From Spinacia oleracea (Eukaryota > Streptophyta > Magnoliopsida > Caryophyllales > Amaranthaceae), in NCBI RefSeq assembly GCF_020520425.1, contig NC_079491.1:38802027-38866026 (forward strand): a stretch of DNA of 64,000 nt, in the 5' to 3' direction. Of this stretch, positions 1 to 64,000 are shown piece after piece. A program made the translations under genes and the position numbers. Position 1 is the stretch's first letter, and the number at the start of each line of letters is the position of its first letter. Below the pieces are notes generated by a model. It had not been told where the DNA came from and made no database searches. It saw nothing but the letters and a program-made list of their open reading frames with translations.

Positions 1-445
1 GAGCTCTATTTATAGTGAGTGCAGCTGTATTTAGTGCATGTCCCCAAAATTCTAATGGAAGTTTGGCCTGACCCATCATTGACCTAACCATGTCTAGGAA
101 GGTTCTGTTCCTCCGTTCCGACACACCGTTCCATTGTGGTGTTCCAGGAGGAGTCAATTCTGATAGAATTCCACATTCTTTCAGATGGTCATCAAATTCA
201 TAGCTCAGATATTCACCGCCTCTGTCAGACCGCAGTGCCTTAATCTTCTTGCCTAATTGATTCTCTACTTCACTCTGAAATTCCTTGAATTTGTCAAAGG
301 ATTCAGACTTATGCTTCATTAGGTAGACATAACCATATCTACTGAAGTCATCAGTGAAAGTGATAAAGTAGCTGAAACCACCTCTAGCATTTGTACTCAT
401 TGGTCCACATACATCTGTATGGATTAAACCCAATAGTTCATTTGC
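1..445 (-). CDS. Copia integrase core (partial, runs off left edge)
   Basis: Read on the minus strand from 445 down to 1, this stretch is one open frame with no stop. It encodes the Ty1/Copia integrase core, which inserts retrotransposon cDNA into the host genome. The catalytic motifs appear in order: HTDVCGPM with the first Asp near the start, FTDDFSRYGY, SDRGGEY with the second Asp, and NGVSERRNRT with the Glu. It directly continues the gag-protease frame that stops at 11422; the element at 446-11421 separates the two halves. The empty-site reading joins GER to ANELLGLIH, the normal GAG-pre-integrase to integrase transition. The rest of pol and the 3' LTR lie to the left of the window. Integrase identity is near certain; activity is unlikely because the gene is split. 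Confidence 0.93.
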
Positions 446-1501
446 TGTTATTCGGATGGAACACTACAAGAGGGGGGGGTGAATTGTAGTATGGAACTTT
501 CTAGCCAATTTTGCGGAATTATAAAGAAACTTTAAGCAAGTAGAGAAACAATGCAAGAGAGATTTTACGAGGAAACTTTCTAGGCCCAACTAGAAAGAAA
601 ACCTCGACCCACTAGGGATTTCAACTTAAACTCTTTTCACTATAGGGCAACAACTCAGTTACAAACCTATAAGAAACTCGGGCATTACTTGAGTTCCTCT
701 ACGAACTCAAGTTCCCAATAGTTGTTCCTCACACAACTACTCTCTCACTGACTTCCCTAGAAGTCTCTCTTGACTCTTTTGCTTCACTCAAAGCCTCTCT
801 GCTTCTCTCTCATAGACTTCACTCAAAGCCTCCCCAAATACAACAGGAACTCACTCAAGTTCCTACCCCATACACATCAGGAACTCACTCAAGTTCCTGC
901 CCAAAACTTATACAAGAATTCACTCAAACCCTTGACAAATTACCCATTACAAGAGCTCACTCAACCCTTGAACAACTCTTAAAATATTGACATTTGATAA
1001 TTGATTAAACTCTAATATGTAGAGAGTGAATAACTGTAAAGGAACTCGGAACTGACAGGAACTTGGAACTGCAGGAACTGACTCAAAAACGTGGAACAAA
1101 TATATTTTCTTTAACTACCTTCCACGTAAACCAGACTCTGTGGAATGACTGAGAAGTCAAACACACTTGAATGAATGAGAAAGCTCTCCTTTTATAGAGG
1201 AAGAAACCTCAACCACTTTCTCCATAATCTTCTCCACTAACAACCACTAAGCCCTTCAATTTAGGCATGATCCCATGACTTTAGTCAGTAGAGAAAATCA
1301 TGGAGTTAGGTCCAAGCATAATCAGATTTTCCATGATCTCCTATTATTTCTCCACTTATGTAGTTTTTTCAAAAAAACGTAAAACAATGATTTTAATTTT
1401 CTAAAACAAAACCTTTTATACCTGATTTTAATAAAATAGAAAAATAAATTTTATTAAAATAAAATAACTAACAATCAGATTTTTTTTTTTTTACAAAAAG
1501 A

Positions 1502-1510
1502 TTAATTCTT
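1502..1510. repeat. 9-bp target site duplication, left copy
   Basis: TTAATTCTT precedes the MULE and is repeated at 3621-3629. The second LTR, at 10412-10420, carries a single copy and so preserves the empty site. Nine-base duplications are the hallmark of Mutator-like elements. Confidence 0.93.
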
Positions 1511-3620
1511 CGGTTTTTTCATGAAATGCCCCTGAGGTTTGCAATAATGCACCAAATACCCCTGCGCGTTTCAAAATTCATAGAATACCCCTATTTTTTC
1601 AAAACTGTTCACCAAATACCCCTATTATGACTTTCCGTTAGTCCTCCGTTAAGTCATGTTTAAAATTCATAAAATACACCTACATATAAAGTTTTTGCAT
1701 AGTATACACCTATTTATAAAGTTGTTTGCACCAAATACCCAAACTGCTTTTAAACTGCAGAATTTGAATCTAACGGCTATTTTGCATTTCTAATTTTCCT
1801 AGCAAAGTAACAATGAAGTAGAGCAGTTTGTAACAAATTTCCATTAATAAACAGAAGAAGTTTGCAATGCAAACCAACTTTAATTAACCATTAGACACTC
1901 AGTTTCAAATTCAAGTACTTAGAAGAGATAGAACAAGTATTAATTGTAAGTTAAATAAGACATAATATACAAATGGCTACTGCCACAGTAACTGGTAGTA
2001 CATAAATTAATTGTAAGTTAAATTAGGCTTTATTTTTCTTATACAACATGAGCAAACTCTTAATACAGAATACGGTATAAGTAGATATATGTAAGCCCTC
2101 GTTGCATCTATATCTAAAACTCGCTTTTTCCCACTCGCCCACCAAAAGTGTTTAACAAGAAATACAAATTACATAAGCTTCCTTCAGTGCCTTATGATAT
2201 GTATCTATTGCCAAAGAGGACTCAGAGTTCTCTTACAACTGATCCTTCTTTCTTGACCCGCCTTCTCCATACCACCTTCCTATAAGAAGTAAGTAAGTTG
2301 CTCATTTCTTGACCCTCCTTCTCCATAGAGCTCCTTCCACTGCTTTAGTTCGTTCAGTACTGCACCCTCATAAGCAAAACTATCAGAAACTGCAGTACAG
2401 GAAGTGCAAAGTTGTAAGATTTAACATTTTATATAGTGTTTGAAATAAATTTTCAAGTTCATATTCTTGGATTTTACAATTCATTACTTGATTCTTTGCT
2501 TGCCTCAGATCCTCCATGTTTAGAGGCCTCAAAATAACCAATTAAACCTCTGAATAAACAAACATTAATACGAACTCCTGATAACTCACAAGTAAATTAC
2601 TAATTAGGCTTAATCCACAATCCACAATATCAATATTAAGGGATCTGTAGACAACAAATTCATTTCTGGAATCTATCATTAAAAGGAAGGAAAAATAGAC
2701 AAAATCAAATTATCATGTTAAATTGAATTAAATTTCCACAAAAATTCATCTCAAAGTAACACAACCCAAAAATCTCATTCTCAAAAACTAAACTTCAAAT
2801 TTCCAATAATCCCACCAATCTCAATAAATATACAAAATAATAAAAGCAATTTGCATCTCAAGTACCCCTAAATTTTTTATTCCCTGCAAATTTGCAACCA
2901 CAATTACAAACGCGAAACCAAGAGAAAGAGAAAAAAGAGAGATTAGCAGAGAATTGACCATCTGGATCGAATTGAAAATGAAGGGAGATGTTCTTGGAGG
3001 TTTCAACCCACCAAACAGGACCCACTTCTTCAACCTTCTGCAACTTCTCGGGTTCCTTCCTCTTCTTGGAGTTTGCGGAATTGGCCAGCCTTCAACCTTC
3101 GTCGGCGACAATGGTGGATTCGTCGGACTTCCCACCACTTGCACCACCAAATCACTGGAAGAAGATCAATGGCTGTTGATGAATTGGGGGTGAGATCGAA
3201 CCCTCATGGAGCCTTGTGTTTCTGAGTAATTTGAGGTGAATCTGCCATTGATGAATTGGGGGTGAGATCGAAATCGCTTCAAATATCCCCTTTTTGTCCC
3301 GAATTCACCCAAAGAACACCCAGATTTTGTAGCGTTTGAGTAGAATTCAAGGAAGAAGAACAGGGGAGATGAGAGAGAAAGCGAAGAAGATTGAGATTCT
3401 TTTTTTTTTTGATTTTCTTTAGGGTTTTTCATCCTTAATAGCCCCAAATATGAATTAAGGGTAGAATGGTAAAACACAGCTAACGGCAGGCTAACGTCCG
3501 TTAAGTACAGGTGCATTTAATGAACAGTACGGAAAAATAGGGGTATTCTATGAATTTTGAAACGCGCAGGGGTATTTGGTGCATTATTGCAAACCTCAGG
3601 GGCATTTCATGAAAAAACCG
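1511..3620. mobile_element. Non-autonomous Mutator-like element (MULE)
   Basis: A 2110-bp element with perfect 88-bp terminal inverted repeats (1511-1598 and 3533-3620, both starting CGGTTTTTTCATGAAATG) and a perfect 9-bp target duplication. No MuDR-type transposase is visible, so it depends on a transposase encoded elsewhere. The termini contain short internal repeats of the type caccaaataccc. At 2940-3290 the GC content rises and there are short overlapping ORFs on both strands, plus a repeated 20-odd-base segment (gatgaattgggggtgagatc at about 3178 and 3249). This could be captured host sequence, making it a Pack-MULE, but I recognise no protein in it. Confidence 0.93.
3533..3620. repeat. 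MULE right terminal inverted repeat
   Basis: Reverse complement of 1511-1598 over all 88 bases; homology ends where the left side reads ttcaaaac and the right side, reverse-complemented, reads ccgtac. It is followed at once by the second copy of the 9-bp duplication. Confidence 0.93.
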
Positions 3621-3629
3621 TTAATTCTT
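3621..3629. repeat. 9-bp target site duplication, right copy
   Basis: TTAATTCTT, identical to 1502-1510. Confidence 0.93.
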
Positions 3630-4630
3630 TTTTATTTATTAAAAATAAAATTTTAAACACATTAAAAACGCAAAAGATATTCAAAACAAATCCTAGATTA
3701 AATAGGACTTTATTAAAAACGAAATTTAAATAATAAATAAATAAATATATGATATTAAAATCAGAATCCTAACCTAGATAAGATTTTACAAAAATTATCT
3801 TTTATTTTAAAAACATAAATAAATAGAGTTTTACTAGGAGATAAATACTCAAAGTCAAAGGTAAATCCCTAACAACTAGGAGTTTTAAAAGCCACGTCAT
3901 TGACACTTAAAATTACCTTAAGACTAGGAATATTATAGGAAAATAAACTGACGTTATTTCTCATAAGTTCCGACAAGTTCCTTTTGGCACCGTGTTCCTT
4001 AATTATTCAAGTTTCTACATACTTACATGAATCCTAGAAAATATACTCTTATTTTCTTCTTCATGCTTCATGATGCTCCAACTCAAGAGCCTCATGTTGA
4101 TAGTTCCGCCTCTGGAACTTCTCCATGCTTGTTCCTACTCAGGAACTTTATACTCGTTGTTCCTCTTAGGTTCTGCTGAGGAACTGATCTGTTTGTGTTC
4201 CTTTGAAGAACTCTGTTGCTGCTTGGATACTTGATTTATTGACTTGAACTCTTCATGTTTGTTTCTCATCAAACCTATATTTGTTTAGTATACATATTGG
4301 AACTCAAACATAGGTTAGTCGTTTGCTAGTTATCATCAAAACCATAAAGTCGGTGATGACAACCAATACAAGCAAGATGAAGAAAACTAAACTAATAAAC
4401 AAGTATGCAGTAGTTAAGGAAACAAACTCTAAGTCTAATGGTACACTTATATAATTAGACTTAGAGTTCCTTTCAGGAACTTCACTTCTTCTTGTATATA
4501 TCTTCAGAATCTTCCAATTAAATGATCTGTATTAACCGTCATTACTTGTTCATGCACATGTAAACAATACACACATTAGTTAGATAATCATCATTTGTTC
4601 ATAATCATCAAAATACTATATTACTCAACA

Positions 4631-7600
4631 ATATTCCCCCTTTTTGATGATGACAAACAAATGATGCTTATCGCAAATTAAACATTAAAGATGTACATTA
4701 ATTCCCCCTTAATAATACAGACTGGAAACTATTGAACAAGTCATGCATAAGAGACCCATGTTACGAAGAGGATTTAGACTTGACTATATTAGACAATAAG
4801 CATTATACATAATCTTCCCCCTTTTGTCATTATCGAAAAGGACATTCTTACACATATTTGCTTTAGGTAAATCATATATTCATATTGCTATATGCCACAA
4901 TTACCACCATAAAGGCTAAACACTTGTTAGTCCTAAAAGTCTCAAGATGCTCAATTTTCAAACTTAGGATGCATATGCTACACGAATTTCCAATTCACAA
5001 TCCAAATATCCAACTTTAAAATTACTGAAGGAACTTGACAAATAATAAATTAAAGTCAAGCATAGATCAAATTTGAAAGTAAAAAATGGATTAAGATAGT
5101 GTCATATTTGTAATATCAGGCTCAAAGAAGTATGAAAGAAATTTATGGAACAATTTGAATAGAGGGAACTTTGAGATAGATAGTGTGCTCTATAGTTAGG
5201 TTTTCAAAGTGAGGTTCTCAACAATCATTAGAGTTTATCACTTTACCTCACAATCTTGAAATTTCTTCTAAACATAACACACGTTCACCATGATATGTAC
5301 CAATCAAGTTCACTTCTCTTCAACCACCAACTTTCCTTGAGAAACACACTGATAAAAGGAACTTGAACGTATTTCATCAAGTTCTTTCAATTTTTGTTTA
5401 TGTTCCCCTTTCAACTAATTCCATGAGTAAACGTCTTCAGAATCATATGTCATCTAGGAAATAATAAAGATTTGATCACCCTTGTTTTTTTTTGTTTTTT
5501 TTTTCATCATACAATTTTTTTTATTATTATTATTTTTTTTTTTGAAACAAGGGTGTCATTACACGTTGTGGCACTTTCCTAGAGTTTTTAAGTACAACAG
5601 TAAAGAGAAAATATATTCATACATACTTGAGTTCCACCACCAAATATGAATCATTTACATTTGTTCCTCCCTTATCCCCAGAGTTCCTTACCATTCCTCT
5701 CTTCATTTTGGAGCTTGTAAGTGTAGCTCCATCTAATGATTTCCCTCGAAATTTCAATTGATAAAGTATAATAAACTTGCTTCTCACTTCTTCCACAAAC
5801 TTCCCCCTCAAAATGTATCCATTCATTTATAACTCTTTATGTATCATCAAACCATACAAATCAATGAATATTAACTTAGAGCTCGTGGGAAGTAGTATAT
5901 TTGAAGTGTCGGGATATGAGTGGAATGATAATTTTGGAAATAAGGATCTTCGAAGTTATGAAATGTTAATGATAGGAATAAAGAATACAATGTAGAGATA
6001 CAATACTGGATTGTAGAGTATGATTGTACTTAGCACGGACACACAACCCAAAGGTTGTAGAATAATGCTAATGGCTCGGCACAATAGAACACTCTTTGCG
6101 AATGTAGTATAATGCTCAACCCAATCACGAATACACAAACCAGTCTTGTGGAAAGATGTTGTTCTTCGAATACATATGGTGTGGATAAGTGGAAGTTGGT
6201 TAAAATATAGGTTTGTTCCCTCTGACAATATTAAGCAAGATAAAGAAATATTTTTATGGGAATCTACTTGTCTAGTTCCATCAATGTTTCTTCCATTGTT
6301 TCTTTGGAAACTTAGGATTTTCTTGTTTGATAGCATCCATATAGTTCTGTTATGAGACCTCTAATACTCTTTGGGCAATTGAGTATGCCTTTTACAGCAC
6401 AAAATATAAGTGTGACACATTTACTTTAAGCATACATAATTGCCTTATCTAAATATGTATAGGAGTTCCAAATCAACAAAACTCATGGAAAAGACTAGGT
6501 TATGCTCATGTCATTGCTTCATTACGTATTGATCCTCTAAACAGTCCATGAATAGATGAAATCATAAGGAAAGCATAATCACATAATGCATTTCAAGACT
6601 TGTACAATTAAATTAATAAGTAAACAATATAACACATTAAAACATGATATGATATGAATAAGAAAAATGTACCTTATATAATTTTTTATCATGTGTATGA
6701 TTACTTTGAGGTGCTGGACTAATTTTGATGAATTTATGTTCGAGTTCCTTGAGTGCTAGTTCCATCATCTTGATGCCCTCATATCTTATGGAAACTTTCA
6801 CTTACACTCGAATATTGTCAATCATTCTTCAAAAGTTCCTTTTTTACTGGTTGTTCCTTTCAAGAACCAACCTTCTCCGAGTTCCTTTGCCGATGTCATT
6901 GATAAATTGATTAAATGAAAGTTGTAGTGCACATAGGAACTCGATGACTGAAATTGGCAATTTCTCTACTACTAGAGAAGTAGTGGAACTTGTTGCATGA
7001 TATTGATTGATCGAGTTGATCTTTTTAGTTGTCCAAAGTTACAACCATTGTAGGTAGAACCAAACAATATAGTGAATTTTCTCTCATAGAACAATCGTTG
7101 TCGAGATATAACGAGGTGTTCCCCCTTAGTTGAAGCCACCTCATTTTTCATGTTCCAAGTAAGCTAGAACATGTTCCTATGGCCTTCATTCTCCATCTTG
7201 AGTTATTTTAATATGAGTAATCTGGGGAAAAATAACACTCAAGTGTAATACTTTTGTGCAAAGTTATGATTAACAGGTTAGTCTAAAATAAATATATACT
7301 CAAATATAATAACAAAATATAATGTTCCTGGAAAATTTACTTCATGAAAGAACCATTGAAACGTATATTTTGTTCCATGGAACTTAGGTTAACAAGAATC
7401 AAGAACTTGTACATGAAAAGCTTTGATACCATAGATTTGCTATCAAATGTTTCATGTCCCATTTATCAAGTTACTGTAACCTTGAGTTCGCTGATTGTTC
7501 CACTAGATCTTAAGAAGAATTCCTTTGATCAATGGAACCTGTCATTATGCATTTTATAAATATTAAATTCCAAAACAAAACCTTACTAATATTTCACATG

Positions 7601-9355
7601 ATTGAGTTCCTTTGAGATGTTCACAGTGACTTCCACTTATATAGTGCATGTGAGTTGATTCGTTGATATGATCCATTATATTTGGAAGGAACTTACCCGT
7701 AGGTGGAACTGGAACTAGTATACATCTTAAGTTCCAATGTTCCGAGCCTGAGTTCCTCTTCACTGTTCCAACGAATCTAATGGATTTTCAACTCATTTTT
7801 TCTTGGTGTAATTCTGATGTTGTTCCTTTACTTCATACACACACTCAATCATGAGTTATAAACCTGTAAAAATAATTTTGCTTCTACTACCTTCCAAAAT
7901 CATGCATTAGTAGTAAATATATTTAGGTAGCATAATTTAGAAGATTAAAGTATACAAAAATTGTATACTAACAGACCTGTAAACAATTCATGGTCTTGGG
8001 AACCTGACATAATTTCAGTTCCTTTCTTTTTAGTAGTAGCATCTTAGAAAATGATTATTTTAAACTGCTAGATCTAAGATTTAACATGCATACATATAAT
8101 AAATATTCAATATACTCATAATACATGGAAAAACCGTTCTTTGGACAATAAATGATATAACATTAAATTATCCAGCCCAAAGAATAAAGTTCCCTTCGCA
8201 GGGAAACCAAGTTCCAACTTCCAAGGGTGGATATATACATTGTTCCTTTGTCTTGTTCCTTGAACCATTCTTATTAAGCGAATAATGCATGAATGTAAAA
8301 TCAGTTTTAGAATCTGAAATTTGTCTCACAAAAACATATTTGAGAAAATCCAAAATCGATTAAACAAATTCAAAATACATTTGAATAATTTTCATAAAAC
8401 GTTGTCAGGAACTTGAGTTTAAATAAATAGCGTATGCATATAAAGATCTCAAAAATTAGATGTTTACCTTAACTGTATCATTAAGGATCTTTTCATTGCA
8501 GCCTTTGTCTGTTCCTTGGAATGGTGCTGAAATGAGTTCCTTTATTCGAAAGTTCCTCTTCGGATTTTGATCCTTGTTCCGATGTGTGGAGCTGATGTAA
8601 TGTATTTTTATAATGTCGCACCTTTCGTGAGTTCCTAAGTATAACTCGTGGGTCAACAATGATCCAGCGAGTTCCTCAATATAGAACTTAGATTCACAGG
8701 AACTCTGACATATTAATGTGCACCTTTGTTTGTTCCTGTACCAATTTCTTTGTCGAGGGAACCCAACAGATTTGGGTCCCTTCTTGTTAGTAGTAACTGT
8801 TAAGAAAATAATCAACACAACAACTACTACCAAGATACAATATGCCTTCATATAAATGAGATTCAATATATTCATGAAGCATATAATATTTCTTAGGCAG
8901 AGAAAAATAAGTAGGATATTTTGTTGCCTAAAAATTAAAAACTCCGAGTTCCACAGATATGCATTTTTCAAGATACGTTTCCTTGAAATAATTTTAATGT
9001 ACTGAATTTTAAAAAATAAATTGAAAAATCATTTATTAAATATAGATTTTAGATTTTTCAAATTCAATTTTAAATCAAAACAAAACAGAAGTTCCATTAG
9101 AAACAATGCAATGAACACGCAATAAATTAATGTATGCACACAAAGAAGGTCTAAAGGAATAGATATTTACCTTAGAAGATCGCCTGTTACACCTTGACTG
9201 ACTTCTATTCAACAATAAAAGTCAGATCTGCTTTGTTCCTTTGAATGGGTAGGATCGAGTTCCTTTCATCAAGTTTCTTGTAATTGTTCCTCCTTCCAGG
9301 AACTTAACTCAGCAGGGTTTCCTGCTTATCAGCGAGTTTCGGCTCTGATACCAAT
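4631..9355 (-). other. Internal region of LARD-like element, no gag-pol
   Basis: No retroelement protein is recognisable in 4.7 kb on either strand. The longest frame is 171 codons on the minus strand at 8456-8971, with no familiar motif. GTTCC and GGAAC pentamers recur throughout. A diffuse duplication of roughly 0.7 kb is visible towards the right: the block at about 8020-8470, with 'agtagtagcatcttagaaaatgat' type sequence and a closing 'tttacctta', recurs in altered form at about 8780-9175. Position 4631 onward (attccccctttttgatgatg) is the complement of the polypurine tract that primes plus-strand DNA synthesis. Confidence 0.75.
9341..9353 (-). promoter_or_regulatory. Primer-binding site, tRNA-iMet type (LARD)
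   Basis: On the minus strand it reads TGGTATCAGAGCC, the classical plant site complementary to the 3' end of initiator tRNA-Met. It is two bases from the LTR that starts at 9356 and fixes the element's orientation. Confidence 0.93.
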
Positions 9356-11421
9356 TGTTATTCGGATGGAACACTACAAGAGGGGGGGGTGAATTGTAGT
9401 ATGGAACTTTCTAGCCAATTTTGCGGAATTATAAAGAAACTTTAAGCAAGTAGAGAAACAATGCAAGAGAGATTTTACGAGGAAACTTTCTAGGCCCAAC
9501 TAGAAAGAAAACCTCGACCCACTAGGGATTTCAACTTAAACTCTTTTCACTATAGGGCAACAACTCAGTTACAAACCTATAAGAAACTCGGGCATTACTT
9601 GAGTTCCTCTACGAACTCAAGTTCCCAATAGTTGTTCCTCACACAACTACTCTCTCACTGACTTCCCTAGAAGTCTCTCTTGACTCTTTTGCTTCACTCA
9701 AAGCCTCTCTGCTTCTCTCTCATAGACTTCACTCAAAGCCTCCCCAAATACAACAGGAACTCACTCAAGTTCCTACCCCATACACATCAGGAACTCACTC
9801 AAGTTCCTGCCCAAAACTTATACAAGAATTCACTCAAACCCTTGACAAATTACCCATTACAAGAGCTCACTCAACCCTTGAACAACTCTTAAAATATTGA
9901 CATTTGATAATTGATTAAACTCTAATATGTAGAGAGTGAATAACTGTAAAGGAACTCGGAACTGACAGGAACTTGGAACTGCAGGAACTGACTCAAAAAC
10001 GTGGAACAAATATATTTTCTTTAACTACCTTCCACGTAAACCAGACTCTGTGGAATGACTGAGAAGTCAAACACACTTGAATGAATGAGAAAGCTCTCCT
10101 TTTATAGAGGAAGAAACCTCAACCACTTTCTCCATAATCTTCTCCACTAACAACCACTAAGCCCTTCAATTTAGGCATGATCCCATGACTTTAGTCAGTA
10201 GAGAAAATCATGGAGTTAGGTCCAAGCATAATCAGATTTTCCATGATCTCCTATTATTTCTCCACTTATGTAGTTTTTTCAAAAAAACGTAAAACAATGA
10301 TTTTAATTTTCTAAAACAAAACCTTTTATACCTGATTTTAATAAAATAGAAAAATAAATTTTATTAAAATAAAATAACTAACAATCAGATTTTTTTTTTT
10401 TTACAAAAAGATTAATTCTTTTTTATTTATTAAAAATAAAATTTTAAACACATTAAAAACGCAAAAGATATTCAAAACAAATCCTAGATTAAATAGGACT
10501 TTATTAAAAACGAAATTTAAATAATAAATAAATAAATATATGATATTAAAATCAGAATCCTAACCTAGATAAGATTTTACAAAAATTATCTTTTATTTTA
10601 AAAACATAAATAAATAGAGTTTTACTAGGAGATAAATACTCAAAGTCAAAGGTAAATCCCTAACAACTAGGAGTTTTAAAAGCCACGTCATTGACACTTA
10701 AAATTACCTTAAGACTAGGAATATTATAGGAAAATAAACTGACGTTATTTCTCATAAGTTCCGACAAGTTCCTTTTGGCACCGTGTTCCTTAATTATTCA
10801 AGTTTCTACATACTTACATGAATCCTAGAAAATATACTCTTATTTTCTTCTTCATGCTTCATGATGCTCCAACTCAAGAGCCTCATGTTGATAGTTCCGC
10901 CTCTGGAACTTCTCCATGCTTGTTCCTACTCAGGAACTTTATACTCGTTGTTCCTCTTAGGTTCTGCTGAGGAACTGATCTGTTTGTGTTCCTTTGAAGA
11001 ACTCTGTTGCTGCTTGGATACTTGATTTATTGACTTGAACTCTTCATGTTTGTTTCTCATCAAACCTATATTTGTTTAGTATACATATTGGAACTCAAAC
11101 ATAGGTTAGTCGTTTGCTAGTTATCATCAAAACCATAAAGTCGGTGATGACAACCAATACAAGCAAGATGAAGAAAACTAAACTAATAAACAAGTATGCA
11201 GTAGTTAAGGAAACAAACTCTAAGTCTAATGGTACACTTATATAATTAGACTTAGAGTTCCTTTCAGGAACTTCACTTCTTCTTGTATATATCTTCAGAA
11301 TCTTCCAATTAAATGATCTGTATTAACCGTCATTACTTGTTCATGCACATGTAAACAATACACACATTAGTTAGATAATCATCATTTGTTCATAATCATC
11401 AAAATACTATATTACTCAACA
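9356..11421 (-). repeat. 5' LTR of the LARD-like element
   Basis: A 2066-bp LTR, TG at 9356 and CA at 11420-11421 on the plus strand. It repeats 446-4630 after removal of the MULE. Its copy of TTAATTCTT at 10412-10420 is the unoccupied MULE target. Confidence 0.93.
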
Positions 11422-12875
11422 TTTTCTCTTTCTCCAACTTTAGAGAAAGGTTGCTTTGTCATTTTTCCAAGTAAACATGATTCGCATTTACCATAATCCT
11501 CTAAGTCAAATGGTTCTAGAATTCCTTCCTTTTGAAGTCTTTCTAAGCGTTTCAAGTTTATATGGCCTAATCGACAATGCCACAGATAGGTGAGATCTGA
11601 ATCATCCTTTTTGGCCTTTTTGGTATTTATGTTATATACTTGTTTGTCGTGATCTAATAAATAAAGTCCATTGACTAATCTAGCAGATCCATAAAACATC
11701 TCTTTAAAATAAAACGAACAACTATTGTCTTTTATTAAAAAGGAAAATCCCTTAGCATCTAAGCAAGAAACTGAAATGATGTTTTTAGTAAGACTTGGAA
11801 CATGGAAACATTCTTCCAGTTCCAAAACTAGCCCGGAGGGCAACGACAAATAGTAAGTTCCTACAGCTAATGCAGCAATCCGTGCTCCATTTCCCACTCG
11901 TAGGTCGACTTCACCCTTGCTTAACTTTCTACTTCTTCTTAGTCCCTGTGGATTGGAACATAAGTGTGAGCCACAACCTGTATCTAATACCCAAGAAGTT
12001 GAATTAGCAAGTATACAGTCTATAACGAAAATACCTGAAGATGGAACGACTGTTCCGTTCTTCTGATCTTCCTTAAGCTTCAAGCAATCTCTCTTCCAAT
12101 GCCCCTTCTTCTTGCAGTAGAAGCATTCGGATTCAGAAGTGGGTTGACTGATCTTCCTCTTTACAGATTTGGCGCCAGTTTGCTTAGTTGGGCTGGCCTT
12201 GTTGCCACCTTTCTTAGCATTCCTATTCTTTCCTGATTTCTTGAACTTGCCCCCACGCACCATAAGCACATCCTGCTTATCACTTTTGAGCGTCTTTTCA
12301 GCGGTCTTCAGCATACCGTGAAGCTCAGTGAGCGTTTTGTCCAGACTATTCATACTGTAGTTCAGCTTGAACTGATCATACCCGCTATGAAGAGAATGGA
12401 GGATGGTGTCTATAGCCATTTCCTGAGAAAATTGTTGATCCAGCCGACTCATATTCTCAATGAGTCCAATCATTTTGAGAACATGTGGACTTACGGGCTC
12501 GCCTTTCTTAAGCTTGGTCTCAAGAATTTGCCTATGAGTCTCGAATCTTTCGACTCGAGCCAGATCTTGGAACATGTTCTTCAACTCACTGATGATTGTG
12601 AAAGCATCTGAGTTGATGAACGTTTTCTGCAGATCTGCACTCATGGTGGCGAGCATTAGACATTTCACATCCTTGTTGGCATCAATCCAACGATTGAGGG
12701 CTGCCTGAGTGACCCCGTCGCCTGTGGCTTCGGGCATCGCCTCTTCTAGGACATACTCCTTTCCTTCCTGCATAAGAACTATTTGTAAGTTCCTTTGCCA
12801 GTCAAGGAAGTTTTTCCCGTTCAACTTCTCATTTTCGAGAATTGATCGAATGTTGAATGAATTGTTGTTTGCCAT
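11422..12875 (-). CDS. Copia gag-protease-preintegrase (split polyprotein, N-terminal part)
   Basis: This is the N-terminal part of a Ty1/Copia polyprotein. I start at the MANNNSFNIR methionine at 12875, because the 26 extra upstream codons look like leader sequence. In order it shows the UBN2/DUF4219-type Gag domain (LNGKNFLDWQ near the start), a basic linker, a CCHC zinc knuckle (CFYCKKKGHWKRDC), the aspartic protease site (WVLDTGCGSHLC) and the GAG-pre-integrase domain (LWHCRLGHINLKRL... CESCLLGKM). The frame is intact to the insertion point, where the LARD interrupts it; the integrase continues at 445. Gag would form the virus-like particle and the protease would cleave the polyprotein. 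The split makes the copy non-functional, although its coding frame had not decayed when it was hit. Confidence 0.93.
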
Positions 12876-14329
12876 ATTTAAAACTACAATTGAAAAGAAT
12901 AAACAAATAAATAACCATTCACAGTTTCTCTCAATAAACTTAAATTCTAGCATTCATGCATAATTCAATGTTCATTAAGCATTTTATTCAAGTTATGTGT
13001 TCCGGCAGGTGTGAATAAAATGATTCCAAGATCCTAAAATCATTGAAGAACTAAGCACAGTTTGTCGACTTAATCCTAAAACATCTTAGGTAAGCAAAAG
13101 CCTTTTGCTAATAGTCTAGAAACTATTCTTGGTTGATAGGTACGTCTAAGAACTTATTAGGTAAACCTATCGATTTTGCCACGACATAAAAGGACTCCTT
13201 ACTTATATCCTTGAGTTTCACCAAAACTAACATGTACTCACAATTATTTGTGTACCTTGCCCCTTTAGGACCAATAAGTAACACCTCGCTGAGTGAAAAC
13301 TATTACTAGATTGATGTAAAGGATATCCAAGCAAGTGTATATTTTGGCATGGCACCTTTTAACTCAATTTTTAAGTTTGGAACTTAAGGCTCTTACTATG
13401 TTGGTTAGATTTTAAGTGAACTAAAATCCTTAATCATGCAACATAATCAAGCTTTTGATCTCATGCATTTTAAGACATATTTAAAAGCAATAAATAACTT
13501 AAAACATGCATAAGATAAATGTGATCTAGTATGGCCCGACTTCATCTTGAAGCTTTAACTTCAAAGTCCGTCTTGAAAATCTCCGTGGGAGGCACCATTT
13601 TCTTCAAATAGGATAAGCTATAATTAAAACTAATTACAACTATTTGATGGTACGCAGACCATATTTGAATTGAAAAACAACTTTGGTACTTTAGACCAAT
13701 TACATTCAAATTAATGGAACGCAGACCATATTTTCTATCCTATTTGGGCCATACTAGTCACTTCATAACCTGCAAAACAGTACATATACAATACATACCA
13801 TTCACCCATTCATTATCATGAATGGCCCACATAGCTGGTTAGTAAAACACATCATGCATCACGTAAACATTTGCAGCAATTAATCAAGGGCACCAATAAT
13901 CTACAAATTATTCAGTCCTTATTAATTCTAATAAAGTTGTTTTAACCTTAAGGATTTGTAGATCTAATCAAGAGTTTATGACTAAAAAGGGCTCCCACTT
14001 AAACCAATAAATTCATATGCTTTACTAATTTTAAACATAAAAATGTATTTCTAGTCTAACCGGAAACATACAAATTTAATTCAAATTTAAAGCTCATATA
14101 AATTAATAATTGAATCCAAAAAGTTTAATTTAATTTCAGTCGTATTTAAATTAATTCATGATTTTAATTTTAGTAAAATAATTAGAATAAATAAAATTTA
14201 TTATAATTACAATATTCAAAATTAAAATCCAAGAAAATAATTTAAATTATTAATTTTAAAATTAAATAAAATTACGTAAACTGAAATTTTCAAATTAAAA
14301 TTTCAAAACGATTTAATCGCAACGTAACA

Positions 14330-15060
14330 ATCCCACGCATCGCACGCCCATGGGCCACACGCACACAACCATCGCTGGCCATGTGCGCGCAGCCCATGCG
14401 CTGCGTCGCATCGCTGCTGCTCACCATCGCAAGGCATCACGCGAGCTGGTGCTCGCTGCGCGCGCCAGCGCTCGACGCACGAGCATGCTGCCGCAGCCCA
14501 TCGCTGGGCGCAGCGCTCGTCGCACGTCGCAATAGCGAGCTGCTTGTCATCGCTGGGCGCAGCGCTCATCGCACGTCGCAACAAGCACTCGCCCGCCATC
14601 CCTGGGCGCAGCGCTCGTCGCACGCACAACAAGCACTCGCACGCCATCGTTGGGCGCAGCGCTCGTCGCATGTCGCAACAAGCACTCGCACGCCATCGCT
14701 GGGCGCAGCGCTCGTTGCACGCACAACAGCGCTCGCTGCGCGCGAGCGATCGATGCTTGGCGCAGCACTCGTGGCACGCGAGCTTGCGCTCGCTGCGCGC
14801 GAGGCTCCGCACGCTTGCGCGAGGCAGTGCGCGCTGTGGCGCAGCTCACTTGCTGCCCACACGCGACTGCTGGTGCCTTGCTCTCGCCCTCGCCCATTCG
14901 CCCATTGCACACAGCCCACGACACAAGGCAGGGCTGCTGCCTTGTGCTCGTGCACCATGGCCTTGCTCATTGCTTTCGTACCGCATGGGCGACGAGCTCC
15001 CTTGCTCGTCGTCACATGCCCGCACTATACAACACCCCTTAAGGGTAACACGTAGCGTCC
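14330..15060. repeat. GC-rich imperfect tandem repeats in Copia leader
   Basis: An abrupt GC-rich island inside AT-rich leader. The core (about 14500-14735) repeats units of roughly 45-65 bp containing 'catcgctgggcgcagcgctc' followed by gtcgcac and acaagcactcgc. The flanks are looser, with many cgctgcgcgcgag and tgcgcgag words. All six frames are largely open here and give Ala/Arg/Ser-rich proteins, which I treat as artefacts. Confidence 0.8.
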
Positions 15061-15803
15061 ATTGCTTTGTGCGTGCAAGTTATATGAGCGAATCGCATAA
15101 AAATTTAAAATTTATATTCAAAATTAATGACAAATTAATAAATAATATTAATTTCATAATTTTAGGGCGAAAAATCGAAAATTTATTATTCAATTGATTT
15201 CCGATTAACATGGATTCAAGTCTAGGTCATAAAAATTTAAAATTTAACATAAATTTACAATTTTTATGGTGGTTTTTAATCATAGGTATCTAATTAAATT
15301 ATAACTAATTATGAAAATCAAATTAATTCTAAATTATTCCAATTTTCAACAAATTAATCATAATTACAAATTAGATTGCATAATTAACAAGGTTAGGCAT
15401 TCAAACTTGTTAAACATATACAGTAGGTCAATCAAAAATTCAAGATTTATCAACAAGAATCGCAAATATTTAATTTAACATCTTAAATTTACGAAATTTT
15501 GCATTCGAAAAACTAAAACCTCCGAAAAGTCATAGTTAGGCTTCGAATTTGAGAATTCTGGGTTCGGCCGAAAAATACGCTTTTTGTCAAAATTTTAGAA
15601 TGCCTTTTACATGCAGAATTGACACAAAAATCACTCGATTTGGATGAGTAACGAAGAAACTGCCGAAAAACTGCGTACGTATAATTAAATAAACGCAATT
15701 TGCAATTAATTAACAATTACGAAAATTAATCACCCCTTTTAATTCTTGCAAATTTGTAATATTTAACCATGTTCATGCAATTTAGATTATGAAAATAATA
15801 AGA

Positions 15804-15816
15804 GGCTCTGATACCA
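15804..15816 (-). promoter_or_regulatory. Primer-binding site, tRNA-iMet type (split Copia)
   Basis: Minus-strand TGGTATCAGAGCC, one base from the LTR that begins at 15818. It primes minus-strand cDNA synthesis from initiator tRNA-Met. Confidence 0.93.
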
Positions 15817-15817
15817 C

Positions 15818-17180
15818 TGTTAGGTTATGATACATATGACAATTCATAAATCATGCGGAAAAAACCATAAAGCCAGGAAAGCATATTATTTACACATAAT
15901 CATTTAGCATAGTTTAGATGCATACTCTTTGTTGCGTGCCTTCCCTAGCTGCGCCCGAACCGAACAAGAACAAGTCTTTAGGACTCCAAGTGTCGTCCCT
16001 CCGTAGATAGTCTACAGCACGTCCGGATCCGCCTTAAGATTGACCAACTAGAATCGCCCTTAAGGTACTACTTATTTTCGGCTAAATGGGCAAGAGTTAT
16101 GGCTGATTTTTCTGCTTAAAAATCCTAGCTTTGAATACTTGAAAACTTGTATATAAATAATGACCCTAGGCCCTTATTTATAGAGGTATGGAAAAGGAAT
16201 TGTAATCCTACTAGGATGTGGATTTGTTAATTAGAACTTTATTAGGACTCTAAATAACAAAGCAAATCTAATAAGATTAGGATTTTAATCTTCGCACGAA
16301 TCCTAATAGAATAGGATTTACCGCACACGCATCGTACAAGCCGTGCACCCGCGCAGGCCTTGCGGCCCACGACAAGCGCACAGCCCATGTGCGGTGCTGC
16401 GTGCGCGCGCGCCCTTGGCTGGGCCTGGCCTTGCGCTGGGCCTGGTCGAGGCGTGCGTTGCTGCGTGCGGCTCGCTGGGCGATGGCCTGGCTTCGTGCTG
16501 GACCTTCGTCTAGCGGGCCTCGTCCGATGCTAATTCGTACGATACGCTTCCGATTAAATTCCTAATTCCGGAATTCATTTCCGATACGAACAACATTTAA
16601 TATTTCCGATTCCGGAATTAATTTCCGTTTCGAACAAATATTTAATATTTCCGTTTCCGGAATTATTTTCCGATTCCGATAATATTTTCGATTCTGACAA
16701 TATTTCCGTTTCCGGCAATATTTCCGATTCCGGCAATATTTCCATTTCCGATAATATTTTCCGATACGTACCATGTTTCCGTTTCCGGAAACATCTACGA
16801 CTTGGATAATATTTATATTTCCGATACGATCCATATTTCCGTTTCCGGCAATATCATCGTTTCTGGAGTATTCATTTCTTGCCTGTGACGATCTCAGCTC
16901 CCACTGAAACCAAGATCCGTCGATTCCGAATATCCATAGATGGAGTATTTAATGCCATTAAATACTTGATCCGTTTACGTACTATTTGTGTGACCCTACG
17001 GGTTCAGTCAAGAGTAAGCTGTGGATTAATATCATTAATTCCACTTGAACTGAAGCGGCCTCTAGCTAGGCATTAGCTCACTTGATCTCACTGAATTATT
17101 AACTTGTTAATTAATACTGAACCGCATTTATTAGACTTAACATAGAATGCATACTTGGACCAAGGGCATTATTTCCTTCA
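15818..17180 (-). repeat. 5' LTR of the split Copia element
   Basis: A 1363-bp LTR. On the minus strand it starts TGAAGGAAATAATGCCC at 17180 and ends CCTAACA at 15818. It contains a GC-rich block (16325-16530) and an array of degenerate tttccgattccgg / tttccgtttccgg words (16550-16870). The partner LTR lies outside the window. The base run ttctt at 17181-17185 is the expected right copy of the target duplication. Confidence 0.88.
16550..16870. repeat. Degenerate TTTCCGATTCCGG minisatellite in LTR
   Basis: About 320 bp of imperfect short units alternating tttccg, attccgg and caatat. It lies in the U3-like half of the Copia LTR, upstream of the promoter in the element's orientation. Such arrays can carry repeated transcription factor sites, but none is identified here. 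Confidence 0.8.
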
Positions 17181-17414
17181 TTCTTTGGACAATCCGGATT
17201 TATTCTTAGGTACCTTAAATCAATTTAAATCACCCTTTGACGATTGTTAATTAATACTTGTGCATTAAAGCAACTCAGATTAGTAATGTAGTCTAACGCA
17301 TGTCCCGTCTTTGTTACATTGAACTAGTAAGGACCGCTTCATGGGCTAATGCATGGCACTCCCCGTATCAGTATTTGTCCCCCGAACCCTCAATCTCTAC
17401 TCAGTTGTATGTAT
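17181..17414 (+). mobile_element. Fragment of a Tat-like Gypsy LTR
   Basis: This piece resembles part of the Gypsy LTR at 24157-25614. Shared words include 'taacgcatgtccc', 'gaactagtaagga' versus 'gagctagtaagga', and 'cccccgaaccctcaatctctac' in the same order and similar spacing. It is a diverged relative, not the same copy. The Copia element inserted on its left and the CACTA element on its right. Confidence 0.72.
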
Positions 17415-17489
17415 CACTAGAGGAAAAAACCTCAAGTGCGGGCTCATTTTAAGGGGTTTAGTGCGGGCTTTTACATGTGCAGCACATGG

Positions 17490-17895
17490 CCTGCCCGCAC
17501 TTGATGTTTCTCAAGTGCTGCCAAAATATTGGCAGCACTTGACGTTTCTCAAGTGCTGCCAAAATATTGGCAGCACTTGACGTTTCTCAAGTGCTGCCAA
17601 AATATTGGCAGCACTTGATGTTTCAAGTGCTGCCAATTTGGAAAATGAGCCTGCACTTGACATATTTTGTGCTGCCAATTTTAGAATATGAGCCAGCACT
17701 TGATATATTTGGTGCTGCCAATTTTGAAAATGAGCCCGCACTTGACATATTTGGTGCTGCCAATATTGAAAATGGGCCCGCACTTGATATATTTGGTGCT
17801 GCCAAATTTGAAAATGAGCCCGCACTTGACATAGAAATGGGCAGCACAAGCATAAAAATAAGCCGCACTTGGCATATAAATGAGTCGCACTTGAT
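17490..17895. repeat. CACTA subterminal repeats, palindromic
   Basis: From 17490 to 17640, three to four copies of a near-perfect palindrome occur: caagtgctgccaa-aata-ttggcagcacttg, joined by acgtttct. From 17640 to 17895 there are six looser units built from 'gccaattttgaaaatgagcc' and gcacttgacatatttggtgct. Subterminal repeats of CACTA elements are known binding sites for the element's own DNA-binding protein (TNPA in En/Spm). Confidence 0.85.
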
Positions 17896-18309
17896 CTAGA
17901 TTTGTTGTATAACCGATTTCCCTACAACATATTACAATTGGACGACGCCACTGATTAACCTCCATACGTCATATAAAAAGTATCCAATTATATAGATAAT
18001 TAAATTAAATAGTATATAATTGTAAATATAAAAGTCGATTACATTACAATTATATGAAAAACTAGCTAGCATCCATAATTTAAGATTTATTACAAGAAAA
18101 TATCAAAGACAATCACTGGTAATGAATTTTGCCAACATTTCTCGAACTTCATCTATCTCCTCAAAGGTGAAAGGCCGCTCCCTCGGATTATTGAATACCT
18201 TAAAAAGATCAACCATCAAAAAATATATATACACATTAGTTATATTATAAATATTGAATCGTACAATAAATTAAAACTTAATTTGTTCATAACAAAGAAA
18301 TAATGAACC

Positions 18310-19980
18310 GTATAATAATAAAATTGGTTAATTTCGGTCCCAACTTTCATCTAATGAACTTACATAAATATTTTAAAGTCCTTTTATGTTTAATGAACTT
18401 AGTTTTATGTTTCAAAAACTCATTCTCACCCATTTTGGTGAAGTTATGCACATTTAAGCCTCGTTAGTTCATTATCGGTCACATTTTGACTAAAATGGTA
18501 ATTTCGGTTCCACCTTTCAACTAATGAACTTAAATGAGTATTTTAAAGTCTTTCCATGTTTAATACACTTAGGTTTATGTTTCAAATACTCATTCTCACC
18601 CATTTTGGTGAAATTATGCACATTTAAGCTTCGTTAGTTCATTATCGGTCACATTTTGACTAAAATGGCTAATTTCGGTCTCAACTTTCAACTAGTGACT
18701 TAAATAAGTATTTTAAAGTCTTTACATGGTTGATACACTTAGTTTTATATTTAAAATACTAATTCTCACCCATTTTGGTGAAGTTATGCACATTTAAGAC
18801 TCATTTGATCATTATCGGCCACATTTTGACTAAAATGGCTAATTTCGGTCTCAACTTTCAACTAATGAACTTATATGAGTATTTTAAAGTTTTTCCATGT
18901 TTAATACACTTAGTTTTATGTTTAAAAGACTCATTCTCACCCATTTTGGTGAAGTTATGCACATTTAAGCCTCGTTAGTTCATTATCGGTCACGTTTTGA
19001 CAAAAATGGCTAATTTCGGTCCTAACTTTCAACTAATGAACTTAAATGAGTATTTTAAAGTCTTCACATGTTTAATAAACTTAGTTTTATGTTTCAAAGA
19101 CTTATTCTCACCATTTTGGTGAAGTTATGCACATTTAAGCTTCGTTAGTTCATTATCGGTCACGTTTTGACTAAAATGGCTAAATTCGGTCCCAACTTTC
19201 AACTAATGAACTTAAATGAGTATTTTAAAGTCTTTCCATGTTTAATACACTTATTTTTATGTTTCAAAAACTCATTCTCACCATTTTGGTGAAGTTATGC
19301 ACATTTAAGCTTCGTTAGTTCATTATCGGTTACGTTTTGACTAAAATGGCTAATTTCGGTCCTAACTTTCAACTAATGAACTTAAATGAGTATTTGAAAG
19401 TCTTCCCATGTTTAATACACTTAGTTTTATGTTTCAAAGACTCATTCTCACCCATTTTGGTAAAGTTATGCACATTTAAGCCTCGTTAGTTCATTATCGG
19501 TCACATTTTGACTAAAATGGCTTTTTTCGGTCCCAACTTTCAACTAATGAACTTCAATAAATATTTTAAACCCTTTAAAAGTTTAATACATTTAGATTTA
19601 TGTTTAAAATATTCATTTTCACCTTCTTTGGTCAATTTATGCACATATAAGAATCGTTTGATCATTATAGGTCAAATTTTCACTAAAATGGGTTATTTCG
19701 ATCCCAACTTTCAACTAATGAATTTAAATGACTATTTTAAACCCTTTACAAGTTTAATACACTTAGCTTTATGTTTCAAAGGCTCATTCTCAACCACTTT
19801 GGTGAAGTTATGCACATTTAAGCCTCGTTAGTTCATTATCGGTCACATTTTGACTAAAATGGCTAATTTCGGTTCCAACTTTCAACTAATGAACTTAAAT
19901 GAGTATTTTAAAGTCTTTCCATGTTTAATACACTTAGTTTTATGTTTCAAAGACTCATTCTCACCCATTTTGTAATTTTT
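18310..19980. repeat. 170-bp tandem repeat array in CACTA
   Basis: About ten head-to-tail copies with a 170-172-bp period. The word attatcggtcac-type anchor starts at 18471, 18641, 18811, 18982, 19152, 19322, 19493, 19663 and 19835. A unit contains 'tcaactaatgaacttaaatg', catgtttaatacacttag, ctcattctcacccattttgg and gttatgcacatttaag. Most copies are close; the copy near 19530-19690 is more diverged. Because 170 is not a multiple of three, frames drift and no protein is implied. Confidence 0.93.
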
Positions 19981-20559
19981 TCTCATTTGAACAATTCTAT
20001 CAAATTAAGAATTTCCACTCTTTAAGATTTTGTAAAGTAGTACTACTTACTCACTCTGATGTTTTATGTTGATAATATGTAAGCATTCGAGGAAAGACAA
20101 TTGTCATATTCATAAACAGAAAAAAAAAATAAGTGAAGACCGGAAAGTTTTGATATCATACAATTGCATAATAAGTTGATAACAAAAGCCATTATTATAT
20201 TGCAGGAAAGAATGAAAGATTAACTTGTTGGGTAAAGCTACCTGATCATGCCATGATCTTGATTAGTTGTAGCCACAGGCTTGAACATACCATCAATTAT
20301 CTCAACCTTGGGAGACTAAGTACGCATTGATGCTCGATAACGAGAGATGTCACCATCTCCTGGAGCCTACAACCTGTTAATATGTTATACATCAAAGGTC
20401 AGACCATAAAATGAAGTACAACAAGAATGTGTTGAATTTTCAAAAAGTTTCTAACACCAACATCAAATATCCAAAACTAAAGCAATCCCACACCAAGTCC
20501 CCCATTGTCACAAGGAGATCAGAAACACAAACAAAACATGTGCAACACAGCAGAAGAAC

Positions 20560-20700
20560 AACAAGCAACAGAAATAGCGGAAACAACAACAACAACAACA
20601 ACATAAATAACATCAACACAGCAATAACAGAAACAACATCAACACATCCTTGCTGTACTTCATTTAAGTACCGTATGGTAAGAACTAATAAGTAGTTTCC
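20560..20700. repeat. CAA-rich simple sequence
   Basis: A short tract dominated by aac/caa triplets (peak at 20580-20610). It lies in intron-like DNA between exon-like segments and gives misleading Asn/Thr-rich or Leu-rich frames. Confidence 0.7.
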
Positions 20701-21679
20701 ATGCAACTGTCAGAAGCCCTAGCAAGTATACAACAACCAGAGAATCGCTAACTAAAGTAAAAGGTCAACTACACACTCTTTCACTGTCAATTTGCTCCAT
20801 TTCTGGAAAATGCATTATGAATTTTGGGGTCAGAATTATTGCCTGTGTATTTTATTCAATTCTTTGAGGCATTCCTAAAACTGTCAAACCCTTCAACAAC
20901 ATATAAAGGGGGCATCTTCTGTCCAATAGAAAAACGAATTTTAGGGTAAGTTAAGTTGAAGAGACTAGACGTGTATAAGTTCGGATTATAACACTTTGAA
21001 AACATATTTATCTTTATGGGGTTGAGTTGTCTGTTACTCACAAGTTACTAGTGATATCTAATAAGTTACGGTCTCCTAATTCCCCTTTTAATCAGATAAA
21101 CTATCAATTCATTTAGACTTGTGTTGCAAATGAGGCTTTGAGATATCTAAATGAAATCCCTAATGACAAGTTAACTACCTTGCCATTCCCACACCACCTT
21201 TGATTCACCCTTCACAAGCTTTGGATAGCGGTCCAAACGAGAGTCTGATTCCACCAAATCTTCAACCTATTTAAAAGAAGGAAATCAAATGAGCATCAAT
21301 ATATGATGGGAAAGTGTATCAACTGGCAAGGACGGAAAACTGTAAATTGTACATGTTTCATGTTTAAAATGAACAAGACAAATCAGAAGGAAAAAGAAAG
21401 GATTAGAAAAACACACGGGTAGAAAAGTAAAAGGGTACAGTATAAGAATATCAAGAACATGTGTTCGGAAACTGAAAAATGTATCAAGAATTCCAGCGGA
21501 AGTAGAGGGTAAAGATAGGAAGAAAGAACTACCATCTTCCATAGAAGAGGATATCTTCGTTCTTTGGGAGTAAGGATATGATCTCGGAGCCTTGCAACTA
21601 ACCAGGGTTCTCTGTCACCCATGCTCCCAGACATTAGAGCATTATCCTCCAGTGTGTCACAAACCTGTCATTTTTATGA

Positions 21680-23780
21680 AAAAAAGTTAAATAAATAACG
21701 GGTTAAAATATGTCAATACTCAATAATAAGACATACTGTATTAGTTAAATATTGTCATAAGAATGAAGTCAATGAACAGATTACATAGAACCCTTGCTAT
21801 ATATTTAAAATGAACAATATATAGAGACCTAAATTACACCTGAATTTACTATATATTCACCAACATCAACCTGTAAATTAACCATTTAATTCAAAACCCA
21901 CAAAATCAAAATCACTAATTAAAATTAGAATCAAAATCAGAGAAATTGAGATTGAGAGTTGAGCAGCTGAACTTCAGAAATTAGTAATTAAAACTAAAAT
22001 CAAGCATGAAATCTGGAAAGTTAAACGACCAAATTAGGTTAAAAAGTATAATTTGTACAGATAAACATGAAAATCGATCATCAGGATAAAAGAATCAAAT
22101 AAAATGGAAAGCGCATCAACTGAAATCTCATTTTCAAGCACTGCGTTTGCGACATCTAGCTTTAAGACCCTTTTCTGGTAACATTGCAAACTAGCAACAT
22201 GAGTTTAAGACAACCAACCATAACCAGCACCCAACAACCTTCTACTGCTGACCAGAACAAAGTACACTTCGGATCTGAGCACCCAGACCAGCTGCTGCAA
22301 CACTGCATCTGTAGAACTCCAGGAGACTAAATCACCAGAACCTGCTGGTCCGAGCAGCAAGCTACTAAGATCAGACCTGCAACATGTCTGAGTCCTGAGA
22401 CATAAAACAAAGAGCAGAACTCAAACGAAAATAACTTCAAAAAGCTTGTATAAGCCAGTAGTATGCTTGCTTGTGTGGGAAGAACATCAACACACAAATA
22501 CATGAATTAAATTCAGTTTAGTTAATTTTTTCATGCGTTTATATATCCAGACACAGTCAAAATAACACTTTACAAGTTCTAAAAGTTCATATTACAATGT
22601 CAACTCTACTAACCAAAAAAATAGTTGAGTTCCCTATCATCAATTCATCTGACATGTTACCCGCAACTTTTAGCTAAGTAATTCATTTGTGCTTAATGCT
22701 TAAGTGATGATGTTCTAATCGCTGCAATGAACTTATCAGGTGATGGTTTTCTATGCTCGAGATTTAAAACTAAACGAACTATTACTCTACAGCAAGGTAA
22801 AGTACATTAGTTATCTCCAAATTTTGTAGATGAGAAACCTCTAAAGCCTCTAAAATCTGCACCTGGTCTGCACTTTTTAGTTGATGCCTGACTTGTTGTC
22901 TAGTTAATAAATAGAGACTCCAGTTCACAAAACTACAGCAATAATACCCAGTTCAGCAAATCAGAGAACGAAAACACTATATCAACACATACAACCCTCA
23001 GTTAGACCTTAGCTAAGTTGATTTCTTATGTGGCATCAAGCGAGCTAACCAAATTCCAAACAAGTGAAACCAAAAAATAAGAAACAAAACTTGACCTCCA
23101 TTGAATTCAGACACTAGAGATCAAGAGTAAATTTAGCTCATTAGGTACTGATGCAGGCCAACCCCTCTTGCACTAGCACCTAAATTTCCTAGGTAACAAG
23201 CAACCCAAAGAGGAAGCAATTCAAAGGTATTAAGTGACAACAGACACTGCAAATTTCTGTAACATGACAACTTTCGGAAACAAAATGAAGCATCGGGTAC
23301 ACTGGGGCATTTTAGTCAAGATTAGTGGGCATTTGGTAGCTTGAAGTAAGACCCACCAACAACGGAAACTTTGAACAAAACCACAACAGCTATTCCCTGG
23401 ACAGATCAAGTCCGTCAAACAAGAAGTAAATTAACAGGCCTAATTTTATTAATCTTACCAAATTGGATGATGTAAAAAAAGGATTATGGAGGGAAATATG
23501 AAATTTCGGCAGCAAGGTTCACATTTCTGAGACATCCGATCTGCTAAATCAATTCATTTGTCATGAATAGGAAACTGGATTCTGTAGGCATTATCAAAGG
23601 CAAGAATTTAAACCGGGCATGATGCTTTATAAAATGTATTTAGAAACCAATTGAACAAATTAACAAATAATGAACTGTATTCAGAAACCAATGAACAGAT
23701 TAACAAAGAAATAGGAAAAATGTGATTCAAAAATTTAAAACAATAAAATTAACAAATTAGGGAAATGTTTCAAAAGTTAG
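21680..23780. other. CACTA interior, no gene recognised
   Basis: About 2.1 kb of AT-rich DNA with no coherent ORF, no transposase motif and no tandem repeat visible by eye. Given the exon-like segments to its left and a GC-rich first-exon-like block to its right, it could be intron sequence of a captured minus-strand transcript unit. Confidence 0.5.
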
Positions 23781-23783
23781 GTT

Positions 23784-24139
23784 TTAATTTACAAACCTAT
23801 AAGCTATAAGGAGGAGCGACGCGTGTGTGCTGCGGCGGCGGAGGGAAGAGTAATAGTTTGGCGGTGGGGAACAACAGAGGTGACGCGGCAGGAAGAGGAA
23901 GAATTTGGCGGTGGGACAACAACAACGTCGACGCGGCTGGAAGAGGAAGCGTTCGTCGGTGGGGGGACACCAGCGGTGGCGCGACAAGTCGTTGGGTGTG
24001 TTCGGCGGTGGGTGAACAACAACAGAGAATGAGAAGGGGAAGGAGGAAGGAGGAAGGAAGAGAGCGGGAAACGAAAAAAAATGGAAACCTTAGCTTTTAG
24101 GAAATCTTTTGTGTTGCTCATTTGTAAATGAGCCCGCAC
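23784..24139 (-). other. GC-rich first-exon-like block in CACTA
   Basis: This block contrasts sharply with AT-rich surroundings. On the minus strand an open frame of 111 codons begins MRAHLQMSNTKDFLK and turns into Pro/Ser/Thr-rich imperfect repeats (PPTNASSSSRVDVVVV, then PPPNSSSSCRVTSVV). The overlapping plus and minus frames are all open because of composition. It could be the 5' UTR and first exon of the captured transcript. No protein family is recognised, so coding status is unproven. Confidence 0.3.
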
Positions 24140-24156
24140 TTCAACTCAAGTGCTGC

Positions 24157-25614
24157 TGTAGACACCTACTTTTGTCTCCATTCCTGAAAGGGAAAGGTTC
24201 GATGATGAAAGCGTAAATCTCCACTTGACAACGCATCTCCTATGAAATAAACGAATCTCAATTCCCCTTTTCATTTCACCCGCAACCTGCTATTTATGGA
24301 AACCTGCTAAAAATAGTAACTGCCGTAAAAGGTAGCTTCTAAAAGTGGCAAATCATAAAGGATAGAAACCTGTCAGAATTAGGTGTTGCATTCCAACATA
24401 AATCCTAAATGAGATAGAAAACTGCGAGAATCCTATTCCTAATATGATTCGGAAATAAGAGTTACGTATTAATTGAAATCCTAACGAGCCTAGAGTTTGT
24501 AACGGGCCCAGACGCATTCCGTCATAAAATTGATACGCGCTAAAAGACTCGGTTAAGTCTCAAACTCTACGGATTTCAGAAATCCGAATCTGACTAAAGA
24601 AAACAGCCCAGACCCTATTTTCAACGCCTGGCTCTGGGCGCCGAAATCTTCGGCGCCCAGGCCTGGGCGCTGAAAATACCTGGGTACGTGTTTTTTCCTA
24701 ATTCTTTATGGATTAGAACTCTGCAATTATATCTTTCCACGAACTCTCCCCTATAAATAGACCCCTAAATTCGACGTAAAAGACACAACAACACACAATT
24801 ATATTCTGAGTATTGACTCCAACCCTTAGCCTAAGCCTCTCGCTGCGAAACTGTTCACGCCTTCTGTCGCAATCGATCCATAAATCGAACAGAACGTATC
24901 CTGTCCCATAATTGAGATTCGTTAAATAAAAAGGAGAAATAGCAAAGTCAAAGTGGTTAGTTTTCTGAGAACCGTGACGCACCTCTCAAGGGTGCGTCGT
25001 AATGTGTCTCTTTTCGATGATTTAACTGCTTTCCTCGCCCTTTTTATGAACTGTTAAACTAACCTAATCTGCTTGTTCTATCACGCCTAACAAATATAAT
25101 ATTTTTGGGAAATCGGATTATCATGCTAGGTCCCTTAATGCTATTTAAATCAGATAATCACGATCGAATTAGTATTATATGTTGCATATTGCTAAAATCA
25201 ATTCAGATTAGTTTAATAGTTAACGCATGTCCCTTCAATTATTTATGCTGAGCTAGTAAGGATATCCTGCCTCTGGAGTTATCGATGAGCGAAGTACTCC
25301 TCTCGGTAGTTACAGTCCCCCGAACCCTCAATCTCTACCTTGCGGGTGTATGTTGAGAGATCCCCACACCAGGGATCACAAGGGAACCTACGGCCGTCGT
25401 GGTCAAACATAATTGCACTCCCTTTATGTCACGATAACCGGGTTTTGTCAGTTTTTCTCATTGTCGTTAAAAACTGAATGGCGACTCCTATATTACTAGT
25501 CAATTGGGTGTATACTCACAGGAAATCCAATTACACTTGATTGAATAAAAGAATCGTCACACCCACGAGGGACGAGGTCACGCATTAGCCTCGTGCTTTT
25601 TCGACCCCCTCACA
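24157..25614 (+). repeat. 5' LTR of the Tat-like Gypsy element
   Basis: TGTAGACACC at the start and CCCTCACA at the end, 1458 bp. A TATA motif (CTATAAATAGA) sits at about 24751. One copy of the GGCGCC-containing palindromic module is at 24617-24676. It matches 34967-36424 with only scattered substitutions. Confidence 0.93.
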
Positions 25615-25615
25615 G

Positions 25616-25634
25616 TGGCGACTCCACTGGGGAT
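25616..25634 (+). promoter_or_regulatory. Primer-binding site of Tat-like element
   Basis: TGGCGACTCCACTGGGGAT starts one base after the LTR. The TGGCGAC start is typical of a tRNA 3'-end complement; I do not assign the tRNA. The same site follows the second LTR at 36426. Confidence 0.8.
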
Positions 25635-26834
25635 AGTGAAGGAAATACTCGTGCTTGTAGGTAATCAAAATAGCCGAAGGGTGAAACGATCCTACCCCGC
25701 GTTTATTTCCCCATCAAGTTGGGACGACCTGAAAATCAGCATATTAATGTGAACGGGCAGAACCGCATAAAGAATCTCGGCTCCCTCGGGAGTTGGGACT
25801 AAGGATACCTTTTTTCGCCAATAGGAGGGTGCATACGCCGCGCATGTTTCCCACTCGGTACTTGTGCAGGTAGTACACCTATCCCGAACCCAATCGCTCG
25901 CCCATTAGGTCCCTCTCGCCTGCAGACCCCTTGGCTTGCACTTGCGGGTTGGCCTCTTGAGCGAAATTCGTCTGTTGAAGACACTACCTCGACTGGGGCA
26001 TGTGTTGGATCTACGATAGAAGCGGTACCAAGCCAGGCACAAATAAACTACCCATAGAAGCCTATCATAAACTACGTGGCATATTTAATTTTCAAATCCA
26101 TGCTTGTAATGTAGTTATGTGTAGCGAAATATGTGATTGTGTGTGACAAACTATCCTAGAAAACCAACGACCTTAAAAATTGCCCAAACATTCATAGAAT
26201 AATTTGCCGAAGAGTTATACCGAAACACGTGTTCCGCAAACCCGAATGATCGCCACAAAATAAGCGACGCTCGGGATGGCCTGTAACGAATCCCACAAAC
26301 GCTGTTACGCGTAAAGGACGTTATTAGGCAAGCACGCAAATCGAAGTCGCATAAACAGAAGACAGAAAACGAGAACCAGCCAGGGACGAATTTTCAACGC
26401 CCCTGGCTGGGCGCCAGAATTTCTCACGCCCCTCGCTGGGCGCTGAAGTTGCTGCTTGGCCTTCTGGTCAGGCGCAGCAGCCTCGGTGCCCGCGCGAAAG
26501 GAAAATACGTAGCACAAGAAAAAGGTTCATAAAAAGAATTGCTACGAGGGCATAAGAAAAGCACTCGATTTCAAAAGCGACTCGCAAAAAATTAATAACT
26601 CTTTGTGTCGTTGTTAGGCCTCCTACGACGACAATACCCGGCACCAAAACCGAACGTGCTAATAACTATGAATGTCACACGGGCAAGTGTTTCGAAAATC
26701 CAAAGAATGATCAAAATAAAAAAAAAACCCAAAAAGTGTACCGACAAAAGAAAGAGTGAAAACCCAATTTAGAGAGTCGAAGTCTAGACTAAGTAATGCT
26801 TGAAACTTTGGGAACCTAAACTTTAGCTTATCTT

Positions 26835-29780
26835 ATGCCTAGGACTGGTCCTGCCACTTGGTGCCGATCAGGGAATCAACGGTTAGTGCGTCTCGAAGAT
26901 ACATCGCCAACACCAGGTTTAGTAACTCCAAGCTCCGTCCGTCGTCCCTCATTGCAAGGATCTCCGCTTCCCCAACCTCGATTCGCACCTTCAAACATGT
27001 CCATCGAAGATTTGCGAGACCAGATGGTCCAAATGACCCAACTTATGGGCCAACTGAAAATGGAAAATGAAGCTTTAGCGGCTGCGCAAGCCAAAAATGA
27101 CCTCGATAACGAGAAGAGGATTGAAAAAATGGTCCTACAGCAAACCATGGGGAGCAAATACTTCTCTCTCGATCCTGAACCTTTTCCTGGAAAATTACCA
27201 GAAAAGTTCAGTTCATTTGACTTACCAAAGTTCAAGGCCACGGACAACCCCCGTGATCATCTACTGATCTTTGTGAATACCATGAGCTTTGTGACAAGTC
27301 CATGTACTTACCTGCCTTTCCTTTGTCCTTGGAACCTGTGCCGCTCAAATGGTACTATCACCAGGACCCTAAGCTCTTCCCCACGTGGGAAGACTTTGTC
27401 AATGTCTTCATCAAGCAATACTCGTCGAACATGGATTTCCAAGTCACCATGCGCGAGCTGGAAGTTCTCTTCCAAAAGAAAAATGAGGGTTTCACAACCT
27501 ACTTTGCTAGACGGAGGGACCAGGTGGCCCAGCTAATCAATAGGGCTCCCGAAACAGAATTGGTCCAAAAATTCATTGACAACCTGGACCCGGCTTACAG
27601 ACAACACCTTAGGTACCTGGGACTCGACACTTTCAAAAGAGTTTATGATGTGGGAATAAAGATCGAGGACGACCTCGCTAAAACCATACAGAGAAAACCC
27701 ACATATAAGACCAACACCTATAATCGGGGTAACACATCCCAAGCCCAAGAAGTCCATGCTGTAGAAGAGACTCCCGCCCGAAGAAACCCTGCAAGATGGG
27801 TCCGAGACCGAAAGTTTGCCCCACTCGGGTCAACTTTGGTACAAGCCTTTGAAAGACTAACCAATCAAGGAAAGTTGAGACCTATAGGCCCCACCCGTGA
27901 CCCTCCTGTCAAAAGCAAATATTGGGTCGAAGGTACATACTGCAAATTCCATCAAGGAAATGGGCATGACACTGAAAACTGCTGGAATCTAAAACATACG
28001 ATCCAGGACATGATAGAGGATGAAGTGATACCTCTCCCTAACGTTGGCAAACCCAACAACAACAAGAGCCCACTCGGCTCTTGTCACATCTCTCTCGACC
28101 AACCAGAGAATTTCGACCCCACGGTGTATATTACACCTCAAGGTGCACCACTCGCTGTGGTCCCTATGGATCGAATCGAGAGGGAAGTGTGCGGTGTGTG
28201 GAACGATGATGCTGAAGATATTTACCTATCTCAAGTCTCGGGCTAGGACTTCTTCACTGAAACTTGGCCCGGGTATGCTCTCATTGACACCACCCCTCAG
28301 GAGCCCGAGGTCGACAACCTCACCCGATCCGGAAGAATATACCAACCGGATATTCACCCACCTCCTATGGACGACATCCCGGTTAGGCAAACTCCTGAGA
28401 ATGGACGGCACACCACCGTCGCGGAAGTCATTGAAAATCCTCTCCTGAAACAACTAAAAAGAACCAAGGCCGAGATTACCATCTGGGATCTTATGTGTAC
28501 TTCAAAGGAACATCGCGAAAAGCTTATTCGCTCACTTGACCTCATCTCAGTACCTACAGATATCACACCTGACTCATTGGTTAGCCATGTCACGAGAGAT
28601 GCCGGGGAAAAGGCCATAGTTTTCACCGATAAAGACTTACCCAAAGAGGGGGGTGCTCACAATGAAGCCCTTTACCTAGTGGTTGGATGCAAAGGAAAAA
28701 ACATCCCCCTAGCGCTCGTAGATAATGGTTCGGTGGTTAACGTCTGCCCATTGCTTGGGGCTAGGAAACGATGAATTCCAAACCTCCACACAAGGGGTAC
28801 GAGCTTATGATAACTCCCGAAGGCCTGTATTGGGAAAAATCAACCTTGCCATACAAACCGGGCCTGTGGCACGCACCACGGAGTTTCAAATAATCGACAT
28901 CAAGCCCACTTTCAACCTCCTCTTGGGGCGACCTTGGCTCCATGACTTAGGAGGTGTGGCTTCTACCTTGCACCAAATGGTTAAACTTAACCATAACGGG
29001 GTAATACTAGAAATCCGCGCCCCTCCTCTCGACGTCAGTTGTACTATGGTTGGAACGGCCGAAACTGCAGACGACCTTTATGGGTTTCAAATGGAAGAAA
29101 CAATCCAGTTCATCGAAGATTATGATCCAGCATTCCTAGACCCGCATGCATCCCGAGTCATCCCTAGAATGCTGTTAGCTCAAGGTTATTTCCCAGGAAC
29201 CCCATTGGGCATAAGGAAGAAGGAATACACATTCCATCCTTTTCCCGACAAATCTAATCTCTTTGGCTTAGGTTATGAACCAACGGAGGAAGATATTGCT
29301 GACCGCCTATCTAGGCTACGCCTTGACAAAGCCAAACAAACCACCCTCCTTCCCCCATATCAAAGGACCCTTAACGGGATGTTCGTTCGGGAAGGAGAAG
29401 AACACCCATGCTGTGATTTCCCTGAACCCTTCGTTCAGGATGGCTTGCTAAAACCCGGATTTGAAATTTTTCATGACTGCCACACCTTGGATGAGGCACC
29501 CCACCTCACCAAGACTAAAACAGCTGAAATATTGGACAACCAGGCTCTATGGACATTGTTTAACGAATCGAGGCCTATGGAGAACGAGACTGTGATGACT
29601 ACCCTAGCTTTACAAGATGAAGGTTTCGATCCATCCCGGTTAATCTCTCCTGCATCAACGCTAGAAGAGGTCGAGAACGGATGGGTGAAGACATATCAGT
29701 GGGTCAATGCAAAAGGAATGGAATTCAAGATGAGTACCGGTGAAGGACCGAAGTTTTATGAGACTAAACCCCAGGCTTGA
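26835..29780 (+). pseudogene. Tat-like Gypsy gag-protease polyprotein, frameshifted
   Basis: The reading frame starts at MPRTGPATW and crosses three lesions: a frameshift near 27285, an in-frame TAG at 28244-28246 and a frameshift near 28755. Gag is recognised by the retrotransposon gag domain (LKWYYHQDP, FPTWEDFVNVFIKQYSSN). A later Cys/His segment, YCKFHQGNGHDTENC, is typical of Gypsy gag. The protease has the active-site run LALVDNGSVVNVCPL, with Asp-Asn-Gly in place of Asp-Thr-Gly, a substitution I associate with this lineage. The part after the second shift (FNLLLGRPWLHDLGG to GYFPGTPLG) is the usual C-terminal protease extension of Tat elements. The frame closes at 29780 without entering reverse transcriptase. 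The lesions are few, so decay is recent. Confidence 0.85.
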
Positions 29781-31127
29781 GCCACATAGAGCACCATTAG
29801 TAAAAAGCGCCTAGTAGTTCTTTAGATTGATAGAAAAAATAATAGAGACTTTAGATGGTCCTAAGGCCGCTTAGAATATAGGTCAGTTTTATTTCAGTGT
29901 GTTTTCCTTACTTTCCGAATCAATAAAGGCGTAATATTTCTCCTAAAAATTTTATTCTAACACTAAATGTACTTGCAAAATACAAAATAAAGAGGCGGCC
30001 CACTATAGGCCCAACAAACAAAGCCCACTCGATTTTGAAATAGTGCCATGGGAACCAATTCCCGAAACCCACAAAATAAACCACACTATCCCATTCATAT
30101 CCCCAAAACCTAAAAAGCCAACCAGTGTCATCATAAGAGCCAATCCATGCAACCCAAAATCAAAGGAAATCAAAAATCCAAAACAATGCAAATGTTACCA
30201 AAAAAAAGATTCATAAAACATAGATTCCATCATACCATTCACTAACAACCCACCTCCAAAGCCTACACAAAGATCTTCATAACTTCCGCACCCTAACTCC
30301 ATTTTCAAAACTGTTTCGAGTCACCAATAGAAAAAATTAATCTGGACAAAAATGCGTTTCACGCTAACAGTCAAAAAAGCCTCCAAAATAGCCTCAAAAT
30401 TAACTTTAAATACGAAGCAAAATATCAAGGCACAAAAAAAAAAAAAAAAAAAAAAATAGAAATAAACGCAAGAACATGTGAAGCAAAGCGTCAAAAATTG
30501 ACCGCCCAAGTCATTTTCAGCGCCCAGGGCTGGGCGCCGGAATTTCTGACGCCCCAGCCTGGGCGTTGAAACTCTCTGCCTGCCAAAAGTTTTCTTTTCA
30601 GAAGTGCTCGTCATTTTATCTGCACACAACGGAAAAATAACGATTACTTAGGGGGTACAGTACGTATCCAAATAGGCTTACCAACCAAGAATATAGCCAT
30701 ACAAATTAGTCGAATTTCGAATTTCATATCTTACACGACTTATGGCAAAAAAAAATGGCAGATGAAAATAATGGCAATACTTCACTCATTTGACCGACTA
30801 AGTAATATGTTTCCACCTCAGGGCATATCTACCGAAATCTGGCATACTAGAACTAATTCAAAAGCTAGAACTACGCGCGACCTGATTCTGACAAGATACG
30901 TAGGAAATCCTTACCAAGGATTCGGTCCAAATAATAAAAAAAAAATATTCTTTGTGCAAAAAAGTGCTAGACCTATAAAATACATAAAAAAGAGGAGAAA
31001 CAAAAATAAATGAAAACTAAAAATACGCCTTTATTAAAATATAATAAGAAGGAAAACAGAGTGCTAAAAATAAAAACAAACACGACTGAAATAAATAGAG
31101 GGCACCTACACCCTAGCAAGAACTACA
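29781..31127. other. Non-coding stretch where pol would be expected
   Basis: AT-rich DNA with an A22-type homopolymer near 30435 and one copy of the GGCGCC-containing palindromic module at 30514-30572. No reverse transcriptase, RNase H or integrase motif on either strand. It directly follows the protease stop, where an autonomous relative would carry pol. Confidence 0.75.
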
Positions 31128-32936
31128 CTACTCTAGTTCTTCCGGATCATCAAATAAAGTCTTGTAGAGAGCAATGTTCGCAGGATCCACCCCCACAGTC
31201 TTCTGCGCCGCCCCAATATCAATCTCCATAAGAACCGGCTCCTGGACACTAACTTCCAAAGATGCCAAGGCTTCAGAAACATTCTCAGTTATAGCCCGCT
31301 CAGCCTCAAGGGCACAGGCAATGGTGGGAGAAGGATTATTATCGTCGACTAGACTAGCCACTGTTTCTACAGGCGGCTGATCCTTCCTAACCCATACATT
31401 GTTCCGGCGACGATCTCCGCGAGAGCTTGCATTTCTTTTAACAACAGCAGGCCCCTTCATGTTAGGCATCTTTTTAGGCCTGAAACTGGAACGGGGAGGA
31501 ACTTCCTTTCGCTTTCGATCAGGACGAGCTTTCACAGTCTTAACACTATAGGTACGAGGTTTGGCAGAATCAGGACCCTCATACTTAACACGAATACGAG
31601 GTATCAAAAGCTCAGCCGGCTCCCCATTACGAGCCTCGATCCTCACATCTTTGTCATTGGAGCTCATCCACGACTTGTAGTTTTCAGAAAGACCCACAAA
31701 GCCATTTGTAGCTACGGCCCAACGCGGGAGACCATCATAATACTTGGCCCACGCTAGGACCCTTGTTTGTGAAAAGGCCGCTACCTTAGGTGGTACCGTA
31801 TCAGAAAAGGGGATAGTCTGCCTTAAACCATATTGACGCATGACTCGGTAAGGGAAAATATAAATGGGACGAGATAGCCCCAACAAAGAAACATAAACCG
31901 ATACATCAGAACCCCCTGTCATAGTAGTCAAACCCCACCATGGTACCACCCACTTAATAGAACAAATTCCATAAGTAAAAAAGGAGGTCCACTCGGCCTC
32001 GTCCTGGCCTTGGTGCAAGTATTTTCGGTTACCCAAAGCTATAGGGCGATAATGTTTAGGATCGGCAGGAGCTTCCAAAAGTCTAAGCCGTTCCGCAAGC
32101 CAAATCTAGAAAAACAGGTACAATCGAATCAAAAGAGTGAAAAGAAAGAAAAAATGGTCCCTGGGGCGCAGTTTCAACGCCCAGGACCAGGCGCCAAAAA
32201 CTCCAACTCCCAGCCCTGGGCGCTGAAACTCAGCCCCAGGCAAAAAAAATATGTGCAAAAGGGACGTATACGTGCGCAAGGAAAAATCGATCACCTGCAG
32301 TAATAGGGGGCTTCCCTTAAAATGTTCAGATTTGGCATCCTTCTTCAGCTCGTCCGCACTCAGCAAAGTCTCGGCAACAACCAACGGCATGATAGAATAG
32401 CAACTTTCCATCTGGCTAATAAAGGGGATCAACCTTATGTCACCGAACTCACCATTGTTATTCGATAGCAAATAATGATTCAACAAGCAAAATACAAGGG
32501 CTCGAATATTCAATTTCTGTTCGGTCATATTTTTACTAGGCCTAAAGTGATGTTTTACAAGTTTTGCCAAGTTAACCTTATCATCTACAACAATTTCAGC
32601 AAACATGTTATCATCTAACCCTAGGAAAGCCCTTATGGTTGTTTTACCCTCTTCAATAGTGCCAGGGGTAACAGGAGTAGCATTAGTAGGATAACCAAGG
32701 ATCGCAGCAAATTCATCGGGCAAAGGACATATTTCGTTGCCCCGAAAGGCAAAAACATGATGATCGGAGTCCCAAAAGCTTAGGGCAGCATGCAGAAAGT
32801 TATAATCAATATTAATTTGTTGTAAGCCTAAAAGTGCCTCTAAGTGGTATTCTTTTAACAAAGCTTTTTCTGTGGGAGTAAGGGCCCGTAGCCAACGCCT
32901 AACAGTCCGTTGGAGTGAGAAAGTAGGGATCGACAT
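31128..32936 (-). CDS. Antisense spliced ORF of Tat-like element (plant mobile-domain-like)
   Basis: Two exons on the strand opposite to gag. Exon 1 (32936-32295) encodes MSIPTFSLQRTVRRWLRALT onward, with FWDSDHHVFAFRGNEICPLP, a block resembling the plant mobile-domain / DUF7745-type proteins found in retroelements. Exon 2 (32105-31128) opens IWLAERLRLLEAPADPKHYR and ends with a basic region (ARPDRKRKEV, RRNNVW) and an acidic tail (LFDDPEELE). The intron (32106-32294, 189 nt) starts CAG/GTGATC, ends TTTTTCTAG and keeps phase 0. Both exons are free of stops over about 540 codons, so this frame has been better preserved than gag. Function is unknown. Tat elements are known to carry such extra ORFs, sense or antisense; the domain name is from memory. 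Confidence 0.78.
32106..32294 (-). other. Intron of antisense ORF containing a palindromic module
   Basis: The intron has GT and AG borders on the minus strand and restores one reading frame when removed. It holds one copy of the GGCGCC-containing module (32171-32230). Confidence 0.72.
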
Positions 32937-34059
32937 GACAAAAGCAATGAATAATTAAAGCACAACAAAAAGAAAAGAAAGAATTTGAGAGTAGTAGAAA
33001 ATAGGGACGTATCTAGCCCCTATATATAGCTTAACGCACCCGATGACATCCTGATCCCATTCGGAAACGTGTTAGGAAATCCAAAAGTCAAATGTTACCA
33101 GGAAAGGACATTCAGCGCCCACGGCTGGGCGCCGAAATGTTTAACGCCAGGCCTTGGGCGCTGAAAATGCAGCCCAAGGCCCAGATTTCACAAAACACGG
33201 AACAAGAAAGGACTTAAGACCGTGTCGCTAAACACGAGGCCCTATTGCAAGTAGGATCAAGCCCAAAGCACCTTTAGCTCCCAAATAAGCAAGAAAAAAA
33301 ATATATAATAAAACTTGGTCGAAACTTAGACTCGTCTCAGAAAATGCTTATGTACACTTTTCAAAAAAAAGCAAGTTAAATATCATGGTCATTCTTCGAA
33401 ACACCAAAAATATGTGTCGTCAAGTCCTTGGTTTTCCAAATAAAAAATGTTTGTCTGTCAAAGGGTTAATCCGGGCCAAGCTAAAACCGGATGTCGCCTG
33501 AAAACTAAAGTCGCACTCCACGGCTTCGCTAAAGTAGCACACTACTATAAAAGGTCGCTCGCACATACGAGCATGACCCCAAACATGATTACAAGATGCG
33601 AAAAACAACCAACGAGCCCCAGTGCTTGGGGGCTCGCGAAAAAATAGACTCCAACAAGGAACGCGCGATCAAAACCACATTCACGGACTGCGCTATACAC
33701 CATATCATGTTTGGATATCTCAAAAAAGAACAACAATAGGTTCGACCTCATCGAAAGGACGTCACTGACACTTGTGCACGGTCCTCTGATCAAAGACCAA
33801 GTCTAGCCGTAAAGACTAGCTCAAAATCACGAAAGCGGACGGTCGCAAGACAAAGATCCGTCTGAACACGTTGTCAGCCCACGTTCAGGTTACAACTAAA
33901 TTCGAGCACCCCTCGAAAGAATTCGCTCTTGCAAGGATGAATAAAAAGAAATTCTCAAAAGAAATCACAAAGAACCAAAGAAATAGGAACTTGCCCATCT
34001 TCAGTCGGCAAGATCGCGTCACCAACTACGCGAGTTCCCAAATAAAAAAAAAACGAATT

Positions 34060-34480
34060 CAGGGACGTCCACCCTCAGCGGACAGGGCTCGCCCACCCTC
34101 AGCGGGCGGGGTCTGCGTCACTAGCCGCGCAGGTCCTCAGTTTTCGACAAAAATAAAGTCTTCAAATTTAAAATAGGCTCGCCATCTTCAGCCGCCGGGG
34201 TCTACGGCGCAAACCACGTAGGTCCTTATTTTCAAAAAAGCAAAATAAATTTCAAAATAGATTCGTCCACTTCTATCGGACGGGGTGTCCACCCTTAGCG
34301 GACAAGGTTCGCCATCTTTAGCCGGCGGGGTCTACGCCACAAACCGCGTAGGTCCTTATTTTCAAATTTCAAAAACAGATTCGTCCACTTCTATCGGACG
34401 GGGTGTCCGCCCTTAGCGGACAGGCTCGCCATCTCTAGCCGGCGGGGTCTGCACCATTAAAACCGCGCAGGTCCTTAGTC
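34060..34480. repeat. Imperfect tandem repeats near 3' end of Tat-like element
   Basis: Three to four variant units of roughly 140-150 bp built from ctcgccatctttagccggcgggg, accgcgtaggtcctta and 'cgtccacttctatcggacgg' words. The words gccggc and tccgccctta...gcgga are small inverted repeats. Such 3' untranslated tandem repeats are common in Tat-lineage elements. Confidence 0.82.
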
Positions 34481-34498
34481 GCTGCAGCGATAACTTTT

Positions 34499-34621
34499 GC
34501 TGGATTTTCCTTCGTTTTACGTCCTATAAAAACAAGGGTGCTGGATTTTCCTTCGTTTTACGTCCTATAAAAACAAGGGTGCTGGATTTTCCTTCGTTTT
34601 ACGTCCTATAAAAACAAGGGG
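34499..34621. repeat. 41-bp direct repeat, three copies
   Basis: Units starting gctggattttccttcg at 34499, 34540 and 34581 are identical as read, so the array is very young. It lies in the 3' untranslated region just before the polypurine tract area. Confidence 0.95.
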
Positions 34622-34966
34622 GTTTTCTCGTTTAGCTAGCCCTGAAAATGAGAATCTTTAAAAAACATTTTTACCTCGTGATTGGGCTTGGCCAGGCCCA
34701 ATGACAAAGTGAGGGAGTTTCTACGCACCTTTAGATCCTTCCAATGACAAAGTGAGGAAGTTTCTATACTATCAGTTGACAAATCCCAATGACACGTGAG
34801 GGATATGTCGACACTTCAAGTGATGACCCTTAAGTCAAATGTTATCACTCGGGGGCTCGTGAGACCCTCGCAAAACAGGTCACGTATACCATGGCTTGTG
34901 TGACGCACTCCGTCTAATACTTTGACCATCGTCTTACTCCAAGACTCAGTCAAAGTGGGGGCTAAC

Positions 34967-36424
34967 TGTAGACACCTACTTTTGTCCCCATTCCCGAAAG
35001 GGAAAGGTTCGATGATGAAAGCGTAAATCTCCACTTGACAACGCATCTCCTATGAAATAAACGAATCTCAATTCCCCTTTTCATTTCACCCGCAACCTGC
35101 TATTTATGGAAACCTGCTAAAAATAGTAATTGCCGTAAAAGGTAGCTTCTAAAAGTGGCAAATCATAAAGGATAGAAACCTGTCAGAATTAGGTGTTGCA
35201 TTCTAACATAAATCCTAAATGAGATAGAAAACTGCGAGAATCCTATTCCTAATATGATTCGGAAATAAGAGTTACGTATTAATTGAAATCCTAACGAGCC
35301 TAGAGTTCGTAACGGGCCCAGACGCATTCCGTCATAAAATTGATACGCGCTAAAAGACTCGGTTAAGTCTCAAACTCTACGGATTTCAGGAATTCGAATC
35401 TGACTAAAGAAAACAGCCCAGACCCTATTTTCAACGCCTGGCTCTGGGCGCCGAAATCTTCGGCGCCCAGGCCTGGGCGCTGAAAATACCTGGGTACGTG
35501 TTTTTTCCTAATTCTTTATGGATTAGAACTCTGCAATTCTATCTTTCCACGAACTCTCCCCTATAAATAGACCCCTAAATTCGACGTAAAAGACACAACA
35601 ACACACAATTATATTCTGAGTATTGACTCCAACCCTTAGCCTAAGCCTCTCGCTGCGAAACTGTTCACGCGTTCTGTCGCAATCGATCCATAAATCGAAC
35701 AGAACGTATCCTGTCCCATAATTGAGATTCGTTAAATAAAAAGGAGAAATAGCAAAGTCAAAGTGGTTAGTTTTCTGAGAACCGTGACGCACCTCTCAAG
35801 GGTGCGTCGTAATGTGTCTCTTTTCGATGATTTAACTGCTTTCCTCGCCCTTTTTATGAACTGTTAAACTAACCTAATCTGCTTGTTCTATCACGCCTAA
35901 CAAATATAATATTTTTGGGAAATCGGATTATCATGCTAGGTCCCTTAATGCTATTTAAATCAGATAATCACGATCGAATTAGTATTATATGTTGCATATT
36001 GCTAAAATCAATTCAGATTAGTTTAATAGTTAACGCATGTCCCTTCAATTATTTATGCTGAGCTAGTAAGGATATCCTGCCTCTGGAGTTATCGACGAGC
36101 GAAGTACTCCTCTCGGTAGTTACAGTCCCCCGAACCCTCAATCTCTACCTTGCGGGTGTATGTTGAGAGATCCCCACAGCAGGGATCACAAGGGAACCTA
36201 CGACCGTCGTGGTCAAACATAATTGCACTCCCTTTATGTTACGATAACCGGGTTTTGTTAGTTTTTCTCATTGTCGTTAAAAACTGAATGGCGACTCCTA
36301 TATTACTAGTCAATTGGGTGTATACTCACAGGAAATCCAATTACACTTGATTGAATAAAAGAATCGTCACACCCACGAGGGACGAGGTCACGCATTAGCC
36401 TCGTGCTTTTTCGACCCCCTCACA
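34967..36424 (+). repeat. Second LTR of the Tat-like Gypsy element
   Basis: Same 1458-bp length as 24157-25614. Differences noted include c/t at the tttgtcccc word, t/c in aacctgtc...ttctaac and a few others. It is preceded by the polypurine tract and followed by a second primer-binding site, so it serves as 3' LTR of one unit and 5' LTR of the next. Confidence 0.93.
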
Positions 36425-37901
36425 GTGGCGACTCCACTGGGGATAGTGAAGGAAATACTCGTGCTTGTAGGTAATCAAAATAGCCGAAGGGTGAAACGAT
36501 CCTACCCCGCGTTTATTTCCCCATCAAGTTGGGACGACCTGAAAATCAGCATATTAATGTGAACGGGCAGAACCGCATAAAGAATCTCGGCTCCCTCGGG
36601 AGTTGGGACTAAGGATACCTTTTTTCGCCAATAGGGGGGTGCATACGCCGCGCATGTTTCCCACTTGGTACTTGTGCAGGTAGTACACCTATCCCGAACC
36701 CAATCGCTCGCCCATTAGGTCCCTCTCGCCTGCAGGCCCCCTTGGCTTGCACTTGCGGGTTGGCCTCTTGAGCGAAATTCGTCTGTTGAAGACACTACCT
36801 CGACCTGGGCATGTGTTGGATCTACGATAGAAGCGGTACCAAGCCAGGCGCAAATAAACTACCCATAGAAGCCTATCATAAACTACGTGGCATATTTAAT
36901 TTTCAAATCCATGCTTGTAATGTAGTTATGTGTAGCGAAATATGTGATTGTGTGTGACAAACTATCCTAGAAAACCAACGACCTTAAAAATTGCCCAAAC
37001 ATTCATAGACTAATTTGCCGAAGAGTTATACCGAAACACGTGTTCCGCAAACCCGAATGATCGCCACAAAATAAGCGACGCTCGGGATGGCCTGTAACGA
37101 ATCCCACAAACGCTGTTACGCGTAAAGGACGTTATTAGGCAAGCACGCAAATCGAAGTCGCATAAACAGAAGACAGAAAACGAGAACCAGCCAGGGACGA
37201 ATTTTCAACGCCCCTGGCTGGGCGCCAGAATTTCTCACGCCCCTCGCTGGGCGCTGAAGTTGCTGCTTGGCCTTCTGGTCAGGCGCAGCAGCCTCGGTGC
37301 CCGCGCGAAAGGAAAATACGTAGCACAAGAAAAAGGTTCATAAAAAGAATTGCTACGAGGGCATAAGAAAAGCATTCGATTTCAAAAGCGACTCGCAAAA
37401 AATTAATAACTCTTTGTGTCGTTGTTAGGCCTCCTACGACGACAATACCCGGCACCAAAACCGAACGTGCTAATAACTATGAATGTCACACGGGCAAGTG
37501 TTTCGAAAATCCAAAGAATGATCAAAATAAAATAAAAACCCAAAAAGTGTACCGACAAAAGAAAGAGTGAAAAACCAATTTAGAGAGTCGAAGTCTAGAC
37601 TAAGTAATGCTTGAAACTTTGGGAACCTAAACTTTAGCTTATCTTATGCCTAGGACTGGTCCTGCCACTTGGTGCCGATCAGGGAATCAACGGTTAGTGC
37701 GTCTCGAAGATACATCGCCAACACCAGGTTTAGTAACTCCAAGCTCCGTCCGTCGTCCCTCATTTCAAGGATCTCCGCTTCCCCAACCTCGATTCGCACC
37801 TTCAAACATGTCCATCGAAGATTTGCGAGACCAGATGGTCCAAATGACCCAACTTATGGGCCAACTGAAAATGGAAAATGAAGCTTTAGCGGCTGCGCAA
37901 G
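36425..37901 (+). mobile_element. Second, truncated internal region of Tat-like element
   Basis: After the second LTR the leader and the first 256 bases of gag are repeated nearly base for base (25615-27090 corresponds to 36425-37901). The gag start MPRTGPATWC lies at 37646. Similarity stops abruptly after gctgcgcaag at 37901. The result is LTR-internal-LTR-partial internal, as produced by unequal recombination between two copies followed by loss of the distal part. Confidence 0.9.
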
Positions 37902-40079
37902 TCTCCCCCCATTGTTCATACTCAAGGTATATACGTTGCAAGAGTTTTGAAGCTTGTTCTGGTTGCACTTTACGTTTATTAATATTTTATTAAAGGCGAA
38001 CTCGAGACTCAACGAACATACATACATACATACATACATTAATAAACGACAACCAAAACAATCTCATTTTAATCTTTTAGGACTTGTGATCAATCAATCA
38101 AGACGTAGTGAAAATACTACCAAGTTCCTTCTCACAAAAGGTGAGATTCCACATCATGCTTATTAACATGAGGGTTGTGCCCTTGCACGACAAATCCTAA
38201 GTCATTTCATATAAAATATTCTCAACTGAACCCTACATGTGTGGTGGCTTACGTGAGCGAACCCTTCACATGTGGTAAAATAAATGGTACCACGAGGTAC
38301 GAATAATTGGCTTAAAAGTATGCTAGACATCCCGTACAATAGCATAACAATAAATAATTCATCCCTTGCATGTGAAACAAACCATACATGCATAAATATT
38401 GAACAACATGATTGACAATGTAATCCATACTCACAATAGTCCCAACATGCTTGTTCAATCAACGAATAAATAATTCCAATAATAAATATCCACATGATCG
38501 TTCACCAAACCAAATATGAATTCACCAAGTTCACATAATATAATTCACATCAATAACAATCATGTAATGTCCCTTGACAATTACTGTGGCCGCCCTAGAC
38601 TTGTACGTACCTGGAATACCTAAGTACGGGGCCACTGCGCGAATCACGACTCACTAGAAATCAACTCCTATAAACAAAATGGAGAAACTTAATTATTATC
38701 CATGTTTACTAAATTTCCAGCAACTATTTAAGAAACTAAAACCCTTGGTTTAATTAGAAATTAATCGTTATTCGTCAATTTAATAGTCTCAAATAGTCAA
38801 CTCAAGTCCTAGTATAAAAACATTGACTTTTTAGCTTTAAAATCATTAAAATCAATACTTTAAAGCTTTATAATAAATCTGAAAATTTAAGTTGATTCCC
38901 ATAATTTAAATCGTCATTAAATTATGTGAATCATTCGCCTAAACAATTGGAATTAAAGTCTTATCAATAGGTCATTAATAAAACCATGTTTTGACCATAA
39001 AAATTGACACTTTAATTAATTACTAAATCTGAAAATAATAGTTCGTACAATTAAAATCAATCCCATCAATTCAAATACGTAAACATTAAAACACGGTGTT
39101 CATAACCGTTCCCAGCAATTTAACTAATCCAAAACAATAATAGTAATATAATTTAAATACGGAATCGAAATAGAATAGGCAAGGAAGAAGAGAATTATAC
39201 CAATCCGGCCTATAGCACGGTACAATCACGAATTGAATGTGATTGGGCGAAAAAGGATCAAAAATATACGGAGTATGATACACACAACACACGGTTGTGT
39301 GTGTGTGTGTTGCGTGCGGTGCAAGCACAAAGGCAGGGGCGGCAGCACGGCTCGGCAGCGAGCACGAGTGAGAGAGAGTGTGTGAGTATGTGTGGCTGTG
39401 TTGAGGGAAACAAGCAGCAACAACGAGTGATGGGCGTCGAGTGCTCGGGGCTGGGCACGACGCAAGGGAAGGCCGAGAAAAGGGGAAAGTGAAAAACTGC
39501 AGCACGAATTTAGAATGCTCATAACTTATAATATATAACTCGGAATCAATCTATTCTTGAAGCAAAGTTCAAGAACTTTTCGAGATCTACAACTTTGAAG
39601 AAGAAACCATTTTCTGAAACGAACGGAATTAGGTGAAAAACAGACAAACATAAGTTCGACGAAAGAAAGAGGAATTTAGGGTTAGGGTTTTATTTTTAGG
39701 TTTAATGCATAATAGTGAGGGATTTTGAGGGTGAGCACCTATATTTATAGGCTTAGGAAACTCCAAGATGGGATAGGCTTTAGGATTCCCTTTCGGGTTT
39801 CATTAAACATAAGATGGGCTTGCTTAATTTGTTTGGACTTGAACTTGGAATTAAATTGGGCTAGATTAATTAAAAATCGTTTTACTTTTGAAAACCAATT
39901 AATTTCCCAACATGAAATGATAATTTTTTTTTAATTAATTAAAATAATAAATATTCTAATTAATTAAAAATACATTTAAATAATATTTAAATGCAATTTA
40001 AATTCTAAAAATCATAAAATGCTTTATAAATATCATAAAATATATTTATAATTATTATAATAATCCGACGTATTACATT
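37902..40079 (-). mobile_element. Chromovirus-like LTR or LTR-plus-flank, minus strand
   Basis: Read on the minus strand from 40079, the sequence begins TGTAATACGTCGGATT, the TGTAAYRCCCCG-like start of chromovirus LTRs. A TATA motif (CTATAAATATAG, 39743-39755) is followed by an AAACCCTAACCCTAAATTCC leader-like run. The far end near 37902 is unclear: the boundary with the truncated Gypsy is a pyrimidine run (tctcccccc), so the unit may include internal 3' sequence. No coding region is seen. Short GT and CATA microsatellites occur at 39295-39312 and 38018-38038. Confidence 0.5.
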
Positions 40080-40600
40080 TTACATTTTTCATCGTTTGAG
40101 ACCTAAATCTTTTTTTATTTTTTGCACCGTTTGGGGCCTACTATTAACTTTGCGATCAAAACTAACCCAAAGAAAAGTTAGTCCCCTTGGTTAAAAGTTT
40201 AATCCCCTCCACCTGTCAGCTACCAGTTGGTTTGTATGTAAATCATGTCAACTATTAACCAATGAGAACTAAGTATAGAAAGTGTGCCCAATTAGTAATG
40301 ATAATCGTAGGAAATTAAAATATTATTTTAGGGAAGGAAATTAAATAAATATTTTTTAAGGAGAATATCTAATTCCAAATGGTTTTCTTTTTTAAAATTA
40401 GATGTTAACTAATCTTTAGTTATAATTAATTACTCATCCAATTTCATTTTACATCACCCAATATCCTCATATTTGTCTTTCAAAATCTCACACTCTAATA
40501 TCAATCATCAATAAAATAAAATAAACTCAAACCAAACAATTAATGTCAAATTTATAACTAATGGAATAATATTTCAAACTCTCATTAGAGATAACCAAAG
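40080..40600. other. Intergenic AT-rich stretch, nothing recognised
   Basis: About 520 bp of AT-rich DNA between two LTR-like units. It has a C10-type run near 40605 and no ORF, repeat or motif that I can identify. Confidence 0.5.
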
Positions 40601-41927
40601 GAATCCCCCCCCCCATTCCCTAGAATCTTCAACACCCGTTTCATCTTTCTTCCCAAAATCAATCGAAAGTTTGTTGCGGATTAAAAAAAACCCACCAAAA
40701 TCAACGACTCCCCTCAAACTCACCTACATGCACTAAATTTAAAGTTTCGATGTTTATTGAGTTGATATCAATTCTTGATGAATTTCATTGTTCTTCGGTC
40801 GAAATTTTGACCCATTTTATTTTTTATTTTTTCGGTTTTGACCCTAGTTTACTCCATAAGGAGCACCATTTATAAAAAGGGTTGTCTACTCTTAAGAATA
40901 GGTAGTATTTTGGATACATGTGTTTTAATAAGTTGCTAAAGAGTGATAATTCTATTGTTATGATTATATTACGGGGCATTGAGAATGGTTGAAAGTGATG
41001 GAACTTATGAAATATCGGTTACCGGAGTCTAAGTAAGCAGTTAAGGAAAAACAATCGAGGTAATGTTTATATCCAGCACTTAAGTTTATATGCCCGTATA
41101 TGAAATGTGTGACTATTATGTGATTATATGTTTATTATGTGTTTTATGTGATAAATGATATGATATATGTTTATGATTATGATCATGATGTTATGATGTT
41201 AAAGACGTTGTTCGAAAATAATGATGATATTTATAAAGTTATTTTAAAGAAAGACGATGTTGTTTTTGTCGGCATGGAAAAGTGAACTGAACTAGTAAAT
41301 GGGCAAGTTACAGATGGAGGCAAGTTAAAGTTAAAGTTTGGGAAACAGTTCCCCCCTGAAAAGAGGTAAGAAAAGTCCCGCCAAAGCCTGTACTTGCCAA
41401 TGAGCTGTAAAGGAAATGATTCCTTGCCGACACATTTTTCAAGATAACGAGATTAGGTTAGTTATTTCCGAACAATAAATGCTAATGATTGATACGTGCC
41501 AAATGATTTTCAAAATAAAATCGTTTTGACGGGATGGAGTAATATTACTGAGTTTTCCACTCATTTTTGGATTTTTCCTGTGTTTTTCCTGTTTTCTATT
41601 TTTTATGATAATGTACAGGTTCGGTTATGTAGCTCGAGTTGCTCAAGAGGAGAGTTATTACTGGAGTTGGTAGTTTATTATGGAGATATCGAGATGAGAA
41701 GTTATTTATTATGGAAATTCTATTATTGAGATTATTATCAGAGTATTGACTTGTATTTATTTTTGGGAATATTGTATTAGTTAAAGGAATGTTATTTGAG
41801 GATTATCTTATTTGTGGGCCCATACCCATAGGTCATAGGATTAATTAAAGCCTAATTCCGCTGCTAATGATCAATTAAGTGCGGTTTATTACCGATAATT
41901 AAGGTACCAAAAAGTCGGGGCGTTACA
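40600..41927 (+). mobile_element. Chromovirus-like LTR fragment, plus strand
   Basis: The right end reads ggtaccaaaaagtcggggcgttaca at 41903-41927, the inverted form of the usual TGTAACGCCCCGAC start. Inside is the typical 3'-LTR sequence with tttcctgttttctatttttt and ataatgtacaggttcgg. The left border is not defined. No internal region adjoins it, so it is a solo or truncated LTR. Confidence 0.55.
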
Positions 41928-42530
41928 TGATCTCTGCTGATCAATTCTGATCTAAACATAATCTGTACAAAGTCGATATCTAGACCAGTTCTAATCTAGA
42001 CATATCGATTCTGATCTGGACATGATCTGTACAAATCGGTTCTGATCTGAACATATTGGTTCTGTAAGGATTGGACATGATTTATAAGGATCGGTTCTAA
42101 TCTAGACAAGATCTTTGCATATTTGAACATGATCTGGACATGATCTATACAGATCAGTTATGATCTGGATATTATCTGATCATACCGGTTCTGGTCTGGA
42201 TATATAACGTGATCTGTAAAAATCAGTTCTGATATGGACATGATCTGATCATATCGTTTCTGATATGGACTTAATGGTTTTAATTTCAATATGATGAATT
42301 TAAATGTTTTGTTAATGTTTTTTTATGTCTTAAATAATAGATTTTAATTGCACCGACAACAACATTCTTTTTTTATTAAAGCAATAACAATAATAAAATA
42401 ATAGTAATAATAATAATAATGATATAATAAATAATAATAATAATCTGGTTTGATCTGATCTGAAATTATTTTTTCTGATTTGATCTGATCTGATCTGATC
42501 TGGTCTAATCTGATTAAATCTGAAATGAAT
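41928..42530. repeat. GATC-rich degenerate minisatellite
   Basis: Imperfect units of about 35-45 bp around ctggacatgatctgtacaaatcggttctgat. After a TAA/ATA-rich interruption (42290-42440) the array ends in short (gatct) tandem words. It starts at the last base of the LTR fragment. A related array in inverted orientation is at 57830-58440. Confidence 0.85.
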
Positions 42531-42649
42531 AATAGGTTTTGAAATAAGGTGAACTAAGCAAGGCCAAGGAAGTATTTTCGGATATCAGATATGTGCTTGC
42601 AAATACATATCATAGCAAAAGGCAAAATAGAAAAAAGGAAAAAAAAGAA

Positions 42650-42884
42650 ATTAAATGGTACTTTTTTAAACAAAATTGGTACTTTTTTTTTTTTTTTTTT
42701 TTACAGAGTGGTACTTTTTTTTTTACAGAATGGTACTTTTTTTTACAGAATGATACTTCCTATTTTGTCTTTTAACTACTCCGTATTTGTCTTTTAACTG
42801 ATCTGATATGCGAAAAAATAACCTATTTTGTCTTTTAACTACTCCGTATTTGTCTTTTAACTGATCTGATATGCGAAAAAATAA
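42650..42884. repeat. Short tandem repeats: T-rich units and a 63-bp duplication
   Basis: At 42657-42758 units of the form tggtacttttttt-acagaa repeat four times with varying T runs. At 42759-42821 and 42822-42884 a 63-bp unit beginning cctattttgtcttttaac is repeated exactly. Confidence 0.92.
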
Positions 42885-43222
42885 CCTCAAGCCTCAAGCA
42901 GCGCCTAAGTAATGCTAAGCTACCTTTCCGTTAAAAAATATATATTACTATTATTACACTAGCAAATTATGAAAACTCCCGGCTCTACAGAACGAAATCC
43001 TAATAATTACCATATGAAACTTGTTGGAAATCCTAGTGAGAAAACAAAAAAAATGAGTGGGAAAATGTGGGAATATGAAAAGTCCCACATGGGAAAAACA
43101 CAAACCATATTCAATGTTTATATTTGGGGTTTTGAGGGAAACATTTGTTTAAGAAAGCATGTGAGTGGCATGGGTGGTCACAACACACACACGCGCGCGC
43201 GCGTCGGGCCGGGCTCGGGCGA

Positions 43223-43495
43223 GGGCCGTGGGCCGTGGGCCGTGGGCCTTGGGCCTTGGGCCTTGGGCCTTGGGCCTTGGGCCTTGGGCCTTGGTACTTG
43301 GTACTTGGTACTTGGTACTTGGTACTTGGTACTTGGTACTTGGTACTTGGTACTTGGTACTTGGTACTTGGTACTTGGTACTTGGTACTTGGTACTTGGT
43401 ACTTGGTACTTGGTACTTGGTACTTGGTACTTGGTACTTGGTACTTGGTACTTGGTACTTGGTACTTGGTACTTGGTACTTGGTACTTGGTACTT
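43223..43495. repeat. Heptanucleotide array: (GGGCCGT)3 (GGGCCTT)7 (GGTACTT)29
   Basis: 39 uninterrupted heptamers in three blocks. The second LTR has only 1+3+1 units at the same place. The 34-unit difference (238 bp), less a one-base difference in an A run, accounts exactly for the 237-bp LTR length difference. Because three heptamers make 21 bases, all frames stay open and read as a GTWYLVL repeat; this is not a gene. Confidence 0.97.
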
Positions 43496-43913
43496 GGCGA
43501 ATGCGGTTCGCGGGCGTGGGGTGGGTTTTGTGGGCCGGGTTATTCTTTTTGATCAAGGGCGGTTTGATTAAATCAGAAGACTTAATCAACCCACTAACTT
43601 TGGAAACTGCTCCATTAATCACGTCATTACTCCCCACTAGCCGTTTTATGACTGTTGCAGTTCCCCATTACTCCCGTAACTTCTCCACTAGCCGTTTTTT
43701 GCTGTTACAGCTTCCCAAAAGCCTCACTATAAATTCATCGTTCATTTCCACAAAAATATACAGAAACTTACAATCGATCTCTCTCTCAAATTCCTCTCTT
43801 TCTGGGCAAATATTCTGGTCTCCAATCGGGGATTGTGAGTGCACATAATTCTCGGTGTCGTGTAAACCCTGGAGGGCAACCGCAAGCGTTCTACTGCATC
43901 GGAGGTAGCGCGA

Positions 43914-43927
43914 AATTGTCTTTTAGA
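43914..43927 (+). other. LTR segment complementary to the primer-site position
   Basis: AATTGTCTTTTAGA in the LTR is the exact reverse complement of TCTAAAAGACAATT at 44017-44030. The second LTR has the same 14 bases. See the finding on possible self-priming. Confidence 0.85.
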
Positions 43928-44016
43928 GCAGTGGTCCGGCCACGGCACGACAATTGTTTCAGTTCGTATTACGCAATATCCAGTTAAGTCGTTCCAATTA
44001 CTTATTTAGCTAACAA

Positions 44017-44030
44017 TCTAAAAGACAATT
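44017..44030 (+). promoter_or_regulatory. Candidate primer-binding site, self-complementary
   Basis: TCTAAAAGACAATT begins one base after the LTR end, where a primer-binding site must lie, and only 9 bases before the gag start codon. It does not match the tRNA-iMet site seen in the two other Copia-type elements here. Confidence 0.45.
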
Positions 44031-44038
44031 ATTCTGTT

Positions 44039-46489
44039 ATGGCTATGAATATGTCGAAATTTCTTATTCCTGATATGTCGAAATTGGAGCCTCTTGATGG
44101 GAAAAACTATAAACGTTGGGCTGTTAGGATGAGATTTTATTTGGAGCAAATTGATGTTGCGTATGTTATTTCTGATGTTGTGAAACCTGTTAATGATGAT
44201 GAATTGCATGATTTTGAGGTTAAGTTTGCTAAGGATGATAGAACCTGTAAGGGAATGCTATTGCATCATATGTCGAATGTTTTGCTTGACATTTACATGG
44301 GCTATAATCATGCTAGGGATATTTGGGATGGTTTAGAGAAAAAGTATGGAACTGATGATGCCGGTACGAAACGTTATTGTGTTAGTAAATGGTTAGGTTT
44401 TCAAGTTGAAGATGATAAACCTATTATTGATCAGATTCATGCATATGAGAATATCTGTATTGCTATGGCTGCCGAGGGTTTGAGTATATGTGATATAACT
44501 CTTGCTATTGTTTTAATTGAGAAACTGCCACCCTCATGGAAAGACTTTAGAAACCAGTTAATGCATAAGAAGAAAGACCTTACCCTAGAGGAACTCGTAG
44601 GTCACCTAAAAATTGAGGAGGAGAACCGTATTAAGGATAAGGGTCAATTTGTATTTTCTGGGTCTGCTAAAGCTAATCTGGTTGAACCTAGGGGCAATTT
44701 CTATTCTGATAAGTTTAAGGGGAAGGGCAGTCAGTTCAAGCCTCAAGGGAAAATTCAGAAGTATAAGTTTAAGGGTAACTGTTTCGAATGTGGGAAGGCT
44801 GGTCACAAGTCCAGGGATTGCAGGGTCAAGAAGAAGCCAGATCAGAATCAAGCTCACCTTGTTGAAGTAGTTGCTGATCCTAACAATTTTATTGCTGTTG
44901 TTTCAGAAGCTAATCTGGCAGGTGATGTTGCTGAGTGGATAGTTGATACAGGAGCAACCAGGCACATTTGCACCAACAAAGAAATGTTCACTTCCTACGA
45001 GAAGACTGATGGTGAAAATGTATTCATGGGTAACTCTGCTTCTGCAACTGTTCAAGGCAAAGGGAAGATCGTTCTCACTCTCACTTCTGGAAAAACACTC
45101 ACTTTAACTAATGTTTTGCATGTCCCAGAAATGCGTAGGAATTTAATTTCCGGTAGTTTACTTATGAAAGCTGGTTTGAAGTTGTCCTTTGATTCTGATT
45201 GGCTAGTTATTACTCACAATGGGGAATTTGTGGGAAAGGGTTTTTGTAATGGGGGGTTGTTTACTCTTGATGTTTCCATTGAAATTATGAATAAGAAAGC
45301 TAGTACTCCTTCTGCTTATATTGCTGAGTCTATTGATTTATGGCATGCTAGATTGGGTCATGTTAATATTGCTTCAATTAAAAGACTCAAACAAATGAAC
45401 ATGATTCCAAGCTTTTCTAAAACTGATTTTGCAAAATGTGAAGTATGTGTTGAAGCAAAATTTGCAAAGAAACCCTTTAAATCAATAGATAGACAGACAG
45501 AAGTACTAGAACTTGTTCATAGTGACTTGGGGGATTTTAAAAACTATGAAAGCAGGGGCGGTAAAAGATACTACATTACTTTTGTTGATGACTGCTCTAG
45601 ATTCACCATGGTTTATCTTCTCAGGTCTAAGGATGAGGCTGAGGAGATGTTCCTCAAGTACAAGGCTGAAGTTGAAAACCAGCTAGACAGGAAAATCAAG
45701 AGACTTAGGAGTGATAGGGGGGGTGAGTATGACCCTAACACTCTTAAGGCGTTTTGTGAACAGAATGGTATAGTTCACGAAACAACAGCTCCTTACACAC
45801 CCGAACAAAACGGGATTGCTGAAAGGAAAAATAGAACTTTAAAAAATATGATGAATTCAATGCTTATTAGTTCTGGGCTTCCTGATAATATGTGGGGGGA
45901 AGCTATTCTTTCTGCTTGTCATGTTTTGAACAGGGTGCCTCACAAGAAGCTGGACAAGACCCCATATGAGCTATGGAAAGGTCGAGCACCAAGCCTGAAA
46001 TACTTGAAAGTGTGGGGGTGCTTAGCAAAGGTTGCCTTACCTAGTTTCAAAAGAAACAAGATTGGTCCCAAAACGGTTGATTCTATCTTTATTGGTTATG
46101 CTTATCAAAGTTCTGCTTATCGTTTTTTAGTTAAAGGTGCTAACAACTCTTATGCAAGTGGTAACATTATTGAAGCAAGAGATGCTGAGTTTTTTGAAAA
46201 CACTTTTCCTTTAAAGATCTCTTGCATTAGTAATGATGTACCATCCTCTAGCACCTCTAATGCTTTACCCATTGCTCCTTGTTCCACTACTAATAATGAG
46301 TCTGATTTAGAACCAAGGAGAAGCAAAAGGGCAAGAAAGGAAACAAGTTATGGTGATGATTTTGTTACTGCTTTCCTAACTGAACCTTTCTTGATTACTG
46401 ATGATTTTGTGTATGTATTTATCCTAGAAGACGACCCTAGAACCTATGAAGAGGCAATGAGGTCGGTTGATGCAGTTTTCTGGAAATAG
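44039..46489 (+). CDS. Copia gag-protease-integrase polyprotein (to nonsense codon)
   Basis: 816 codons starting MAMNMSKFLIPDM. In order: the UBN2-type Gag domain (LDGKNYKRWAVRM near residue 18), a CCHC knuckle (CFECGKAGHKSRDC, about residue 247), the protease site (EWIVDTGATRHIC, about 300), the GAG-pre-integrase domain (LWHARLGHVNIASI, about 436), and the integrase core with HSD near 492, SDRGGEYD near 562 and NGIAERKNRT near 595. After the integrase comes the C-terminal VWGCLAKV...FIGYAY segment. The start is only 23 bases after the LTR, an unusually short leader. The frame ends at a TAG that replaces the conserved Glu codon in the motif FWKEAI; reverse transcriptase continues in the same frame. 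Gag, protease and integrase could still be made if the element is transcribed. Confidence 0.95.
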   Translation: MAMNMSKFLIPDMSKLEPLDGKNYKRWAVRMRFYLEQIDVAYVISDVVKPVNDDELHDFEVKFAKDDRTCKGMLLHHMSNVLLDIYMGYNHARDIWDGLEKKYGTDDAGTKRYCVSKWLGFQVEDDKPIIDQIHAYENICIAMAAEGLSICDITLAIVLIEKLPPSWKDFRNQLMHKKKDLTLEELVGHLKIEEENRIKDKGQFVFSGSAKANLVEPRGNFYSDKFKGKGSQFKPQGKIQKYKFKGNCFECGKAGHKSRDCRVKKKPDQNQAHLVEVVADPNNFIAVVSEANLAGDVAEWIVDTGATRHICTNKEMFTSYEKTDGENVFMGNSASATVQGKGKIVLTLTSGKTLTLTNVLHVPEMRRNLISGSLLMKAGLKLSFDSDWLVITHNGEFVGKGFCNGGLFTLDVSIEIMNKKASTPSAYIAESIDLWHARLGHVNIASIKRLKQMNMIPSFSKTDFAKCEVCVEAKFAKKPFKSIDRQTEVLELVHSDLGDFKNYESRGGKRYYITFVDDCSRFTMVYLLRSKDEAEEMFLKYKAEVENQLDRKIKRLRSDRGGEYDPNTLKAFCEQNGIVHETTAPYTPEQNGIAERKNRTLKNMMNSMLISSGLPDNMWGEAILSACHVLNRVPHKKLDKTPYELWKGRAPSLKYLKVWGCLAKVALPSFKRNKIGPKTVDSIFIGYAYQSSAYRFLVKGANNSYASGNIIEARDAEFFENTFPLKISCISNDVPSSSTSNALPIAPCSTTNNESDLEPRRSKRARKETSYGDDFVTAFLTEPFLITDDFVYVFILEDDPRTYEEAMRSVDAVFWK

Positions 46490-46957
46490 GCCATTGATAG
46501 CGAACTTCAGTCAATCCTAAGTAATAATACTTGGGAATTGGTTGATCTGCCTAGAGGTTGTAAACCCATCACCTGTAAGTGGATTTTTAGGAAAAAGTTG
46601 AAATCATGTGGGTCCATTGATAAATATAAGGCCAGGATTGTGGTAAGGGATTTTACTCAAAAACATGGCATTGATTATTTTGATACATACTCTCCTGTAA
46701 CTAAGATTGCAACCATTAGAACCTTAATTGCTCTTGCATGCATTCATGATCTTGTTGTGCATCAAATGGATGTGAAAACTGCATTTTTAAATGGTGATTT
46801 AGATGAAGAGATTTATATGGTTCAACCTGAAGGTTTTGTTGTTCCAGGTCAAGAAAACAAAGTTTGTAAACTGGTCAAGTCATTGTATGGGCTTAAGCAA
46901 GCGCCTAAGCAATGGCATGACGGAGATTGCATGGGCTATTCTCTAGAGCACCTATGA
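46490..46957 (+). pseudogene. Copia reverse transcriptase fragment
   Basis: In frame with the upstream polyprotein after the TAG. Motifs present are NNTWELVDLP, KPITCKWIFRKKLK, DYFDTYSPVTK, VHQMDVKTAFLNGDLDEEIY and KSLYGLKQAPKQWH, the N-terminal half of the Copia reverse transcriptase. After QWH the sequence becomes unrelated and stops at 46957, so the catalytic YVDD motif and all of RNase H are gone. The 280 bases from there to the second LTR hold no recognised domain. The copy cannot make its own reverse transcriptase. Confidence 0.93.
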
Positions 46958-47239
46958 GCATCCAGGTTATGGACGTGTGGCCAGTATAATGCGTCACTTT
47001 TATTGGCGGAGATTCAGAATATCATACATGTTCAATTGTGTGCTTTGAGTAATGAGTTTCTTACCCCCTATTAAGTTCAATACGAAAGTCACTTGGTAGG
47101 AAAGAGATTCTAGCTTGAATGTCACTAAGTGTCAATTCAAGTCGCAAGACATTGACACCTATTCAATTGTTTGTTTTGCCCAGAAATTCAATTCTTTTAC
47201 TTCTTTCTTTTTCTTCTCATCTTCGGACCTGTGGGGGAT

Positions 47240-47996
47240 TGTTGGAAATCCTAGTGAGAAAACAAAAAAAAATGAGTGGGAAAATGTGTGAATATGAAAA
47301 GTCCCACATGGGAAAAACACAAACCATATTCAATGTTTATATTTGGGGTTTTGAGGGAAACATTTGTTTAAGAAAGCATGTGAGTGGCATGGGTGGTCAC
47401 AACACACACACGCGCGCGCGCGCCGGGCCGGGCTCGGGCGAGGGCCGTGGGCCTTGGGCCTTGGGCCTTGGTACTTGGCGAATGCAGTTCGCGGGCGTGG
47501 GGTGGGTTTTGTGGGCCGGGTTATTCTTTTTGGTCAAGGGCGGTTTGATTAAATCAGAAGACTTAATCAACCCACTAACTTTGGAAATTGCTCCATTAAT
47601 CACGTCATTACTCCCCACTAGCCGTTTTATGACTGTTGCAGTTCCCCATTACTCCCGTAACTTCTCCACTAGCCGTTTTTTGCTGTTACAGCTTCCCAAA
47701 AGCCTCACTATAAATTCATCGTTCATTTCCACAAAAATATACAGAAACTTACAATCGATCTCTCTCTCAAATTCCTCTCTTTCTGGACAAATATTCTGGT
47801 CTCCAATCGGGGATTGTGAGTGCACATAATTCTCGGTGTCGTGTAAACCCTGGAGGGCAACCGCAAGCGTTCTACTGCATCGGAGGTAGCGCGGAATTGT
47901 CTTTTAGAGCGGTGGTCCGGCCACGGCACGACAATTGTTTCAGTTCGTATTACGCAATATCCAGTTAAGTCGTTCCAATTACTTATTTAGCTAACA
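47240..47996 (+). repeat. 3' LTR of Copia, short heptamer form
   Basis: 757 bp with only five heptamers. Its TATA motif (47709-47715) points towards the trihelix gene, so read-out transcription would be antisense to that gene. Confidence 0.95.
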
Positions 47997-48030
47997 AAAC
48001 TAACCAAAAACAAAGACTTGGTATATATGA

Positions 48031-49554
48031 TCAAGAACTAATACAAGACGGATTTGAAGGATGTTGTGGCTCAACACCAATCAATTCAATCTCTTTTTGT
48101 CTTAACAAAAGCATCATTCTTTCATTCTCAAGCCTTTTCCTCTCATTATCAATCTTTGTCTTGTCCATTTCTCTCTCCTTTTTGCTACTGAATTTCAGCC
48201 ATTTTAATCTTTGTTTTTCCAGCTCCAATGCTTCCATTTTATACTTCAATCCTTGTTCTTCCAATTTTACCAAATTCCTCTTCATCCATTGCTTCTTTTC
48301 CCATGTTTTTTTACTTCCGTCTTGCAACAAACATGTTATTTCTCCATTAAATTGTTGTAATGCCTGCGAGGTGTTTGACAAAATACCTCCAAGAGTTCTC
48401 GCTCTCTTTCTCGGGCCGCCTTCAAATTCGTGCTCCTCTTCCTCGTCCTCGAATTCATCTTCATCGTCTTCATCATCATCCTCATCATCATCGTCGTCTT
48501 CGTGATCCTCTGAGCGTAATCCCAGTTTGTGTGAATTAGGTGGAATTGCTGATGAATGTAAGCATGACTGCTGCTGATGATGATGATTTTGCCCCGCCTC
48601 TGCAACATTTACAGGGGATGATGCTGCTGCCGCCTCACTTGAGATGCCACCAGCTCCATGGCCACAACTATTATGATAAGCACACATTTCCCTAAAAAAC
48701 AAGTGCTTAGAATTGAGTAATTTCCTTACTTCTTCCTTGAATTTAGGAAGAATATCCATTGTATCAAGCAAACTTTGATTCTCCACAACTCTACAAGCAG
48801 TCCCTCTACCCAAAATATCATTCACCCTCTTATACCTCTTATTCAAATCGTTGAATTTATCCTCACATTGCTGAGGAGACACATAGAATCCCTTCTCCAT
48901 CATCGCCCTCGAAACCGACTTCCACTTCCCCTTCTTCTGCATCGACCCACCTCCACCTCCACCGCCGCTCCCGCCACTTGCTTTCTTCTTCTCGGAAACC
49001 ACCTCATTCCCAGCTTCATCTCCTATATAATAAACCGCCATGATCAACAATCTCACCATATTATCAGTCCATTTCATTCTTTGCCACGGAGATATGCTGC
49101 TTCCCCCTTTTCTTTTACCATCTAATGAGCTGTTTTCTTGATCATTTGCACAACCTGGTTCATCATCATCACTGTTTGTCAATTGGGTCATTTGAGTTTG
49201 GATTTTGGTTTTTTGACAAGGGTTTTGAATTTGGTTTGGGTTTGGGTTCGGGTTTAAGTTTGGGTTGGGGTTGTTGTATGATAAGTAATTGGTAGGTTGC
49301 TTCATTGACAATTGAGTATGCTGTTGTTGTTGTTGTTTTGGTTGTTGTTGTTTTGGTTGTTGTTGTTGTTGTTGTTGTTGTTGTTCATGCGATGGTTGTT
49401 GGTGGTGGAGGATGCTAAAGGCCGCCACTTTATGGGGTTTCTGAAGGTGGTGCTGGGTGTTTTGTGGTTGTGTGTGTAAGGGCATTTCTAAACCCAGAAT
49501 TCCAACCCCACCTGTATTTGAATACATTCTGCCTGACAACCCATTTCCCTCCAT
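48031..49554 (-). CDS. Trihelix transcription factor, SH4/At1g21200-like clade
   Basis: A single-exon gene of 507 codons. I start at MEGNGLSGRMYS (49554) because the 17 upstream codons are hydrophobic and look like 5' UTR. Order: a Gln-rich tract (about residues 57-78), an Asn-Pro repeat (95-107), a trihelix/Myb-SANT-like domain (about 156-290) with SPWQRMKWTDNMVRLL, KKGKWKSVSRAMMEKGF and SPQQCEDKFNDLNKRYKR, an acidic Asp/Glu run (351-375), a basic nuclear-localisation-like PRKRAR, and a C-terminal Lys/Glu-rich coiled coil (about 417-493). The domain matches the trihelix group of nuclear DNA-binding regulators that includes rice SH4 and Arabidopsis At1g21200. A Gly run sits in the loop between helices. 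The Copia element begins 34 bp beyond the stop. The frame is intact, so this is probably a functional host gene. Confidence 0.92.
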   Translation of the reverse strand: MEGNGLSGRMYSNTGGVGILGLEMPLHTQPQNTQHHLQKPHKVAAFSILHHQQPSHEQQQQQQQQQPKQQQPKQQQQQHTQLSMKQPTNYLSYNNPNPNLNPNPNPNQIQNPCQKTKIQTQMTQLTNSDDDEPGCANDQENSSLDGKRKGGSSISPWQRMKWTDNMVRLLIMAVYYIGDEAGNEVVSEKKKASGGSGGGGGGGSMQKKGKWKSVSRAMMEKGFYVSPQQCEDKFNDLNKRYKRVNDILGRGTACRVVENQSLLDTMDILPKFKEEVRKLLNSKHLFFREMCAYHNSCGHGAGGISSEAAAASSPVNVAEAGQNHHHQQQSCLHSSAIPPNSHKLGLRSEDHEDDDDDEDDDEDDEDEFEDEEEEHEFEGGPRKRARTLGGILSNTSQALQQFNGEITCLLQDGSKKTWEKKQWMKRNLVKLEEQGLKYKMEALELEKQRLKWLKFSSKKEREMDKTKIDNERKRLENERMMLLLRQKEIELIGVEPQHPSNPSCISS

Positions 49555-50478
49555 TATTATTATAAAAAAATTAAAAATATGTTTATTTTGGGGTTCAAAA
49601 CTCAAAACCCAGAAAAAGTATAAATTTGCACGGTTGAATGATGAAAATCTAGACTTTTCAGAGAGAAATTGAATAAAAAATCAGGTGGTTTTCTTGATGA
49701 TTGTGAATTGTGAAACCAAGGTTGGCTTTTAGAGGGAGAGAGAGAGCATAAATGGTTGTTTTGAAGAAAGGTGGTAGGACATAGAGTGACAGATAAAAAA
49801 AAAAGATAGTTAAAGAAAAGGAAGGAGGAGAAATACAGAGAGCGTTGTATCCTGTTTTTAGAAAAGTGGTTTCTGGTTTTTAATACACCGGGAAACTGCC
49901 CATGGTTTTTAAGTTGGGATATTAGTTGTACCGTTGTAGTGAAGGGATAGAGTCCACAGGTTTTACAAAGATAGTCTTTGGTAGAGCCACACTGTTTTTA
50001 TTAGTTGTTTTGGAAAACTACGGTCATGCTGGGTGGTTTTGGGATGTGATGACGTGCACTTTGAATTAAGGCCTTTGTAATCTATTGTTAATTACCATTA
50101 ATTTTTCCATTTAAAGAGAAAGTAGTACTTTTAAAGGTGAAATTAATTGTCAACCATCGTTAATCACCATTCATTAAGAGGGTAAATTCTAAAGGTATGT
50201 TCGTTATCATTTTTGTTTTATCGGTCTATGACGGTCGTTAAACTATAATCCCGTTTAACGAATACGTCTTTTATATGTTCTTTATCTTCATGTTTTAATG
50301 GTTTTAACGCCTTTTATAACGTTCTTTTAACGGTTTTATCTTGTGTCGTTAAGCCCGAATCCAATATTCTAGATTTTGCATCAAACTATATAACTCCCTC
50401 TATATTTATTTCAGAAATACACTTTTCTTATTCGATCATATTTTATTATTAGATACACTTTTTTTTTTGGCATGTAAT
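49555..50478. promoter_or_regulatory. Upstream region of the trihelix gene
   Basis: About 0.9 kb upstream of the start, AT-rich, with no ORF. On the gene strand a CT-rich run (complement of gagggagagagagagc, about 49732-49747) lies some 180 bp before the start, a common feature of plant 5' UTRs and core promoters. No convincing TATA box was found. Helitron-type sequence begins at 50480. Confidence 0.5.
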
Positions 50479-50479
50479 A

Positions 50480-50510
50480 TCTCTATTATATAAGTGAAGA
50501 GCTGAGGTTA
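50480..50510 (+). mobile_element. Helitron-type 5' terminus
   Basis: After A at 50479 the sequence reads TCTCTATTATATAAGTGAAG and then agctgagg, a form I know from plant Helitron 5' ends (TC start, no inverted repeat). Its likely partner is the 3' hairpin and CTAG at 60718-60745. The assignment rests on end motifs only. Confidence 0.5.
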
Positions 50511-50659
50511 TTATGCTAAATCCACTTTTGATGTCCCCTGGGATTAGACTAAACTACCTTCTACATAAAAATATTGTGTAATTATATTTACCTAAATTAG
50601 ATCATTATTAGTGGATGTGTATATATGTTATCCATGCAATGAACAAAACTCACGGATTA

Positions 50660-53600
50660 CAAAATCTTTTACGATGGAGTGGAAATGATAAAGGAGAGAT
50701 TGGACAGAGCAATGGCAAATGCGAGAATGTTGGATACCTTCCCGAATATGCAAGTATTACACTTACCTCGTACACACTCTGACCATGCTCCTATTATTGT
50801 CTCTTTATTTAATGATTATTGTTCGGGTCCATTTCCGTTTCGGTGTAAGGAAGTTTGGATAGAATACCCGGAATTTAAAGATTTTTTCGTTAAAAGTTGG
50901 AATAATGATAACAATGACTTCCTTATGGGTAGGAAAACGTTTCTAGCAGGTATTAAAAATTGGAATACTAATGTGTTTGGTAATTTACATCTCACTAAAA
51001 AGCGTCTTCTAGCTCGTATTAATGGAATTCAGGTTGCCTTAGCTAGACATCACTCTTCTTTTTTGATCAATCTAGAAAAAACACTTCTTAAAGAACTTAA
51101 TGATATTTTCCGTAAGGAACGTTTGATTTGGGCCCAAAAGGCTGGTATGAATTGGAAAAAATTTGGGGATTTTAATACTAGATACTTCCACTTAATGGCG
51201 AAAATAAGAAAAACTAGAGGAAATTTTTTGGCTTTGAAGGGTTTAGATGGGAATTGGGTTTCAGATACTCTGGCTTTAAAGAGCATGGCTAACACTTATT
51301 TTAGAAAGATGTTTCAAACAACCCATAATATGAGTAGGAGATTGGCTAATTTAAGTAGCATTAATAAGATAACGGATCAGGATAGTATTGCTCTGCTTAG
51401 GCCCATTACAGATGTGGAAGTGAAGATTAATCTTTTTCAAATGGACCCAATTAAAAGGCCAGGACCAGATGGGATCCAACCACTGTTTTATCAAACTTTT
51501 TGGGCTCAAGTTGGGCCGAGTATAGTAAAGTTCTGCAGCAATTGTTTTAGTTCAGCCACTATTCCAGAGGATATTAATGATTCCTATATAACTCTAATTC
51601 CTAAGTCAGATCAACCGGAAAGTATGTCGGATTTTAGACCAATAGGGTTGTGTAATACTATTTATAAATTAGTCACTAAAATTATCACGAACCGCCTTAG
51701 ACCCATTCTAAATAATTTAATAAGTCCGCTTCAATCAAGTTTTATTAAGGGGAGGGGTATTGAGGATAATGTGATCGTTGTAAAGGAAGTAGCACATCAT
51801 TTTCATAAATCCAGAAAAGGGAAGAATATAATGTCCTTGAAATTAGATTTAACTAAAGCCTATGATAGTCTTGAGTGGAGTTTCATTAGAGATACTTTAA
51901 TTAGCTATAATTTCCCATTAAAAATAATTGATTTAATAATGTGCTGCATCACTACTCCAAATATTGCTGTTTTATGGAATGGTGAAATCACGGAGAACTT
52001 TAGACCCTCAAGAGGCATACGGCAGGGTGATCCTTTGTCGTCTTACATTTTTGTTTTATGCTTGGATAGGCTATCTATGTTAATTGAAGAAAGAGTGGAA
52101 AGAGGAGAGTGGATTCCATTAAAATTAACTAAGAATATTTCTCTTTCTCATGTGTTTTATGCGGATGACGTCTTTTTATTTGGGTCAGCTACATCCCAAA
52201 ATATGGAGATTATTATGCAAACAATTGCTGATTTTGGGACTATGTCAGGTTTAAAAGTTAATATGAAGAAATCTTCAATTATTTTCCCAATTAAAATGAA
52301 TCATATTATCAGAAACACTATTGCTAATCCTTATGGGTTACGCATTTCAACTTGTTTTGGAAAGTATTTAGGAGTGGATATAAGGCCTAACAAATTAAAA
52401 ATTAACAATTATTTTGGACTCCTAGATAAGACTATGGATAGAATAAAGGGTTGGCAAGCTAAGTTGTTAAATATGGCGGGAAGGTGTACCCTTATTAAAT
52501 CAGTTTTAAATACCTACCCACTTTATACTATGCAAACTAATATCATTCCGAGTAATGTGATAGATAGAATAGAAAAGTCTTGTCGAAAGTTTTTATGGAA
52601 CAAAGTGGATAGAACTAGATATCTCGCCCGTATTTCTTGGAATAAAATCACAATTCCGATGGGGTTGGGGGGCTTGGGCATAAAAAAGCTAAAGGAATGG
52701 AATATTTGTTTTATGGCAAAGTTGGGCTGAAAATTATTAACTTCGCCGGAAAAATTGTGGGTTCGCATTTTCAAGGACAAATATGTTAAAAATGGATCCT
52801 TTTTTGATTGTATGTCAAACCCAGGGTACTCTCCGATATGGAGGGACATTTTAAAAGGTCGGGATCTATTAGAAAAGGGAATAAAAATTGGAATTGGGGA
52901 TGGGAAGTCTACTTCACTTTGGTATCACCATTGGGTCGGGTCTGGACCATTGTATAAATTAATAAATAAGGATATTCCGGATGCGGTGGGACATTTGTAT
53001 GTGTGTGATATTATAAAAAAAAGGAGCCTGGAATTTTCAGAAAGTGGCCCATATATTGCATGATCCTATTAAAACTGAAATTCTAGCTACACCATTGGCC
53101 AAAGTGTCCCAAGGCAAAGATTTCTACACTTGGGTTGATTCAAAGAATGGAAATTTTAGTATTAAGTCAGCTTATTTCCTCCTTTGCAATTCCTTTTCTG
53201 ATTTCCCTTACGGCTCTAATATTAAAGTATCTTGGAAATCTCTGTGGAAAATTCCTTCACCATTCAAGTATAGAATGTTGTTATGGAATTGTGTACACCA
53301 AATCTTGCCAGTTGCAGATACCTTATCAAAATATATATATTCCATTTCTGGACAATGCTGTAGATGCTCTTTTGCTACAGAAACTCACCTGCACTTATTT
53401 TGTGATTGTGGGGATTCTAGCATCCTTTGGAATTTCATTTTCCAACGTATTTCAGTAGCCAGGGAAGTGTGCTTACATTCTTTTTTTAATTCCAATTGGC
53501 AACAATGGATGCAGTATAATCTTAGTTTAAGCAAGGACTGGAAAGTGGTTTTCATTGTGGTTGTGTGGCATATTTGGAAAGCTCGCAATAGAGCAGTTTT

Positions 53601-54652
53601 TGACTTGAAAATGATCAAGCCATTCTCTGTTTATAATGCCTTCTATGTGGACTATAGGGAAACTAACTCAATGGTGCAGGCTAAGGTTGCAGGTAACTGG
53701 TTGCAGAAGGCTCCAGCTTGGAAGCCTCCAGCTCCTGGTTTTTTGAAACTTAACATTGATGGCAGTTGGAAAGAGAAAGATGAAGCTGGGGGTGGAGGTG
53801 TTTTTAGAAGCGAAAGAGGGAACTGGTATATTGGATTTGCAAGCAAATACAATGCCATTACTCCACTTGCAGCAGAACTGTACGCATTAAGGGAGGGTCT
53901 TCAGATGGCACTAGATTATGGGGTGCAAAAACTCGAAGTGGAGACTGATGCAGAATTGTTGATTAAGCTTTTGACAGCTATGGAAGACTATTATCATCAT
54001 GAGTTAGCTCCAGTTATCAAGGATGTGGCTTGTCTTATGACAAGGTTTAGTTCTTTTTCAATCACTCATCTCCCCAGGTTGTTCAACAAGCTCGCACATT
54101 GTTTGGGACAATATGCAATATCTATGGCATTGGGTCATAAAGTTTTTCTCAATCCACCACCGTTCACAGATGTGGTGTATCAGACACAACTCAAACAGGC
54201 AAAGGACAGTTTGAAGGAGATGGGGAATCTTCATCTGGAGCACAGAGCAAGACACAGGTTATTGATTTGGAGATCCCACCACCACCAGAGACAGTGCCGT
54301 CCACAACAATAACAACAGAGATTATGTTTGGTACAATCCCTACCAAAGTCACAACCCAGTTGGTCAATGTCAAAAGGAAATCGGAGGCACAGCAAGGACA
54401 GTCGTCGAATGTTAAGGAATGAGTTGGGTGTTTTAGTGTTCCTCCTTTCTTCTTTAGATGAAATCGTTTAAAGGGCAAATAGTTAGTAGAGGGGGACCTG
54501 TTTTTTGGGTAGGAATTAGGATTCGTAATCTATCTAGCTTTTACTACTACGGGCTACAAGTTTTTGGTGTTCCGCCCGTAGCTTTTGTAAGATGGGATTG
54601 TGCTTTCATGTTTTAATATAATATAATATCTTCTCTTTTGCGTAAAAAAAAA
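50660..54652 (+). mobile_element. 5'-truncated L1-type LINE
   Basis: A non-LTR retrotransposon with ORF2 domains in order but no ORF1 and only the last part of the endonuclease. It ends in an A9 tail (54644-54652) after an AT-rich 3' UTR. 5' truncation is usual for LINE insertions. I found no convincing target duplication around it. Three lesions interrupt ORF2. It lies inside the span between the Helitron-type ends. Confidence 0.9.
50679..54312 (+). pseudogene. LINE ORF2: endonuclease end, reverse transcriptase, zinc-binding, RNase H
   Basis: The frame opens with the endonuclease C-terminus (ERLDRAMANARMLDTFPN, THSDHAPI). Reverse transcriptase follows with GPDGIQPLFYQTFW, DFRPIGLCNTIYKLVTKI, KLDLTKAYDSLEWSF, the RGIRQGDPLSSYIF motif and catalytic FYADD at about residue 494. 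A TGA at 52728-52730 replaces the Trp of KLGW. The frame continues to the A8 run at about 53013, where a shift moves it to the frame starting MAHILHDPIK at 53044. That part contains the RT zinc-binding domain (WKSLWKIPSPFKYRMLLW, CCRCSFATETHLHLFCDC) and an RVT_3 RNase H (LKLNIDGSWKEKDEAGGGGV, ETDAELLIKLL), as in plant L1 elements. The product would copy its own RNA into the target site; the lesions make it inactive. Confidence 0.9.
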
Positions 54653-55511
54653 GAGTATAGAAAGAAGCAAGCTGCATCAAAATAAATAAATTCACACGAA
54701 ATCAAAACAATGTACAGGAATTAAAGACCATCAAAATTGGAAATCCATAGCTGAATACACAACAAATCGGTAATTGAAAGGTCATAATTTGATGAAATGA
54801 TCTCCTAAACTGATAACTGGATGCTTATTCCGACAAATTTCAACAAGATGCAGAGGATTCGAGTCTCTTTGAGAGGAAAAAAACGGAAGAGAGGTAGGAA
54901 TTATTTGTCACCATTTTCTATCATATCCTCCAACTTCGTTGATGTTGCTGGTGTTGTTGTTGTGTTGTTATCACCAAAAGGTTGAGAGCGACGAAGAGGT
55001 GAGAGAAATACAGTAAACGAATGTGAATGTTGGTGTTTTTTCTCCAACTTACATATGTCTTTCGAGTTATACACGGGCATACCGCTTACGGTCCTTAGGC
55101 CTTCCCTCGGCTTGGGTGTACGGCTGTACGTGCATGACCTTATTGTTTTATAGAATATATTTATTAAGTAAATTTGGGTTTGAGTAATTTGGTGAAAGAA
55201 TATTTAATTTAATGATATTGATAAATAATATGTGTAGTTTTGGGTTTCATAACGGACGAAAATAAGATAAGTTCCGTAAGATTGAAGGTCGAAATGAAGA
55301 GCATAAAGACAATCACATATGTACACACCAAATTCATGTCTCCCCTTAAGGGCCGATGACGAAACCATTAGCCTAGCGCCAAGATTGGTACAGCTCCGAG
55401 TGGATGTCCCAATTGCTAAATATTCTAAGTCCAACCCCCAAGTCCGTTCCCATTCCGGAACTTGGTAAAAAATTCAAATCCTAAAAAAATATTTAAATTT
55501 CAAGTACAAAC
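54653..55511. other. AT-rich stretch, no gene recognised
   Basis: Between the LINE tail and the LTR-like unit. It contains a short gttgttgttg run near 54950 and scattered short frames without recognisable motifs. Nothing further is supported. Confidence 0.5.
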
Positions 55512-57829
55512 TGTAATACCCCGAAATTTTAAACTCGGTTTACTAAAATTAAAAATATTTATTAACTTGATTTCGTTTTAAATAAATTACGAATAATCGA
55601 TTTCGTTATTTTAATCGTTTTTACGATTTATTTTAAACGATAAATTTATAAACGAAAATTATTTATTTTTCGTTAACGATAATTTTTTTATAAGAAATTA
55701 TTTTAATTAAACATTTCTATTTTTAGCAATTTCTGAAAATTACAAACAATTTCTAAATTTTGCCTAATATTGTGAAATTATTAAAATATCCCTCAAGAAC
55801 AAAAAAAAAAAAAAAAAAAATATCCATTTTTGCTTTATTCCCTTGCTCTCCACGTATAAACCAGGAAGTCAAGGCTTCCTTCCTTCCCACAATTCAGTCC
55901 AAATGCAGATACTTGGACCCCAAGCACACTTCCTTGTTCATCACACTTCTCATATACAAATTCAGAAATTAAGATGGAATTTCAACAACAAACCAAATAC
56001 AATTTCAATTTCAATCTCACTCCTTGATTTTCTGTGATTCAATCCAACCCCCACGGGTTGGATCTTCGCACGGACTTTTACTCACTTGAAACTTGTAACT
56101 ATTTTTTTGAGGGAGAAACTACAATTTTTCAAACAAATGATAAGTTACATTAAGCACAATTGCACAAGCTGCTATTATAATGCTTAAAAGAAAAAATAAC
56201 GGCAATCTACACGAATGCATATATTTACAAAGAGAATGCCAATTTAAACCCGCAAACGAATGGTTTCATCTAAGATGGACCAATAATTTTTCTGTCTAAA
56301 ATTGTAGAAAATAGTCTCTCATAACTGAAACCATTTTCCAAAAATTTAAAATAGTCTATCATCACCCCCTTGTTTAACATGGTCCCTTTTCACCTTATAA
56401 TCCAATCCTTTGATAGAATATCTTATTGTTGAATTCTGCACATTGATTTCAATAATAATTTATCAACTATCAACTGCTCATATATACATATAAATGAAAT
56501 TCAACTTAAAATAGAGTGAAACAGATAGAAAGTCACCAGAGATCTCGAGGCAATCGAGAACGTCCAATTGTGCCTTGATAGTTTGGGATGAGAAATGCAA
56601 TCCAAGTGAGTATCTGAAAGTGAGGTACTTATAAGGGATGTTGAATTTGTAAGGGATGTTATTAGTTAAATGACAAACTCATTTCAGTTACATTGGAAGG
56701 GAAGGTGGAGGGAGAAGATGAGAAGATTAGGAATTGAAGAAATTAATTAATTAATTCATTGAATTAAATTGAATTAAATTTGGAGGTTATAGAAGCGGAA
56801 AGGGAGGATTGAAGACCACGTGTCTTCAAAATGTTACTGCTTACGTGTCCGCCACATGTCTTCAAAATGATGTTGCTTATGTCTCCTTAAAATGGAGATG
56901 GTTATGTATTTTAAATACTAGGTATTGATGAGTAATGGTAGAAATCTTAGTTTAGCTTTTGTAAAATAAAATTTAAAACTTTGGTATCAAATGAATAAGA
57001 AACGTGTAACAGTAGGAATTAAGAAACTTTTGGGCTTTTTAAAAAAAAACAATAAAATGGGCTTTTAACACGGTGCAACATCAACCAGAGATGTTGCCGG
57101 CAAGGTGGACTCGGCAATAGGAAGCAGGTGGCACCGAGTGGGAGGTGGTGGCTGGATTTGACGGCAGAAGGTGGTGGCTCGGCGGTGGCCAATGGGTGGC
57201 TCCGCGGTGGTAGAACGGAGGAGAGAGAAAATGGGTATCCATTAATGGTGAAAAACCAAGGAAATAAATAGAGAGGGCAAACAAATTAAGCTTGTAATTA
57301 AATACAATCAGAATATTAATTGGTTTTTAGCTTGAAGAACATTGGAGTTTCAATGGCTATTTATAGGAATTTCTTAACATGGTGAGTCATGGAAGAAGAT
57401 GAAGAATTTAGACAATTGTCAATCAAGTTATCTGGGTTTTTGACACGCATAGAGAATGAGAGTGAATTGCCATGAACTTGGACAGATTTCATGAAGAAAG
57501 AGAAGTCAAAACTTCTGTTGGCTCAAGTGTATAATTACACGTATAAAGAAGGAGAAAGAGAATTGAATTTTGGTCCTTTAATTGACCAAGGGCATAAAAT
57601 GTAATTTCAGAGATTAAAATGAATAATCAGATTTTGGAGAATAAAAGTTGGCTTAAAAGAGAAAACTCATGTATGAAAATAAATTGGGCTCAAATAATTC
57701 TTATTATGTCACAATAAAAAAGTTAGACATAATAATATATTTAAAGTAGATCGGAAAAAAAGGACGTAATTACGTTAGTAATCGTAATTACCGAATAATA
57801 AAACAAGCTTAAAAATACGGGGTGTTACA
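55512..57829. mobile_element. Solo-LTR-like unit with chromovirus-type ends
   Basis: It starts TGTAATACCCCGAAATTT and ends ATACGGGGTGTTACA, 2318 bp. Both ends fit chromovirus LTR termini, and the terminal 12 bases are near-inverted copies. No primer-binding site or polypurine tract adjoins and no coding domain lies inside. The 5-base flanks (caaac and gatca) do not match, so a simple solo-LTR insertion is not proven. The interior holds an A20-type run near 55800 and a GC-richer block at 57090-57230 whose short frame I do not trust. Confidence 0.6.
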
Positions 57830-58690
57830 GATCATGTCCATATCAGAATTGATTTGTACAGATCATGTCCAGATCAAAACTGGTTTGTAAAGATCATGGC
57901 CAGATCAGAACTGATCTGTACATATCATTCCCAAATCAGAACTGATCTATACAAATCATGTCCAAATCAAAATTGATGTGTATAGATCATGTCCAGATCA
58001 GAATTGATATACACGGATCATATCCAGATCATAACCGATATGTCCAGATGAGAACCCATACGTGTAGATTATAACCCATATATTCGGATCGATTTATCTA
58101 GATCATGTCTAAATCTGTACTGATTTGTCAAGATCATGTCCATATCAAAACTCATATGTCCAGATCATGTCCAAATTTGAATCGATCTATTTCGATCAAA
58201 ACCGATCTGGCCATATCATGTCCAGATCAAAACTGCTCTATATAGATCATGTCCAAATCTGTACTGATCATGTTCATAATAGAACCGATCTGTCCAGATC
58301 AGAACCAAATTTGTACATATCATCCCCAAATCAGAACCGATCTGCACAGATCATACCCAGATTAGAACTGATATGTCTAGATCATAACCGATCTATCTAG
58401 ATCATGTCCAGCTCTATCTAATATAAGGAATAGTTAAATCATGAGCAAAGTCAAATAAATAATAACAATATTATAAATTTGTGTCATTTATTTTACACGT
58501 AAGTCGTTTAACATTAATAAATGTAGATTTTTGTTTAAACTTAATTCTGAAAAATCAGATCAGATCAGACCAGATCAGATCAGAAAAAATAAGTTCATAT
58601 CTTATCAGTTCAGAAAAAATAAGTTCAAATCAGACCAGACCATATTAGATCAAGAGCAATAAGATGAACTAAACGGGACTTAAACAGTAG
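57830..58690. repeat. GATC-rich minisatellite, inverted relative of 41928-42530
   Basis: Units of about 35-45 bp around gatcatgtccagatcagaactgatctgt, the reverse complement of the words in the left array. It begins at the last base of an LTR-like end, as the left array does. After a TAA-rich gap it ends with (cagatcagat) words and aataagatgaactaaacggg, which resembles aataaggtgaactaagcaag in the same direction at 42546-42566. Confidence 0.85.
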
Positions 58691-59487
58691 AAAACAGAAA
58701 ACATTCAAATGGCATTCCTCCATCCATACTTTAACCCTACATTCAAAGGGCTTTAATACCTATATTTATTAAAGCAGATATATTGATTAAAGCAAAGTGA
58801 TAGGAATGTGACCAATTCAAAATTCCAACCCTCACCTCTCATGTAAAGTTATTTAAGGAAACTCAGGCATTAAAAAAATAGAAAAATAAAAAGTCAGCAA
58901 AAGTCTTCATACATAATTAATTGGAAAACTAAATTGAAAATAAGAATAATTAAGATATTAGGCAGGAAATAATAAGGAAACAATTTAAAAATACACTTTT
59001 AAATTTCGTTAGAAATATTAGGTTACAAAATAGAAACATTATTGTTATTAATTTGATCAAGTAAACTCCTTTATCATGTACGTAGTACTCTTTTATAACT
59101 GATCTAAAACAACTTACACATCTCTTTTATGGTTAATGACATAGCCTACACATTAGCCGGCCTTTTATGGTTAATATATTATCTATAATCAAATTTTTAT
59201 CAGATTACATGGATGATCATTATCAGAAGACAATATTACTTTTTGTATCATTGTTGTTTTATTTATGCTCATGTGTGGGAGGTTACACTCGTCATACAAA
59301 AAGTCAACTTGAGAGTTCGTTAATTTGTTGTGATTGGTCAATGACCATTCCAAAGATAAGGGTGGAAAAGTCCAACATAGATGGAATTTGGTGTTCATGG
59401 ATAAATATGTATGACGGAAATCATAATCTATATTCATATTTTTTTAGGCCTTTTTTAGTTTTGGAACTAAATATTTAACTTTCAATT
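58691..59487. other. AT-rich stretch, no supported gene
   Basis: One 103-codon frame (59167-59478) has no recognisable motif and AT-driven composition. No repeat or element end is evident. Confidence 0.45.
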
Positions 59488-59965
59488 TGTGATGGACTGC
59501 TGGGTGATGAGGTATGATGTGGCCTAGACTAAAAGCCCCCTAAAGGTGACACGTGGCTCCCTAATGATGAAATAGGCACTTAAGAAATGTCTTATTGAAG
59601 AAAAGCCCAAAAGACTGATCCAACTCAGAAAGGCACTCCCAGTCTCAGAGAGCATCCTCTAAACGGACACATGTTCCAATCCTAGAGATCATCCAATCAT
59701 GCAGCTAGGGTTTAAGGATCAATTCCCAAGAAACCCTAGCCCTATAAATAGTTCAGATCCCAAGGTGAAAGGGGCATTCAATTCATTCCCACTTACCTTA
59801 AACTATCTTTGCTCTGCCTTCTCTCTACAAATTACTTCTCTCTCTAGCCAATACTTACTTAGGCATCAGAGGGAATATTTCTACGGGAATATTCTTGTTT
59901 TGTAGGTTGCAGGAAGATCGTGCCAACGCATACTTGATACCTCCGAGGAACGCGTGACACATCAT
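59488..59965 (+). mobile_element. LTR-like segment with TATA box
   Basis: A possible TG start is at 59488 (TGTGATGGACTGC). Inside, 'ccctagccctataaatagtt' gives a clear TATA motif at about 59750. Downstream comes cttaggcatcagaggg and 'tgtaggttgcagg', the R-U5-like sequence of several plant Gypsy LTRs, then cgcgtgacacatca. The 3' border is approximate and no coding internal region follows, so it may be a solo LTR or a short terminal-repeat element. Confidence 0.42.
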
Positions 59966-60717
59966 CACCATAAAAGATCCCACAACAAGGTGCAAGTGAC
60001 TTGTTTGACAATATCATTGATAAATATGGACATTGTGAAAGAAGAAAAAGTGTATTCTATTGTAAATTTGGAGATATTGCCATTAGATACGAGTTATAAA
60101 TATATTTCGGATAATTATAGATTGAATTTGGTGAAAAAAACTGAGATCGTGAGGGTACTTGATGAATGATGATGTTGAAGACATACCACGATAAATTTCC
60201 GATTGAAAGACTTCGATAGCGTGTCACAATACTTTAACAAGAAAAATCCACCACACGTTGGTATGTACTCTTTATTTAATTCAAATAAGATTATAGTTTA
60301 AACCTTTTTTTATATTAGCATCAAATTAATTAAAAACATGCTACAATGTGGAGCCTACTTTATCAAATTAAAAAAAATTGTGTTTACGTTAGTGGGTTCA
60401 TCCTCTCAAGCTGTCTAACAAAGACAATAAGTTAATTAAGTTCGTGCATTTGCATAAGATTTTTTCTAATTCGACTAATTCCTAATCACTAACTGGTGAA
60501 CGAGTCGTCGAATAATGGTTCCATATTTATTGGTTTGGAAAAATTACAAGCAGACCATTTAGTTAATTTTAATAATATAGATGTGATGCATTAGTACGAG
60601 CAATTATATATTATGACATTGTTGAGCATACTACTAATACATATTTTGGTATTGCCACTCAATAAATATTGTTGTTAACATTGTCGATTAAAATATTTGT
60701 CATACTTTTTATAGATA

Positions 60718-60745
60718 CCCGTGCAATAGCATGGGCAGAGACTAG
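60718..60745 (+). mobile_element. Helitron-type 3' terminus
   Basis: A hairpin CCCGTGC-aata-GCATGGG (one wobble pair) is followed 6 bases later by CTAG, then T at 60746. Hairpin plus CTRR followed by T is the defining 3' end of Helitrons, which insert between A and T. Its partner may be the TC terminus at 50480. Confidence 0.62.
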
Positions 60746-62130
60746 TTAATGACATTACAGGAGTATTGATTGTATTAGGCAACAATTATTTAGGAACCGA
60801 GAGTAGTTATTAAATTTCGCATTTTCAAAATGGTTCTTCGTAAAACTAAGTACTTTGTAATACTTTTGTTATTATACTCCCCCCGTATATTTTCTTGTAG
60901 TCACACTTACCATTTCCTACCGTATTTTTTTAGGAGTCATGCTTTTATTTTTAGTAATTTTCTACCCCACTTTGTAATTATTTAATACGAAGTATATATA
61001 ATTTTCTAGGAACCACCACTACAATAAACTCTCTTTCTACTTTGATTAAAATATCATCTTTTTTTCTATATGTTTATCACGGGAGATGATACACATACCC
61101 CGTGGGTATGTAGACCCCTTATACCCTGGTAGGTGATTGGTCCAACTCAGCTTAAGAAATTTCATGAAGGAGGAAAATGGGGGGACAAATTGGGGTAATG
61201 GCGCCATTTAGCTTACACAAGTGGGAGTTTTAGCGCCTAGAATTAAGTGAAGAACTGAGCACCAATTTTTTCATAAAAAAATAATTAATCGAAAAATATA
61301 AAACTCACCGACGCCGATCATAATTCCGACCAAGTCTCAATGAAAGCATGAACCACATATTGTAATTCAAATAGAGAACTAGTTTTAACAGGTAATCTCC
61401 CTTATTTCCAGAAAATTGTTCCTTTGATCTCTTATGGTCAATTTGTGGGTGGTAATGATTTGAAGTATATGAAACAATTTGTAGCACCTATCAACATTTT
61501 ATGGTTGTGTTTTTATTTCATATATTTTATATCATAGGATTTTATATTTATGTTTACATATAAATTGAAAAAAGAAATTCTCTGTATTCGGCGGAGCTAT
61601 CTATGTTGGAGAACTTTTCACAGTATATGTTCATAGGAGAACAATTGGATGTCATTTTTGTTTGCCCTGGTAGAATGAATGTTATTATTGTTCCTTTGAT
61701 TTAATGATGAATTTTGTCAAGGAGATGTTTCAAGAACCTACTGTGAGATCATCTTGGCCATTCTTGATTTTTTATCTGCTGTATTAATTTGTTGGCACTT
61801 AATATTGACAACGAAAATAGCTAGTTAGCAAATGTTTACTTCGTCAAAAGAACTTGATGTATATGAGTATATGCATAGATAATTGTGAAGAGACTAGTGT
61901 TTTGGTCATAATGTCATTTTGGTTATGCATACCACATGTTCCATGAAATGCTTCTTCCAATCTATTGCTTAGTTTTTGCAACCCTGATAAAGTGCTACTA
62001 CTGGTTCTTACATCATCTATTGCTTAGTTTTCGTAGAATTGGGTTGTTTCACTTTCATTGCAGGTTAAATACGAGAAAATAGGTCCCTTAATTGCAAAGT
62101 TCGACTAATTATACTGGAGATCAACTAATT
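60746..62130. other. AT-rich stretch, nothing firm
   Basis: No gene recognised. A short palindrome, cataccc-cg-tgggtatg, lies at about 61092-61109 in a slightly GC-richer patch (61080-61230) that could be the end of a small DNA transposon, but no partner end was found. Confidence 0.45.
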
Positions 62131-62454
62131 ATGAACGTAAGTGTTGGTGGGGGAGGTGTTGCTTTTGTCGCTGTTGCAAGCAGAAATGGAGATGGTGATG
62201 TTGTCATTCCTGCTGAAGAAAAGAAATAGGAAAAGGTACTAATATTCTATTTATCAATCCTCTTTGTAGCAAAGCTAATAATTCTACATGTATAAAGTTG
62301 GCTAATATGTTTGAAATATGTTTTCTTTTTAGGAGGAAGCCGAGGAGGTCAACTCCCTCTTTGCAAAGTCCATAATCAAACTCAACGAAGAAAAATATTG
62401 TCTAATAGATCTTCAAAATGTGAAGATACACAACAATGCGATTATATTTTAGTA
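62131..62454 (+). pseudogene. Exon-like fragment, weakly like acidic ribosomal P-protein
   Basis: Frame MNVSVGGGGVAFVAV to VIPAEEKK then a TAG (62227-62229) followed by EK and a possible GT donor. After an intron-like gap ending ttttctttttag, the frame reads EEAEEVNSLFAKSIIKLNEE and stops at about 62452. The Gly-rich stretch followed by PAEEKK/EK resembles the tail of plant acidic ribosomal proteins P1-P3, but the second piece lacks their terminal acidic motif. Either a decayed fragment or chance similarity. Confidence 0.22.
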
Positions 62455-64000
62455 ATAACTTTTAGAACTTAGATATTGTCTTATTGTGTAAATTTGTGGT
62501 TAAGTTTAGGAACCTATGTGTGATAGGATATTGTAGGAGTGCAGATGATAGTTTATCCGGGCTCAATTTATATGTTGTTTTACTTTCTTAGAAGAATTGT
62601 AAGCACATTTGAAATTATTTTAGTATAAATACATGTACTCGAAATTGAATTAAAATGAAGATTGTTTATTTATTTTGTCACACTTAATTGTATTAGTATG
62701 AAGAGAATGATTTTTTTTTTATATAGAAGTAATTGGTGAAGATATAAGTAAATGGTGTTTATGAGAATTGATTTTTTTTTTTTTTGAAGAGAAATTGAAT
62801 TCATTTTATTATTATTGACTGTGTGAATGCATGTAATTTCCTAGAAATCTTGTTTAAACTGTTTTGTTTTGTAGTGTACCCTTGTTGTTGTTAGTTTACT
62901 TTTAATTAGTTTTATTTCAGATTTTTTTTGTATTATTGATTTTAATTTTAGTTACTAAATGTTGTTATAGTTATGATTTATTTCGTTTTAGTTAATGATA
63001 ATTTTGTTTTAGTTATGAAATTTTTTATTAGTTAAGAATAAGGAAATTTTGTTTTAAATAATCCAACCTTTTATTGACTTCCCATTAATAATCTAACCTT
63101 TGAATTACTATTTAGTATTTAGTAATCCAATCTTTGCACCCCATCAACTTTCATTAAACCCATATGATCGAAAATCGGCCAAAAAGGTCAACTTTATTTT
63201 TTGCTGCCTCCTTCCTTCCTCTTCTCTTTTCTTTCTTTCTTCCCCCGCCTTATCTTTCTTATTGACCTGTCAAAGATAACTGTTCTTGGAAGGAGCATTT
63301 TGTTCTTTTACAATTCCAATTTGCATCTTACGACCTAAAAATCACTACGCTCGAATTCCCTTTATTTTCCCCAAATTTGAGAACCTAATAAGCACATACA
63401 GAGAAAATAATTTCAAGCAAATTGAAAATTTTGTAGAAATGGACTCCTGAATTTAGTTGAACCCATTAAACCCCATTTTCAGAAATTACTGTATAATTTT
63501 TGGGTTTATTTGTTACTAATAGTATTTTAATAGAGAATTAGATTGTAGTTTGGGGTTTATTTGTTGTTGATTTCAATATTGCATAATAACTAAATTTTAA
63601 TTTGTGGGATTCCATTATTGTTGATAATATTGGGTTAATTAACAAATAAAAGTATATTTTTTGTTAGGAGAAAATTCATGAGGAAGGACTGAAGGAGTTA
63701 TTTTGGACAAATTCTACCTAGGGTCAAATTTGTCGGAGGGGGTGTTAACAATCCGAATGAGCAAGATAATACAAAGTTGATGGGAACAAAGATGAAAAAC
63801 TCTTACGGAAAGGGGGGAAAGGGTAATATATTATTAAGCAATAATGTAGTGTATGATAATGTGTATACAATGAGCAATAATTTGCTATTTATACATGAGT
63901 AATTGAATTGCAATCATAAAAACCATCATTAAACCAAGGAATTATTGCATGTAACCCCCTACCCTTTAATGATTGTAACCTTCTCTTGATTTCAGCCTTG
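62455..64000. other. AT-rich right flank, nothing recognised
   Basis: About 1.5 kb of T-rich DNA with several poly(T) runs and no ORF, repeat or element end that I can support. A pyrimidine-rich block at 63205-63250 (ccttccttcc, ctttctttct) looks like a plant 5' UTR, but no coding start follows it with a recognisable protein. Confidence 0.45.

What the first reader, a model, noticed from the sequence alone, without database searches (positions are those of the whole stretch)
43914..44030. Copia element may prime reverse transcription from its own RNA
Seen: the 14 bases that start one nucleotide after the 5' LTR (TCTAAAAGACAATT, 44017-44030), exactly where a tRNA primer-binding site should be, are the perfect reverse complement of AATTGTCTTTTAGA inside the LTR (43914-43927; also in the 3' LTR). 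A 14-base match in a 1-kb LTR is far beyond chance. The geometry is right: the 3' end of the LTR segment would pair at the LTR edge and extend into U5. The two other elements with Met-type sites here use TGGTATCAGAGCC. Known: yeast Tf1 and relatives self-prime from the 5' end of their transcript. Weak point: the TATA-predicted start (about 43760) is some 155 nt upstream, so internal cleavage or another start would be needed.
Basis: partly seen in the sequence, partly recalled or inferred. Interest (0 to 1): 0.8.

Follow-up and report, generated by a model that had tools for sequence, protein, structure and literature searches.

The report
Self-priming site of plant Copia retrotransposon
A plant jumping gene appears to start copying its RNA into DNA with a piece of its own RNA instead of a cellular tRNA; this was already predicted for its probable lineage, but here the two matching sites also change together between families.

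Summary
A Copia LTR element (LTRs 43022-44015, 47240-47996; TSD AAACT) has, one base after its 5' LTR, 14 nt (44017-44030) that are the exact complement of 43914-43927 in its LTR and not of a tRNA 3' end. Chance is excluded (0 of 5000 LTR shuffles). The pair is a family trait: 27 of the 30 fetched closest copies keep 14 of 14 pairs, 3 keep 13. A second family, identical at 188 of 286 positions here, has a compensatory T-A to C-G change in 9 of 12 fetched loci. A third, mostly non-coding group keeps the sites, partly with mismatches or wobbles. Self-priming is the best explanation. It is not new in kind: Neumann et al. 2019 (PMC6317226) predict self-priming for the TAR lineage of plant Ty1/copia, by a criterion this element meets. 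The primer lies inside the predicted transcript (186-206 nt from a TATA-like box in 11 of 12 copies), so it needs a cut, unlike Tf1's 5'-terminal primer. Against: one primer variant is uncompensated and primer-end changes are not copied into the PBS. The host-tRNA search did not complete; no RNA data exist.

The parts
43017..43021 (.). 5' target site duplication AAACT
43022..44015 (+). 5' LTR (994 bp, lengthened by a GGTACTT array)
   Evidence: 10 mismatches in 756 ungapped columns against the 3' LTR
43728..43734 (+). TATAAAT box; predicted transcript start near 43760
   Evidence: sequence; TATA-to-primer 186 nt; the start is inferred
43914..43927 (+). self-primer segment AATTGTCTTTTAGA (functional 3' end possibly 43926)
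   Evidence: the 3' end is inferred from the uncompensated last base in family 2 and L066
44016..44017 (+). AT after the LTR's CA: one spacer base, or two if the primer ends at 43926
   Evidence: inference
44017..44030 (+). primer-binding site TCTAAAAGACAATT, complement of the self-primer
44039..46489 (+). open frame with gag, protease-like and integrase domains; stop TAG 46487-46489 (816 aa, against 1304 aa in the closest database relative)
47230..47239 (+). polypurine tract-like TGTGGGGGAT before the 3' LTR
   Evidence: sequence
47240..47996 (+). 3' LTR (757 bp)
47895..47908 (+). self-primer segment in the 3' LTR
47997..48001 (.). 3' target site duplication AAACT

Best explanation
This is an internally deleted copy of a Ty1/copia LTR retrotransposon, probably TAR lineage, whose minus-strand DNA is primed by its own RNA. 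In the transcript the R segment 43914-43927 pairs with the primer-binding site at 44017-44030. A cut next to 43926/43927 (in Tf1 the RNase H domain of the element's reverse transcriptase cuts an RNA duplex) exposes a 3' OH; reverse transcriptase extends it over U5 and the rest of R, and the short cDNA moves to R in the 3' LTR. Shown here: complementarity, position, conservation and one compensatory change. Inferred: pairing in the particle, the cut, a 13-bp functional helix, and strand transfer, which requires polyadenylation downstream of 47908.
For: Exact 14-nt complement at the PBS position; 0 of 5000 LTR shuffles match it. Genome: TCTAAAAGACAATT 437 times against 16 for the pattern read backwards; primer with R context 254 times against 0, exact 14-mer in 80 of the 100 places listed. 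Of the 30 loci fetched as best DNA matches (window copy included; 40 of 711 candidates were scored), 27 pair 14 of 14 and 3 pair 13 of 14. Second family: primer AATCGTCTTTTAGG, PBS TCTAAAAGACGATT in 9 of 12 fetched loci, while R-U5-PBS is identical to the window at 188 of 286 positions and integrase at 93%. A third group, with about 86% identity over 191 nt of R in one copy, keeps primer and PBS at another spacing. RNA folding: all 14 pairs in the window's optimum, mean pair probability 0.97. Published: TAR elements predicted to self-prime; criterion at least 10 bp starting 0-5 bp after the LTR (PMC6317226, passages). RNase H cut in Tf1: from a title in a reference list.
Against: The compensatory change is one evolutionary event. 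The primer variant TTTTAAA (5 of the 100 places listed, all on contig C2) faces an unchanged PBS in L062 and L064, the two of the five where a PBS was found; in L064 the other LTR still has TTTTAGA. Primer ends changed to G are not matched by C in the PBS (family 2; L066, whose LTRs are 99.6% identical, so it moved recently with 12 pairs and 2 wobbles). 10 of 38 paired rows are worse than 13 pairs plus one wobble. In 3 of 13 folded copies (L011, L066, L076, the last from family 2) the helix is absent from the optimum. The window fold as a whole is no more stable than shuffles (z -0.93). No transcript, cDNA or tRNA evidence.
Confidence: 0.8

Rival explanations
1. The element is primed by a host tRNA, most likely an internal or half-tRNA fragment, and the LTR complement is secondary.
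For: Half-tRNA priming is reported in Copia (Osser, Bryco, part of Gymco-II, Bianca; PMC6317226). The CTTTTA core resembles a Lys(UUU) anticodon loop (recalled).
Against: No TGG at the site start, so not a tRNA 3' end. A tRNA does not explain why the LTR segment matches 14 nt or why both sides changed together in family 2. Rfam shows nothing tRNA-like in 43000-44100.
Confidence: 0.07
2. The two segments pair in the RNA for folding, packaging or dimerisation, and something else primes.
For: Covariation shows pairing, not priming; the surrounding R sequence is conserved too.
Against: The paired site sits exactly where a PBS must be, directly after the LTR, and no tRNA-type site was seen there; the third group keeps it at a new spacing (about 140-155 against 99-105 nt).
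Confidence: 0.1
3. Chance or a local rearrangement in this one copy.
For: This copy is internally deleted (816 aa against 1304 aa).
Against: 27 of 30 nearest fetched copies have the full pair; 0 of 5000 shuffles match.
Confidence: 0.01

Closest known systems
TAR lineage of plant Ty1/copia (includes Houba and Osr-1; GyDB's Fourf), Neumann et al. 2019, PMC6317226 (abstract and passages seen)
   Same: Ty1/copia element; PBS predicted to be a self-primer from the 5' LTR; this element meets their numerical criterion
   Different: Their case is a prediction by sequence match; the passages seen contain no test of covariation. The lineage was not placed here by a tree.
Tf1/Sushi group self-priming (Tf1; Tj1, PMC4600332, passages seen; also PMC5445492, passages seen)
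   Same: Element RNA complementary to the PBS; RNA must be cut to make the primer
   Different: Tf1 is Ty3/gypsy and its PBS matches the first nucleotides of its mRNA; here the element is Copia and the segment is about 155 nt inside the predicted transcript
Half-tRNA-primed Copia (Osser, Bryco, Bianca; PMC6317226)
   Same: Copia elements without a complete tRNA 3'-end PBS
   Different: Primer is a tRNA fragment; here the complement lies in the element's own LTR

Membership tests
TAR lineage of Ty1/copia | Copia-type coding order: integrase before reverse transcriptase | tested here: met
   gag (LTR copia-type), protease-like and integrase domains fill the 816-aa frame with no RT before them; full-length relatives carry PF07727 as well (that this is the RT model is recalled)
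TAR lineage of Ty1/copia | Self-primer: at least 10 bp complement in the 5' LTR to a stretch starting 0-5 bp after it | tested here: met
   14 bp starting 1 bp after the LTR; criterion
TAR lineage of Ty1/copia | Position in RT/RH/INT trees | not tested
Tf1/Sushi self-priming group | Ty3/gypsy chromovirus proteins | tested here: not met
   Copia-type gag and integrase domains
Tf1/Sushi self-priming group | Primer is the 5' terminus of the transcript | tested here: inconclusive
   TATA lies 186 nt upstream of the primer; no mapped transcript start
tRNA-Met-primed Copia | TGGTATCAGAGC-type PBS after the 5' LTR | tested here: not met
   PBS is TCTAAAAGACAATT
Half-tRNA-primed Copia | PBS complementary to an internal tRNA segment | not tested
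   tRNA searches of the genome did not complete

The most novel reading that the evidence does not exclude
Plant Copia self-primers are internal R segments freed by a cut about 170 nt into the transcript, so the first cDNA lacks the 5' part of R, which is restored by transfer to the 3' LTR. Primer and PBS stay matched partly because the primer is copied into the PBS, which would make the C-G pair of family 2 a record of a past self-primed cycle. Mostly non-coding relatives that keep R, primer and PBS use the machinery of their coding kin.
Probability: 0.35. Interest if true: 0.55.

Novelty: new member of a known kind. Interest (0 to 1): 0.37.

Why it matters
Self-priming in plant Copia elements rests, in the passages seen here, on sequence matches. 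A compensatory change between two multi-copy families adds evolutionary evidence and names a host, families and exact bases for a direct test. Searches for primer-binding sites that rely on tRNA libraries will miss such elements.

Tried and rejected
Alternative hairpin: 43914-43920 can also pair with GACAATT at 43950-43956, which suggested a switch; several relatives do not keep it (for example GATAATC in L008, GAAAAAT in L006), so it was dropped.

Close-family covariation: 20 loci (18 of the 20 variant places among the 100 listed, plus 2 exact partners) showed decay, not compensation; in several no PBS follows. In one search, 5 of 43 rows (one of two L002 rows, L005, L067, L068, L075) were set aside because what follows the LTR there does not resemble a PBS (taken to be 3' or solo LTRs; inference). 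Of the remaining 38, 24 pair 14 of 14, 4 pair 13 plus one wobble, 10 are worse. Near-identical rows had been merged.

A claim withdrawn on checking: I had called the third group free of coding similarity from the first 2.3-2.7 kb after its PBS. Reading on showed a broken RT/RNase H remnant near the 3' LTR of one copy (L099, 62 of 120 proteins match, about 41% identity to P0001); 3 of 4 copies show no match over 5.2-5.9 kb.

Other sources: IMG/VR held no relative of the frame and no match to the primer context; plasmid records none for the LTR; a text search for the 14-mers gave no relevant paper.

L014 (LTR with part of R deleted, TATA 28 nt before the primer) looked like a natural Tf1-like case, but no second LTR was found in the 5.5 kb fetched beside it (1 kb between was not fetched), so it may be a deletion after insertion.

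More families: tblastn with an Arabidopsis relative listed 36 places, all with frames of family 2's length (not fetched except where one search had listed them). Searches with a rice relative (P0118) and an almond relative (P0089) and the tRNA searches did not complete.

Full report
What is there. The window carries a Ty1/copia element with LTRs 43022-44015 and 47240-47996 and TSD AAACT. The LTRs differ at 10 of 756 ungapped columns; the 5' LTR is longer because of a GGTACTT array. The frame from 44039 encodes gag, protease-like and integrase domains and stops at 46487-46489 after 816 aa, whereas the closest database relative (89% identical) has 1304 aa. Only 750 nt separate the stop from the 3' LTR, so this copy has lost part of its RT/RNase H region (inference from length). 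The genome is an 894-Mb assembly, probably spinach (recalled from genome size, not tested).

The observation. The 14 nt at 44017-44030, one base after the LTR, are the exact reverse complement of 43914-43927 and 47895-47908. Shuffling the LTR gave no such match in 5000 tries (longest 13), and 0 of 8401 control 25-mers reached 14. The site has no TGG, so it is not a tRNA 3'-end complement. The two tRNA-Met-type sites in the window show no self-complement of 8 or more.

It is a family trait. The PBS 14-mer occurs 437 times in the genome, against 16 for the pattern read backwards. The primer with its R context (GGTAGCGC N16 GC NN TGGTYC) occurs 254 times, against 0; 80 of the 100 places listed carry the exact 14-mer, 20 a variant. 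Among the 30 loci fetched as most similar in DNA (window copy included), 27 pair at 14 of 14 and 3 at 13 of 14. The 17 pairs fetched were chosen because both exact 14-mers were present, so they show range, not frequency: primer-to-PBS distances of 99-104 nt in 15 and 154-155 nt in 2, the latter with quite different U5 ends.

Covariation. A protein search with a Vitis relative reached a second family with a 1315-codon frame. Its primer is AATCGTCTTTTAGG and its PBS TCTAAAAGACGATT: position 4 has changed from T-A to C-G on both sides, and the last position is a G.T wobble. Of 12 loci fetched, 9 have both sites; L078 and L080 keep the changed PBS but show no primer, the LTR being deleted there, and L085, which belongs to the window's family, lost both. 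Between the two families R-U5-PBS is identical at 188 of 286 aligned positions, gag at 87% and integrase at 93%. This is one event, so good but not overwhelming evidence. If the primer is copied into the PBS during plus-strand synthesis, as tRNA bases are in other elements (established knowledge), a single primer mutation would produce such a double change; that is inference.

A third, mostly non-coding group. Four copies with spacing of about 144-155 nt were read further. In one (L095) R is 86% identical to the window over 191 nt. Two (L011, L012) pair 14 of 14, but were chosen for that; L062 pairs 13 of 14 and L066 12 plus two wobbles. None of the 120 listed relatives matches the first 2.3-2.7 kb after the PBS in any of the four, where gag would lie. 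Further on, 3 of the 4 still show no match, but one (L099, near the 3' LTR of the L066 element) has a broken RT/RNase H remnant, about 41% identical to P0001. As a positive control, 116-120 of the 120 proteins match each of four coding loci of the other families. So these look like non-autonomous descendants of a related element that kept R, primer and PBS. The whole R segment is conserved, so the primer is not singled out by this comparison.

Results against. The variant TTTTAAA (5 of 100 places) faces an unchanged PBS in both cases where a PBS was found, L062 and L064; in L064 the other LTR has TTTTAGA, so there the change came after insertion. L066/L067 have TTTTAGG in both LTRs, which are 99.6% identical, and a T, not C, in the PBS: a copy that moved recently with an imperfect duplex. 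With family 2 this suggests that the last base is not part of the functional primer, giving a 13-bp helix (43914-43926 with 44018-44030) and a two-base spacer AT; this is inference. Ten of 38 paired rows are worse than 13 pairs plus one wobble. In RNA folding, 10 of 13 copies have 11-14 of the pairs in the optimum; L011, L066 and the family-2 copy L076 have none. The fold of the window region is no more stable overall than shuffles (z -0.93; 16 of 100 shuffles fold at least as well).

Mechanism. A TATA-like box was called in 12 of 13 copies (not in L022; the one in L076 is a loose TTTAAAT); it lies 186-206 nt before the primer in 11 and 28 nt in L014, whose R is partly deleted. So, unlike Tf1, whose PBS matches the first nucleotides of its mRNA (PMC5445492; PMC4600332), the primer is internal. 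One cut after 43926/43927 would give a 5' fragment of about 168 nt that primes; the cDNA would then cover 44016 back to 43928 and could transfer to the 3' LTR only if transcripts end beyond 47908. None of this has been measured.

Relation to known work. Neumann et al. 2019 (PMC6317226; abstract and passages seen) surveyed 5410 Ty1/copia and 8453 Ty3/gypsy plant elements, predict self-priming for 12% of elements, assign it among Ty1/copia to the TAR lineage, and cite an earlier proposal for Houba and Osr-1. TAR elements are reported in spinach (PMC6337768, passages seen). The element meets the self-primer criterion; its TAR membership was not tested by phylogeny. So the finding is a well-supported member of a known kind, with new comparative support. 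My literature searches listed no paper whose title or abstract start concerns covariation of plant Copia self-primers; only open-access papers are held and most listed papers were not opened.

Noticed in passing
43290-43500 against 47470-47480: A GGTACTT array in U3 makes the 5' LTR 237 bp longer than the 3' LTR of the same element (994 against 757 bp), so it changes length fast.
   Followed up: partly
G000 C3:23378386-23398267; L097: The second family forms tandem arrays: four frames 5332, 5332 and 5339 bases apart, and in L097 an LTR followed directly by another PBS and gag start.
   Followed up: partly
L089, L090, L093, L095 with L098-L101: LTR group sharing R, primer and PBS with the window element but mostly non-coding; one copy (L099) holds a broken RT/RNase H remnant. 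Internal regions match each other only over the first 100-260 bases, plus 119 bases between L090 and L095.
   Followed up: partly
L014 (G000 C1:62600500-62601800): LTR with part of R deleted, so that TATA lies 28 nt before the self-primer, close to a Tf1-like layout.
   Followed up: partly
9342-9353 and 15805-15816, minus strand: Two tRNA-Met-type primer-binding sites of other elements.
   Followed up: no
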